A stretch of 64,000 nucleotides of DNA from Dysidea avara (Eukaryota > Porifera > Demospongiae > Dictyoceratida > Dysideidae), in the NCBI RefSeq assembly GCF_963678975.1, contig NC_089281.1, forward strand, positions 2,775,926 to 2,839,925, in the 5' to 3' direction. Below are positions 1 through 64,000 of the stretch, in pieces (the first letter of the stretch is position 1; each line of letters opens with the position of its first letter). A program made the translations under genes and the position numbers. Under the pieces are notes generated by a model, which worked only from the letters and a program-made list of their open reading frames with translations, had not been told where the DNA came from and searched no databases.

Positions 1-657
1 CATGGCATCCTGTTGACGTTCATGCATGTAACTTGGCCCACCTGTGAATGTTGATGGAAGGATAACCCAACAGCCTACATTGCTAGGGTCCCTGTCCCCA
101 TTAACAATTGCATCTCGGAGATCCTGATAGCAGTCAGCACGCTTTTGCTCACGCCTAAGAAATTGCAATTGTTCTGTTTCAATTTTGCAGTATGCATCTA
201 CCAAGAACTGTTGGAACAGTTGCTATGCCCTAAGTAACACAGATACATTTTGCTTTACCATAATGTGGTAGCAGTAATACACCAGGGCTGTCAATTTTTT
301 ATTGTTAGCTAGTTTAAGATTGATGTGCCATCCATCAGTACCATGAGAGAAAATCAGTGGGTACTGCAATGGATCATATCCTCTGTGTAGCTCTGAAATA
401 TGATGCAAACCACCATCCCTGTAGTGTAACACTATGTCCCTGTTGTGTGCATTTCCATTAGGCATCAACACACCCACCTCATCACACATTGGACTATTGT
501 ACCTCCTGGCATGCTCACCTGTAGGCCTCTTTGTTTCATTGATACTGTGGTTTTCCAGGTTCTTGCAATTCAAAACATCATGTGCTAATATTGTGCACTC
601 ACGCATGCACGGATTTTTAAATTTACGCAGTATACCGGTAAACCATGACATCATCAA
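1..657 (-). pseudogene. Helitron replicase/helicase N-terminal region, fragment
   Basis: Read on the minus strand this stretch gives the Helitron-like N-terminal domain of rolling-circle transposons. Recognisable pieces are RDIVLHYRDGGLHHISELH, then YPLIFSHGTDGWH, then LFQQFLVDAYCKIETEQL and VILPSTFTGGPSYMHER. Such a protein would nick and unwind transposon DNA in the nucleus. The frame is open from 657 to 226. A TAG at 223-225 falls where the family normally has a Gly-Arg pair, and the same frame then continues to the window edge. The copy is therefore broken and also cut by the window start. The matching upstream part of the protein lies at 2941-3818 on the same strand, separated by about 2.3 kb of unrelated DNA. 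Family assignment is confident; function is lost. Confidence 0.82.
549..588. repeat. 40-bp inverted repeat, left arm (partner 2881-2920)
   Basis: This 40-bp block, inside the Helitron fragment, matches the reverse complement of 2881-2920 at about 38 of 40 positions. The two arms enclose the 2.3-kb segment that separates the two Helitron pieces. Confidence 0.8.
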
Positions 658-689
658 TAAGGCATAGGTATAGCTGTGAACCTTCTCGT

Positions 690-1625
690 GCTAGTACTTA
701 TGGTGATGATACTAGATGGCAGATTGTGTGGCAAGAGGAAGTTATGAAATTATCTGATAAAGAAGTGGCCAGTAACTTATGAATTGATCCTACCACTGTG
801 CACAGAATTTACATGCTCTTTAGAACAAAAAGAGATGTAAACAAGAACCACCATATCCAGCTGAGAATGCATTTAGAAAGCTGGTACAGTTTTTTCTAGC
901 TCAATTACTGCTGACAAAGCCAGGAATATATGTTAGAGAAATCCAACTGGAGTTGGTAGGTGTAGTTGTAAGCTTGAGTTGTCTTTGTAAATACTTGCAC
1001 AAGACTGGCTTCACCCACCAATGGATGTCCAAATATGCAATTCAAAGAGATGAGGATCTAAGAAAGCAGCATGTTGATGATGTGTCTCTCTATACACTCC
1101 TGAAATGATGATATTTTTAGGAACTGATAGAAGAGATACTTCAAGAAGAAAAGGATACAGTATGAGAGGAAAACCAGCAAGGAACCAGCAGCTTTTATTC
1201 AGAGGTGAACATGTTTCAGTCATTTCATTCCTTTCCATTGAAGGAATTTTAGGCTGCAGTATAGTGTGGGATAGTGTGAATGGTAAAATATTTTATGATA
1301 TAACTCTAAAACATTTGGTAAATATTTTGATGGAGTAAACAAAAACAGTGTAGTCATCATGGATAACTGTTTTATTCACCACACAAAAGAAGTAGTTGAT
1401 GGAATTGAAGACACTGGTGCTATCTTGTACTTTCTGCCCTCTTACTCACCAGACTACAATCCCATTGAGAATACATTTTCTAAGGTAAAAACTGTAATGA
1501 AAAGTATGGAATTAGAGATGCAAGCTTTGGAAGATATTGATACAATAATCCATGCAGCATTCTCATCAGTATCTTCAAATGATTGTAAAGAATGGATTAA
1601 AGCATCTGATATTTACAGCATGTAA
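690..1625 (+). pseudogene. IS630/Tc1-mariner-type DDE transposase, broken
   Basis: The start reads as a winged-helix/HTH region (RWQIVWQEEVMKLSDKEVAS, then IDPTTVHRI). It is interrupted by TGA at 780-782, where the family has a short loop. Later frames give DRRDTSRRKGYSMRGKPARN (about 1126-1185), VVIMDNCFIHH (about 1350-1385) and FLPSYSPDYNPIENTF (about 1430-1480). These are the RNase-H-fold transposase blocks with the second Asp and the final Glu. The usual first catalytic block (V/L-DETG) reads FLGTDRRD, so the first acidic residue appears deleted. At least one frameshift separates the HTH half from the catalytic half, and a TAA at about 1336-1338 breaks the catalytic half again. The element is dead. 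Terminal repeats were not identified. Confidence 0.8.
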
Positions 1626-1649
1626 ACACATACACACAATAACAATGTT

Positions 1650-1942
1650 CAGGGGTTAATCTAGGAGGGGTGGGAGGGGGCACAGGCCCCTCCTGGGTTA
1701 ACTATTGTCCCCCCCCTAGGTTTATACCTAAAGCCTTGAGAAATGGAAAGGTTTAATTGATCCCAAAGTTGTATAATTGAATGGTCAATATTCAGTGGCA
1801 TCACAATAAAATTTTACCAAAATTGAGTATATTTACACCTAAATTTTCAAAACTTTCCTGGGGTAGCATGCCCCCAGACTCACCTAGAATCCGAAGCGGC
1901 TTACTTTGCCCCCTCTAGCTTAATATTCTGGGTTGAACCCTG
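1650..1942. mobile_element. Small G-rich-ended non-autonomous DNA element (putative)
   Basis: The left end begins CAGGGGTTAATCTAGGAGGGG and the right end, read in reverse, begins CAGGGTTCAACCCAG with a later CTAGAGGGGGC. The ends thus look like degenerate terminal inverted repeats. ATGTT occurs immediately on both sides (1645-1649 and 1943-1947), a possible target duplication. No coding capacity is seen. Several elements in the window share this style of G-rich ends. Confidence 0.45.
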
Positions 1943-2880
1943 ATGTTGTAAACACAAATTACAGTGTATACATAGTCACAATAACAACACTTGTCACCAC
2001 TACTCTCGCTTAGTTAAGTTTACACAAAGTCCTGAAAATTTCACCTTTTTGCTCTTTGAGCTCTTCTTCTAAACTACCTTTTCAGCACACTCAATTGACT
2101 AAGACGTTTGCCCCTAATCTCTGCAGCTTTTTCAGGTGGAGGTTGACTTTCACTTGTACTTGCAATAACAGTTTGTTGAAATGAAGGAGACTGTGTAGTA
2201 CTGACATGTGGTTGTGATGGGTTGAAGGCTGCCTTAACCAAAGTACTTGCTGTAGAGATAGTGGTTTGCGCTACATCATCATCCATTTGCTTTTGCTTCT
2301 TTTGGGCTGGTGCAACACCAGTAATCAGGGGAGTTCATGGTGGATCTTGTTTACTTGCACGAATACCATTTTGAATCATTCATGTCTATTACTAGATATA
2401 GTGCATGCTTTTCTAATGATTGTACATATCTAGCCATGAGGTGATCACATGCATGATGTCTCAAAATACATAGCATTGAGTGCAAGACTGTATAGGAAAT
2501 GACTAAGACTTTAAATAGGATGTAGCTATGTAGCAGGGATTCTAATTAGAAAACACATTATATAATCACATGATCACATGTGTAGTAACTGTTGCTGTTG
2601 TGCGTGTAACGTGTCATCATTATTCTGTTAATCATGCTGAGTCATTCTTCCCGACTGTACGAACTTCGTACTCATCTTTAAGACAGATGTCCAAAGTTAT
2701 TCATTGACTGCTGACCTTCAAGATGAGAACCAAGAATACTGTTTATGCATCTTTACTGCCAAAGGGACCCTGGTGTAGGGGGAGGCTAGTGTGTTAAAAT
2801 GTTAAAGTTGTGGCATCCACTTGATATCAAGTGAAAATTAGCTAGCCTAATAAGTCTATTAATAATACAATTGGTTTTTG
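1943..2880. other. Non-coding stretch without recognised gene
   Basis: Apart from the doubtful frame at 2074-2286 this is AT-rich DNA with no RNA gene, long open frame or clear repeat boundary. Confidence 0.5.
2074..2286 (-). CDS. Unrecognised Ser/Thr/Gln-rich reading frame
   Basis: An ATG at 2286 opens 70 codons rich in Ser, Thr, Gln and Pro, ending GKRLSQLSVLKR and a stop. Codons upstream of the ATG stay open for about 15 residues (GVAPAQKKQKQ), so this could be the C-terminal tail of an older transposon protein rather than a gene of its own. No family is recognised. It lies between two Helitron fragments, inside the segment bounded by the 40-bp inverted repeat. Confidence 0.2.
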   Translation of the reverse strand: MDDDVAQTTISTASTLVKAAFNPSQPHVSTTQSPSFQQTVIASTSESQPPPEKAAEIRGKRLSQLSVLKR

Positions 2881-3818
2881 TTAGCGCATGATGTTTTGAA
2901 TTGCAAGAAACTGGAAAACCGCTATAACAACTCTGATGTTTGTTGGGACATCCTGTTGGTCAAATAAGTTCGTAGCCACTTTAAACAGTTGCACATAGTG
3001 ATTGTCATTATGCAATAGCTGGTTGATATTGCTAACTATGTCTGGCCTTAAATCACCAACTATTTGACACCTACCTGTGACTCCTGATTGTCAATGAAAT
3101 AAATTTGACAAAATTTTGGAGACTCACCCATTGATGGAACCATTCTACCAATCCGATGGTATACGTACCTGACCCTGTATTTCAAAGGAAGGATTAAAGC
3201 CAGGAATTGTCACCTCATTACAACCAAAGCTGGTCATTTGAAATGCGGAATTATATTTATGTATGTTTGTCAAAAAATGTTTGCTGTCACTGTCTGTACC
3301 TTCATACAGGTATTGCAAGAAAGGCTGTGGTTGAGGAATGGTTCCAGTTGGACATTGCCTTTAGAACAGCAAAATGACTCAGTCTGACAGTCTCCCCAGG
3401 AAATTTCAACACCCCACAATGTGAACACTCTACACTAAGTGTGCCTACATCAGTAGTGTTATAAAACTTGTCTGGCTGATAATTAACGGCCATTAAGCTA
3501 GGTAGTCTACTGGCACTTACTTGTTGTCCGTTTGTCGGCGAGCAGTTGTATCACATTGTGTTCTTCTAATCTGCCATCAAGATCTAGATGGGCAAGATGA
3601 TGAGCTTCTGCATCACGTTGTTGTCTCCTGTCTAGGTAATCTTCACTCAGTAGTCCAGTCTGTTCACACGAGACAGTGGTAGTAGATGCTGCCAGCTGAC
3701 GTCACTCATGTTGCCTGTTTACATGCTGCTGTTGCTTCACTGGATCCAGTCTTTGACATTGCTTAGGTCTTTTTGCTTGAGAAGCACGAAATGAAGAAGA
3801 ACGCTTTCGCTTTGGCAT
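2881..3818 (-). pseudogene. Helitron replicase N-terminus, second fragment
   Basis: On the minus strand an ATG at 3816-3818 starts MPKRKRSSSFRASQAKRPK, a basic, nuclear-type N-terminus. A TGA follows near 3700. At 3493-3302 comes a zinc-binding-like segment (CSHCGVLKFPGETVRLSH). From about 3260 to 2941 broken frames give FQMTSFGCNEVTIPGFNP, FEIQGQVRIPSDW and NIRVVI, the usual order upstream of the Helitron-like N domain. The natural continuation (KRPTGEHARRYNSP) is found at about 470-540. The two fragments were therefore once one gene. Several stops and frameshifts make it non-functional. Confidence 0.72.
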
Positions 3819-3954
3819 TTTCACACTTCAAAGATTTTGAATTTGAATGATGTGCCGTAAAATTCTGATCATCAAGTGTAAAAGTTGTGTGACATAAAAA
3901 GGTGGGTTTGACAGGAATGTAAAAAAAATTTACACTGAAAAGGTTGCCAGAGCA

Positions 3955-4375
3955 AATAAAGAGAAAAAGGAATAGACTCTACCTGGATTTGAACTTGGGA
4001 CCTTGTATTTATGGAGTGCGTGACCTGCGTGCGTGAGAATTATCTAACAGTACCAGTCAGCCTTAAAAACAATCTTATAAAGGCATGCATAGGTTGACTG
4101 GCATAGTTGTTTACTTGCGGTTTGCATGCGGTTTGTAGAAAGAATTCAAGCGAGTTTTTGCTCTACATCCTTGCACTAAACACCCTGTAAATGATGAGCG
4201 ATGGCAGCTAGAAGCTTCATTTAAACGCTAGGTTATTCCTAGATGATGAGCGCTTTGTTTGGTGCCAAAACTGCTTCAATTGATGCAGCAACTGGCAAGA
4301 AGAATGCGTGAACTCAAATGGAATGCAGACAGACAGATGGACGGAAGATGGCTTTTCAGCTTTATATATATATAG
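3955..4375 (-). repeat. tRNA-derived SINE-like repeat
   Basis: The minus strand of 3955-4075 carries a tRNA-like head: a degenerate A-box region (GACTGGTACTGTTAGATAA) and a clear B box (AGTTCAAATCC). 4080-4375 contains a region ending in GACAGACAGATGGACGG followed by TATATATATAGATA, the kind of sequence found in SINE/MITE tails. It does not fold as a normal tRNA with a plausible anticodon arm, so it is called a SINE. Whether head and tail belong to one insertion is uncertain. Confidence 0.45.
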
Positions 4376-6054
4376 ATACTTCACTAACCCCGTTTGTAAT
4401 GTTAGTAATGTATGGATTTACATCTTGCTTGTCCATTGGATTTGATGCACTCCTGGTATGATATGCAAGCCATTCTTTCTAAAGATGATATCAAAGGTTT
4501 CCCAGAAAGATTATCCAGAAATTAACATGTAAAAATGGCCATAAGGTTCAGATCTGTGATGGCACTATCTCTAAAAATGCATGTCATGAGGAGTGTTATG
4601 TATGTCAAAAGTTTCATGGTTTTTAAAATAATCACATAGTTAGTGGTTTAGTTTGCTACAGATTAGCTCCAATAGTAGGAGTGCAATTAATCCCAAATCA
4701 CATGGTTTATTTTTGTAATTACACTGTATAGTAACCAGTGATATAAAAGAATCACAAAAGTGAAATGATATAATAAGTAGCCAATCAAAAAAGTAGCCTA
4801 TTAAGTGCAACAATTATTGACATTGAGCAGCAAATCAAATTGTTAAGTTAACACGTGAAGCCTTTCAAGTGCACCACGTAGTATCGCAAGTGGCCGATCA
4901 GTTTTTAAAGTGCTGTAACAATGATGTTAATTATATAGTTAACTTGAGATATATAGTACTACATGAAGGGTGGTCACCATGTGATTAGTAGGCAATCACA
5001 CACATTTTTTTGTGCAAATTAGGGAATAATTGTACTCAAACTGCTAAAATTTCACCCTGAGCAATTTTGACAGCTACGTGTACAATTATACTCAAATGTG
5101 TGTGATTACCTGTATGAAGTGCACATTTTTAGTTGTGTTGCTATACAGATTTTTGAGGGATGTACTTTTCACAGATTTCATGGTAACAGCAATGTTTCAT
5201 CCTCGAAAATTATTATAATACCTTAAACTTAACACAAAACTGATATTCAAACTCCTTTTCCCTTGTGGCTTCAAAGTGATTGTAGCTACCATCACATAGT
5301 AGTAGGGATCTGCTAAAATGTATGTTGCTGCCCATAAAACCATCATAAACACAATCTATCTGTCGATCTTACACAATGAAAAGCACTTTTTAAGAACTAC
5401 TAACCCTAGGTATAGCCTTACAGAAGAATGAATATTCAGTCGTGGCTGCATATGACTGAAGTTGGAATTAAATCTCCAATAGTAGTTGATGACCTCCCTT
5501 GTTTTATTCCTTGTTATTCCTACTCGAAAGTATGATTAATAATTTTCTTATACTTGTAACATGGGCAATGAAGGCTTTGCCTGATATGTACGCCAGACAA
5601 CCCAAGGGTTGAGGGCATACATACGATCCATAGCTGGCTAATAGCCTGCGCCAGGTGATCAATCACTCAAGCAGATACAAGTACAACCACTGGATGTATT
5701 GTATATGCATGCCTGAAACATTTAAATGTGGGTCAGCAGCTGGTATATGCATTCTGGCAATGTTTGGCTATGATTGGCTATGATGAATAAACAAATTATA
5801 GAGAATTTTGGTTACGCAAGTGTAATGTTTTAATCAGTGCTGTTGAATTGTAAAGGCTTAGATGAGTAAGCATGCTTGTAGAGTAGTTATTTCTTGTAGA
5901 GTGGTAATTTCGTGCTATCAGTAGTGTGGATGTGGTCTGTATTCGGAAACGTGTGAAAACACTTGCTATAGCACTACAAAATGCTTTCCGTCTGAGTGGT
6001 TCATGGCCAAATCAAAGTCATGCATACTATTCACGTGAGTACTAATCAGCGCTT
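4376..6054. other. Non-coding, dispersed-repeat DNA
   Basis: No credible reading frame or RNA gene is seen. 5460-5530 resembles part of the dispersed repeat annotated at 9287-9670. 5570-5640 is a degenerate member of the hairpin family seen best at 10031-10094. Confidence 0.5.
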
Positions 6055-6375
6055 CTAATACTGTTCTTGTAACGCTTTGTGACCAGCTGAACACAGCTGA
6101 AAGCAAAGTGTAATGGCCACTTCACTTTCGAGTCAGTAATTAATAGCTGGGGTGCATGTTCAGACGAAAACATTAACTCTGGCACCATCGTTTCTTTTTA
6201 TACGGTATGTGTGGGTTCACCAGTCATAATAATGTTACAAAAAAAGTAAACAAACAAATATAAGGAAAACTTAGGAATTTTAAGTTTGATTAAGGATCAT
6301 AGAGGGAGGTTGCCTATACCTGCAGATATACTAGTGAACATTTAATCTCTAATTCAGTCTGGGTATAGGCATTAA
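6055..6375 (-). repeat. Dispersed repeat family R1, minus orientation
   Basis: The reverse complement of this block matches 9287-9578 almost throughout. It begins near CACTAGTATATCTGCAGG, passes a TTTTCCTTATATTTGTTTG section, and ends in a CATTACACTTTGCTTTCAGC section. Further partial copies lie at 14600-15090, 22690-22915, 29290-29400, 31905-32245 and 38780-38880. No coding potential is seen; it is probably a non-autonomous mobile element. Confidence 0.6.
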
Positions 6376-6479
6376 GGCCAAAATTGATTTCTGCAATCAA
6401 TCCGGTCACCACAGAAAATACTGACGATTTCCGTAGAGAAGCCATCTATTTCACTATCACGAATTGACACCTTGAGCTA

Positions 6480-6880
6480 TCAGCAAAAAGAAATGGGACA
6501 CAAAAGAGGACAAAGGTAAGCCCATGATGTGTGCATTGTATGTACTGTGATATACCAAAAGGCATATCTCAGGACGAAGTGATATCGAACAGTGACAAAA
6601 TCAAGCCCATAGCCTTATCCGTTCTTGAGTTATGCTTGTTTGAGGTATCAGGCAGGCAGGTGGGCAGGCAGGATAATTTATTTTAAATTTCATAACAATT
6701 TTATTGGAAGCATTTAGGGTCATACTGAAGGCACTTTTGGGCTTGGTTACCTAACCAATACTGTCAAGGCACCAGGATGGTATATGTGAAGCTGGTTTTT
6801 GGGTGATATTTTTGACCAGAAAACCCCAAATCTCCATGATCCCTAATATACAGTACAATATAATTGCTGCCCAGTTGTAG
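6480..6880 (+). repeat. Dispersed repeat family R2
   Basis: This block contains a CAGG-rich section (CAGGCAGGCAGGTGGGCAGG) followed by TTTTATTGGAAGCATT, AAGGCACTTTTGGGCTTGG and GCACCAGGATGGTAT. The same order recurs at 9640-9830. Its left part (GACAAAGGTAAGCCCATGATG) also recurs near 22815. Confidence 0.55.
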
Positions 6881-7098
6881 CCCGGGCTACATTCAGATGT
6901 GATACAGGTAAGTTGCGAACTGGGCTATGTTGTGAATGTAACCTGGGAAGTTCCCTTGATCTGAGGTATGAAAGTGTTAAGTGTTACATCTTAATGTAAT
7001 TATGTACTGCTTATGATGAGCACACTATACTGTAAACTGTACAACATGCTTCCAGCGAAATACTAGAGTGATGCAACTTATTCCTTCACTACATTCAG

Positions 7099-7522
7099 GT
7101 ACTAGTCTACTAATAGTAGCTACACTAACAGTGAGGGATGTGTTGGGAAACAGTCCAGTATTACAAGGATTGTCTGAACTATTTGCTATACATAAACTGG
7201 TTCCCTATCTCAACACTGAAGGGGCACAGGCGTTCATTAATGCCAAGAACATGCGCCAGTGAGTAACTGTGTGTGTTGTTGTTTATTGTTGAATGTATTC
7301 ATGTGCTCCAGGCCTGGAGGAGGATTGGCACTAATTCCCAGTGGAGTAGAGATATCAATGAGAGGTCTACTATATGTACTGGAGTGTGTGTGCACCAGAT
7401 CATCACTACACTCGTGTACTACACTGGACCATATTGAGACCAGCCAACAAACTTTATTGGAGTGTGTTAATCTTCACCGTCATGTTCCTTCTAATGTCAC
7501 AGTGAATTTCTTGAATACATAA
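7099..7522 (+). CDS. NSF-like AAA ATPase, last two exons (partial copy)
   Basis: Two exons, 7099-7258 and 7312-7522, are joined across a 53-nt intron (CA|GTGAGT ... CTCCAG|GC) without breaking the frame. They encode about 123 residues. The first exon gives TSLLIVATLTVRDVLGNSP ... HKLVPYLNTEGAQAFINAK, which matches the layout of the second ATPase domain (D2) of NSF: a strand ending in an ATT/AT-T sensor region, then an L/V-rich helix. The second gives MRGLLYVLECVCTR, resembling the C-terminal small helical domain, and ends at a normal stop after VNFLNT. NSF disassembles SNARE complexes in the cytosol. No exons for the Walker A/B part are seen upstream in this copy, so it is a partial duplicate. 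It is the only copy in the window whose last two exons are both open. Distant resemblance to another AAA protein is possible. Confidence 0.55.
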
Positions 7523-9146
7523 TTAGATGCTAGTGTTACAACAAAATGAAATACTTGAATATGATTAGCTGCTTACAAACCTCTAAATGCTACAATCAAA
7601 ACACAACAATTGCACACCTATTACACCAGTAATACATGAGTATTAATGGATAGTAAACAGCATACTGATTAGAGGGAGGTATATATGGTGTGGACACTGC
7701 ATTTTTCAATTTGAAGACACAAGTCAGGATTTTTGCTTGGGGGCCACAATGTAGAGCCCTCGGGTTACTAAATTCTGAGTAATGCCACTGCTGCAGGGTT
7801 CTATTCTAGATGGTAACCTAAGGAAATTATGCCTAACTATTGGCTATCAGACTACTGCAGCTATCATGCATGTGTGTGCGCGCGTGCGTGTGTGTGTGTG
7901 AGTGAATCTATAATGGTACTTATAGTGGCTAGTTTATTTGGGTTAAGGCTTAGTCTGCTGTGTTCATCTCCCTTATAAGGGATAATGTCTATCATCTTGT
8001 ATACCACACATTACATGTAAGTGCTAACCATAAAAACCAACTAATATACATACGCACTGTATGTATAACTCTGGCCAATCAATGTGAGATACTGATTGGT
8101 ATGTAACATTTATACAGTATTTGTATGTCATGCTCCTGTATGTTGATATAACTTATATATATATACTGGTATAGGTTGTCTCTCACATAGTACAATTTTA
8201 GCCTAACCTTCAATATATGTATGTATCATTGTCACACCTCAGATCAAAGGAAAGCCAGTGCAAATATTATATCATGTAATTATTACACTGGTTCAGGAAT
8301 TTTAATGAGATATATGCACTTATCTCGTTAACTCAAGATATTGCACAGTTATCTGTGCATATATCACAATAACTCATTACAAGATATCCTCAGATATTTT
8401 GATGTCCTTTGCTATCTCTGTGCCATAACATATTGAGATCAATTGTGGATTAAGTTTCTTCGTATGCCCAATGTAAATATATTCGTGAAGCATGCCAGCA
8501 GTTTTCCACATGTTCAGGTGATTTAGTTGTACCACAGGCACTCATGCTTTGCTTGATATATAAACACAAGGCACCCATAGAAGCGACCTTGTGCAAAGCA
8601 AGCCCATGCTCCTCCATAGGCAGGGCAGATAGCTAAGATGATGCACCCTTTTTTCACTGGCTAAAGAGAAAGTACATTGCAAATTAATAGACAGCTGGGT
8701 ACGCAATTCAGCAGCCAAAGCACTTTGTTTCTGTTGTTTGATGGTAATGATCTCCAATATGTTATGGCGGTGAATATCACAAATTGATAGGCTGTTGTTT
8801 AGGGATCAATTCCATTAAGGGAAGAGTCACCTTCAGGGAGGCAACAAACTCATCATCAGAGCACTTCTATAAATATCTAATACCCAGCCCACCAAGCACG
8901 TTCTCGTTCATTTATGCTGTGATCAGTTAAGGCTGGAATAAACCAGTGAGACAATTCCTCCTCCAGTGGAATAAGGAGAACAGGTAAGTCGGGTATGGTA
9001 CACATGAAATACGTTGAAGTCCATGTACAAAACCACAGTAAGCAGCAGTAGGGTATACCTTTGCAATTTCACTGAGCTGATGAACAGACTTCAACCAGTA
9101 GTCCATCTTCTCCTTCATGTATTGCTCAGTGAAGGAACAACTCCCC
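7523..9146. other. AT-rich non-coding DNA shared with the 39.7-42.6 kb region
   Basis: No gene is recognised. 7540-8500 resembles 39720-42400 in patches, for example the lead-up to CCTCAGATCAAAGGAAAGCC at 8237 and the degenerate copy at 42230. A short alternating purine/pyrimidine tract lies at about 7865-7900 (TGTGTGCGCGCGTGCGTGTG). Confidence 0.5.
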
Positions 9147-9205
9147 AATGCTGCACTGAGTAATGCTGCACTGAGCAATGCTGCACTGAGCAATGCTGCA
9201 CTGAG
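9147..9205. repeat. 15-bp minisatellite, about 4 copies
   Basis: The unit AATGCTGCACTGAGC is repeated nearly four times with one base change. On the minus strand it reads as LSAAL repeats, but the frame there has no other support as a gene. Confidence 0.85.
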
Positions 9206-9286
9206 AAGACATCTCTATCACATTGACTTCAGTGTAGCACTAGTACTCACTAAGTAAGGATATAGACCGAGTCAAGGATTAAATGT

Positions 9287-9670
9287 CCACTAGTACATCT
9301 GCAGGTGTAGTCGACCTTGTTTTCCTACTCATACTTAAAATTTTTAATTTTTCCTTATACTTGTTTGTTTACTTCATTATTATAACTAGTAAACCCTCAC
9401 ACACTGCATTAAAAGAAAGGATGGCATGCACCAGAGGTAATGTTTTTGACTGAACACACCCCAACTATCAATTACTGACTTGAAAGTGAAGCGGCCATTA
9501 TGCTTTGCTTTCAGCTATACTCAGCCCATTGCATACATAGCATTACAAATGAAGAACAATAAGAGAAGCGCCTCTACATTCAATCCAGTCTCCATGGAAA
9601 TACAAACAATTTCCGTTAATGTAGGCAAGCCATCTTGCTATAGCAGCAGGCAGGCAGTCAATTTCATTAA
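9287..9670 (+). repeat. Dispersed repeat family R1, plus orientation
   Basis: This is the plus-orientation partner of 6055-6375, starting near CACTAGTACATCTGCAGG and running through a CATTATGCTTTGCTTTCAGC section. It is directly followed by an R2-like block (9640-9850). Confidence 0.6.
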
Positions 9671-10030
9671 ATAAAATTTTTGTAGCAATTTATTGGAAGC
9701 ATCTTGAAGGCACTTTTGAGCTTGGTTATACTTTACTGCCAAGGCACCAGGATGGTATTGTGAAGCTGGTTTTTTGGTGATATTTTTGGCCAGAAAAACC
9801 CAAACCTCCATGATCCCTAATATACATACAGTACTACCATACTGTATAATAATTGGAATTGATCTGAAACTTTGATATAGTAACTATAATAACTTCTTCA
9901 AAGGTTCTGGACAAACATCAAAAGTAGTCTCAAAGTTAAAAGTAACTTTAGAGGCATAATTACTAAGTTAAAAGTGACTTCAAAGTGTCACAAAGCACAC
10001 AATAGTTGTAACATGTATATTTGTGGTCCA

Positions 10031-10094
10031 CCTGATATGTCTACCCTCAGCCCTTAGGCCATAAAACCTGAGGGCTGAGGGTAGACATATCAGG
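10031..10094. repeat. Perfect 24-bp hairpin (inverted repeat)
   Basis: Arms 10031-10054 and 10071-10094 are exact reverse complements, beginning CCTGATATGTCTACCC, around a 16-nt loop. The outer flanks (GGTCCA / CAGACC) extend the stem imperfectly. Degenerate relatives lie near 5575-5635, 15222-15308, 19935-19985 and 41505-41575. Confidence 0.9.
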
Positions 10095-10772
10095 CAGACC
10101 ACCCATACCCATTTTACAACCATAAAATGTACATATGGTACACACATGCAAAAACATACCATATGTAATGTACATATCAGGAAACATTAGGGATCTCATT
10201 ATATTTATAGCAAGATTTCTGTTTTATGGTTGCTCAGGAGAATATTGTATGACACATGTTTCAAAGCTGTTTATGATGAACACATTATACTGCAAACTGT
10301 ACACTAGTCTCTTCCACTATACATCAGTGATGTTGCTATAAAGTCAGTTCTTTATAATAGAGCAGTCCAAGCAGTATCTACAAGGGTTGTCTACAACAGT
10401 GGGCTGTGGTCAAGATTAGTTATTAGACTTTTACTCAGGGACCAACCCTCAATAGTAGCCATACTTGAGTGGTGCCACAATTGATTTGGAAATAAGAGCT
10501 TAAACATTGTTTACTGATCAATTTTAAATAGTCACTGCATCGATATTTTGAACAACCATATATAAAATTAACTTTTTATTTTGATGTCATTTAATGTGAT
10601 TTCATGACCTCAGAATCTGTTATTGCCATACAAGGTAGACTAGAGGAATCATCCGCCTATGTAGTTAACAACATAACTCATCATCAATGCACACATTTAT
10701 GTACATATCAATTGTTACACACAGACAACGCAGACTATTCTGTGCTCAAGCAGCAGCAGTGGTTGATATACT

Positions 10773-11711
10773 TCACTGTACATACAGTGTTAACTGATCC
10801 ACTAAGATAGCTTCATCACCAAAAACTTCATTAGTACAAATCCTCACTTCCACATCATCCATAGTAGCCATATCCAACTCCCTATAGAACCATGGTAGGT
10901 TGGGGTTATCACAACAAGTGTTACCAGTAGGACAGTCTAAACCATCCCACAAAGGATCAGACAAGTAATGTGTAGCATGATTAGGACGACCACCAGAATT
11001 CACTCCACTTTCACAGTAAAAATTGGAGCCAGTAAAAGCATCTGCAGCTGAGTTGCAATTACAATATGTGTCAATGGTACGAACTTCATATGTCCATATG
11101 TGTTGACGAGGGCTACCATGTGTTATAAATAATGCATCATTGTTGTAGATCCCATCAATGTATCCTTTCTGATAACCTCTAGCCATTCCACAAATTTTTT
11201 GGTAACTTATTCCTTTAGAGGAGAATAGTACAGGATAACATCCAGCATTGTCACTTGGTGATCTACAGAAACTGATGCCATCTTGTGATCTCTTGTTCCA
11301 TCCAGTTGGACATTCATCTCCTCTGGTAATGTTAACACTAGCAATTCTAGTCCATCCACCAATATTACCACATACTACTCGTTGCTCCATATCACAGTAT
11401 ATACGACGTAAAGGATTAATGAGTAAATAATATCCTGACCTGTTATGAGTTTGTGGGTTGAGGTCATAGATCTCCTTACAAGAGTCATAAGAAGAAGCTT
11501 GTATTCCATGTTCCATATCACAGTATACACGACGTAAAGGATTAATAAGCCAATAATATCCTGACCAGTTGTGAGTTTGTGGGTTCCAGTCGTAGATCTC
11601 CTCACAAGACTCTCCAGGTAGGAAAGGATGACTAAACTGATAAGTATCACATTGTTCAGTAGCTGTTACTAACTTGCTAGTACAATACAATATTATTACT
11701 AGTGCTAACAT
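10773..11711 (-). CDS. Secreted two-module cysteine-rich protein (invertebrate lectin-like family)
   Basis: A single uninterrupted frame of 312 codons starts at the ATG at 11711, just after a hydrophobic signal peptide-like start (MLALVIILYCTSKLVTA). Residues about 36-67 and 78-109 are two copies of a short module (C-x2-IYD-x-NPQTHN-x-SGYY ... VYCDME). This resembles the opening of fibrinogen-type and collagen C-terminal type domains. From about residue 114 a longer domain follows: GGWTRIASVNI, a GC-x-PVLFSSKGISYQKICG block, ITHGSPRQHIWTYEV, FYCESG, PLWDGLDCP, CCDNPNLPWFYREL and DDVEVRIC. This domain recurs in uncharacterised secreted proteins of sponges and cnidarians. The many cysteines and the leader indicate an extracellular, disulphide-bonded protein; ligand and role are unknown. 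Five other copies or pieces lie on the same strand in this window. Confidence 0.85.
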   Translation of the reverse strand: MLALVIILYCTSKLVTATEQCDTYQFSHPFLPGESCEEIYDWNPQTHNWSGYYWLINPLRRVYCDMEHGIQASSYDSCKEIYDLNPQTHNRSGYYLLINPLRRIYCDMEQRVVCGNIGGWTRIASVNITRGDECPTGWNKRSQDGISFCRSPSDNAGCYPVLFSSKGISYQKICGMARGYQKGYIDGIYNNDALFITHGSPRQHIWTYEVRTIDTYCNCNSAADAFTGSNFYCESGVNSGGRPNHATHYLSDPLWDGLDCPTGNTCCDNPNLPWFYRELDMATMDDVEVRICTNEVFGDEAILVDQLTLYVQ

Positions 11712-11769
11712 TCTGTCATCAAGGTCAGACTAAGTACTGTGAACTGTTTCTGTATGTCTTTGGATCATG

Positions 11770-11777
11770 TTTTTATA
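11770..11777 (-). promoter_or_regulatory. TATA box of the secreted-protein gene
   Basis: TATAAAAA on the minus strand, 59 bp before the ATG. The same motif at the same distance precedes the 26-27 kb copy and is kept in the promoter fragments at 13.8 kb and, as TATAATAA, at 16.8 kb. Confidence 0.65.
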
Positions 11778-12192
11778 CTGTACTCCCATGCATCACATGC
11801 ACACTTGTAAAGCTGCATTTCCTAATTAGAATGGAATGTGATCTAAATGCAGTATTGTAGTAGCAGGGTTAGATGAGCTGGGGTTAGAGTTACCTCCCCT
11901 TCTATGATAGTAGTTTATGGCTAATTTTTAATTATGTATATGTTTAATGTTTAATTTCCTTCAAAAGGTTTGAGCTTTGGCAGGTTTAATGGGAAATGTG
12001 GATAACTGCAACTACACTTTACTTCAATTGTGGGATATGAGTTGCATGGATACTACTTTTTCCCTATTAGACTTTATTGTTCTCCTCGCCAGAACTAGGT
12101 TCATAGACTCAAGCGGCTATCATTACTAAATGGAGGGACTGCCAGTTACAATGCGAAGTGTGAAGCATAACTGAGTACAACACTCCAAGAAA

Positions 12193-12960
12193 ATGAAAAG
12201 AAAAATAACTCTATATAATTCCCCAGTGGTACAGGAGCTGGAAGACAGCACCACTTCTGACTACATTTGTGACAGATGTGCTGATAATGCGAAGGACCTT
12301 ATTCAATGTAAATGGTGTGAGATGTGGCTATGTAGCAAGTGTGAAAATGTACCATCCGAGATGATATACTATATCAAACAACACAGTGAGTTGAGAACAC
12401 ATTGATTCTGTGAACTCTGCAATAAGTTAGCACTTCATGCAGTTGAGACCTATAGTCATAATTACCAAAGATTACAACTTGTTTTAATGCTGGATACAAT
12501 GGTCAAGTCTCTAAACAAAATGTATATAGCTAAGACATTAAATGAGACTCAAAGTTCTTTCTCAAACCTCTGTAAGGTTATGAGGATAAGGCAATGGCTT
12601 GGTGTTACAATTGAAGTTTGCAATGAGGGCGATGGAAGAAGGTGGCGTTGCATCCAAACTTAGGTTGTATTCATCTGTGTAAATGATCAAGTTGTAAGTA
12701 TTGTTAATGAAATTGGTGATCGAGATAGGAGAAGACATAACCGTATGTTTCATAGCTTTCCCAAACCTGTACAGTCTTCTGTCCAGGAAAGGGTTTCTGC
12801 TGATACTGAGATGGTTGAGGGATTAATAAAAGACAAGTTATCAGTTTCTGACACTGAGATTTGTAAAGTATCAAGGCTTGGCTAAATAGGGAAAATGTTC
12901 CAAGATCTGAATGGGCTTGTTTAAAATGTGCTTCAAGACTCCTCCTGTTTCAAATTTGAG
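12193..12960 (+). pseudogene. LINE ORF1-like protein with PHD-type zinc finger, broken
   Basis: The first frame (12193-12405) holds YICDRCADNAKDLIQCKWC, EMWLCSKCENV: a C-x2-C ... C-x2-C zinc-binding pattern like the PHD fingers in ORF1 proteins of CR1/L2-type LINEs. After a TGA at about 12403-12405 the same frame continues for about 80 codons before another stop. A further frame includes VNEIGDRDRRRHNR, typical of the charged segment that follows the coiled coil in such ORF1s, then DTEICKVSRLG. Several stops make this a relic. No reverse transcriptase follows. A similar PHD/coiled-coil protein lies at 55690-57320 on the other strand. Confidence 0.6.
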
Positions 12961-13085
12961 CTGAACCACACCCAGCCATGCGTTTTCGAAGTTTGTCTTA
13001 GTTTCTTTGTATTTTTCTTCTTTATTATTAATTACTAGGTAGGCAGCACAGCTGATTTGCCTAGGATGTAAAATCAACATTAGTG

Positions 13086-13375
13086 CAGTGCATGTTACAA
13101 TCAATAAGAGTATGTATGCTACAATTACTAATTGTGAAAAAAGTTACAGTATGTATGTGTTACATAAAAAAAAGTTAGCTATAGTGTGTATGTTACAATT
13201 ACTAATTATAAAAGGTAAATTACAGTATGTATGTCACAATTACCAATTATAAACAGTAAGTTACAGTACACATATACAACTACTAATTGCAAAGAGTCAT
13301 AAAGTTACAGTGCATATGTCACAATTAACAGTAAGTTACGATACGTATGTTACAATTACTAATTATTAACAATAA
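13086..13375. repeat. Degenerate about 50-bp minisatellite
   Basis: About six imperfect units carry AAGTTACAGTATGTATGTTA followed by CAATTACTAATTATAAA, spaced at 40-60 bp. AT-rich, no coding potential. Confidence 0.7.
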
Positions 13376-13635
13376 ATAACTTACATAATTGATTTGTAAA
13401 ACAATTTAGAGTACTAGCTTTGATAGCAGAGATAGGTAATAAGTTCCAATCACAAAAAGTGACTATTATGATAATGATTAGATCTATAGCAGTACGTATG
13501 TTAAATGAAAAGGATGTTGGAAAATCTACAGTGGCAGTGGTTGTGATGTAGGTTGATATTTCTAGTGATATTAAATTATGAAGTCCTTGGTATAGGATTG
13601 TGAGCCTTGAAATATGTCTTCTAATGTTTAGTGTA

Positions 13636-13780
13636 GGATAGAAAGGATGACTAAACTGTTAAGTATCACATTGTTCAGTAGCTGTAACTAACGTGTTAGT
13701 ATAGTACAATAATATCACTAGTGTTAACATTCTGTCATAACAAGAACTGTAAACTGTACGTCATTGATCATATTTTTATA
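13636..13780 (-). pseudogene. 5' fragment of the secreted-protein gene with its promoter
   Basis: The ATG at 13728-13730 and a signal-peptide frame (MLTLVILLYYTNTLVTATEQ) match the starts of the 16.8 and 27.2 kb copies. A TAA follows four codons later, then QFSHPFYP, after which homology stops. The TATA box is preserved at 13773-13780. This is a promoter plus first-codons remnant. Confidence 0.8.
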
Positions 13781-14599
13781 CTGTACTCCCATGCATCACA
13801 TGCACACTTGTAAAGCTGCATTTCCTCGTTAACGAATATTAGAATGGAATGTGGTCAGTATAGCTTCCATTTTCTCTAAATACAGAATTGTAGTAGTTTA
13901 TTGGCTAATAGTTTTAATTACGTATGTGTTTAATTTCTTTCAAATGGTTTGAACTTTGGTAGGTTTAATGGGAAATGTAGACTGATACACTTTTAAATGA
14001 AAGACTATGTATGGCAGCATTTCTCCAAGGTTCACCTGTGCCCCTGTATAAATGTGTTACTACCAAGATAAGTATATATACAATTGACTGCAGTTGATTT
14101 GCACATGCAGTGGCTGGTCATGATATCACACAGTACACCATATTCAGCTTCATGACACATTATATACATGTGGACGGATTATGATTTTGTTACATTAGGG
14201 ATCATGAAGAGCTGTGCTTTTCTAGCCAAAAACTAATTATCTCCCTTTATAACAGCTTGGCAGATTTGATTAGGCACAGCCAAAGTTGGTTAGGCACAGC
14301 CAAGGCCAAAATGTGTCTTCAGACTAATTCCAAACCCTTTCATCTATGGAATTTTTAATATTTTATGCTAACTGACTGACTAGCTTGATTTCTTCACTGC
14401 CGCTTCATCCCAAGATGTTCCTTTTCACCAACTGCAGTACAATATGCACGTTATGGACTTGCCTATGTCCTCCTATGTGTTCCAGTTCTTTTTGCTAACA
14501 ATGCAAGGAGTCGATTTGCAATAGCGTGATGAGGCTTCTGTGATGGCTATTATGCCTATCAACCATATTTTCTGTAGCAACTGGATTGATTGCAGAGAT

Positions 14600-15090
14600 G
14601 CTTCTCGTACTGTCCTTCATTTGTAAGGCTGTGTAACAGGCGAAGCGTAGCTGAAAACAAACCACTGTTGCATAATTGATTGTTGGGGTACATGTTCTGA
14701 TGTAAAATTACTTTTATAACATTCCTAATGCCATTTTTTTTCTTTTGTTGCAGTATGCACTGGTTCAGTTGTTATAATTAACAAGTAGAAGGAAAAATTA
14801 GGAGTAGGGATCAAAGAAAAAAAGTTGTGAAACAAGGGAGTAGTTAAAATGTAGTAAAACAAGGAAGGTTGCATATACCTGTAGATATACTAGTGCACAT
14901 TAAATTCCCATAAACTTCAGTCTATAACCATGACTCCACTAGTATATCTGCAGGTATAGGCAACCTTCCTTGTTTCACCACTATTTTCACCACTTATTAA
15001 CTACTCCTTTGTTTCAAAACTTTCTTTGATCCCCTATTCTAACTTAAATTTTATAGTTTCTTTCTACTTGTAATAATAGGTTCAGCCACT
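14600..15090. repeat. Foldback arrangement of repeat family R1
   Basis: 14600-14916 is a minus-orientation R1 copy and 14936-15090 the start of a plus-orientation copy, placed head to head around a short spacer. The central arms (ending TATACTAGTG and beginning CACTAGTATA) pair over roughly 100 bp with few mismatches, including CAAGGAAGGTTGCATATACC against its complement. Confidence 0.75.
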
Positions 15091-15221
15091 TCTTCAAAAG
15101 TTCTAGACAAACACCAGACCACATCAAAAGCACTCTCAACCACACCAAAGGCTCCTAAACGTATAGTTACTAAGTTAAAAGTGACTTCAAAGTGTCAAAT
15201 AACACGTAACATGTGTACTTG

Positions 15222-15308
15222 TGGTCCACTTGATATGTCTACCCTCAGCCTGCGGGCTGCAAAACCCGAGGGCCAATTGCAGACGTAATATTATTATCAG
15301 GAAGACCA
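15222..15308. repeat. Degenerate hairpin-family member
   Basis: Resembles the 10031-10094 hairpin (GATATGTCTACCCTCAGCC, then GAGGGCC and a decayed right arm ending TATCAGGAAGACCACC). The stem is no longer perfect. Confidence 0.55.
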
Positions 15309-15549
15309 CCCATGCTCATTTTACAACCATAAAATGTACGTATGCACATGCAAAACCACATACCTGAACATATCAGGAAACATTAGTGATCTCATCATTA
15401 TAATTTATAGTAAGCTTCCTTTTCTATGGTTGCTCAGAAGTATTATTTTATGATACATGTTTATGATGAGCACATTATATTGCAAACTGTACACTAATCT
15501 CGTATTATCAATGATGTTACCAGAAAGTCGATTCCTTCATTACATTAAG

Positions 15550-15706
15550 ATACTAGTCTACTAGCTACACTAACAGTGAGAGATGTGACGACAGGGAGCA
15601 GTCCAATATTATAAGGATTGTCTGAACTATTTGTTATACATAAACTGGTCCCCTATTTCAACACTGAAGGGGCACAAGCATTCATTAATGCCAAGAACAT
15701 GTACCA
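15550..15706 (+). pseudogene. NSF-like AAA exon 4 copy, dead
   Basis: Closely matches 7099-7258 but lacks six bases after GTCTACTA. It has lost the CAG acceptor (AAG instead) and carries TTATAAGG, where the open copy has a CAA codon, giving a nonsense codon. No exon 5 follows. Confidence 0.75.
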
Positions 15707-15968
15707 GTGTGTAAATCAAGTTTGAATAGTTGCTGCATCAATATTTTGAACAACTAGGTATATAAAATTAATTTTTGATTTTAATGTCACTTAATATGAT
15801 GTCATGACCTCAGAATCTATTATTGCCATACAAGGTAGACTATGAATGTCTAGTTAACAACATAACTCATTTATAATTACCAATGCACACATTTATTTAC
15901 ATATCAATTGTTACACACAGACAACACAGACTATTCTCTACTCAAGCAGCAGCAGTGGTTGGTATACT

Positions 15969-16767
15969 TCACTGTATGTACAGTGTTAACTAATCCACTA
16001 AGATAGCTTCATCTTCACTAGTACAAATCCTCACTTCCACGTAGCTATATCCAACTCCCTATAGAACCATGGTAGGTTGGGGTTATCACAGCAAGTGTTA
16101 CCAGTAGGACAGTCTAAACCATCCCACAAAGGATTGGACAAGTAATGTGTAGCATGATTAGGACGACCACCAGAATTCACTCCACTTTCACAGTAAAAAT
16201 TGGAGCCAGTAAAAGCATCTGCAGCTGAGTCGCAATTACAATACAGTATGTGTCAATGGTACGAACTTCATGTGTCCATATGTGTTGATGAGGGCTACCA
16301 TGTGTTATAAATAATGCATCATTGTTGTAGCTCCCATCAATGTATCCTTTCTGATAACCTCTAGCCATTCCACAAACTTTTTGGTAACTTATTCCTTTAG
16401 AGGAGAATAGTATGGGATAACATCCAGCATTGTCACTTGGTGATCTACAGAAACTGATTCCATCTTGTGACCTCTTGTTCCATCCAGTTGGACATTCATC
16501 TTCTCTGGTAATGTTAACGCTAGCAATTCTAGTCCATCCACCAATTTTACTACATACTACTCGTTGCTTCATATCACAGTATACATGACGTAAAGGATTA
16601 ATAAACCAATAATATCCTGACCAGCTGTGAGTTTGTGGGTTCCAGTCATAGATCACCTCACAAGACTCTCCGGGATAGAAAGGATGACTAAACTGATAAG
16701 TATCACATTGTTCAGTAGCTGTTACTAACTTGCTAGTACAATACAATAGTATTACTAGTGTTAACAT
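15969..16767 (-). pseudogene. Secreted-protein gene copy, one module, frameshifted
   Basis: The ATG at 16767 and a signal peptide as in the 10.8 kb gene are followed by a single 40-residue-type module (residues about 36-67) and then the GGWTRIASVNI domain. The frame is open for about 170 codons of matching sequence. A 5-bp insertion (ACAGT near 16243-16247) then shifts it. Further losses near 16035 remove the VEVRIC region. The C-terminal codons remain readable down to a stop-equivalent at 15969. The copy would encode a truncated protein ending in an unrelated tail. Confidence 0.85.
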
Positions 16768-16825
16768 TCTGTCATCAAGGTCAGACTAAAGTACTGTGAA
16801 CTGTTTCTGCATGTCCTTTATCATG

Positions 16826-16833
16826 TTATTATA
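16826..16833 (-). promoter_or_regulatory. TATA-like box of the 16.8 kb copy
   Basis: TATAATAA on the minus strand, about 59 bp before the ATG, at the place of TATAAAAA in the intact copies. Confidence 0.5.
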
Positions 16834-16879
16834 CTGCGTACTCTCATGCACACTTGTAAAGCTACATTTTGGCTGGCAA

Positions 16880-17814
16880 TGGTATTACACAGTACACCAT
16901 ATTCAACTTCATGATATACATGCAGGGGTGTAGCTAGAAAATTTGGGTGGGCATACATGATGCCCTGTATTCACATGAAACACACTCCGAGAGGCATTAT
17001 CAAAATTATATAGTGTATATATGCACACAAGATCTACAACTAGCTAGTGTTAAACAAATGATGCTGCGTGCAAATAAAAACAACCAGCCATATAACCATA
17101 AAAACCATGTGTTTTATATACTTGCAGGTAGCTATCCTGGAACCATTTAGTCCCACCAGGTGATAAACAGCAGTGAAAATCATGTGACATCATGTCAACC
17201 TGTCTCAAGAAATATGGCCACTGTAAAGCGTTAATAATAATAATAATATAATATCTATTAAACACATCACACTGGCACCATAAACTACAATCACTAGCCA
17301 TGACAGAGTATACATGCAGCCCACATTAAAACTGATAAAAACTAGGTCCAGGCCTAATTGTAAGCTAGGGTGGTAAACATTGACAGTACAGTACAGTGCA
17401 GTCTGCCAAGTGGCTGAGAAAATGATACATATTCTAAACAGTTAAGAGAGAATTTCATGTTGGGGAATTAATGTGTGATAGCTAGCCTGGCTAGACTACA
17501 CTACAGTTGTTTCATAACAGAGTCGGTAGCTACCACACATAGTGTATTATAGTATCCATACAAAAACTTGACCTTAGGTGATTGTAGAAAGTTATTTGTC
17601 TGCTTTACATACCAGGCTTCATTGTTTTTGCTTGACACTTCTCGGAACACTTCCCTTCGCACCTTTTACGAACAGTTCAGGCTCAGCAAGTCATATCTAT
17701 TGGCACCATCCTATCTTACTGGACACCATACATATTCTCACTACAATAGCATAATCTGAGTATGAGTGTGTAGACTTCCCCTGCTAATCTTCCAAATAAT
17801 GTTAATACACTCTA
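16880..17814. other. Non-coding stretch
   Basis: No recognised gene or RNA. Contains a short GTACAGTACAGTGCAG patch and AT-rich DNA. Open frames here are short and lack codon bias or similarity. Confidence 0.5.
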
Positions 17815-18255
17815 TCTACTCTCCAGTAGTGTCATACTGATACTGCTAAAAGGTCCTCAGACACTATGCAGCATCATCAAACTATTGAATTGAAATGCTT
17901 CAAAATTTCAGCTTAACTACTGTCTGTACACTAAGTGGCACATATCCAGGTACAATTTACTAGTACAGGATGTTTATGCCTAAACATATACTGTACATAC
18001 ATCTATTAATGTGGACAGTCGAGAAGACTATAATAGTTTCTTGCATGGCTGCAGGTTAGTAGCAGAATTCTGCAACACATGGGGTCATGGCATTAGATTA
18101 TTTTTCATTAAGGTGAATGGCAGTCTTAATTATGTCTAGTGTGTAAACTAAATGCTGTAGACAATTAGCATTAATTTTTCATCTGTTATAGCACTTAAAG
18201 TTATTTTCATTGTAAAGTGACTTTCAAACAGCACTAGTACTGTTTTAGACACCAC
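17815..18255 (-). repeat. Inverted repeat arm (partner 23935-24330)
   Basis: The reverse complement of this block matches 23935-24330 in order, for example AGTATCAGTATGACAC, the TAAACATCCTGTA section and AACAGTACTAGTGCTG. A third copy, in the orientation of the 24-kb arm, is at 33370-33620. Confidence 0.75.
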
Positions 18256-18338
18256 TTAGTTTGTTAAACTTCAAAAGATTTATGACATGTAGCTCCATAC
18301 ATAATAATGACTCTAATAGATTCACAGACATGGTATAG

Positions 18339-18560
18339 CTACATTAACAGCGAAGAATATAATATGTATGATGGGCAGTAGTCCAGGCTTGTATAAATGA
18401 TTTGCTGCATATAAAACGATCCCCATATAATGTGTGTGTGTCTTGTATATTGTTGAGTGTATTTATGTGTTACAGGCCTGGAAGCAGGGTTAGCATTAAT
18501 TCCCAGTGAAATTGAGATATCAAGAGGTCTATTATATGTGTTAGTGTGTGTGTGGCATGC
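18339..18560 (+). pseudogene. NSF-like exon 4-5 remnant, type II
   Basis: A diverged exon 4 (CTACATTAACAGCGAAGA, GGCAGTAGTCCAGGCTTG, ATGATTTGCTGCATATAAAA) is followed by a short intron and the exon 5 start (ACAG|GCCTGGAAGCAGGGTTAGC ... GAGATATCAAGAGGTCTA). The frame is not maintained. The same type of remnant recurs at 24488-24690 and 33744-33925. Confidence 0.65.
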
Positions 18561-18633
18561 ACGTGTGTGGTGGCATATATGTGTGTGTGTGTGTTTGTGG
18601 CATGCGTGTGTGTGTGTGTGTGTGTTTGTGGCA

Positions 18634-18664
<31 letters not shown>
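18541..18664. repeat. GT-rich microsatellite
   Basis: Interrupted (GT)n with three GGCATGC or GGCATAT breaks, immediately before a SINE. The His/Thr or Cys/Val frames read here are repeat artefacts. Confidence 0.9.
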
Positions 18665-18666
18665 TG

Positions 18667-19110
18667 TGAGGCAGTATAGCCAAATGGCTTGAGCATCTGC
18701 CTGGTAATCGAAAGGTTCCTGGTTCAATGCTTGGTTGTGCTAAATTGGTGTTGTTGTTTCCTTGAGCAAGAAACTTTACTCACATTGCTCCAGTCTACCC
18801 AGCTGTATATTGGGGACTGGCGTCATCTGGGGAAGCAGCCCACCCAGTTGTAACATCAATGGTACCTGGTATTAACTGGGGAAGCAAATCCCAACTGTCC
18901 ATGTCTCATAGAGCAGGTGAAGGTACAGGTGGGACTTCAGGTGCCCACATCTTCACCTGTGGGACATGGTACAGCCCCCTGTGGGTTACTAGTCCTGTTC
19001 CAGGAATATATACCTGCACCGACTCCTAGCACCTGAGTAGTGTACAGGTGTCCTAATGCTAATTCACTGGGTAGGCGTGACCGTGCTAGCACGGCAGCTG
19101 AAGGCTTTGC
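18667..19110 (+). repeat. tRNA-derived SINE (family S1), full length
   Basis: A tRNA-like head carries an A box (TAGCCAAATGGCTTGAGCA) and a B box (GGTTCAATGC). The body has TTCCTTGAGCAAGAAACTTT, an AACTGGGGAAGCA motif repeated twice, and a 3' end GGGTAGGCGTGACCGTGC. It matches 50736-51160 and 51848-52240 across about 440 bp. Transcription by RNA polymerase III is inferred from the boxes. It would not make a working tRNA. Confidence 0.8.
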
Positions 19111-19132
19111 ATGTGTTTGTGTGTGTGGGGGG

Positions 19133-19375
19133 GGACAACGTAGTGGCTAAGAGCACCAGCCTGGTAATCCAGGTTTGATGCCTGGTTTTTCCCAGTTGCT
19201 GTTGTTGTTTCCTTGAGCAAGAAACTTTACTCACGTTGCTCAGCATTTGAATGGGACCTAGTGACCTGGTATTAACTGGGGAAACAAATTCCAACTGTTC
19301 GTGTTTCACACAGTGAGTGGGTTGTGCCAACTCTGTACAAAGTGACCGAAGTAATGCTGCCTGCCCAGGAGTAAT
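19133..19375 (+). repeat. SINE, S1 head with different 3' end
   Basis: The head (GTAGTGGCTAAGAGCACC, GGTTTGATGCC) and the TTGAGCAAGAAACTTTAC section agree with S1. The 3' part instead runs GGGTTGTGCCAACTCTGTAC ... GACCGAAGTAATGCTGCC, shared with 24751-24930. It starts only 22 bp after the previous SINE, across a GT/G-rich patch. Confidence 0.7.
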
Positions 19376-21563
19376 GATAAAAATTATGCAGCCATCTCTG
19401 CTAAATAAGGTCAGAAAATGTTGTCTCTATTTGCATACAATGACCAGAATAAACAGGTTTCACTGTATGCTTTTAACTTCACTCAATGTGCTTTTTCAAA
19501 TTTCCTGCAATTGTAACATATTTTATGCTTTTCCATGCCTCAAATAGACTTTAAGTTGAAACAACCATACAAAGCTACATCTGTTATATAGATAAACCGC
19601 AGAAGTTAATTTAGAATACTTTGTACCTGACAACATATAAGCTGAATAAATGCTGGCTACTTTATCTTGGAGTCGAAACTTTAGCTGTTACCACAACAGT
19701 TGTATCATGAGCCATGGTAATGGTTCATAATAGAGATCGCCTATGTTTTTTCCAAAATCCTAACACTCAGCTAAATACCACCTTGTTTTGACATGTAAAA
19801 TCATGCCTCAAGGAGATAAAGACAAAAATGTCAATTTTTAAATACAAAAATGGCTGCAAAAGTCATCATAGTCCAAATCTACAATGGCACTATATCAAAA
19901 AACGAATGTTATTAGGAGTACAATTTATAGTTGTAACATGGGCATGCCCAAAGCCCAAGGGCTGCGGGCATACATATCAGACAAATCACGAGTGCTCATG
20001 CTACAGCTAATATGTAACACTTCCATTCAGGCTGATAGCCTTGATGCCAATACTAGTGTAACCACTGGATTCATTTTATATGCATGCCTGAAAGATTCAA
20101 TTATAGTTAGGCAGCAAGTAACGTTGTAGCTACAATTGTTATATAATAAACAGATGAGTCCTACAGATATGGAAAAGTAGAGTAGGACAAATTTTGGGGA
20201 ATTTACAAGTGTTTTAATGCTTTCGCATTGTTTAAAGACTAATCACAACGTATACTAAAGACCTAAAGGGGTAAGCTTCATTATAGAGTGGTTAACTTGT
20301 GTCGTCCGTAATGTAGGCGTATCCACATTGAAAAATGTGCTGAAACGCTTGTGAATGTACTGTGAGAGTACTTCTCACATTTAAGTTACATTTCCCAACT
20401 TGTAGAACGGCAAGGATACTGAAATGCCTTCATTTGAGTGCTTCTTGCAATTGTGGCAACACTTCAATTTGTGGTAATCATCATGTGAGCATTAATTTAT
20501 TCCCTCAGTCAATTTCGTGTATAAAGCAAACAGAGGGTGGTACCACTACCTCATCCATATCAAGGCCATGCTTGCTTTGATGAAAGTGGCTTGCTCTTTT
20601 AGAAGTGCAACCACTTACCCTGGATACATTTCAATGTACACCGGTGTACATTTAGATGTCTCCCTGTAAAGAGGTATACATGGCAAATGTATCCTTTGGA
20701 ATTCCTTTGATCTGAGGTGTCAAAGTGTTACATTTGATATGTGAAGTTTCATTCTTTCTCACAAATGATGCAGCTATCGTGCTATGCTGCTCTACTGTAA
20801 TTATGTGGGGATTATGAGTCACTTACGCTTTCATGTGCATATATTCGCAAATATTCAATATTATGATATAAAAGTTTTGCAGGTTAAGAAATCACTATAT
20901 AAGGATTAGAAATATTGTCTTACATTTTGAATTATTATTATTAATAATGAGAAGGCACAACCCCATCAAAACGTTTGCTTGCACACTGCTCATATTATGA
21001 GTCAGTAGGGATATTATGAGTCAGGACAAAAAAGTGTTTCTAATGGTAGTACATCTCACATGATACCTAGTGTACACACAATTTAGACACTCGTCTATAT
21101 ACCCATAAAATATGTATAGCACATCAATCTATACTTTAATTACAAGATAGTTCTTATAGTACTTTTTACTTATATCCACAGCAGTGTATAAGGAATTCAC
21201 AACATGAAAAGTAATGATACAACATGAAAAATAATGACTATCTACAAACTCCATTAAAGAAAAAATTCATTGCCGGATTGCACAAGTAACTAAGCATATC
21301 TGATCACATTTTGTGGTAGTTATTGTATGTCTGTACCAGCATTTTTATTGCAGTTTGCAGAAGTGACCCATAATGCCCCTTGACTCATAATGTAAACATA
21401 TATCTTATAAATCATTAAGGTTTAAAAAGTGTCCTTCTCTCAAATCCAGTCACATGTGAATTGTGAAAGTGACCCAACAATGCTTGTAATTCCTGTGTGG
21501 GGTTTTAGTTTCCAACTTTCATTTACTATCTGTATGCTACACCTCACAGTCACACATTTTGAG
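19376..21563. other. Non-coding stretch
   Basis: No gene recognised. 19935-19985 is a degenerate member of the hairpin family. 20960-21030 repeats ATTATGAGTCA several times. The remainder is AT-rich without clear structure. Confidence 0.5.
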
Positions 21564-23760
21564 AAAGTATCTACCAGAGGGATATCTGCCATGTCATAGT
21601 GAAGTGATCAATACTGCACTAGAACTAGTCCAGTCATTACAACACAATTCATTCACTAGACTGAAGTCACTTCTGTTATATGGACCAAGAGGTGAGTGGG
21701 TGGATGATTGAACTTTAGTATATACATGAAGGTAGGAATCTTTCTGGCATCTTTGATCATCTTCACCAAAGTTACTCCTGTGTGGAAGCCAGTGGTATTA
21801 TTGGCTTTCTAGTCAATCCTTTAAATTGTTGCAACATTTTACATGACTTTGTGTTGAGGTAGCATCTACAACAAGGTTTATAATTTCAGTTGTTTTGTAA
21901 GTGGTTGCTTTATTAGAGTAGTTGTCCAATTTTTGTTTGCTACACATTTGAGTATATACTGTTATTCAAAGCACATTCAATAAACAGGGATATACAGGAT
22001 ATGGTGCTACTAAACTGATAGTGCATATCACCATTATTGTAGGGACTGGCAAGACTAGTTTAGCAGTACACATCTCCACACTGATTATGTTTGAGTACAT
22101 CAGATTGATCACTGCTAGTGAACTACTGGCCATACCAGATACACACAAAATTGACAAGATACATCAAGCCTTCACTGAGGCCTACAGGTATACCTCTATA
22201 GTACTTTGGTGACTGCACAATATGCTAACTTTTAATGTGAATGTTAGGTCACTTAACATACATACAGTAAGACTTACTAATGTATTTACATTTATGCAAA
22301 GTGACCATATTACACAGTGACTGGTTTTGCAGTATTATTTCATTAATATAATCAAAGATGATGTACAGGTTTATACTATAGTTCTCCTAACCATGTACAT
22401 GCAGGTTAGATGGGTCACTATATACTGGATGATATTGATCAGTCATATTTACTTTGGAGATGGACACTGTGTCTCTGTATCACATGATCTGATGCATGCT
22501 GCGAGCACACTGACACCCCCAGTAGGTAAATTCCCTTGTTCTGTGATCATGTGACTATTTACTACTGTGTTTTTTTAAATTTTACAATATTTTTGTAACA
22601 GATACAATTATTAGAAATTTTGAATAATATTATGTCTAGATACACAACACATTCACTGACTATTAATTATTAAAAAGTGCCATGACCATTTTGCTTCCAT
22701 TTTCAGTTATGTTCCACCTGTTACACGACATTACACACAATGAATAGTATGAAAAGTGCCTCTGCAATCAATCTACTCACTACAAAATTATGGACACAGA
22801 AATAGGATTTAAAGGAGGACAAAGCTAAGTCCATGATGCATAATAGCTACATTAGTAGGCAAAATGGCATATCACTGGCACACGTGATGTCAAACAGTGA
22901 AGAAGTCAAGCTCATATTTTTAACCGTATAAGTTATATGGTTGCATGGCTGAAGCTACTGCTTCAGTTAAGTTGAAGAATAGAAAATTCTGCTTTGGTTT
23001 CCATAGAATTTGTTTAAAGCATTTTGAGTCATTCTGAGAACATGTTTGGGGTGGATTATACCTAACAAATACTTCTAAGTTGTTATGAAGGAAACGTGAG
23101 GCTAGTGTGCAGTTGATATTTTTTAGTTGAAAACTTGTTGTACATACATATGTGCAAACACATACCATATGTAATCTACATATCTGATCAACAGGAAACA
23201 TTAGTGATATCATCATTATATTTTTATAGCAAGCATTCTGTTTTATGGTTGCTCAGGAGTAATAATTATTTATTTAAATGTTTCAAAGCTGTTTAGGATG
23301 AGCACATTATACTGCAAACTATACACTAATCTTCAACTATATCAGCGATGTTGCCATTCCTTCACTGTATTCAGGTACTAGTCTACTAATAGTAGTTACA
23401 CTAACAGTGAGGGATGTGCTGGGGAGCAGTCGAATACTACAAGGATTGTCTGAACTATTTACTGTACATAAACTGGTCCCCTATCTCAACACTGAAGGGG
23501 TACAAGCATTCATTAATGCCAAGAAAATGCGCCAGTGAGTAAATGTGTGTGCATGTGTATCTTGTTGTTTATTGTTGAATGTATTCATGTGCTCCAGGCC
23601 TGGAGGAGGGTTGGCACTAATTCCCAGTGGAGTAGAGATATTATTGAGAGGTCTACTATATGTATTGGAGTGTGTGTGCACCAGATCATCACTACACTCG
23701 TGTACTACACTGGACCATATTGAGACTAGTCAACAAACTTTACTGGATTGTGCATGCTAA
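21564..23760 (+). pseudogene. NSF-like AAA ATPase D2 domain, five-exon copy, frameshifted
   Basis: This is the most complete copy. Exon 1 (about 21564-21691) gives KYLPEGYLPCHSEV ... LKSLLLYGPRG. Exon 2 (22043-22187) completes the Walker A motif GPRGTGKTS, followed by MFEYIRLITASELLAI and a helix ending FTEAYR. Exon 3 (about 22405-22525) has the Walker B-like LDDIDQ and later HIYFGDGHCVSVSHDLMHA. Exon 4 is 23375-23534 and exon 5 starts at 23598. Domain order and motif spacing fit the second AAA domain of NSF. Two defects are visible. Eight bases are missing after LDDIDQ relative to the 31.7-kb copy, putting LDDIDQ and HIYFGDGH in different frames. A small insertion near 23750 creates an early stop (DCAC-stop). 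No D1 or N domain is present. Confidence 0.65.
22690..22915 (+). repeat. R1/R2-like repeat copy in the NSF-like intron
   Basis: CCATTTTGCTTCCATTTTCA, the TATGAAAAGTGCCTCTGCAA section and GTCAAACAGTGAAGAAGTCA repeat sequences found near 6485-6620, 9500-9600 and 31905-32030. Confidence 0.5.
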
Positions 23761-23934
23761 TCTTCACTGTCATGTCACAGTGAATTTCTTGAATACACAA
23801 ATTATTGTATGTACATGCATACAAACACTACTTTAAATTGATGTACATGGCTATCAGAGTACCGTATAGCTACTGTAACATGTCTGTGAATCCATTGAGA
23901 TATTTATCTGGTTCGTTTAAAAAACATGGTGTCT

Positions 23935-24330
23935 AAAACAGTACTAGTGCTGTTTGAAAGTCACCTTACAATGAAAACAGTTTTGAGTGCTGTGACAGGT
24001 GAAAATGCTAATTGTCTACAGCATTTAATTTACACACTAGACATAATTGAAATTGCCATTCACCTTAATGAAGATGTATGCACATTATATGTTTAGGCAT
24101 AAACATCCTGTATTAGTAAATTGTACCTGGATTTGTGCCACTTAGTGTACAGACAGTAGTTAAGCTGAAAGTTTGAAGCATTTCAACTCAACAGTTAGTT
24201 GATGCTGTATAGCATCTGGGAGAGGCTACTGAGGACCTTTTAGCAGTATCAGTATGACACTGCTGGAGAGTAGATAGAGTGTATAAATATTATTTGGAAG
24301 ATTAGCAAAGGAAGTCTACACACTTAAAGA
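23935..24330 (+). repeat. Inverted repeat arm (partner 17815-18255)
   Basis: Plus-strand counterpart of 17815-18255; see that entry. It precedes a type II NSF-like remnant, as does the copy at 33370-33620. Confidence 0.75.
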
Positions 24331-24487
24331 ACCATTAGTAGCCTCATAATTTTATCTATGGTCAATTAGTCAATGGCTATGACATCTCTGTATTTTTATG
24401 GTTGCCTGGGACTATTTTTTGTTGTATCAGTATATGCTTCAACTAAATCAGTAATGTAGCTATACCGCCCATTCCTTCCTACATTCA

Positions 24488-24690
24488 GGTACCAATCTAG
24501 TATAGTAGCTACATTAACAGCGAGGCATATATATCATGATGGCGGCTTGTCCGAATGATTTACAGCACATAAAACAGTCTCCATATAATGTGTGTGTGTC
24601 TTAATTGTTTATGTATCCATGTGTCACAGGCCTGGAGGCAGGGTTGGTATTAAATTCCAGTGAAGTATATAGAGATATCGAGAGGTTTAC
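24488..24690 (+). pseudogene. NSF-like exon 4-5 remnant, type II
   Basis: Begins after ATTCAG with GTACCAATCTAGTATAGTAG and continues through CCGAATGATTTACAGCACAT. It then has an acceptor (CACAG) and an exon 5 start (GCCTGGAGGCAGGGTTGG). Both parts are internally deleted and out of frame. Confidence 0.65.
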
Positions 24691-24750
24691 AGACCTCTCG
24701 CACACACGCACAAACACACACACACACCAGTACATGTATATAGTGAAGAA

Positions 24751-24930
24751 ACTTGCTCAGCATTTGAATGGTACCTAGTGACCTGGTGTCAACTGGGAAA
24801 GCAGCCCACCCAACTATGATATCAATGGGTACCTAAATGCCAACTGTCCATGTCTCACAGTGGATGGGTTGTGTCTACTGTGTACAGAGTGACCAGAGTA
24901 ATACTGTCTGTCCAGTAATTATAATTAAAT
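24751..24930 (+). repeat. 5'-truncated SINE with the second type of 3' end
   Basis: Matches the 3' half of 19133-19375 (ACCTAGTGACCTGGTGTCAA ... GACCAGAGTAATACTGTCTG). The tRNA-like head is missing. Confidence 0.65.
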
Positions 24931-26014
24931 GATGCAGCCACCTTCGCTTGAAATTTTTGTTCCTATGCATATTTTTGTGCTTTTCCATGCCTCAAATAGA
25001 CTTTAAGTTGAAACAACCATACAAAACTACATCTGCAATATAGATGAACTATTAAGAATACTTTTTACCTGACAACATCTGCTGAATAAATGCTGGTTAC
25101 TTTATCTTGGAATTGAAACTTTAGCAATTATCACACCAGTTATATTTTTCATTTATAGAGATTGGTATGTTCAATAGATTAATTAGCAACTTCTTTCTCT
25201 GTAGAGGAGCTTCCTCAAATTAATGCAAACTTTGGCCTATGCTAGAAATAATGCCTATTATGCCAGCATTATGCTAATGCTTTTACTTATACTTATGCTG
25301 GCATATATTAGACTCAAGTCTATCAATCAGACATGTTTCTGGCTTCATAGTTGTAAGGATCTATTATAAAACTTGAGGCTGTATGTTTCCATTGTTTACA
25401 ATGCTGGTATATTGTTGGTCTTAGCCTTTTTGGTCGAATTGTCACTTTTTCCACCCAAATGTAGCAACTTACCTTTGCATTACAACACAAACTTGCAACA
25501 GGAAGCATGTGGTGTGGTGTAGTGTGCTGTAGCTATATAAAATTCTTCTCTAATGGTTAAAAACTTATGAAAGAGGACAGAAACTATTAGAATAGCACAG
25601 CAAACAAGTACAAATTTACGGAGGAATTTATGGGGGGAAATCCCAGCACAGGAAAAAATAAAACAAAAAAATATATTTTTTATGGAAAATTGCTAGGTCA
25701 TTATTATACTGGTAGATAATCGATCACTTTTGCTATTAAGAAACTAACATGATGTCATGACCTTAAAACTATGTGTTTTCAGAATCTTCTACTTACCTAC
25801 AGCCATACAAGCTGAAGTAGAGCCTTCTTACAGTAATTGTCTACATTAATAGATGTGTATACAAATCTACATTTATCTGTGTACACATTTACATGCATAA
25901 TAATTGCAAGTAACAGGAACACATCAGAGTCAATCTCAGTGAGAATATACGTAGCTACACAACATCTGTATAAATGCACGTAACTATAGTTAAAGCAGCA
26001 GTGGTTGGTATACT
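24931..26014. other. Non-coding stretch
   Basis: No gene recognised. 25210-25320 has a local TTATGCCAGCATTATGC repetition. The last 250 bp (CAGCAGTGGTTGGTATACTT) match DNA just 3' of the other secreted-protein copies and probably contain 3' untranslated sequence. Confidence 0.5.
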
Positions 26015-27187
26015 TCACTGTATGTACAATACTAACTGATCCACTAAGATAGCTTCATTGCCAAAATTTTCATTAGTACAAATCCTGACTTCCACATCAT
26101 CCATAGTAGCCAAATCCAACTCCCTATAGAACCATGGTAGGTTGGGGTTATCACAACAAGTGTTACCAGTAGGACAGTCTAAACCATCCCACAAAGGATC
26201 GGACAAGTAATGTGTAGCATGATTAGGATGACCACCAGAATTCACTCCACTTTCACAGTAAAAATTGGAGCCAGTAAACTCATCTGCAGCTGAGTCACAA
26301 TTGCAATATGTGTCAATGGTACGAACTTCATATGTCCATATGTGTTGACGAGGGCTACCATGTGTTATAGATAATGCATCATTGTTGGAGTACCCATCAA
26401 GTATTCCTTTCTGATAACCTCTAGCCATTCCACACACTTTCTGGTAACTTATTCCTTTAGAGGAAAATAGTATGGGATAACATCCAGCATTGTCACTTGG
26501 TGATCTACAGAAACTGATGCCATCTCTTGAGCTCTTGGTCCACCCAGTTGGACATTCATCTCCTCTGGTAATGTTAACACTAGCAATTCTAGTCCATCCA
26601 CCAATATTACCACATACTACTCGTTGCTCCATATCACAGTATACACGACGTAAAGGATTAATAAGCCAATAATATCCTGACCTGTTGTGAGTTTGTGGGT
26701 TGAGGTCATAGATCTCCTTACAAGAGTTATAAGCTTGTACTCCATGTTCCATATCACAGTATACACGACGTAAAGGATTAATAAGCCAATAATATCCTGA
26801 CCTGTTGTGAGTTTGTGGGTTGAGGTCATAGATCTCCTTACAAGAGTTATAAGCTTGTATTCCATGTTCCATATCACAGTATACACGACGTAAAGGATTA
26901 ATAAGCCAATAATATCCTGACCTGTTGTGAGTTTGTGGGTTGAGGTCATAGATCTCCTTACAAGAGTTATAAGCTTGTATTCCATGTTCCATATCACAGT
27001 ATACACGTCGTAAAGGATTAATAAGCCAATAATATCCTGACCAGTTGTGAGTTTGTGGGTTCCAGTCATAGATCACCTCACAAGACTCTCCAGGATAGAA
27101 AGGATGACTAAACTGATAAGTATCACATTGTTCAGTAGCTGTTACTAACTTGCTAGTACAATACAATATTATTACTAGTGCTAACAT
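26015..27187 (-). CDS. Secreted four-module cysteine-rich protein (invertebrate lectin-like family)
   Basis: An uninterrupted 390-codon frame starts at the ATG at 27187 with the signal-peptide-like start MLALVIILYCTSKLVTA. Four consecutive 40-residue modules (starting near residues 36, 76, 116 and 156) each read SC-x2-IYD-x-NPQTHN-x-SGYYW ... VYCDME. The shared C-terminal domain follows from about residue 194: GGWTRIASVNI, ITHGSPRQHIWTYEV, FYCESG, PLWDGLDCP, NLPWFYREL, DDVEVRIC and a C-terminal VLYIQ. It differs from the 10.8-kb gene mainly by two extra modules encoded by exact 120-bp tandem repeats. Predicted to be extracellular and disulphide-rich; binding partner unknown. The single-exon frame and a TATA box 59 bp upstream suggest it is expressible. 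Confidence 0.87.
   Translation of the reverse strand: MLALVIILYCTSKLVTATEQCDTYQFSHPFYPGESCEVIYDWNPQTHNWSGYYWLINPLRRVYCDMEHGIQAYNSCKEIYDLNPQTHNRSGYYWLINPLRRVYCDMEHGIQAYNSCKEIYDLNPQTHNRSGYYWLINPLRRVYCDMEHGVQAYNSCKEIYDLNPQTHNRSGYYWLINPLRRVYCDMEQRVVCGNIGGWTRIASVNITRGDECPTGWTKSSRDGISFCRSPSDNAGCYPILFSSKGISYQKVCGMARGYQKGILDGYSNNDALSITHGSPRQHIWTYEVRTIDTYCNCDSAADEFTGSNFYCESGVNSGGHPNHATHYLSDPLWDGLDCPTGNTCCDNPNLPWFYRELDLATMDDVEVRICTNENFGNEAILVDQLVLYIQ
26641..27000. repeat. Three 120-bp tandem repeats within the secreted-protein gene
   Basis: 26641-26760, 26761-26880 and 26881-27000 are identical apart from a single base, and 27001-27100 is a diverged fourth unit. Each unit encodes one 40-residue module in frame, so unit gain or loss leaves the gene open. 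Confidence 0.95.
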
Positions 27188-27245
27188 TCTGTCATCAAGG
27201 TCAGACTAAAGCACTGCAAACTGTTTCTGCATGTCCTTGATCATG

Positions 27246-27253
27246 TTTTTATA
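27246..27253 (-). promoter_or_regulatory. TATA box of the four-module gene
   Basis: TATAAAAA on the minus strand, 59 bp upstream of the ATG, within a promoter block shared with the 11.7 and 13.7 kb copies (CATGCATCACATGCACACTT just upstream). Confidence 0.65.
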
Positions 27254-27299
27254 CTGTGTACTCTCATGCATCACATGCACACTTGTAAAGCTGCATTTC

Positions 27300-28700
27300 C
27301 TTGTTAGCTAAAATTAGAGTGGAATGTGGTCAGTGTATAGCTCTAAATGGGGCATTAGCAAGAGTAGCTACATAATAATACAAGAGGGTTAGAAGAAGGG
27401 GGGTTAGGGTTAACCCTCCTCCTCTATTATTATGTATTATTGGTAGTAGTTTATTTAATTACGTGTGTGTTTAATTTCCTTCAAATGGTTTGAGCTTTGG
27501 CAGGTTTAATGGGAAATGTGGACAACTACACTTTAAAATGAAATATATTTATTTATTAAGGCTTTACAGCACAAATGCTGAAGTTCTGTAGGACAACTGA
27601 TCTTACAGCCTGTTTAAAGTTGTTATATAAAGTATGTATGAAAAAGTGAAGAAAGAAGAAAAAAATCCATGACTGTACCTGAACCTGCAGCTATCTGATC
27701 TATGCTCAAACATCTGATCTATGCTCAAACACTTACAGGAGTCTGCTAGGTGATCAGGATGTTTTCTTCTTGTCAATTTCATGCATATGTATCTCAAGGT
27801 AACTATATATGCGGGCAGCATTTCTGGCCGGGTAACTTGTTTCACCTGTGCCACATAGTACACCATACTCAGCTTCACGGCAAATTACATACATATGTAG
27901 ATGAATATATAACTACCAACTATGATTGCGTTACATATGCACATAATATATTTCCATGCATATGCTTTGTAGAATCCTAGTCACATGAGTCATTGTTTTA
28001 ATAACTAGCTAGGATTTAATGCTTCAGAATCACTTCAGATCCATCTCAAGGATTACTGCATCATTTGTTTAGGCTTTCTGTCCATAAAAGAATTATATGT
28101 CCAATGTAAAACTGATGTTTGTTCTATTAGAATAGTTGAACGCAGCACTTGGTGGGAGGTACTATAATTTTGTCCCATTGTGTACTATTATTATAATAGA
28201 AGAGTAGTAAGAACTGTAGTTGAATATGAACTGGGGGCTTCATACTTATATATGGTTTAGGTATTGTCTTCCTTGCCAGTGTGCTTTAGTAAATATAGAT
28301 CTCTATTGTGCATTACATTGTAGCCGTAGCTACAATACTAACAATAGTGTTGAGATATCTGTACTGTAATAATGATACAAACACTTAAAATGCTGAAAAA
28401 GTTTCACACTTTCTCTATGCACAATAAAGTGGTGACAGAATAATACCATACCAAACATCAGTCATTCCAGTATTTGTACATGTACATGAACCATCAAAAT
28501 GTTCTATCTTGTCGTTACACTATGGGTACATATATAAATAACATGGCCCATTACTAAACTGGTCATCTTAAGCAAATATTCTAATAGAACATTCATGTTT
28601 TTGCTTGTATATAATTATTACTCAGGTAAATTTGACCAATCAGCAGTTGGAGCTGCTTGTGACAGTCTTGTCAACCAACTACTGATGCTATCAATGGATT
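27300..28700. other. Non-coding stretch upstream of the four-module gene
   Basis: No gene recognised. 27545-27590 contains TTTACAGCACAAATGCTGAA, also present at about 35010, the likely end of a dispersed retroelement. Short open frames here have no family resemblance. Confidence 0.45.
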
Positions 28701-28757
28701 GAAGTTAGTGATATTGTATTGTACATAATTATGTACTGTAGTAAGTGTAGTTAATAC

Positions 28758-29965
28758 TACAGTTCATTACAACACACTAGACTGCATGAAGTCACTGCTG
28801 TTATATGGACCAAGAGGTGAGTGGGTAACTTTAGTACATGTAAGTAGAAATCTTTCTGGCATCTTAAATCATCTTTTATTGAGTTATCTGTGTGGAAGCC
28901 AGTGATACATACTAATCAATCTTTTAAACTGTTGTAACTTTTACATAACTTTGTGCTGAAGTAGCATCTCCAACAAGATTTAATTGTTTTATAAGTGGTT
29001 GCTTTATTAGAGTGATTGCCCAATCATTTGCTACACATTTGAGTACTGCTCTTCAAGGTACATTCAGTATGTGACCGGATTTTGGAAATCAGTTTTTAAT
29101 GTCCCATGTGAAATAAATAGAAATCTATACTTTGCTGTGTCATCATTAAAGCACTTGTACACTTGTTAAATTATTACACAAAATTTGATGTAATTCAAGG
29201 TATTGACTAATGATTCTAATTATTGTAAATCTGATTGGTAGTTTTGAATGTCTCATTTTAATCATAAATATATGAGCTGTAAAATGTGACATTATGGCAC
29301 AAGTAATATGTATTCTGCTATGTTCAGCCTGTTACTCAGTATTTCAAATAAAGAGCAGTATGAGGAGCATCTTTGTTCCCAATAACTAAGGCAAGGTGTT
29401 TATGAAATTGTGTACCTGGTGTGGTTACTTTCTGAGAGGGCCCTGTTCCCCCCAGAAATGATAGAGAAAGGGCTACCTGATAGCTAACTCACAGAAGTGT
29501 TCAGTGCCTGCCATTCAGTGCATGCCATTTAGTTGTTGCAACTTGATAGTTTGGCACAAGTAGTGAAATAAAATTCCCCCTCACACAAAGATTTGAAGCA
29601 TGTTACATGAGACATGTGTATGTATGTATGTACGTACACACATGTAAAAACACATACCATATATATTGTACATATCAGGAAACATTAGTGATCTCATCAT
29701 TATATTTATAGCAAGATTTCTTTTTATGGTTGCTCAGGAGTAATATTATTTTATGATAAATGTTTTACGATGAGCACATTATACTGCAAATTGTACACTA
29801 AGCTATACAGTCCATTCCTTCACTACATTAAGGTACCAGTCTACTAATAGTAGCTACACTAACAGTGAGGGATGTGCTGGGGAGCAGTTTAGGTTGTCCA
29901 AACTATTTGCTGTACATAAATCTCACCACCAAAGGGGCACAAATTTTCTAACTATTGGCTATCAG
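28758..29965 (+). pseudogene. NSF-like fragments (exons 1 and 4 only)
   Basis: 28758-28816 is the 3' part of exon 1 ending LKSLLLYGPRG-type sequence (AAGTCACTGCTGTTATATGG) before GTGAGT. At 29829-29965 a shortened exon 4 follows (GTACCAGTCTACTAATAGTA) with about 45 bp deleted internally. Exons 2, 3 and 5 are absent. The whole block is a near copy of 38246-39430. Confidence 0.7.
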
Positions 29966-30640
29966 ATTGCAGCTATCACATGTACGGGAATCTACATTAT
30001 ATTATTTACAGTGACAAAATGTATCTAGTTTATTGGGTTGAGGCTTAGCGAGCCCCACCATATGAGAATAGCTGTCATGGGTCACACTGCTTGCTCGATT
30101 GATTACTTTCCGTACATGTACATTGATCTCCCTTTTAAGAGATAATGTGCCTATCATCTTGTAGACCAAACATTACAACAACCCACTGAAAGTGTAACCA
30201 CTATGCCATCTAAGTGCTAACCATAAAAACTAACTCAGTAATATCTAGTGCACTATACATGTAACTCTGGCTTATCAACTGACTGACATATAAAATGTCA
30301 TGGACGTGTTCAATCGTACTGTCTGAGTGGGGCTGTTTTTGCAACATTCCTTATATAATTACTCTGCATAACTGTACTGTATCTGCCCAATTATCCACAC
30401 AACTGTGCTGTATGACTGATACAGCAGCTAATTGGTACAATATGGTTATATGGAAAATACAGCATGTGACAACACTTTGATCCTCCCATGCAAAGTATAA
30501 TAAAGTTTCTTATTGTTCACCTCAAGGAATGTGTTGCTAGTAGCATATCTCACTTACCAATACACACACTTATGTACATATCAATTGCTAAATATGGGAA
30601 CACACACAATACAGACTATATAATTATACAGCAGCAATAG

Positions 30641-31268
30641 TCACTGTATGTACAGTACTAACTGATCAACTAAGATAGCTTCATCAGCAAAAGCACTGCT
30701 AGTACAAATCCTCACTTCCACATCATCCATAGTAGCCATATCCAACTCCCTATAGAACCATGGTAGGTTGGGGTTATCACAACAAGTGTTACCAGTAGGA
30801 CAGTCTAAACCATCCCACAAAGGATTAGACATGTAATACGTATTGATATCAGCAGAAGTTAGTCCATTATGCTAGATTCACAGTAAAAATTGAAGGAGCC
30901 AGTAAAAGTATCTGCAACTGAGTTACAATCACAATTTGCATCAATGTTACGAACTTCATATGTCCATATGTGCTGTTGAGAATAACCATGTGTTATATGC
31001 TTTATTGTAGTAGTACCCATCAATGTATCCTTTCTGCTAACCTCTAGCCATTCCACATACTTTCTGGTAACTTATTCCTTTAGAGGAGAATAGTATGGGA
31101 TGGCAGCCAGCATTGTTATTTGGTGATTTACAGAAACTGATGCCATCTTGTGAGCTCTTACTCCATCCAGTTGGACATTCATCCCCTCTGGTAATGTTAA
31201 TACTAGCAATATAATTCTAGTCCATTCACCAATATTACCACATGCTACTCGTTGCTTCATATCACAGT
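30641..31268 (-). pseudogene. Secreted-protein gene copy, 5' truncated and frameshifted
   Basis: The C-terminal domain is recognisable in three frames: 31260-31072 (CGNIGEWTRI), 31056-30859 (HIWTYEVRNID ... FYCESS) and 30832-30641 (NPLWDGLDCP ... DDVEVRIC). There is no signal peptide or N-terminal module. The homology breaks at YCDMKQRVA and a minisatellite takes over. Confidence 0.85.
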
Positions 31269-31550
31269 ACTGGGTACTTGTTCATAGTTGAACTCTCTAC
31301 AGGTGATTTGTTTGTATCTAAATTGTCTACTGGGTGATTTCCTTGTACAGAATGATATGTTTATAGCTGAACTCTCTATAAAGTGATGTTTTGTAGTTGA
31401 ATTCTGTATTTGGTGACTTGTTTGTGGTTGAACTCTCTTCAGGTGACCTGTTTGTAGCTGAACTCTCTACAGAGTGACTTGTTTGTACTCTCTTTAGTGA
31501 GTAGCTGAATTCTATACTTGGTGACTTGCTTGTAAGTGAACTGTCCCCTT
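31269..31550. repeat. Degenerate 35-45 bp minisatellite
   Basis: About six units carry TTTGTAGCTGAACTCTCTAC followed by AGGTGACTTG-like sequence. The array starts precisely where the secreted-protein copy loses its 5' half. Confidence 0.75.
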
Positions 31551-31658
31551 AATATTGATGCGTGTGTGTGTTCATTGTGAGAAATTATATTGTGTGGGGG
31601 CCGAAGTGTGAGAGACATAATAAAAGATGTCTATACTAGTTCTCCTAACCACATACAG

Positions 31659-33209
31659 GGTACTGGATGATATCAATCAGTTGGTGAAACATTTTTACTT
31701 TGGAGAATGGCGTGCCTCTGTATCACATGATTGTATGCATGCTGTGAGCACACTGATTACAGCCACCCCCCCAGTAGGTATATCCCCTTGTCATATGATC
31801 GTTATTTTCCACTGTGTTTCACTTTTACAATATCTAACATATACAATTATTACATATGTGTAGATATATAGTGACACATTCCCTGACTATCAATCATTGA
31901 AAAATGACATGACCATTTTGTTTCCATTTTCAGTTATGTTTTACCTGTTACACAGCATTACAAACAATGAACAGTATGAGAAATGCCTCTGCAATCAATT
32001 CACTCACTGCATAAATTATGGACAAAGAAATTGGATTTACATATCAGCAGGTGTAGATGACCTCCCTTGAGTTATTTCAATGATCTCTAATCACACTTAA
32101 AATTCCTTGTACACACTCGTAGATCAATTATTCAGAAGCCAAGAGGCCATAATATGCTTTGTATTTAGCTATGTCCAACCTGTTATTCAGCGTTTCAAAT
32201 GAAGAACAGCATGAGAAACGTCTCTGTTACCAATAACTAAGGCAAGGTGTATATGAGATTGTAATATGTATGTACCTAGTGTGGTTATATACACCCTAAG
32301 AAGGACCCTGCTCCCTCCCCCCCAGAAATGATAGAGAAAAGACTACCGATAGCTAACTCACGGAAGTGTTCAGTGATGAGTTTGTCTCTAAAACTTATAG
32401 TGGAATACTGGTACTATCATTACTAGTCACATGATGCACACTTTGTAGTTTACATGTTTGGGTGTAAACATCCTGTATAAAATCGTACCTGGATAAGTGC
32501 CATTTAGAGCAGTTAAGTTGTTAAAACATTACAACTTAATAGTTTGGCAACAGGATCTAATACCATACCATATAAAATTCCCCCACACAAAGGTTTAAAG
32601 TATATATGTCACATGAAACATTTGTATTGTACACACATGCAAAAACACATACCATATATATTGCCCATATCAGGAAACATTAGTGATCTCATCATTACAT
32701 TTATAGCAAGTTTTCTTTTTTATGGTTGCTCAGAAGTATTATTTTCGAAGCTGTTTATGATGAGCACATTATATTGCAAACTGTACACTAATCTTCAACT
32801 ACATTAGTGGTGTTGCTATACAGTCCATTCCTTCACTACATTCAGGTACTAGTCTACTAATAGTAGCTACACTAACAGTGAGAGATGTGTTGGGAAACAG
32901 TCCAGTATTACAAGGATTGTCTGAACTATTTGCTGTACATAAACTGGTCCCCTATCTCAACACTGAAGGAGCACAAGCATTCATTAATGCCAAGAACATG
33001 CGCTAGTGAGTAAATGTGTGTGTGTGTCTTGTTGTTTATTGTTGAATTTATTCATGTACTCCAGACCTGTTGGCACTAATTCCCAGTGGAGTAGAGATAT
33101 CAATGAGAGGTCTACTATATGTACTGGAGTGTGTGTGCACCAGATCATCACTACACTCACGTACTACACATTGAGACCAGCCAGCAAACTTGTTGGAGTG
33201 TGTTAATCA
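31659..33209 (+). pseudogene. NSF-like AAA copy, exons 3-5, nonsense at the last junction
   Basis: Exon 3 (31659-31777) reads RVLDDINQLVKHFYFGEW ... SVSHDCMHAVSTLI with the Walker B-like LDD intact and the donor TAG|GTATAT. Exon 4 (32846-33005) is fully open from TSLLIVATLTVRDVLGN to INAKNMR. At the last junction CGC CA has become CGC TA, and exon 5 has lost nine bases at its start (ACCTGTTGGC). The joined codon is therefore a stop. This copy preserves the exon 3 frame that is damaged in the 22-kb copy. Confidence 0.65.
32043..32240 (+). repeat. R1 repeat copy (partial)
   Basis: TATCAGCAGGTGTAGATGAC, then TATGCTTTGTATTTAGCTAT and CAAATGAAGAACAGCATGAG follow the order of the R1 copy at 9287-9578. 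It lies in the intron between NSF-like exons 3 and 4. Confidence 0.5.
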
Positions 33210-33369
33210 TCACCATCATGTTCCTTGTAATGTCACAGCTCGAGCTTCACATTAATGAAAATAACCACGACCCCATGTGTTGCAGAATCTACTACTAGCC
33301 TGTAGCCATGCAAGAAAGTATAATATCCTTCTCAACTGTCCACATTAATAGATGTATGTACATTATATA

Positions 33370-33620
33370 TATATTTAGGCATAAACATCCTGTGCTAGTA
33401 AATTGTACCTGAATACGTGCCAGCACACAAACAGCAGTTAAAAATAAGCTGAATTTTTGAAGCATTCAAACTAAACAGTTTGTTGGTGCTGCATAGTGTC
33501 TGGGAGGGAGGGCTACCGAGGACCTTTTAGCAGTATCAGTATGACACAGTTGGAGATAGAGTGTACAAGCATTATTGTGGAAGATTAGCAGGGGAAGTTT
33601 ACACACTCAAAGAACCATTA
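33370..33620 (+). repeat. Third copy of the 24.0-kb repeat arm
   Basis: AGGCATAAACATCCTGTGCT, GAGGACCTTTTAGCAGTATC and GGAAGATTAGCAGGGGAAGT repeat 24090-24310 in the same orientation. Confidence 0.7.
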
Positions 33621-33743
33621 ATAGCCTAATAATTTCAATCATGGAATCTCTCTTTTTTTATGGTTGCTTGAGACAATTTTTTTTGTCGTATCAGTATATG
33701 CTTTAACTGATGTAGCTATACCGCCCATTCCTTCCTACATTCA

Positions 33744-33925
33744 GGTACCAGTCTACTAATAGTAGCTAGATTAACAGTGAGGGATATAATATGATAGGCA
33801 GTAGTCTAGGCTTGTCCAAATGATTTGCTGCACATAAAATGGTCCCCATATATGAGTGTGTCTTAATTGTTTAATGGTTTACTGTATTCATGTGTCACAG
33901 GCCTGGAGGCAGGGTTGGCCAATAT
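33744..33925 (+). pseudogene. NSF-like exon 4-5 remnant, type II
   Basis: GTACCAGTCTACTAATAGTA, a decayed middle (GGCTTGTCCAAATGATTTGC) and the exon 5 start GCCTGGAGGCAGGGTTGG after CACAG. Truncated within exon 5. Confidence 0.65.
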
Positions 33926-34140
33926 AGAAATATCAAAGAAGTGAACATGTGTTCACTCCCAATGGTTTTATACCGGAACAAGCATGTTTTCATGTTATAA
34001 ACATGTTTGTGCACCTGAATCGTCCACACTATTAAAATGTATGGCATATTTTTAAAGCATCATAACTCCCTTGTTCTTGCCTGTATCAAAGCGCTTTTTT
34101 GATTAACAGTTCTGGTGTTTAAAGGGTTTCACAGCTGTTT

Positions 34141-37100
34141 GGGCAGCTGGCCCATGTAACAAGAAACGAGGGCTCAGGTGAACGCGAACAGACTATAGTG
34201 ATGAACTGTACACATCACAGAAATGACGATGTCTTGTTAGATCTCCTGGTCATTTAAAACATCTTCCACAAATAAAAGGAAAATTCCTTTCCTAAGATGC
34301 TCTGTTGGCAGCACAAGTATTTCCTTCTCTACACTGTGCCACCTCATCAACAGCTAATGCACACAAGTTAGACCACCAATTCTCAAAACTAATAGCCTGT
34401 AAGTCAGACATCACTTCATCCCTCCATCACTTCTTGGTACCATGAAACCATACAATGGCCTTTCCTTCAATAGCTCTCCAAACAAAAGAGTCTTTGATAA
34501 TTGGTCACTACTCATACAGCCAAGGTGACCAAGCCACTGTAGCCATTGATTCAAAACAAAATCATGATCAGCTATTGACCAAGTTATCCAGATAACTGTT
34601 GGGTAGTAATATGATTCTGCTATTGTTGGATTTTAAACACACTCAATTTGTACACAGTGGTTGTGGAATGTGGTTAACCTTCTCATATCAGGAACCTTCA
34701 GAGTCCACGTCTCTGCTCCATAAGTCACCACAGCCTTATAGACAGCTCTCTTAGTATGAGAGTGCAATTGAGGAAGATTGGTACCCTCAAGCAACCAAAG
34801 GCTTTGGAAGCCTTAGCAATTCTACAATTAACCTCGGCAGCGATCTCACCATCACTGGAACCTTGATAAGTCAAATCTCTAACCATGTCAATCTCACCAC
34901 CTTCAACTGCCACTCAGTAGGGAATCATCACCCTCAGCAACTGCAGCTCCCACTGCCAAACCTTGTCTTTGGTAAGCTAACAGTTATTTTATTTTTATTT
35001 TATTAAGATTTACAGCACAAGTGCTGAAGGTCCATAGTTAGGCTTTAAAAACTTGCCACTTGTACAAACCTCTTACCAATTGACTCAAAGGCAGCGAAAT
35101 GTGACTCATGCCAAGGGCGGCCCCAGGAATTTTGGTGACTGGTTTCCAAACTTTTACTATATCACAAATGTAAATCTAGGGGGGTGTGGGGGCAAGATTT
35201 TCCAGAAAATTGTGCAATTTGAAATGGAATCTCAAAGGCATAGCCAGGATTTTTTGAAGGGAGATCAGTTCCAACAGCAGTATTGAGTTACCAGAAGCAG
35301 GGGTCTGGGGGCACAGCCCCCAGCCACTGAGAGACTTCCAATATTTTAATGAATCTAAACTCCATATTTTATGCAATAATAGTACATTAATTATAATGCA
35401 TAGCTATATAAGTGCCCCTGGGATGATGCTTAAACAGACAGCATAACACATAGAGACGAATATAGACATCTGTAAGTGATAGTTATCTCACTGGTATAGG
35501 GACCATGAATCCACTGATACAATTGGAATGACTTACAATCAAAACGTTATAACTACAAAATACAGTAGCTAGCTAGCTACTTACAGTTCTTAAGAGAAAC
35601 ACAAAATGTGGCTGTTCTATTATAGTGGTTGACTGTTCTATTAGAGTATTTCGATCTAAACTTTTGTACTATTGCAAATCACTGTAAAATATAATTTTGA
35701 TTACCTGAATACACTTGACCAGTTTCCGGAAACCTCAGAAACCCCCTAGATCCGCCCCTGCATGCAGTCACCTGCACTGTCAATAACCTAGATTTTGCAG
35801 TTCGATATCCCACCAGCTTTCTACCACGTTTATACAAAATAGGCAGCTTCTCCACTCCTGGTCACCGTTGTATTAAAACAGATATTAAAGTTGGCACCAT
35901 AGTACAACCTTGCCTCAAGCCATTCCTCAAAATAATTGGTAACAGCACTCCCCACCCTAACTCAAGCCTGCATCCCTTTGTGGAAGGACCTGATAATGCT
36001 CAGTATGGTAGGAGGCACACCACACTTAGCCAAGACAGTCCACAGAGCATTCCTATGTATACAAAATCATAAGCTTTCTTCAGATCCGCAAACATCATAA
36101 AAAGTGAGTCCTCATGTTCCCTTGTCTTCTCCATCAACTGTCTGGCCACAAAAATCATGTCCATACAACCTTTTACTCTCCAAAATTTGCATTGTGAGTC
36201 TGGTAACAACTCTTCAGCAATCACCTGAAGCCGTTCCTGAAAAACCCGACCCATCACTTTTCCTACAACATCCAACAAGCTAATCCCTCGCCAGTTGTCA
36301 CAGGATTGCAGGTTGCCCTTCTTGGGCACTGGTACGATCACAGCATTGTTTCAATCCTTAAACACTTCTCCTTAATTCCCTCCACACAGCCTCCACCAAA
36401 GTAAGCAACCAGCTATGCAAAGCAGGACCACCACACAAAATCATCTTTGGAAGGATCCCTAGCTGATAGTCCACCTGCTTTCCTCACACCTTCATGCAGT
36501 CTCCAGCTTCTCCATCGTAGGGGGATTATCAAGATGTAACATTGGCTCAAGAGAAGGCATAGCAGCAACCACTTCATACTCTGGACAATAAGTATTTTCT
36601 TAAAATGTTGGTACCAACAATCAAGTACCTCCTCAGGTCCCTTAGTTAACTGACCATCATCCTTCAGAACTGCAGTGGGCCTCACTGGCATCCTGCCATT
36701 GCCACCATGAACTCGTAACTTGCAGATACATGCAGTCCCATCTAGTTTTACTATCCTTCACAGCTTCTTCACCTTCTATGACCACTTTCAAAATCCACTC
36801 CCTTTTTGCATCAGAAACAGCCTTCTGCACCATACATTGGAGCTTGCTTACGAGATATTGTACCAACTTATAAGTATCTTGAATGTGCTTGGTTCTTCTC
36901 CTCTATTAGTGGTTTCATCACATTGACACTCTCCTCAAACCATTCTGGGTTAGAGCACACTCCTCTGCCAATAGATTCTTCAGCAGAGCTTGTGATGCAG
37001 GATCGCAGATGTTTCCAATATTCTTCTGCTGTACTCTCACAGAGGCTCCAATCAGACAACTCCTCCTCCAATGACTGCACATAAGAGTCACGCATCTCAG

Positions 37101-37930
37101 GCATAGCAAACCTATGCACAGCAAATGGCAAGGGGCATATCTTAACTCCTACTCTCTGTGGAAGCATCATTCTCAGTCTGCCTCTTACCAAATAATGATT
37201 GGTCCAGCAGTTAGCTCCTCTCATCACCTGCACATCTAAACAGCATCTCCTTTGGCTGGTCCCCATCACTTTAAAATCGATCATTGACAACATTAAGAGG
37301 TGCATCCAAGTGCCAAGATGTACTGGCTTCTTCTCAAAACAAGTATTCATCACAGTGAGCTGATTCGATTTAGAAATTGTTCACCAGCAAAGTTTATTTC
37401 TGCAATCCCATGTCTACCAATAGTTCCATGCCACAAGCCATTGGCAGGATTGAACACACCCACCCTAGCATTAAAATCTCCCAACATCACAAGGGTGACA
37501 CCCTGAGGAACATTATCCAATGTATCCTTTAATTGTTCCAAAAACTAGGACCTAACATTAGGAGGAGCCTTGCCAGTTGGTTCATAGACACAGATAATAG
37601 TCACAAAAGTTTTATCTGATTTCTGCCACTGTTGTTGAGTCCATTTCAGCCTAACCATGATCATCCTAGAGCTAACTGGCTTCCATAGCTCACCAGCTGA
37701 TCTCAGTAGCTCTCTTATATCCAATAAAATACCTACACCTTCCCTCCAAGCAACCACCAGGAGTAGACCTTCCAGAGTGCAGCAACCCACCAGTAGCTGG
37801 CCAAACATCTGCTCCAAACCATTTGGTGTCCTGAATTCCTGCCACTGACACTTTATAACGTAACTCTGCCACCAGCAACATCAATTTCCTATTCACTGAA
37901 TCACACAACAAATCACCTCCAAGGCATTAC
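34141..37930 (-). pseudogene. APE-type LINE retrotransposon ORF2, broken
   Basis: Read from about 37930 downward. The APE endonuclease shows VAGIQDTKWFGADVW, ICVYEPTGKAPP, VMLGDFNARVG, then KKPVHLGTWMH and ANCWTNHYLVRGRLR. A linker follows, then the reverse transcriptase: IVPVPKKGNLQSCDNWRGIS, MIFVARQLMEK and the motif-A region MFADLKKAYD at about 36341-36070. Then come GLRQGCTMVPTL, a C-terminal thumb-like region (AEVNCRIAKASKAFGCLR at about 34800), WLQWLGHLG and a terminal CCHC/C2H2-like finger near 34190-34250. Stops and frameshifts occur throughout, and the catalytic FADD block is missing at the insertion point. The general layout matches LINE proteins often mis-named craniofacial development protein 2-like; the exact clade is not settled. 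Confidence 0.82.
34982..35757. mobile_element. Insertion inside the LINE, hAT-like right part
   Basis: This block interrupts the LINE between its reverse transcriptase and C-terminal parts. From about 35114 to 35757 the ends resemble each other inverted (CAAGGGCGGCCCCAGG on the left; CAGGGGCGGATCTAGG reading in from the right), as in hAT-type non-autonomous elements. CATGC lies on both sides. 35000-35040 carries TTTACAGCACAAGTGCTGAA, shared with 27560. The motif TTCTATTAGAGTATTTCGAT at about 35637 belongs to a recurrent family. Confidence 0.5.
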
Positions 37931-38245
37931 TTTCGACAAAATCGGATATCACCTGAGCTTTCTACCAATAATCAAACATTTCAAGAACAAAACAATTAAA
38001 TCATGATGTTTCATAAGATGTTTCACAGTCATGTAAACCTACTAACTAACAAAAAAGCAAAGTAAGTCACTCTCTAGTGCAAAACAAGTGCTTTCTTTGG
38101 ATTGTAAGCCCAAAGAAATAGAAGCACAATTAGTTTCTAGACTTATCCACAAGAACACCAATTGTGGCTTGTTGGTATCTGCAAACACTGCAAACCACCA
38201 CCCAGGGGTCATCATGATATTGTATTGTACATATGCACTGTAGGT

Positions 38246-39710
38246 AATACTACAGTTCATTGCAACACACTAGACTGTATGAAGTCACTGCTGTTATATG
38301 GACCAAGAGGTGAGTGGGTAACTTTAGTACCTGTAAGTAGAAATCTTTCTGGCATCTTCAATCATCTTTTATGGAGTCATTTGTGTGAAAGCCAGTGATA
38401 CATACTAATCAATCTTTTAAACTGTTGTAACTTTTACATAACTTTGTGCTGAAGTAGCATCTCCAACAAGATTTAATTGTTTTATAAGTGGTTGCTTTAT
38501 TAGAGTGATTGCCTAATCATTTGCTACACATTTGAGTACTGCTCTTCAAGGTACATTCAGTATGTGACTGGGTTTTGGAAATCAGTTTTTAATGTCCCGT
38601 GTGAAATAAATAGAAATCTATACTTTGCTGTGTCATCATTAAAGCACTTGTACACTTGTTAAATTATTTCACAGAATTTGTTGTAATTCAAGGTACTGAC
38701 TAATGATCCTGATTCTAATTATTGTAAATCTGATTGGAATGTCTCATTTTAATCATAAATAGTATAAAATGTGACATTATGGCACAAGTAATATGTATTC
38801 TGCTATGTTCAGCCTGTTACTCAGTATTTCAAATAAAGAGCAGTATGAGGAGCATCTTTGTTCCCAATAACTAAGGCAAGGTGCATATGAAATTGTGATG
38901 TGTGTGTACCTGGTGTGGTTACGTTCTGAGAGGACCCTGTGCCCCCCCCCCCAGAAATGATAGAGAAAGGGCTACCTGATAGCTAACTCACAGAAGTGTT
39001 CAGTGCATGCCATTTAGAGCAGCTAAGTTGTTAAAATATTGCAACTTGATAGTTTGGCACAAGTAGTGAAGTAAAATTCCCACAGACAAAGATTTGAAGT
39101 ATGTCAGTCACATGAGACATGTGTATGTATGTATGTACGTACACACATGTAAAAACACATACCATATATATCGTACATATCAGGAAACATTTTCCTTTTT
39201 ATGGTTGCTCAGGAGTAATATTATTTTATGATAAATGTTTTACGATGTGCAAATTATACAGCAAACTGTACGCTAAGCTATACAGTCCATTTCTTCACTA
39301 CGTTAAGGTACCAGTCTACTAATAGTAGCTACACTAACAGTGAGGGATATGGTGGGGAGCAATTTAGGTTGTCTGAGCTATTTGCTGTACATAAATCTCA
39401 CCACCAAAAGGGCACAAGTGATCATTAATTCCAAGAACATGCACCAGTGAGTAAATGTGTGTGTGTATTAATTATTGTTGAATGCATTCATGTGCTCCAG
39501 GCCTGGAGGAGGGTTGGTACTAATTCCCAGTGGAGTAGAAATATCAATAAGAGATCTACTATATGTACTGGAGTGTGTATATGTACCAGATCATCACTAC
39601 ACTCATGTACTACACTGGACCATATTGAGACCAGCCAACAAACTTATTGGAGTGTGTTAATCTTCATCGTCATATTGACTCTAATGTCGCAGTGAATTCT
39701 TGAATACATA
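38246..39710 (+). pseudogene. NSF-like fragments (exons 1, 4 and 5)
   Basis: 38246-38309 is exon 1's end before GTGAGT. 39307-39447 is a shortened exon 4 with the same internal deletion as at 29.8 kb. 39502-39710 is exon 5 (GCCTGGAGGAGGGTTGGTAC) with a 2-bp gain (TGTGTATATGTACC for TGTGTGTGCACC) that shifts the frame. The block 38210-39430 is nearly identical to 28700-29965 apart from small indels. Confidence 0.7.
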
Positions 39711-39719
39711 TTAGATGCT

Positions 39720-41072
39720 AGCATCAATTTAATTAGAAGATGAAATACTTGAATATGACATTAATTTAATTATATATATTAGACCTTAGCGAGATTAAAT
39801 ACTTTAATATGTATAGTAATTTTGAAGCAAAAGATGCACCATAATTAGCTGCTTACAAGTCTCTAAATGCTGTAGATCCTTTGTTCTATATCAGTGTCTT
39901 TGGGGAAATCAAAACACAACATACAATTACACACCAGTAACACCTGAAACACATGAGCGTTATTTGGTATACTGAACAGTGTACTAATTAGAGGGAAGTG
40001 TAATGGTCTAAGCACTGCATTTCTCATGTTACTAACAGATGTGAAGGCACAACAAGAAGCTGTACCGGGTCAAAGTTAGTTGGACTTTTGCTTGGAGCCA
40101 CAATGCAGCTGCAGTAGCCTGATAGCCAATAGTTAGGTTAATGTCTAGAACCTGCAGCAGAATTACTCAGAATTTAGTAACCAGAAGGTGCTATCATTTG
40201 TGTGTGAATCTACCTTATTGTACTAACAATGACAAAATGTATCTAGTTTATTGGGTTGAGGCTTAGCAAGCCCCACCATATTGAGAATAGCTATTCACAT
40301 TGCTTGCTTGATTGATTGCTTTCTGTGTATTCATCTCCCTTATAAGTGATAATTTGTAGACCAAACATTACAGCCTTTAAGTGTAGCCACTATACCATCT
40401 ATGTGCTAACCATAAAAACCAACTCATGATCAGTAATATCCAGTACTTTATACCTATGCACTGTACATGTAACTCTGTCTTATTAATGTGAAATACTCAC
40501 TGGTATGTAATATTTACACAGTATTTGAATGTATACATACCACTTTATCATGGGTGTTCAAAGGCGCTACTCATGGTTTAACTCTGAATATTGCCTGGGC
40601 AATATCATGGGAATGCAGTTTGCTCATGCCTTTGATACCCAACCAGTTCAAAGCTATGATATGCTTTGACTCATTATATTGAGCAACACGGAACATTTAA
40701 TTATGGGTTTGGGTTTACGGGTTAGGCTAAGCTCAGTGTATTGCTAAGTTTCAATTAGTTGGCAGTTACTAAATGATGAATGATGAGTTAAAATAATCAT
40801 TTTTGGGCAGTGCATGGATGCGTATTTCAGCATTGAGGTGAGTAACATAATCCCCCGATCGCAATTTTTCTGGCATTGTGTGTAAAGCACTATGACGTAT
40901 GTATGAATAACGTTCTAACAGCTACTAGTCCACACTACTATCAATCATCACATACTGATGTATGTACGTATATAAGGAACAGGTTGAATGCTCTGTAGTT
41001 CTTTCACCTGTCAGGTGAATGTGCTTAGAGTGATATATATATCACTTATACAATGACTGTGTTGGTATATGC
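39720..41072. other. Non-coding stretch related to 7.5-8.2 kb
   Basis: Shares patches with 7540-8130 and 30000-30290 (GTATCTAGTTTATTGGGTTG, CTAACCATAAAAACCAACTC). No gene recognised. Confidence 0.5.
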
Positions 41073-41080
41073 ACTCCTGG

Positions 41081-41423
41081 CAGGGCCGCCCACAGGGGGG
41101 GGGGGGGCAACTGGGGCATTTTGCCCCGGGCCCCAGCCTGAAAGGGGCCCCAGGAGGCCCCCTGAATACCTGTTTAAAAGATCGATATACTCTAATAGAG
41201 CAGTCAGATCTAAATACTCTAATAGAGCAGTCACAGTATTCTTCAGAGGAGCAGTATAGCAAGCTTATAGATAAGGAGATATGGTTGGTGATGGGTAGTT
41301 ATTGTCATTGCCAGCAGGTTGTGACCTTTTTTTTTTTTTTTTTGGTCTTCACCTTACAACTTGGGTCAAGGGCCCCACTTTAACTCTTTGCCCTGGGCCC
41401 CTTAATTTCTCTGGGCGGCCCTG
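41081..41423. mobile_element. hAT-like MITE, 343 bp
   Basis: Terminal inverted repeats CAGGGCCGCCCACAG and CAGGGCCGCCCAGAG (14 of 15 match) are flanked by ACTCCTGG (41073-41080) and ACTTCTGG (41424-41431), an 8-bp target duplication with one change. The CAGGG start and 8-bp duplication are hAT hallmarks. Inside are CCCC/GGGG-rich subterminal repeats, two CTCTAATAGAGCAGTCA motifs and a T17 tract. No transposase; mobilised in trans if at all. Confidence 0.82.
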
Positions 41424-41504
41424 ACTTCTGGGCCTGCTGCCCCGGCTCATGCTTCGAGTGTCAGCAAAATCCTTTACAGCCATTACATATATCACTTACA
41501 CCAC

Positions 41505-41575
41505 AGGTTTTGGTGATATATACACCCTTGGCCCTTGGGCCTGCAGCCCTCATGCTTTGGGTGTACATATCAAAA
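41505..41575. repeat. Hairpin-family member
   Basis: GATATATACACCC and GGGTGTACATATC pair around CTTGGCCCTTGGGCC, giving a stem-loop of the same layout as 10031-10094. Confidence 0.6.
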
Positions 41576-41697
41576 AAATCCCTTGCAGCCATGGTATAAC
41601 TATTACATATATATATATTGCCTCTCACATGTAGAGTACATTTGTGCCTAACCTTCAAATTAAATATATATATATGTACCACTTTCATACCTCAGAT

Positions 41698-42229
41698 CAT
41701 AGGTGGCAGAAAGGAGGTTAGGGGGCTTAGCTTCCCCTCAGAATGATATTTTGTTGAAATTACCTTCTTGGAGTGGGGCTAAAAACCGTGATAAAGATCA
41801 ATATACCTAATAGAGCAGTCAAGGCCTTCATAAAAACGTGTTCCTAAAAGTACTTTTAAAAATAATTTAAATTAAAAAAAAAAAGAAAAAAAGTTGCCTA
41901 CAGTGGGAATTGAACCAGGTACCTCTTAAAGTGAACTGGGTATCTCTTACTTTAAGAGTTGGTGTCTTACCAACTGTATCAAGTGCTTCCAGGTGGATGT
42001 ACTGCTTATAAATGCTATACGTTCATTAATCCTGTAGTCAACAGCTAAAAGCTTTGCCAAAAAAAGTAAAATGCTTCAAATTGTAACTATAAAATTGCTA
42101 TAAATTAAGTTTGGTGAACTTTGAGACATTATGAAAGCTAAAATGGCTACGGCTTCTGGGGGCCACAGCCCCCCAGACCTCCTGCTACCAGAGACTCCAT
42201 ACTCCAATCAGCCCCCCCTCACTTTACTG
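41698..42229. mobile_element. Non-autonomous DNA element with 8-bp target duplication
   Basis: CCTCAGAT stands on both sides (41690-41697 and 42230-42237). The related DNA at 8237 has CCTCAGATCAAAGG uninterrupted, giving a paralogous empty site. The element has G/C-run subterminal regions (TTAGGGGGCTTAGCTTCCCC, AGCCCCCCCTCAC), but its outermost inverted repeat is weak. A tRNA-like SINE is nested at 41885-41995. Confidence 0.7.
41885..41995 (-). repeat. tRNA-derived SINE
   Basis: On the minus strand: A box-like TACAGTTGGTAAGACACC, B box GGTTCAATTCC, then a T/A-rich tail at 41870-41890. An extra about 20-nt segment in the middle (AGTAAGAGATACCCAGTTCA) prevents a normal tRNA fold. Confidence 0.6.
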
Positions 42230-43076
42230 CCTCAGATCAAAGAAAAGCCAGTGCATATTGCACTAATTCATGAGATATATGCACTTATTTCATTAACTCA
42301 AGATATTGCACAGGTAATTGTGTGTATATCACAGTAATTCATTCCAAGGAATCCCCAGATTGTTTTGATGTCTTGCGCTATACCATAATATAGTCACATA
42401 TCTTGTGATTATTGTGGGATTAAGTTTTTTTTGCTATTGTAAGAGCATTTTGAGGAGCCCCTTTGATACAATGATGCCTTGTCATTATTCTTGCGTTGCT
42501 TTCCATGTCCACTATTGAAATACACTCATGAAGTATGCCAGCAGTTTCCCACGAGACATGTTCCCAAATGGCAAATATTAGTTGACCATGAGCACTTGTG
42601 CTTTGCCTGGTATATACGCAGTCATGCCCCTAGTATAACTATTACATGTATGTATGTATGTATATATATACATACATATGTGACCAGATTTTACAAAACC
42701 GATCCAAATTGCACAGCAGGCAAAATTAAGTGGTCTGAAGGGTAATAGTTTATCTTGAAACTTATAATGTGCAATTTGGATCATTTTTCCAACATCCAAT
42801 CACATATTGGCTTCCTGTTATGGTTGTAAACTATTTGCAGTACATTGTAGAATGTCTATAAACCGTCAGTACTGAATAAGTCATCACCATCCTTGCAAAC
42901 AGCCATAGAATGTAGCTTCTTTACATTCACCTCAAGGAATGTGTAGTTAGCAGCATAACTCACTCACTTACCATTACACACATTTATGTACATATAACTG
43001 TTAAATATGGGAGCACACATGCAAATACAAACTATACTTATAATGCCTCAAGCAGCAGCAGCAGTAGTTGTATACT

Positions 43077-44006
43077 TCACTGTATGTGCAATACTAACTG
43101 ATCCACTAAGATACCTTCATCACCAAAATCTTCATCAGTACAAATACTCACTTCCACATCATCCATAGTAGCCATATCCAACTCCCTATAGAACCATGGT
43201 AGGTTGGGGTTATCACAACAAGTGTTACCAGTAGGACAGTCTAAACCATCCCACAAAGGATCAGACAAGTAATGTGTAGCAAACCTAGGACCACCAGAGT
43301 TCACTCCACTTTCACAGTAAAAATTGGAGCCAGTAAACTCATCTGCAGCTGAGTCGCAATCACAACGTGTGTCAGTGGCATCAACTACATATGTCCATAT
43401 GTGTTGACGAGGGCTACCATGTGTTATAAACAATGCATCATTGTCGACGGTCCCATCAATGAATCCTTTCTGGTAACCTCTAGCCATTCCACATACTTGC
43501 TGGTAACTTATTCCCTTAGAGGAGAATAGTACAGGATAACATCCAGCAGTATTATTTGGTGATCTACAGAAACTGATGCCATCTTGTGAGCTCTTGTTCC
43601 ATCCAGTTGGACAATCATCTCCTCTGGTAATGTTAACACTAGCAATTCTAGTCCATCCACCAATATTACCACATACTACTCGTTGCTCCATATCACAGTA
43701 TACATTACGAGGAGGATTTGTAAGCCAATAATATCTTGACTTATTATGAGTTTGGCTATCAGTATCATAAATTTATTTACAAGAACCAACATCTGGTCGT
43801 TGTTCCATATCACAGTATACATCCTGTAAAGGATTAACAAGCCAATAATATCCTGACCTATTGTGAGTTTGTGGGTTTTGGTCATAGATCTCCTCACAAG
43901 ACTCTCCAGGATAGAAAGGATGACTAAACTGAACAGTATTACACTGTTCAGTATCACTGAGCTCAGCTGTTACTAATGTACAGCACAGCAACATTAACGT
44001 AATCAT
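43077..44006 (-). pseudogene. Secreted-protein gene copy, two modules, single nonsense codon
   Basis: The true ATG is at 44004-44006 (MITLMLLCCTLVTA signal peptide). Module 1 (SCEEIYDQNPQTHNRSGYYW) is intact and ends YCDMEQRPDVGSCK. The next codon is TAA, where every other module has GAA or GAG (SCKEIYD). Beyond that codon the frame stays open through IYDTDSQTHNKSRYYW, YCDMEQRVVC and the complete C-terminal domain to a normal stop at 43077. One G-to-T change therefore separates this copy from a full-length protein of about 310 residues. The C-terminal domain has diverged more than in the other copies (VDATDTRCDC, VSICTDEDFGDEG). It could be a pseudogene, a polymorphic null, a read-through stop or an assembly error. 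Confidence 0.85.
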
Positions 44007-44097
44007 CACTGAGATAGAGTACCGTTGCTCGTCGTACAGAGATGTAGCTCTTCAAGATTTAGTATTTTTCAAGTAATGGTCAAATTAAATTGATTAT

Positions 44098-44590
44098 CTA
44101 CACGCCTCCTGAGTCCGCCCTACTGTAATTGCTTCGGCTTCGCCGGCGCTGACTCCACTTGCGGTTCAGTTTTTCGCTGACTGGGATTTCTAAAGTAGCT
44201 ATAGATTGGCTAGCTAGTTTCAGTCTGACTGAGTTGACAGAAGTTTTGGTTCTTGTTTGCTTAGGCCACGAGTTTCCCTTTCTTCGTTGAGCACGTGAAG
44301 CATGAGGTGTGGCATTTAGTGTCGTGCCTGCGGGTAAAGTTGTGATAACCTGAAAGATAACCGGAACCCGAGCCAATCACCTAACTATTGTCATGCATTA
44401 GGCTATAAGTATAAGTGTAACTTGAATAAAACATCAGTGTGGCAGCCAAGTTTGTTACGGATGGCCGCAATGCATGCAGATGACTGCTAGCTGCTTCACT
44501 CTCCGGCTTCACTATTAAAACCTCGATTAAAACGACTTGCTGCGGACTCCTACTGTTTGCAGCTTGCTGCCGCTGTTTAAGCTGCATGGC
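44098..44590 (-). other. GC-richer block with basic reading frames, unrecognised
   Basis: Higher GC than its surroundings (GCTTCGGCTTCGCCGGCGCT at 44130) with open minus-strand frames rich in Arg, Ser and Thr. No family is recognised. It lies just upstream of the 43-44 kb secreted-protein copy but is not needed to explain it. Possible promoter or first-exon region of an unknown gene. Confidence 0.2.
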
Positions 44591-46020
44591 TATTACTAAA
44601 TGGCTGTGATATTGGCTGCTGGCTATTATTCTACTACTTGTAGCTTGTTGCAGCTATGTAATCTGCTTGCAGCATGGCTGCTGTTCCTTCTTGTAGCCTT
44701 CTGCTGCTGTTACCCTACTGCTGACCTTGCTATTTTGCAGCTGCTACTATTTGCCTCAATGGTTCCCTGCTTCAACTCTTAAAGCCGGCATGCTGCACCT
44801 GAGTGCTGAAGCTTGTCGTTATCATTATATTTTGTTGTTGTAGTTGCTTATACATAATTATGTTGTTACAACTGTTTCAGTGAGTCTATACTGATTGATG
44901 AGTTAGTTTTAATCGCTAGACAGATGTTTATAACATCGTGAGCGAATTGATAATTAAGTTTTGTGTGTGTGTAGTTGTGTTGTGTGTGTATTGATAATTA
45001 AGTTTTGTGTGTGTGTAGTTGTGTTGTGTGTGTATGTGTGTAGTGTGTGTATGTTGTGTGGGGTTCAGTACTTTTAAGTACTATGTATGTCAACGCCTCC
45101 ACGCGGTGAACCCCGGGAAACAGTAGTATATTGTTTACTGGCCAAAGTTGACAAAAGGAGTCTGTATTTTGTGTGTGGAGTTCATGCAGGATGTCGCTTG
45201 ATGGCGTCACTCTGTACATGTCAGGCTTTTTCTCCTGCTGAGGATTAGCACACCTCACAGGGTACAAACATTCGTGCACTCAGAACTAGTTTAGCTCAGA
45301 AGTTTGACATGTGTGGAACCTGGCTTCATGGAATGTTAGAACCTTACTAGATGTTGATGGTCCAATTGAAACTGCATGCAAGATGTTGTGATGATGTGGA
45401 TAGTCACATCTTAGTTTACTTGTACCAACACAGTAAAATCGTATCTCAGGGTGGTTAAGAACTGAAGTTCTCCTGATAGCATGCTCCAGACCTCCAGAAT
45501 GGCACCCATGTCTGTTGTGTGCTTCAAAAAGCTTCACCTCTTAACTCTTTAGCCTGCATCAGCATGCAGAAGCAAGCAGCCTTGTGCAGTGTATATGCAG
45601 CTAGAGTAACAGTACACTAAATGCACTTGTAGGCATGCTGCAAGAAGCACCAATTCAACAACAAGCTTCAAAGTAACTGCGACAGCTGCTACAAGTATAT
45701 AGCAAACAGCAGTAGTAAAAGCAGCAAGCAAGCAGCAGTCAACAGTAGCAAGCAGCTAGCTGCAGCCATGCACAGTTGCAACCAGCATGCAGCAAGCCAC
45801 AATTGTAAGCAATAGTATAATACCAGTTGCAAATTGTGATTGCTAGTTGCAAGGAGTGGCAGTAAGCCATGCACATAGCAGAAATAGTGACAAAAAAGCA
45901 AACTGCATGTTAGCAGCAACAGCAAGCTACAAGTAGGAATAGCAACCTAAAATAGTAGCAACAGCCATCTGAAAGAAGCAGTAGCCATACACGCAGCTGA
46001 ACTAGTTACAAACAGTACTG
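44515..46020. repeat. CTG/CAG-rich low-complexity DNA in opposite orientations
   Basis: 44515-44780 is rich in GCTGC, GCTTGC and TTGTAGC on the plus strand. 45560-46020 is rich in GCAGCAAGCAAGCAGCAG, the complement. The two blocks form a loose large inverted repeat around 44.8-45.55 kb, which includes two GT-rich patches (44965-45060) and no clear gene. Confidence 0.6.
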
Positions 46021-47190
46021 GCAAGTCATGCATGCACTAAAGTGTAATTAGCACATGTATGTATGGGCTTGCTGTTGGAGCTACAGCGATTTTCCAGTAT
46101 GATACTGATATTACTGAGTAGCATGATTATACATACAGTATATTATGTGACTGGCTGAATTTGCAAAAAGGGGCTTCCAATTTCCAACTTTCATGATTCA
46201 TAACTTTATATCAGATAAAACAAAAGCTTAAAGTTTGGTCAGTAGCAAGCAGCAACATTACATAATGGATGGATAAAATTTCAGGTCTGTATGCTTCTTG
46301 AACACTAAGATATGGTCTTCCAAACTCATACATACATACAATTGGATTAGGATGTGTGGGAAAGACTCTTTTTCACAAATCCAGTCACATATAAATATCC
46401 TGGATGAGATAATTCTTCATGAACATCTGATATGCATACTGAGGAGGATGAAGCATGTTTCACCTTAAATCCACCTCTATATGTAAGATAAAGGTGCAAT
46501 CACCATGTATGCCATCCTAAATTTTCAAAAAAAAATGTATAGCATGCAGTAGATAGACTCTATGATGTATTCTTTGTAGCACATGCAAATTAGAATTATG
46601 AGACACTCGGGGGCTACTATGAGACACCATGTTCGTATGTTAATTGTTTTAGTACAGATAATGATAATTGCCCTAAGAATGGTAGAAAAGCATGGAAGAT
46701 AGCTATTAGTTGACTCAGTATAATATGTAGTTTATATAATTGTGTTCTTGATGTTTTTAGAGTTTGAGTAAGGAGTAGCTAAGACTATCGACAAAACTGT
46801 TTCCATTAAATTGATAAGATATTTACACTTGTAAATTATCATCCAACCAGCTATGTGGTTGACTTATAGCTACAGTGTACCATTTATGATTTTGCAAGGT
46901 GACATTGCCTCTTTCTTAATTCCACTGAAGTTGTTTTAAGCCAACGAACCCATAGCTACCATCTCGCAATACCATGCAGCACATACTCCAATAGGTCAAC
47001 TGTAATATGTACGTGACACTCATGTTGAGTTTGTACACTATTGATAATAACAATAATATTTCTATGTCATTGCATGATACTATATCGTTGGAACTACCAT
47101 CCCTTGGGGAATGCTTACATGAATCAGAATGTCTGAGTGAGAATAATAGTCTTGAAATAATATATAGTCTTTAGAAGCAAGTAATGATAT
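46021..47190. other. Non-coding stretch
   Basis: No gene, RNA or clear repeat recognised. Short ATGAGACAC repeats occur near 46600. Confidence 0.45.
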
Positions 47191-47302
47191 CTGATTTTAG
47201 ATTGCAACATGTAGAAAACCACACGTGAATCCATGACAATTTTGAATCGCAAAAATATTCTCTAGCTAATATATTTTAGATTTTAGACTTTGATTTCAAC
47301 TA

Positions 47303-47603
47303 ATGAGCCTTATCCGCAATTACGTCACAACGCGAAAATAACGCAAAAATGTCGAAAAGTGTGGGGGTCAAGTGGGATACTTTGTATGGAAGGGATAACG
47401 TTTCGAGATGTTCCACGTGAAGAAAGCATGAGAAAACTCTGGTGAGGCTTATTAACTATCTTACTATGTAGGGGCACGCATTTTCGTACTTCTCGAGTAG
47501 TCCTACGGTCTGCTTTTGGTTTCTTCCCAATGGCTCTCTGTACAAAAGGCCCCCACACTTTTCGCCATTTTCGCGTTGTGACGTAATTGCGGATAAGGCT
47601 CAT
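47303..47603. mobile_element. Foldback MITE, copy 1 of 2
   Basis: About 60-bp terminal inverted repeats begin ATGAGCCTTATCCGCAATTA and include CGTCACAACGCGAAAA and AAAAGTGTGGGGG. They nearly meet around a short unique core. The 92-codon minus-strand frame across it follows from the repeats and is not credited as a gene. The other duplication copy (about 58530) lacks it. Confidence 0.85.
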
Positions 47604-47614
47604 TCTGATTATGA

Positions 47615-47939
47615 ATGAGCCTTATCCGCAATTACGTCACAACGCGAAAATAACGCAAAAATGGCGAAAAGTGTGGGGGCCAAGTGGGATGCTTTGTATG
47701 GAAGGGATAACGTTTCGAGATGTTCCACGTGAAGAAAGCATGAGAAAACTCTGGTGAGGCTTATTAACTATCTTACTATGTAGGGGCACGCATTTTCGTA
47801 CTTCTCGAGTAGTCCTACGGTCTGCTTTTGGTTTCTTCCGAGGTTTCTTCCCAATGGCTCTCTGTACAAAAGGCCCCCACACTTTTCGCCCTCGTTTTCG
47901 CCATTTTCGCGTTGTGACGTAATTGCGGATAAGGCTCAT
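47615..47939. mobile_element. Foldback MITE, copy 2 of 2
   Basis: Same element as 47303-47603 with about 24 extra bp, 11 bp downstream in the same orientation. Ends ATGAGCCTTATCCGC and GCGGATAAGGCTCAT. Confidence 0.85.
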
Positions 47940-47980
47940 TACGTGTAGGTCGTCTATTATCTATCGTACGACGTACAACA

Positions 47981-48405
47981 ATGTTAGTGAGAAAACTGTC
48001 TAAAGCGTTAGCATCAATTAGGAGAATACCTCGTAATCGTCAAATAAGACATCATAGTAACCAGACGACATGTTTTCCTTCGCGCACTTTGGTAGAGTTA
48101 CGACACCGCGGACTAGTCGAATTAGAGGGAGAAGACACGTTCAAGTACGTAAGAAACATTTTTGTACTTACTGAGCAAGCTAAACCTGATTTTACAGGTT
48201 ATTGCAGGGGCTAACAACGAATGATATTGACGAGTTATCACCAGACAAACCAGTTCAATACAGCATGTTACTAAACCTGAAGGGAAGAGTGTTATACGAC
48301 TTGTTGATATACCGCCATAAGGAGCTGGGGTGTATGTTAGAGTGTGACAGTGAATCAACCAGTGGGGTTATCAAACATCTCAGGAAATACATGCTACGAT
48401 CAAAG
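47981..48405 (+). CDS. IBA57: IBA57-like mitochondrial protein, exons 1-2 (partial copy 1)
   Basis: Exon 1 (47981-48148) starts MLVRKLSKALASIRRIPRNR, a basic mitochondrial-targeting-type leader, then LVELRHRGLVELEGEDTFKY. After a 59-nt intron (TAC|GTAAGA ... TTGCAG|GGG), exon 2 (48208-48405) gives GLTTNDIDELSPDKP, MLNLKGRVLYDLLIYRHKE and LECDSESTSGVIKHLRKYML RSK, with a donor at 48406. This is the N-terminal part of the folate-binding GcvT-like fold of IBA57/CAF17. That protein helps mature 4Fe-4S proteins in the mitochondrial matrix. The acceptor could be a few bases upstream, since most relatives have LQGL. The later exons, including the conserved Cys motif region, are not found downstream, so the copy looks truncated unless they lie far away. 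Confidence 0.68.
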
Positions 48406-50400
48406 GTTATTATATTCTAATAGTACATTCATTGTATGATGCACTACAACTAGCCAGCTACGGTCAGCAACACTTGCTATAAGTTGATCTGTGACCTTCA
48501 AGTAAACGGTCAAGGCTATTAATAAACAGTTCCAGTCAAGAATAAAACCATACTTACAGTATTTGAAAAGATTTTGTTTGCAATAAGTCAGTTAGGAGAA
48601 AATAAATTAAATAGTTTCAGATAGGCTTATGGTTTCTGGTCACTAGCCATATATTTCAGGAATAGATTAGTAGGTCAGATTTAAAAAAAACTATATTGCT
48701 AACAAAAATTATACTGCACTGTCTGCAGAGATGTCAAATGTCTTTCGGTTACAAGCCACAAACTATTAATGGATATGAGCTTAGTTGCTATTCATTGAGC
48801 TATACATGGCATTTAAGTTTTGGTGTATTAGATTTTGTAGCCAGGGGTGTGGCGGCACTGGTTTTAAGGAATCTATGCCTACAGCCGGATTGCGTTACCT
48901 TTTGAGATAAAATTTTACTCATTGACTACTCTTAATTGATTGTTTTACAACAATTACAACGTAATTTGTATACTGTTAAACAAGTGTATATTATGATTAA
49001 AGTTTTCTCCGGACTTACCAAAGCAATTCCAACTGCTTGTTCTGACTAAATTAGATTGTGTAGTCACTTACTGATAATCTGATGGCTGAAATAAGTGATT
49101 TGTGTCCATGAGATGAACACTCTTAGCAAGACAACTAAAAATTTTGGTTGGACAATGCTTGCAAGAAAGATATAGCAGTCAATCTGTCTAATAAAACAGT
49201 CACTTTTAGTTTTCTGTATGTAGCAACGTACTTAGTTTGTTTCATCTAAAATACTATTTCAGAGCTTCTAAAATGTCCTGGGGATTCAAGCCCCCAGACA
49301 TCCACGAATAGTATCCATGTCTGTTGTATGCTTCAAACTCCACTGTGTAAATTTCATTATCACTTGTGGCTAAAGTCTCGAGCACTAAATATCACTTAAC
49401 TTTGTCTCATGCTCTATTAGTTTGGTGATTAGCTATTCATGTTATACTCTCCACAAGTGGTTATGACACTTGTAGTGACCTTACACGTACGTATAGTGAA
49501 AGTTCACTTGAAATTTTTTAATATTGGTGAGTGGGAGATTGTTTTAAGGGAAGGCAGGAGGGGATTGTAGGTGGCAAGGGTGGCATGTATTCCTTCTGCA
49601 GAATAGTATGTATATGAGCCTAATGTTTTGTAATGAAAAGTGTACGGAGCCTCTTTGAGCACTGATACCTCCTGATTGATGAAATACAATGAATACTGCA
49701 TGGTAAGCCCCACTGAAAAGAGTAGAATTTTTTGATTTGGGAAACCTAAAAGTCACATGAGATGTACAATGAAGAAAACAAGATTGAAGCAAACAAGATT
49801 GTTTACATTGCAGTAAAATGTAACTTATAAATTTGAACAGCCTTCTTGCTTGAAAGCATGGGTGGATGTACATGAACTGTATGAATTTCCCGGTTCATGG
49901 TAAACACAATAAGTCAACTCCATAGCCTGTTACACTTGTGACTTTAAATAAGTAGCTGTGATTTATTTTTAGTATAGTCACTGTACAAATTGCTCTATTG
50001 CTATAACTCCAAGAGTATTGTTCACCAGATAAGGCTGAAACTTTAACAGCCCATTAGTTGTTTCCTCTAGACGACAAAGAAGCCATGAAAGAAGCTTGAG
50101 AAAAATGTGAACTATAATAGTTGGGTCCCATGAAGGAAATGCGACTATAGTTTGGGTCACAAATGTTGTTTCGTTCTGAATAGAATTTCTAGGAACATTA
50201 CTGGTAGTTTAGTAAGTTCTGACAAGTTAATTGTCATGTTTACTAGTTGTTTGTCTCTTCAGGTAACAGCTAAAGATGTTTCCAATGAATATTCAGTTAT
50301 AGAGTTATAGCAGGTCATTCTTCTCTACTTGAAGATAATGGGCAAAGCGTCTTGGTTGGGAACCAAGACCCTCGCGTGAAGTGTGTTGTTATGCATTTTC
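48406..50400. other. Duplicated non-coding DNA downstream of the IBA57-like exons
   Basis: 48406-48960 matches 59020-59570 and 48960-49677 matches 63300-64000. 49268-49300 contains a G/C-run hairpin (CCTGGGGATTCAAGCCCCCAG). 49677-50400 has no recognised gene. Confidence 0.6.
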
Positions 50401-50478
50401 TCTTATTTTAGTTGTGTATCTGTTTCTGTTGATGTAGGCAACTTGGTGTTAGAGTTGTTGTGTTCAAAAGTGATAGGG

Positions 50479-51160
<682 letters not shown>

Positions 51161-51658
51161 GTTTTGATTTGTGCGTGTATTCACACTGCAGAAACTTGAG
51201 AGGAAAACACCTATTGGAGATTTTCTGTAAGTTGGAAATTTGTAAGTGCTGGCCATTTTTACATAGTTTCTGCCACTTCTCCCACTGCTAACCGATATCA
51301 ATAGACATGGTAGTGTGTCGTGTGGCCAAGAAAGTCAGTGATGCCACACCATTGCAGCCAAGAAATGGCTGCAATGACCTGATTGGAATTACATCATTGC
51401 AGCCATTTTTTGAAGACCACCTTTGATTTCACTTTTGAAGGCTGCACCCTTTTTTACAGCTTAGCTGTTTTTTCATTGATATAATTTATAGAGAGACTGT
51501 AATGGGAACACATACACTGTAGTGTGAAAGCTGGATGGTTCTACAATAGTTTTGGAGAGCCAACTCTAGTGTATATTGTAGCTTATAATTTTCTATCTGC
51601 CAAAATGTGTGTTCATCAATTGTGTTATTGCTTTTCCTTTCTTATTGTTCAGACAAGT

Positions 51659-51812
51659 TATCACACAATACACTGGAGATGTCACTTGGTCACTTAGTCC
51701 GCCACTCTTTATGTTTGTTGTATTAGCAGACTCTTATCATCAACAACGGATGTTGCTTGGAGTTGCTGAAGGCGTGAGAGAGATTCTTCCAGAGAACCGC
51801 ACTACCTTTTGA
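51659..51812 (+). CDS. Possible terminal exon, unrecognised
   Basis: After a pyrimidine-rich TTCTTATTGTTCAG acceptor, about 50 codons read VITQYTGDVTWSLSPPLFMF, then HQQRMLLGVAEGVREI and end RTTF-stop. Composition is protein-like and the flanks are SINEs, so it may be the last exon of a gene whose other exons lie outside the readable context. No family recognised. Confidence 0.3.
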
Positions 51813-51847
51813 GTTCAATTTGGATTATATGAGTGGAGGTACATAAG

Positions 51848-52240
51848 TGTGTGTGTGTCCTAAGTGGCTGGAGCTATTTGAAAGGTTCCAGCCTAGTTAC
51901 ACCAAATTGTTGTTGTTTCTTTGAGGAAGAAACTTTACTCACATTGCTCCAATCTACCCAGCTTTTTAAATGGGGATCTGGTGCATGGCCTGGTGTTAAC
52001 TGGTGAAGCAACCCACCCAGCTATAACATCAACGGGTACCTTGTGTTTACTGGGGAAGCAAATGCCCAACTGTCCATGTCTTGCATAGTGGGTGAAGGTC
52101 TAGGTGGGACTTCTGGTGCCCACACCTTCACCTGTGAGACATGGTACAGGTTACTAGTCCTGCCCCAGGAGAATTTGCCTGCACTGACTCATAGCATCTG
52201 AGTAGTGCACAGGTGGTCCACTGGGTAGGCGTGACCATGC
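51848..52240 (+). repeat. tRNA-derived SINE (family S1), head degraded
   Basis: Begins right after a short GT tract with CCTAAGTGGCTGGAGC. The body (TTGAGGAAGAAACTTTACTC, GGTGAAGGTCTAGGTGGGAC) and 3' end (GGGTAGGCGTGACCATGCTA) match the other S1 copies. Part of the head is deleted. Confidence 0.75.
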
Positions 52241-52910
52241 TAGCACCTATGAAGCAGATTATGAGAAGAAAGCTTCACTCAACTGACTCAAGTAGAACAA
52301 CAAGTATGTATCTACATGGGGAATTAGCGGTGTTGAGGATGTAACATCCCTCAGAATCCTGATGGCACGTTTACTGGTCATAGCCAATCATCCTGTTTTA
52401 TATTTGTTGTATAAATGACGTGCTTTTATTGGTTATTAATGAGATATGGTATATACTGTATTGTGGGTAGTAAATACAACACAGAAGCGAGGCATTGCTA
52501 GCTATATTATAGTGCACTATAAAGCAGATACACAATATAGAAAATGTTGATTTCAGCTACAGGATTTTTTTACATGCTGCATGCATTTCACAGTGTTGAA
52601 ATGTACATCCTCATTTCCAGCACCATTCTAGATGCAGTAAATCTTTCTCTATTCTCTGCAGGAAACTCCATGAATTTTCTAAATATGAAATGTTGTTGAA
52701 ATGCACATTTTGTACTCATGTACTACAAGCTGACAAGCAACTTTTTTCCCAGTGTGTGTACAAGTCTACATTTAACCATGTACGTAATAATTGCAAATAG
52801 TCAATAAAAATATATCAGAGCTAATGTTAATAAGAATAGATATAAGCTACACAACATTTGTATATATGTACATAACTATAAATAGTTAAAGCAGTAGTTG
52901 TTGATATACT

Positions 52911-53536
52911 TCACTGTATGTAAAGTGTTAACTGATCCACAAAGATAGCTTCATTGCCAAAACTTTCATCAGTACAAATCCTCACTTCCACATCATCCAT
53001 ATAGTAGCCATATCCAACTCCCTATAGAACCATGGTAGGTTGGGGTTATCACAACAAGTGTTACCAGTAGGACAGTCAAGACCATCCCACAAAGGATCGG
53101 ACAAGTAATAGGTATTGATATCAGTAGAAGCTGGTCCATTATTGCCAGATTCACAATAAAAATTTGAGCCAGTAAAAGCATCTGCAGGTGAGTTGCAATT
53201 ACAGCTTGGATCTTGATGTGCAACTTCATATGTCCAAATGTGTTGATGAGGACTACCATGTGTAATAGATAATCCATCATTGAAGGACTGGATGATACCA
53301 TCGGGTGTTCCTTTCTGATAACCTCTAGCCATTCCACAAACTTTTTGGTAACTTATTCCTTTAGAGGAGAATAGTATGGGATAACATCCAGCATTGTCAC
53401 TTGGTGATCTACAAAAACTGATGTCATCTTGCGAGCTCTTGTTCCATCCAGTTGGACATTCATCTCCTCTGGTAATGTTAACACTAGCAATTCTAGTCCA
53501 TCCACCAATATTACCACATACTACTCGTTGCTCCAT
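52911..53536 (-). pseudogene. Secreted-protein gene copy, 5' truncated and frameshifted
   Basis: Starts abruptly at MEQRVVCGNIGGWTRI (53536) without signal peptide or modules. It runs through the C-terminal domain (ISFCRSPSDNAGC, ITHGSPHQHIWTYEV, DPLWDGLDCP, NLPWFYREL). A 2-bp insertion (CATATAGTAG for CATAGTAG near 53001) then shifts the frame within DDVEVRIC. The remaining C-terminal codons are readable out of frame to 52911. The truncation point (MEQRVV) is close to that of the 30.6-kb copy, suggesting a shared breakpoint at the module boundary. Confidence 0.85.
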
Positions 53537-53539
53537 ATT

Positions 53540-54320
53540 AGAGTAGAGATTTTCAACTAAATTAAATAATTAACATTCCATGCATTCATTGGTATGACAA
53601 ATATTGTGCTATTTTTCAGGGTCATTTTAGTACAAACCCCACCTCAATTGGTGGTTCCTATCAAAAGATATAAGCAAAAGAAGTTGACAGTGTGATGATT
53701 TTTGTGTGCAGTATTTTCAATGCTTTTTACATACATTGCATGGCACCAAACACAATATTCAAAGTTTCATAAATCTAGATAGGAAACTAATGACATGAAA
53801 TTTTCACCACATAACTATTTTATGGAGAACAGCATATGAGCTAGGTAAAACCTCTCAAGAGTGACCACTTCTTTGTAGACTGACCACTCAAAATAATAAA
53901 TGAATAAAGCAAGTGATTCACAAATAAAACTGTGTGTATTATGTAATACTAAGTATACACAGGTACCCAATGCATTTTCAAGGATAACTAACTAGAAAAA
54001 TCAGTAATATTACATAACATGGTAAGTAATGGCATCAGAAATCACAATTAACAAATACTTTGGAAACATGACAATCAGATAACAAAATGTAAGAGAAATA
54101 TTATTATTGTTTGGACACTGTTCAGCTTTATTTGTCACATTGTAAGCACTAAGGATGATAATTATTATATAACACAATGACATCACTGTACTACAAAGAG
54201 AAATTATAAATAGTTTCTGACCAAAATTACAATCACTGAAGCTGCTATAAAATAGATCAAAACAGCAGTAAATACACTGGAATATAACATCAGGTAAGTG
54301 TGGAACCATGTAAGGCTGGT
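53540..54320. other. Non-coding or weakly coding stretch
   Basis: A minus-strand frame (54010-54300) has hydrophobic segments (SLCSTVMSLCYIIIIILSAY) but runs straight into the hAT MITE and shows no recognised domain, so it is not called a gene. Confidence 0.35.
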
Positions 54321-54608
54321 CATAGGCAATTCTAAGGGGGGCCATGGCCCTCCCTGTTAAAAAATAACTTAAAAAATCTTGGGGAAAAGTTGCTGTATAG
54401 ATTGGCATTGTTATTTTTAGCATTTTTCATGTTTTTAGAACAAATTTTAGGCTGTTGTCAAGCCTTTAAATTGCAAAAATCCTGCAGCTTCTGGGGGTTG
54501 CACCCCCAGACCCCCCTGAAAATTCTACTTTATGCCATAGCCAAACAACAATAGTTATGCTGTTCCCTACTTGGCCCCCCCTGTAGGTCAGGTCTAGAAT
54601 CGCCACTG
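54321..54608. mobile_element. hAT-like MITE, 288 bp
   Basis: Ends CATAGGCAATTCTAAGGGGG and CAGTGGCGATTCTAGA (read inward) with a perfect 8-bp duplication AGGCTGGT at 54313-54320 and 54609-54616. Contains a CTTCTGGGGGTTGCACCCCC hairpin also typical of other elements here. No coding capacity. Confidence 0.85.
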
Positions 54609-54710
54609 AGGCTGGTATCACATGCCGGGCCAGTATCCACTTTTGAAAAGATTATGCTCAACCTTGAACCTTCTATTGCAATTCCGCGCAAGACAACAAA
54701 CTGCTCACCT

Positions 54711-54962
54711 TCAAACTATACTTGCATCGATGCAGAGGGATGCCTTGAAGTCCAGGGTGATTGTAATGCTGAATTCTGAACAGTGTTAGATGGCGATTTA
54801 CCTTTAAAAGGGCCATATTTTCGTCGTAATCCAATGTCAATCGTCCTCCAATCAAAAAACACACGGCATAATCGAAATCAGCATATACGGTTTGCCCAGG
54901 AACACTTTCTTCGTCCTCATCTGCCACAGATTCACGCGGAAACACTCGGAAACTTTGGCTAT
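54711..54962 (-). CDS. Possible internal exon, unrecognised
   Basis: On the minus strand an acceptor-like ...AATACAG is followed by about 84 open codons: TGDSQSFRVFPRESVADEDE, then VYADFDYAVCFLIGGRLTLD, LLKVNRHLTLFRIQHYNHPG and HRCKYSLK. It ends at a consensus donor (TTGAAG|GTGAGC). GC content and residue mix are gene-like and there is no in-frame start nearby, so it would be an internal exon. No family recognised and no partner exon located. Confidence 0.33.
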
Positions 54963-55367
54963 CACCGGTGCTGTATTCTTCCAATTAGAATTACGTACGC
55001 AATTATTTGTATGGGATTCCTATGGGGATATTTATTTCTCAAACTTTGATTTGACATATTTCAATAAATACCGCATGGATTTTAATCCAGTAAAGTGCAT
55101 TACGAAGTATGAAGCACTGACTACCATTAACTAGAACGGCAGTTTGTGAAACATTTATTGCAGGTATGTAATTTAAGTAGCAAAAATATGTGTGAAAAAT
55201 TGGTTGGTTGGAAACCGCTAATTACAGTAGGGTTTCCACTCAAAATAGGAAGGTGCTTCATTCTGTTGTTTTGGGAGATTTTCAGACAGATTTACCTTTA
55301 AGATAAAGCAAACAAGTGCTAATTTGTTATTGGAATGTTTGCAGCAGTCACTATCAACACAATTTAC

Positions 55368-55690
55368 AGGGGCGGATCCAGAGTTTGGAAAGAGGGGGGG
55401 CACCTTTCTGAAAAACAGTTGAAGACCAAAAAAAACTTGCTGAAAACCAGTCGAAGACCAAAAAAAAAAAAAAAAAAAAAAGGTCATGACAATAATAGCT
55501 AGTTATCCTTACCAACTATATCACGTCTGTTATGTAAAATAAAATCCTATTTATAGCTTCATAGGTAAGCTACACTGCCTCATGAACATTGTGACTGCTT
55601 TATTAGAGTAATTGACTGCTCTATTAGAGTATCTCGATCTTGTATGCAATTTCTTGAAGGGGGGGGGGGGGGGGGGGGGGGGGGGGGTAG
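55368..55690. mobile_element. Partial hAT-like element with poly-A and poly-G tracts
   Basis: CAGGGGCGGATCCAGAG at 55369 resembles the inner end of the LINE insertion at 35757. A roughly 23-A run lies at about 55459-55481. Two copies of the CTATTAGAGTA motif follow, then about 28 Gs at 55660-55687. The right terminus is not identifiable. Confidence 0.45.
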
Positions 55691-57320
55691 ACTTACTGGG
55701 GTGCTTTCCGATGACATTGGAGGTATCAGTAATTTTGCTACTTAGTTCTAGTTCTTGGGCCTGGAGATTGTCAATCTTGGCAGACAAGTCAGACACAGCT
55801 TTTTGTAGAGTTGAATACTCCTTTGAGAGATGCTCTTTGGTGAGGTCTGAAACAATGGATTCGATTTGTGGTGAGACACAGTGGCGTAGCCAAGGGTGGG
55901 CATGGGCGGGCATTTGCCCAACCATCACAGTTTCTTGCCCAACCATCACAAGTAGCTTAAGATTCGCGCGAGGATTCACAGCAGCACATAAAACAACCAT
56001 ACTTTAATACTGTAAAGCGTAAACGTGTACCTCATTTATTGAACCATGACTTCGAAAGAGGAATCGAGATAGATGGTGTATCACGTGATCCATGACGTGG
56101 AAAATCCCTTGGGAAGTTCCTATTATTACACTTCATTTAGACGCACGTGCCACGCTCCTTGGCGCGGTTTAAATTTGAAATTTAAAATGGACGTGGTACA
56201 CTTTAGTCATGGTACCATAGTCTATACTATCTATGGTGGTACTGTATCTCTAAGTCACAGTGAGTGATAATCGTCAGTAGGATTTAGTGTTGATGGTGCT
56301 GGCAGCAAAAGACTTCGTTTCAGAGCTGGGACTTGTCAAGCGTGTTTTCTTGATAAGGAAAGTACCGTATAGCCTAACTTACTGTTGATGAAAGAAAACG
56401 GGAAAACGTACTCTTCTAGATAAACTGAAATAATGGCAGGGGAGCTGGAAATGGAGAAAAGTTCAAGTCATTATAAAGTGTGACGTGCACAATTTGTACT
56501 GATTAACCAAGTTGTGGTTTACACCAGGGACGAAGCTTTCTTGGCATGCTGATATTTGTGATAGGACTCATTATAGTTCATAAATTAGCGCCCCCGTCCT
56601 TCAATTGGGGCCATGTGGCGTTTACTTGAAAAAGCATTACATATCGCTGTGGTGGTTGGTCTGTTACCTATACTGCAAGTTGATTGTAGTAAATATGTGG
56701 TGAACTGGTTAATTGCTGGTTCTTGTAGGTTCAGCAGTTTGATGTCACGTGATGCTCGGCTATGACGATCGTCGGTGGATGCCTATCCTACAAGTTTAAT
56801 AGAATAGCATAATAGTAAATGTTTACATACATGCAAGTAGCATTTGTTTTCGCTATAGCATAGGTAGCTGTAGGCCTTGTGTGCATACACTTTTCATATT
56901 TTTCTGTGATAAAGTCTCACATGAAAGTGAGCGTGTTTCTTGTGTGTGTAGTTAAGTTGATGTTATGCCCAACCATCAAATATTGGCTGGCTACGCCCCT
57001 GGTGAGACATGAGACTGGACCAAGTCAATTGTGATATTCTTTATACGACTGGCACAATCATTGACTTGGCAATAATGGACAAAATTACTTAGTGAAGAAA
57101 GTGACTGAACAGCCTTGAACTGTTCATGAGATATGCATTCACAGGTGGCATGTGCCCACATGCCACAAAGATCACACTGATTTGACTCACCTTTAGGAGC
57201 AGATGTACACTTCTTATTACATTTACCACAAACATCAAGTGGTTTACTAAGTATCTGTGCTGACTTAGCTGGAGAGACATCTGAGTAAGGTCTTTTCTTG
57301 GGCTTGCCAGACGTAGACAT
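55690..57320 (-). pseudogene. LINE ORF1-like PHD-finger/coiled-coil protein split by a hAT element
   Basis: Frame 57320-57010 (minus) starts MSTSGKPKKRPYSDVSPAKS. It carries a PHD-type zinc finger (CGKCNKKC ... CDLCGMWAHATCECI) and ends DLVQSHVSP. The remainder (IESIVSDLTKEHLSKEYSTL, QKAVSDLSAKIDNLQAQE) lies at about 55870-55690, on the other side of the 1.1-kb insertion, and looks like a coiled coil. The 8-bp target duplication lies within the HVSP codons, so the two halves were once contiguous. Such PHD plus coiled-coil proteins are ORF1s of CR1/L2-like LINEs; no reverse transcriptase follows. Compare 12193-12960. Confidence 0.65.
55879..57001. mobile_element. hAT-like non-autonomous transposon, 1123 bp
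   Basis: Ends CAGTGGCGTAGCCA and CAGGGGCGTAGCCA (read inward) with a perfect 8-bp duplication GTGAGACA at 55871-55878 and 57002-57009. Both ends share a CCCAACCATCA block. Internally no transposase frame is seen; 56060-56280 has a GC-richer patch. The terminal GGCGTAGCCA motif is very common in animal hAT elements. Confidence 0.88.
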
Positions 57321-57462
57321 TGGTAGATACGACGATATTCAATTTAGTGCATGCTAAGAGGAAAACATACAAAAAAAGCTGATTACAACAATTTTAGGTT
57401 TCAAACATGTAGAAAACCATGCGTGAATCCATGACAATTTGAATGGCAAAAATATTCTCTGA

Positions 57463-58269
57463 GAGAGAAATTATCAGTTTTATAGATGAAAAACACAGTA
57501 ACAGTATAATTGTATCCTCGGACACATGTTACCACAAATAGGGCAATATAAGCAAGGGTAGCTAACAAAAAAAAAAACAGCATTAGTCTACATATGTGAG
57601 GGTGCATAGGAAAAGGGACCTATAGAGACTTTTCAACTTTTTGAGTAAAAGTCAGCATATTTCCGTTTATTGTTAGGTAATTATAGTAAATTACATACAT
57701 TGGGACATCACACTTGTATTTAAATTCTTCACAACTAAGTAAAACAATTGAGTATTGACTTGAAATATGAATAGCTGGTGAGTTGTAGAATTCTTTGATT
57801 AGCATAACTCAAATTCCATGTTATGCCCCCTCACACATAAAAACTCTATAACTGTAATCTTTGTAACTACGTAGCTAAATTCATTTTATGATTGCTTTTT
57901 TTTCCTGAGCATATCAGCTGTGCTGTCTGCTCAGTAACAATAATAATAATAATAAGAGAAAAATTAATTATATTATACAAACGCAACGTTCAAGTCTCCA
58001 AGATTGATATCGCTGCCGCTGAATCAAAGATCCTTTTACTTCTAGATTTAGTCATCGTAAACTCATTTTGAATGAAATTCACACAGATCGTAAAAGATGA
58101 CAATGAAATTGGTAGATAGTGGCCTAGCTAGTACACTCATCTCAATTGTATCGTAATAGCTAGCAATCCCGAGTCAATCTAATTCAGCCAAGAGTAGCTG
58201 ATAATCTTCCTTTCCAAGCTTACGGTCTCTCGCAGCTTCGAGATGACGGACAGAGGAGCTATATATATA
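57463..58269. other. Segment absent from duplication copy 1, no gene
   Basis: AT-rich DNA with short ATA/AAT repeats (about 57935-57955). No reading frame is credited. Either inserted in copy 2 or deleted from copy 1. Confidence 0.5.
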
Positions 58270-58495
58270 AGGTAAATGCGGGTATTTCCGGACAGCGTAC
58301 AATTCCGGACACTTTGGTACCTTTATCAAGCTAGCCGAGGAACGAAACAACGGATTGCCTTGAAATTTCTGCTGTGAATAGCTATTCTTATAGGGATTAT
58401 AAAAATCGAAAAGTGTGTTCTAGTTGATTCATTCTTGGGTGCTATACACGAAGTGTCCGGAATTGTGCGCTGTCCGGAAATATCCGCATTTACCT
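58270..58495. mobile_element. Mariner-type MITE, 226 bp
   Basis: About 42-bp inverted repeats start AGGTAAATGCGGGTATTTCC and include GGACAGCG and AATTCCGGACACTT, with TA on each side (58268-58269 and 58496-58497). Absent at the matching place in duplication copy 1. Confidence 0.85.
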
Positions 58496-58600
58496 TATAT
58501 TTCAGATTTTAGCTTTGATTTCAGCTAATTCCATTTTTTTTAAATGAATTACGTGTGGAGCGGGTCACATCTCCGGTCACATCTCGGGTCACATACAACG

Positions 58601-59019
58601 ATGTTAGTGAGAAAACTGTCTAAAGCGTTAGCATCAACTAGGAGAATACCTCGTAATCGTCAAATAAGGTATCACAGTAACCAGACGGCATGTTTTCCTT
58701 CGCGCACTTTGGTAGAGTTACGACACCGCGGACTAGTAGAATTAGAGGGAGAAGACACGTTCAAGTACGTAAGAGAAAACGTTCTTGTACTTACTGAACC
58801 CTGATTTACAGGTTATTGCAGGGGCTAACAACGAATGATATTGATGAGTTATCACCAGATAAACCAGTTCAATACAACATGTTACTAAACCTGAAGGGAA
58901 GAGTGTTATACGACTTGTTGATATACCGCCATAAGGGGCTGGGGTGTATGTTAGAGTGTGACAGTGAATCAACCAGTGGAGTTATCAAACATCTCAGGAA
59001 ATACATGCTACGATCAAAG
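58601..59019 (+). CDS. IBA57: IBA57-like mitochondrial protein, exons 1-2 (partial copy 2)
   Basis: Exon 1 58601-58768 and exon 2 58822-59019, with the same boundaries as copy 1 and a 53-nt intron. The protein differs from copy 1 at only a few positions (ASTRR for ASIRR, IRYHSNQTACF for IRHHSNQTTCF, QYNML for QYSML, RHKGLG for RHKELG), nearly all single-base changes. Splice sites are unchanged and no stop has arisen in either copy, although both appear to lack the 3' exons. Role as for copy 1 if expressed as part of a complete gene. The 5' flanks differ: copy 2 has three GGTCACATCT-like repeats just before the ATG. Confidence 0.68.
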
Positions 59020-60026
59020 GTTGTTCTAATAGTGCATTCACTGTATGATGCACCACAATCAGCCAATTATCTCAAGGTGGGGTGACACAGAGACACTTGC
59101 TGTAAGTTGATCTGTGATCTTCAAGTAAATGGTCAAGGCTATTAAACAGTTTCAGTCAAGAATAAAACCATACTTACAGCATTTGAAAAGATTTTGTTTG
59201 CAACAAATCGGTAGAGGGAAAATAAAAATAAAAAACAGTTTCAGATATACTTATGGTTTCTGGTCACTAGCCATACATTTCAGGAATAGATCAGTAGGTC
59301 AGATTAAAAAAAAATTATACTGCACTGTCTGCAGTGATGTCAAATGTCTTTCGGTTACAAACCACAAAGCTATTAATGGATATGGGCCTAGTTGCTATCC
59401 AACGAGCTATAGATGGCATTCAAGTTTTGGTGTATCATAGATTTTGTAGCCAGGGGTGAGAGGGGCACTGGTTTTAAGGGATCTATGCTACGGATTACAT
59501 TACCTTTTGAGATAAAATTTTACCCACTGACTGTACTCTCGATCATTTTGCAATTACAAATTAATTTATAGGTGTCGTTGTTCTTATTTTTTCTATTCAT
59601 AATTAAAATCTGTATGAAACTGGGTCGGTTGGGTCCGAGCAACAACTTTTCAAATAGGTATGGCCTAAAGTGGCTAAGAGTTTATGCAACTACAAGTTTG
59701 AATGACTGTCTTGCAGTGTTTTTATTGGTGTTTTCTGCAGTTGGCTTATATTATGACATTATTGTATAGAGTGTTAGATGTGTATATTGCAATAGCAGGA
59801 AACAAATAAGAACACTGGCCAATTGTTCAAGATCAAACACTGTGGAAAATAAATTGTCAATTTTCCCATTGACCGTGGTCACAGATCTGTCTACCTATTG
59901 TGTGTGCCTATGTGAAGATAACCTCTGTAGGTTAAGTTAGTAGGTAAACTAAGTGTGAGACTTAACTTGTGGCTAATAGCATTTCTTTTCCCAATGCTAA
60001 TAATAAACATTTCAGCCATATAATTA
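59020..60026. other. Non-coding: duplicated DNA, then copy 2-specific DNA
   Basis: 59020-59570 corresponds to 48406-48955. 59572-60026 has no counterpart in copy 1. The plus-strand frame 59572-59769 is hydrophobic but unrecognised and not credited. Confidence 0.5.
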
Positions 60027-60160
60027 CCATATAGCGGGTTTTATCTGCGAGGTCCTAATTTGTGCGAATCATGCGAGAAGCTACAGGCTTGCAGAATTTA
60101 ATTCTACAGCCGCTTATGCTTTTGTTTTTATTAAGTCAGTGAAATCTCCATGTGTTGCAG

Positions 60161-61615
60161 TGTGAACTGTTGACCTATGTCTCTTTCAAGTACTTCAAAA
60201 GAGTGGACATTTCAGCCTCGCTGCCTGATCCGAAAGGTCCTTTGTCAGATCACTTACCTACAGCGTCAATTGCAGAAGCAAACAGAGAGGTTTTGAAAGC
60301 AGTAGCTGAAGCTAAGGAGCCGCGAAATAAGGGCCCATACATAAAAGTCACTCCAGAATGCAAAGCACAGGTTGCCAAGTTTGCTTCTATTAATGGAAAT
60401 AGCGTCGCTGCCAGGAAGTACACTAAAATTTTAGGCAAGAAGTTGAACGAGAGCACTGTTCGTTTATGGGTAAAGAATTACAAGCTCGAATTAGAGCGCA
60501 AGAGAAAGGCTGGTGATATTGAGCCAGACGTGCAAGTTCTGCCAACAGTGAAAAGAGGGCGTCCATTTTTACTTGGAGAGAAGCTGGATGGGCAAACTCA
60601 AGCGTACATACGAGCTGTTTGTGAGGCTGGTGGTGTGATTACAACAGGCATAACAATTGCAGCTGGTAAGGCTATTGTCCGTAAGTTTAACCCGACTTTA
60701 TTTGATGAAATGAATGGCCCTGCTTTAGAGTTGACGCCTAACTGGGCTAAATTGCTTTTATACAGAATGGGTTTTGCCAAACGAAAAGGGTGCTCTACCA
60801 AGAAGCTAATGGTTCATAATTTTGAGGAGATAAAAGAGCAATTTCTCAACGATATTGTTACTGTGGCCAATATAGAGGATATCCCAGATGATTTGATACT
60901 GAATTGGGACCACACAGCTATAAACATTGTGCCTGTGTCTTCATGGACGATGAACCAGAAAGGAGAAAAGCGAGTTGAAATAGTTGGCTTGGATGATAAA
61001 CGGCAGATCACTGCTGTCCTTTGTGGAGCACTAAGTGGTGAGATTTTGCCATTTCAATTAATCTACCAAGGGAAAACGTCTGCATGCTTGCCTAAAGTAA
61101 AGCTTCCTAAAGATTGGCTACTGAGCTTCACACCAAACCATTGGTCCAATGAAGACAAAACTGAGGAGTATATTCATTCAGTACTCTTACCTTACTTGGA
61201 GAAGAAAAGAGCAGAATTAGGGCTTTCTAACACTTTTCCGGCTGTTGTGTTGTTTGATGCATTTAAAGGTCAGACAACCGAAAGAATTTATCAATTGCTA
61301 GAAGCTAACAATGTGTACACAATAAGTGTACCAGCAAACTGTACCGATAAGCTTCAGCCAATGGACTTAAGCGTCAACAAAACTCTGAAAGATTTCATGA
61401 AGAAGGAATTTAATGAATGGTATTCCTCGGTAGTGTACGAGACACTTGATGCAGAAAATCCAATACCAGCTGATTTACGAATGGCAGTGATGAAACTTGG
61501 TGCTCGATGGCTATTAAAGGCTTACAGACATTTAATGGTCAACAAAGAAATCATCCAGAATGGATTCAAGGCTGCAGGAATAGCAGATGCCCTGAAGGAA
61601 CAGCGATCACTGTAG
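60161..61615 (+). CDS. DDE_1-family transposase (pogo/Tigger/Jerky-like)
   Basis: An open frame of about 485 codons ends at 61615. No ATG occurs before residue 187 (counting from 60152), and TTGCAG precedes TGTGAACTG at 60161. The start is therefore probably spliced from an upstream exon not located here. Residues about 84-113 resemble a helix-turn-helix (NSVAARKYTK ... STVRLWVKNY). KRGRP at 134-138 is an AT-hook-like motif. The catalytic core has the three acidic residues: D253 in NWDHTAINI, D369 in VVLFDAFKGQTT and D405 in DKLQPMDLSVNK, the last two 35 residues apart. Typical flanking motifs FQLIYQGKT and TPNHWSNEDKT are intact. The enzyme would cut and rejoin the element's DNA ends in the nucleus. 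All motifs are undamaged, so the copy may be recently active. Confidence 0.9.
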   Translation, partial: CELLTYVSFKYFKRVDISASLPDPKGPLSDHLPTASIAEANREVLKAVAEAKEPRNKGPYIKVTPECKAQVAKFASINGNSVAARKYTKILGKKLNESTVRLWVKNYKLELERKRKAGDIEPDVQVLPTVKRGRPFLLGEKLDGQTQAYIRAVCEAGGVITTGITIAAGKAIVRKFNPTLFDEMNGPALELTPNWAKLLLYRMGFAKRKGCSTKKLMVHNFEEIKEQFLNDIVTVANIEDIPDDLILNWDHTAINIVPVSSWTMNQKGEKRVEIVGLDDKRQITAVLCGALSGEILPFQLIYQGKTSACLPKVKLPKDWLLSFTPNHWSNEDKTEEYIHSVLLPYLEKKRAELGLSNTFPAVVLFDAFKGQTTERIYQLLEANNVYTISVPANCTDKLQPMDLSVNKTLKDFMKKEFNEWYSSVVYETLDAENPIPADLRMAVMKLGARWLLKAYRHLMVNKEIIQNGFKAAGIADALKEQRSL

Positions 61616-61755
61616 TAGCAACTGTCAAGAATTTGTGTAACAATTGTGTTAATTGCATTAAAATAATCATTTGATTAGTGAAGTTGTACAGCTAAATCAC
61701 AATATTTTATGGTATATACATTAAATCACATTCTAGTATCAGTTGTATATGTAGT

Positions 61756-63078
61756 TCACTTCTGAGGCTTGACCCGGCGAGATGGGAAGGGTGACATTTT
61801 TCCTTGACTCAAGCAGTTGATTAAATGTGACCTCATCTGTGATTGGTGAAAGTAAGCCTTTTCTGGATTACGTTTCTTTGTCAAATATACTGCATATGCA
61901 ATTGCAAATAGTCCACAGTCACTGAAACCTTGTTGTTTCTGTACTGGTACTACATGAACCTCCTTAACACCAAAAAGCTGCTGTATGATCTTCAGGCTTT
62001 TTTCATCTACAGAATCGTAGAGGGAATCATAGATGCTTACTGCATTAGGTTTTGACAATATTGTGCTGGCAGTTATCCAATGATTACCCCTGACATAGAC
62101 AATTTGCAGCTCATTAACTCGGGGAGTTGAACTTGCCTGCAGTAAAGTGGATTGCAAACCTTTAATCGAAAACTGGCACTTTAGTATGGTTTGGGCGTAG
62201 TTAATGTGTTTGTCATTTAGTTGAAAACCACCAGCAATTTCATCTCTGTCTGAAAGAGTAAGAGACACTCTTCCAAATTTCACCCATGTTGAACTGGAGA
62301 CTAGTACAGATGCACTGCTTTGATGCTTCACGGAATCTTTGCTACCATTAGTACTTTCAACTGGATCTAGTAAAACCATAGATAAATAGGCCTCAGCATC
62401 ATATTTCTGACTCTCTTTTGAGGTAGAATTTCTCCTGTCAGCAACGTCTGAGGGCTCATCTTGACATGGTGGTTCACATTCTAACACTTTCATACTTGTC
62501 GTGGGATCAGTGATGTCTCTTATAGATTCCTGGGTCATGTCTTCTCCTTGTGTGTCTGGTAGAGTGTATTTTACTTCCACAGTAAACTTTGCACCCTCAG
62601 GTTGCTCTGTATTACTACTAGAGCTACTGCTCACATCATTGCCACCAGTACCAGCACCACAGATAACTGGCACAGACACAGAAAGCAGCACTGGCCTTTT
62701 CATATCAACTAGTATAGACTTTGCTTTATTCACCATCACCTTACAACCAGCAAACTTCATTACCCATGGAATCTCCATGCCACCTTGTGGCAAGTCATGA
62801 GAGTACCGCCTCGAACCTGTAACTGTGCCAGTTATCGTTGCTCCTGTCTTCCCCAGAAAAACGTAACAAACTGCAGAAATTTTCCTAGGCACGTGTCCCG
62901 CTACAGTGGTCCCCTTACATACCGCAACAGCAAAAGGATCGTGGTGGTTTCGAACATCACGGCGACAGTACAGCACTTCTCCTATAAAACTGGACCAAAT
63001 ATCCTTGTAAACGTGATATCCTCTAATCGTAGAATCTATCGCAAAGGATTCTATTTCAGATACGAGCTCAGACGCCAT
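61756..63078 (-). CDS. HIRAN-like plus Ulp1/C48-type cysteine protease protein, transposon-borne
   Basis: 440 codons from the ATG at 63078 to the stop at 61756. Residues about 20-110 (GYHVYKDIWSSFIGEVLYCR, DPFAVAVCKGTTVAGHVPRK, GTVTGSRRYSHDLPQGG) look like a HIRAN-type DNA-end-binding fold. The middle (about 135-260) is Ser/Glu/Thr-rich linker. Residues about 270-430 resemble Ulp1-like (C48) proteases, with candidate catalytic His333 (RGNHW), Asp351 or 355 (YDSLYDS), Gln380 (PVQKQQG) and Cys388 (DCGLFAIAYAVYL). C48 enzymes cleave SUMO or related modifiers; whether this one does is unknown. It lies tail to tail with the transposase, 140 bp apart, inside the same inverted ends. The frame is intact, suggesting selection or recent arrival. 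Confidence 0.8.
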   Translation of the reverse strand: MASELVSEIESFAIDSTIRGYHVYKDIWSSFIGEVLYCRRDVRNHHDPFAVAVCKGTTVAGHVPRKISAVCYVFLGKTGATITGTVTGSRRYSHDLPQGGMEIPWVMKFAGCKVMVNKAKSILVDMKRPVLLSVSVPVICGAGTGGNDVSSSSSSNTEQPEGAKFTVEVKYTLPDTQGEDMTQESIRDITDPTTSMKVLECEPPCQDEPSDVADRRNSTSKESQKYDAEAYLSMVLLDPVESTNGSKDSVKHQSSASVLVSSSTWVKFGRVSLTLSDRDEIAGGFQLNDKHINYAQTILKCQFSIKGLQSTLLQASSTPRVNELQIVYVRGNHWITASTILSKPNAVSIYDSLYDSVDEKSLKIIQQLFGVKEVHVVPVQKQQGFSDCGLFAIAYAVYLTKKRNPEKAYFHQSQMRSHLINCLSQGKMSPFPSRRVKPQK

Positions 63079-63244
63079 TGCACGTGTAGCATACCACGAT
63101 TTTAATCAAGACCACGTGTTTTGATGATTGGAAGGGTTCGCAGATATTATAATCGCAGATATTACTGCTGGACGAAAAGCTTGCTTCTTCGCAGAAATTG
63201 CGCCTTGCACATTATACCCGCTATACGGCATGTGTTATCGATGA

Positions 63245-63289
63245 CATCAAGAGTTAATAGAGGGAGGGCTCTATTATTAACTCTTGATG
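63245..63289. repeat. Hairpin next to the transposon end
   Basis: CATCAAGAGTTAATAGAG and CTCTATTATTAACTCTTGAT pair around a GGAGGG loop with one 3-nt bulge. Lies between the transposon's right end and the point where duplication homology resumes (about 63297). Confidence 0.75.
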
Positions 63290-63296
63290 ACTTATG

Positions 63297-64000
63297 TATA
63301 CAATTAAACAGGTGTATATTATGATAAAGTTTTTCTCCGGACTTACCAAATCAATTCCAACTACTTGTTCTGCTAAATTAGATTGTGTAGTCACTTACAG
63401 CAGATGGCTGAAATAAGTGATTTGTGTCCATGAGATGAACACTCTTATCAAGACAAATAGAAATTTTTATTGAACAATAATAGCAGTCAATTTATCCAAT
63501 AAAACAAACAGTCACTTTTAGTTTTCTGTAAGTACGTAGCTATGTACTTAGTTTATTTCATCTAAAATACTATTTCAGAGCTTCTAAAATGTCCTGGGGG
63601 TTCAAGCCCCCAGACATCCATGAATAATATACATGTCTGTTGTATGCTTGAAATTCCACTGTGTAAATTTCATTATCACTTGTGGCCAAAGCCTCAAGCA
63701 CTAAATATCACTTTGGTCATTAGGCATCACCCATATTAGGCATCACCCATATTCATGTTATATCCACCAGTGGTTATGGCACTTGTAGTGGCCTTACATG
63801 TATACTCTATCATTAGTAAAAGTTCACTTGAAATTTTTTTATATTGGTGACCGGGAGATTGTTTTAAGGGAAGGCAGGAGGGGATTGTAGGTGGCAAGAG
63901 TGGCATGTATTCCTTCTGCAGAATAGTATGCATATGAGCCTAGTAATGTTTTGTAATGAAAAGTGTACGGAGCCTCTTTGAGCACTGATACCTCCTGATT
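63297..64000. other. Duplicated non-coding DNA (matches 48960-49677)
   Basis: Follows copy 1 closely, including the CCTGGGGGTTCAAGCCCCCAG hairpin at 63593 and GGCAGGAGGGGATTGTAGGT at 63873. No gene. Confidence 0.7.

Follow-up and report, generated by a model that had tools for sequence, protein, structure and literature searches.

The question raised by this locus is whether a gene combining a HIRAN-like domain with an Ulp1-type protease, found tail to tail with a transposase gene between inverted repeats, is a working part of a transposon or a host gene that was carried along by chance. The features of the element, within the window (the whole 64-kb stretch of DNA that was analysed), are as follows.

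60025–60026: left target-site dinucleotide TA (TA/TA in all five other full copies)
60027–63228: the complete element (3202 bp), its two convergent genes enclosed by inverted ends; five further full-length copies
60027–60052, plus strand: left terminal inverted repeat, CC[A/G]TATAGCGGGT...
60046–60076, plus strand: left subterminal TGCGA motifs, at 60046, 60063 and 60072
60143–61615, plus strand: transposase gene, 490 codons plus stop, DDE_1, DD35D (D256, D372, D408); profile match, open frame
61756–63078, minus strand: HIRAN-C48 gene, 440 amino acids, single uninterrupted frame
61774–62295, minus strand: protease domain of the C48 (Ulp1/SENP) type, residues about 262–435 (H333, D351, Q382, C388)
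62296–62694, minus strand: low-confidence linker, residues 129–261 (pLDDT under 50)
62695–63063, minus strand: HIRAN domain, residues about 6–128 (N44, D47, G61 and H62 conserved across families)
63138–63193, minus strand: right subterminal TGCGA motifs, read as TCGCA at 63138, 63153 and 63189, opposite in orientation to the left-hand motifs
63203–63228, minus strand: right terminal inverted repeat

The terminal repeats of the window copy (60027–60052 and 63203–63228) are identical at 21 of 26 positions, compared to 18 for the best of 400,000 pairs of 26-mers drawn from the window as a random control. The inverted ends had been put at about 42 bp in the first-pass annotation, and this length holds: the repeats of the window copy extend to about 41 bp once one gap is allowed, and those of copy L022 align by BLAST over 42 columns at 81% identity. 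Clusters of the motif TGCGA (at least three per 100 bp, scanned in steps of 10) occur within the 64 kb only at the two ends of the element, in inverted orientation, and such clustering was seen in 0 of 40 simulated strands. These subterminal motifs are possible candidates for transposase-binding repeats.

The same annotation had called for a search for other copies with the same ends, and five full-length copies were found elsewhere in the genome, at 94–97% identity, on contigs C3, C6, C8, C2, and C5. All five end at bases matching the ends of the window copy and are flanked by TA on both sides; in the window copy the left flank is TA, but the right flank (63229–63230) reads CA. Inverted repeats enclose both genes in 12 of 13 further loci tested, and in these 12 loci 20 of the 24 ends read TACCGTA, the remaining four being one base off. 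All loci, copies, and families compared come from one genome. A candidate for a clean empty site was also considered near 48967–48970 of the window, where a paralogous stretch runs on without a break at the point that divides the element's two flanks, yet the gap is larger than the element by 456 + 66 bp and so points to an older insertion around the element rather than a clean empty site.

The window transposase matches DDE_1 in Pfam at 38.8 bits (cut-off 22) and matches none of the integrase families there. Its open frame may be compared with the longest frame found across 30 simulated windows, 256 codons. DDE_1 is matched by 11 of the 13 aligned transposases, and the DD35D spacing is present in all 11 rows that have both residues. 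Both genes had been described at first as intact long frames. This stands for the protease gene; the transposase frame is open, but its start has been lost through a single base relative to all five other full copies. The first in-frame ATG does not occur before codon 190. The ATG corresponding to position 60177 is in frame in the five other full copies and out of frame in the window copy, which just after this ATG is one base shorter than all five. This one-base difference, on the evidence of the aligned sequences, has probably broken the window transposase at its start. An upstream spliced first exon was entertained and dropped, given the in-frame ATG in the other five copies.

A DDE_1 domain with a D-D-D triad, inverted repeats, and a TA target duplication are hallmarks of the pogo superfamily, and within that superfamily the DD35D signature, TA flanks, and short inverted repeats resemble those of Passer (PMC7386202; PMC9976928). 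DD35D is not decisive for Passer since it is also found in Fot/Fot-like elements. The DNA-binding pair described for Passer, BrkDBD and HTH_Tnp_Tc5 (PMC7386202; PMC9976928), gave weak matches in 2 of 13 element transposases for each domain (best E values of 0.02 and 0.0068, respectively) and none in the window copy. Passer differs in being described with a single ORF (PMC9976928), whereas the untruncated loci read here have a second gene, HIRAN-C48. With very little room for doubt, the element is a pogo-type DNA transposon whose hallmarks come closest to Passer. It belongs to a large lineage within this genome, and each untruncated locus of that lineage that was read has a transposase paired with a convergent HIRAN-C48 gene.

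Scored as a whole, the second protein matches HIRAN at 26.2 bits (cut-off 24.7) and C48 at 20.4 bits, just below the cut-off of 20.7. When the segments are scored alone, a check suggested by the first-pass annotation, both exceed their cut-offs, at 28.5 bits for HIRAN and 24.2 bits for C48. A structure model built from the family alignment has a mean pLDDT of 67.9 (32.7 for the single-sequence prediction), and in this predicted model the HIRAN part resembles the HIRAN domain of HLTF bound to DNA, while the best matches of the protease part are SENP/Ulp1 enzymes. The initial assignments of DDE_1, HIRAN, and C48 are thus corroborated by profile scores and fold matches. The catalytic residues are conserved across families (H in 18 of 18, D in 17 of 18, Q in 16 of 16, and C in 16 of 16, gapped rows left out), as are N44 and D47 of the HIRAN domain (both 17 of 17, gapped rows left out), which are the putative equivalents of N91 and D94 of HLTF. 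By profile, fold, and protease residues, the second protein of the element qualifies as a predicted fusion of HIRAN (PF08797) and peptidase C48 (PF02902). A sequence search of solved structures returned weak matches or none, with SENP1 at an E value of 0.12.

The fold matches of the C48 domain also include NEDD8 and ubiquitin proteases (2bkq, 8rqi, 6upu), a fit that counts against deSUMOylation as the role of the protein. Among 21 members compared to Pfam, four matched ElaD/SseL-like proteases and three YopJ acetyltransferase, these being relatives of the same fold with other activities. Motifs for SUMO interaction in the linkers appeared suggestive by eye and were set aside since they were not enriched in a counted test of 14 of the 21 linkers (5 of 14, shuffle mean 2.7, with 203 of 2000 shuffles as high).

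The pairing of the two genes extends far beyond the window. All 22 diverged HIRAN-C48 loci read have a transposase of the same kind in tail-to-tail orientation with the HIRAN-C48 gene. Of the 44 transposase loci for which no partner was listed, five were examined in all, and the four sampled for a HIRAN-C48 partner each had one. At least 43 convergent pairs, spaced 91–763 bp apart, were found when the 150 listed HIRAN-C48 matches (of 163) were compared with the full set of 92 for the transposase; 0.011 pairs were expected by chance. Among the 44 unpaired transposase loci listed, a listed HIRAN-C48 match lies within 6 kb at one only, and this is half of an interrupted copy. Each genome search scored a fraction of its candidates (96 of 1607 and 87 of 1454), so that the paired fractions of 43/87 and 43/89 are lower bounds.

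Exceptions to the pairing numbered six among the 48 places read, all of them truncated or deleted copies. Two window-family copies (L008 and L021) are cut off within the element, keeping HIRAN-C48 and lacking the transposase; two others (L017 and L019) are fragments with one gene each. It had been anticipated that the protease gene's membership of the element would be put in doubt by copies that share the ends but have no such gene. One such copy was seen (L013), with the element ends, pieces of a broken transposase, and no HIRAN-C48, and is a deletion derivative in which the transposase is broken too; the sixth exception (L020) is a stub with neither gene. The other anticipated objection, that the protease gene is an ordinary single-copy host gene, is excluded because copies are present on many contigs.

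Selection between copies, also proposed initially as a check, was found at the level of families. pN was lower than pS in 199 of 201 HIRAN-C48 pairs and in 77 of 77 transposase pairs, with dN/dS down to 0.15–0.18 among the compared pairs (pairs sharing under 100 codons were dropped). Both genes are under purifying selection between families, and there are families in which both are open, such as that of L057 or L058. The protein distances of the two genes correlate as well, with an r of 0.84 and 0 of 5000 permutations as high in a Mantel test of 11 of the 13 loci in alignment A2 (L060 and L063, being fragments, were left out; L052 and L061 belong to a single family). The larger alignment, A1, has 21 rows with fragments included and L041, L049, and L066 left out. 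Since many diverged families in this genome have the same pair, the HIRAN-C48 gene looks, from these sequence comparisons, like a regular component of the element rather than a chance capture, and the repeated, co-inherited pair bears out the original assignment of the protease gene to it.

Carriage of a C48-type protease with a transposase is also known from Ginger1, most members of which have an Ulp1 (C48) or OTU cysteine-protease domain (PMC2836005). In Ginger1 the protease is a C-terminal domain of a Gypsy-integrase-like transposase, whereas here it is encoded by a separate convergent gene, fused to HIRAN, and the transposase is of the DDE_1 type. Mutator-like elements that encode an Ulp1 domain (cited in PMC2836005) are likewise DNA transposons, but of another transposase superfamily, and the consulted part of PMC2836005 does not mention HIRAN for them. 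HLTF/Rad5 differ in domain content, HLTF having HIRAN with an SNF2 motor and a RING domain where the element has HIRAN with a SUMO-type protease; the lack of a motor domain, unlike in HLTF, is a point against the mechanism favoured below. SENP/Ulp1 SUMO proteases of the host are not element genes. Host SENPs are not known to have a HIRAN domain. Neither HIRAN-C48 nor the transposase, as proteins or patterns, had a match in viral_contigs; the transposase had none in the genome_contigs or phages collections and HIRAN-C48 none in the plasmids collection. Such blanks in viral, plasmid, and prokaryote collections mean little, given that the element is animal-like. Among the titles and abstract openings listed by literature searches, which are weak evidence of absence, none concerned a transposon with a HIRAN-Ulp1 gene, and PMC12062965 had no bearing on the question.

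As to what the second protein does, we lean toward a two-gene pogo/Passer-like element whose second protein docks on 3' ends and deSUMOylates proteins there, which would aid disassembly and steer repair. The transposase would bind the terminal repeats and subterminal motifs, excise the element, and then insert it at TA. The HIRAN fold would attach the second protein to 3' DNA ends left exposed in the strand-transfer complex or where the donor site was cut, consistent with the HIRAN domain of HLTF, which binds 3'-OH single-stranded DNA ends and is required for removal of Cas9 from a cut by HLTF (PMC11237066). The SENP-like protease would then strip SUMO (a related modifier is less likely) from proteins at those ends. 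Candidate substrates are the transposase, repair factors bound to the ends, and chromatin proteins with a repressive role. Loss of SUMO would hasten disassembly of the post-cleavage complex, steer repair, and raise the yield of the element.

An alternative, which we judge unlikely but the best placed of those considered, is that the second protein mainly removes SUMO from host repressors (heterochromatin or piRNA-guided silencing), HIRAN serving only to bring it to chromatin, so that expression of the element is protected rather than the transposition reaction. SUMO has a role in transposon silencing, and selection on the paired gene, the retained protease residues, and the SENP-like fold all agree with this alternative, which by itself does not account for a domain that in its solved relatives binds free 3' ends. 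The HIRAN fold match, together with the work of the HLTF HIRAN domain in fork remodelling (PMC4666394), could instead indicate that HIRAN takes the protein to stalled or reversed forks, with deSUMOylation timing transposition to S phase or sister-chromatid repair and so gaining copies; the sequence favours forks no more than cut ends, and we consider this improbable. Maturation or cleavage of an element protein, for instance the transposase, in place of the removal of a modifier, is a very improbable role for a domain whose best fold matches are SENP/Ulp1 enzymes. That a host HIRAN-C48 gene was captured by chance and is functionless for the element fits the uptake of host sequence by TIR elements (PMC8277862) and the state of the window family, which is decaying, with the HIRAN-C48 frame uninterrupted in two of six full copies, and is nonetheless hardly credible in view of the recurrent tail-to-tail pair, the same kind of ends in 12 of the 13 loci tested, the purifying selection, and the correlated distances.

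Several kinds of eukaryotic transposon contain Ulp1- and OTU-type proteases, and for the SUMO-protease or deubiquitinase of Ginger1 a role in repair during or after transposition has already been proposed (PMC2836005); Passer moves in human cells (PMC9976928). In the present lineage the protease is fused to a domain with solved relatives that bind 3' ends, has been retained in many divergent families, and stands beside a pogo/Passer-like transposase. The earlier proposal, in which such proteases target repair factors during transposition, thereby becomes directly testable. We advance tentatively the stronger idea that a major pogo-type lineage depends on a self-encoded, DNA-end-guided SUMO protease, in which HIRAN would sense the 3' ends produced by the transposase and the SENP domain fused to it would deSUMOylate repair factors or the transposition complex at those ends; if true, cut-and-paste transposition would have in this enzyme an obligate cofactor, of which our literature searches found no description. 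For annotators, the finding is a warning that many of this genome's HIRAN-C48 'genes' belong to transposons, and for the element itself it means that the second gene may help it to move or survive.

The element in the window is bounded by inverted ends (60027–60052 and 63203–63228) that share 21 of 26 bases around 3.2 kb, compared with a maximum of 18 in 400,000 random pairs of 26-mers drawn from the window; the similarity extends to approximately 41 bp if a gap is allowed.

Element and its genes in the window
60027–63228, element (3202 bp)
60143–61615, plus strand, DDE_1 transposase
61756–63078, minus strand, HIRAN-C48, convergent with the transposase

Within the 64 kb, clusters of TGCGA (at least three per 100 bp) are confined to the ends of the element, pointing inward at each. 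Both frames of the element far exceed the 256 codons of the longest open frame obtained from 30 simulated windows. Pfam scans detected DDE_1 in the transposase at 38.8 bits; the whole HIRAN-C48 protein scored 26.2 bits for HIRAN and 20.4 bits for C48, the latter 0.3 bits below its cut-off, and the two segments scanned separately scored 28.5 and 24.2 bits, each over the cut-off.

A perfect 15-bp inverted repeat (CATCAAGAGTTAATA; 63245–63289) lies just beyond the right end of the element. A stretch at 47971–49677 is duplicated at 58591–59570 and 63295–64000; between the two parts of this second copy lie the element and a further 456 and 66 bases, an arrangement that suggests an older insertion around the transposon. 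The minus strand of the window also carries repeated related genes for a Cys-rich, perhaps secreted, protein, with DNA copies aligning at approximately 80–94% identity; one copy scanned against Pfam matched no family.

Cys-rich protein gene copies
10773–11729, minus strand
16177–16785, minus strand
26015–27205, minus strand
43077–43772, minus strand
52982–53569, minus strand

A search of the genome (550.8 Mb, 108 contigs) with the element gave at least 92 matches, with 40 of 157 candidates scored. All loci described here come from this one genome, which the genes neighbouring the element suggest is that of an animal. Five further full-length copies with the same ends were found on other contigs at 94–97% identity, three of them on the opposite strand. 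All five are flanked on both sides by TA immediately outside CC[G/A]TATAG, which fixes the element boundaries at 60027 and 63228, where the first-pass annotation had placed them; in the window copy the left flank is also TA but the right reads CA. The same annotation described two intact frames. HIRAN-C48 is indeed uninterrupted in the window, as it is in one other full copy (L006) of the six, while the transposase is intact in none: the window frame is open but has lost its start, and the rest contain stops or are in pieces. Based on these counts the window family is decaying. One copy (L022, C6:26203800–26212200), 98–99% identical, is interrupted by an insert of approximately 4.4 kb near element position 817–839. 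A cluster of copies on contig C2 of the searched genome, G000 (15.76–19.55 Mb; L009–L015, L023), is 82–90% identical; about the same transposase part (element positions 442–853) is missing in all eight fetched copies, and three have equal or near-equal element-search scores. These copies are probably dead and were probably amplified through segmental duplication.

A genome search with the HIRAN-C48 protein gave at least 163 matches (150 of 163 listed; 96 of 1607 candidates scored), with identity down to 35% and many in open frames of 360–500 codons. We read the 10 loci retrieved by this search at <60% identity to the window protein, each with 1.5-kb flanks, and 12 more that we picked from the matches and fetched by position. 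In all 22, HIRAN-C48 adjoins a convergent transposase of the kind found in the window. By our own grouping these loci represent approximately 14 sequence groups and are therefore not 22 independent cases. At L046 the transposase became visible only once the locus was extended (L054), the genes being approximately 1.5 kb apart and the transposase partly rearranged. Both genes are open in six of the 22 (L042, L052, L055, L057, L058, L065), the L042 and L052 transposases to the limit of the fetched DNA. The reciprocal search with the transposase, which scored the best 87 of 1454 candidates, gave at least 92 matches, distributed over 87 loci. At least 43 of these loci have a listed HIRAN-C48 partner, all convergent and 91–763 bp apart, versus a chance expectation of 0.011 listed convergent pairs. 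Among the 44 without a listed partner, all four fetched (L067–L070) contain a convergent HIRAN-C48 (six-frame profile search of each, best E 1e-60 or better), and one is half of an interrupted copy with its partner approximately 5 kb further. These data indicate that the two-gene element is a lineage of families, not a single family.

Inverted repeats outside both genes exceeded all 100 shuffles at 12 of 13 diverged loci; at the thirteenth, L064, one of the flanks is just 134 bp long. TACCGTA is present at 20 of the 24 ends of the 12 loci and is one base off at the remaining four, the bases beyond it varying from family to family. Element length is 2.9–3.6 kb.

A recount over all 70 loci, by our count 48 places, found both genes at 42. 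All six exceptions are truncated or deleted.

Places without the full gene pair
L013, C2:19062000–19065200, ends and transposase pieces, HIRAN-C48 absent; deletion derivative
L020, C2:16506000–16507900, right end and short stretch, neither gene; deletion derivative
L008, C2:54158748–54160079, window family, begins inside element at position 1875; HIRAN-C48, no transposase
L021, C2:54004500–54006800, window family, begins inside element at position 1875; HIRAN-C48, no transposase
L017, HIRAN-C48 fragment
L019, transposase fragment

Shared ends lacking the protease gene, regarded by the first-pass annotation as counter-evidence, were thus found at L013, but in a deletion derivative with its transposase in pieces. 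L008 and L021 are probably a single truncated copy, later duplicated.

Between families, synonymous sites are largely saturated and the proteins still similar. As purifying selection predicts, pN was lower than pS in 199 of 201 HIRAN-C48 pairs, and likewise in 77 of 77 transposase pairs; the two exceptions (L052–L048, L055–L064) are near-identical. Among the most informative pairs, dN/dS was 0.15–0.16 for the protease part (L048 and L052, each versus L044) and 0.18 for the HIRAN part (L056 versus L062); other HIRAN-C48 pairs gave 0.28–0.62, and the window family 0.50 (window versus L026, which lies at the same place as L006). Across 11 loci, the transposase and HIRAN-C48 protein distances are correlated (r 0.84; none of 5000 permutations as high), which argues that the two genes travel together. 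In an alignment of 13 transposases from diverged loci (A2), the N-termini have a recurring start (e.g. MALLRYFK, MALMEYFKRR, MTLWNYFK, MSILNYF), followed by LPDPxGPLS or a close variant in most rows reaching that region.

The transposase fits the pogo superfamily. The lineage recalls Passer, as presented in PMC7386202 and PMC7325037, in its DD35D, TA flanks and short ends; the faint traces of BrkDBD and HTH_Tnp_Tc5 in a few of its transposases may point the same way. Passer is described as single-ORF in the accessible part of PMC9976928, whereas here there is a second gene, HIRAN-C48. Ulp1 is also present in Ginger1 and in some Mutator elements, with HIRAN mentioned for neither in the available portion of PMC2836005; here the Ulp1-type C48 is fused to HIRAN. 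Literature searches, which covered few subscription papers and not Repbase, turned up no paper that places a HIRAN-Ulp1 gene in a transposon.

The analysis demonstrates the anatomy of the element, the pairing of its genes, selection, the folds and the retained catalytic residues; for the second protein we infer a function in end docking and deSUMOylation. According to PMC11237066, the HIRAN domain of HLTF binds ssDNA ends through their 3'-OH and is required to clear Cas9 from its cut; an N90/N91 mutant is the means of breaking this domain in both HLTF papers (PMC11237066, PMC4666394; available parts). The HIRAN-C48 protein may similarly dock on the 3' ends produced by transposition and, docked there, would strip SUMO from proteins at these ends. 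The strongest rival is anti-silencing through deSUMOylation. SUMO-interacting motifs in the HIRAN-C48 linkers could have pointed to SUMO, but their count did not reach significance. For Ginger1, it was proposed in 2010 that Ulp1/OTU proteases are connected with repair (PMC2836005), and the HIRAN fusion would physically anchor that proposal.
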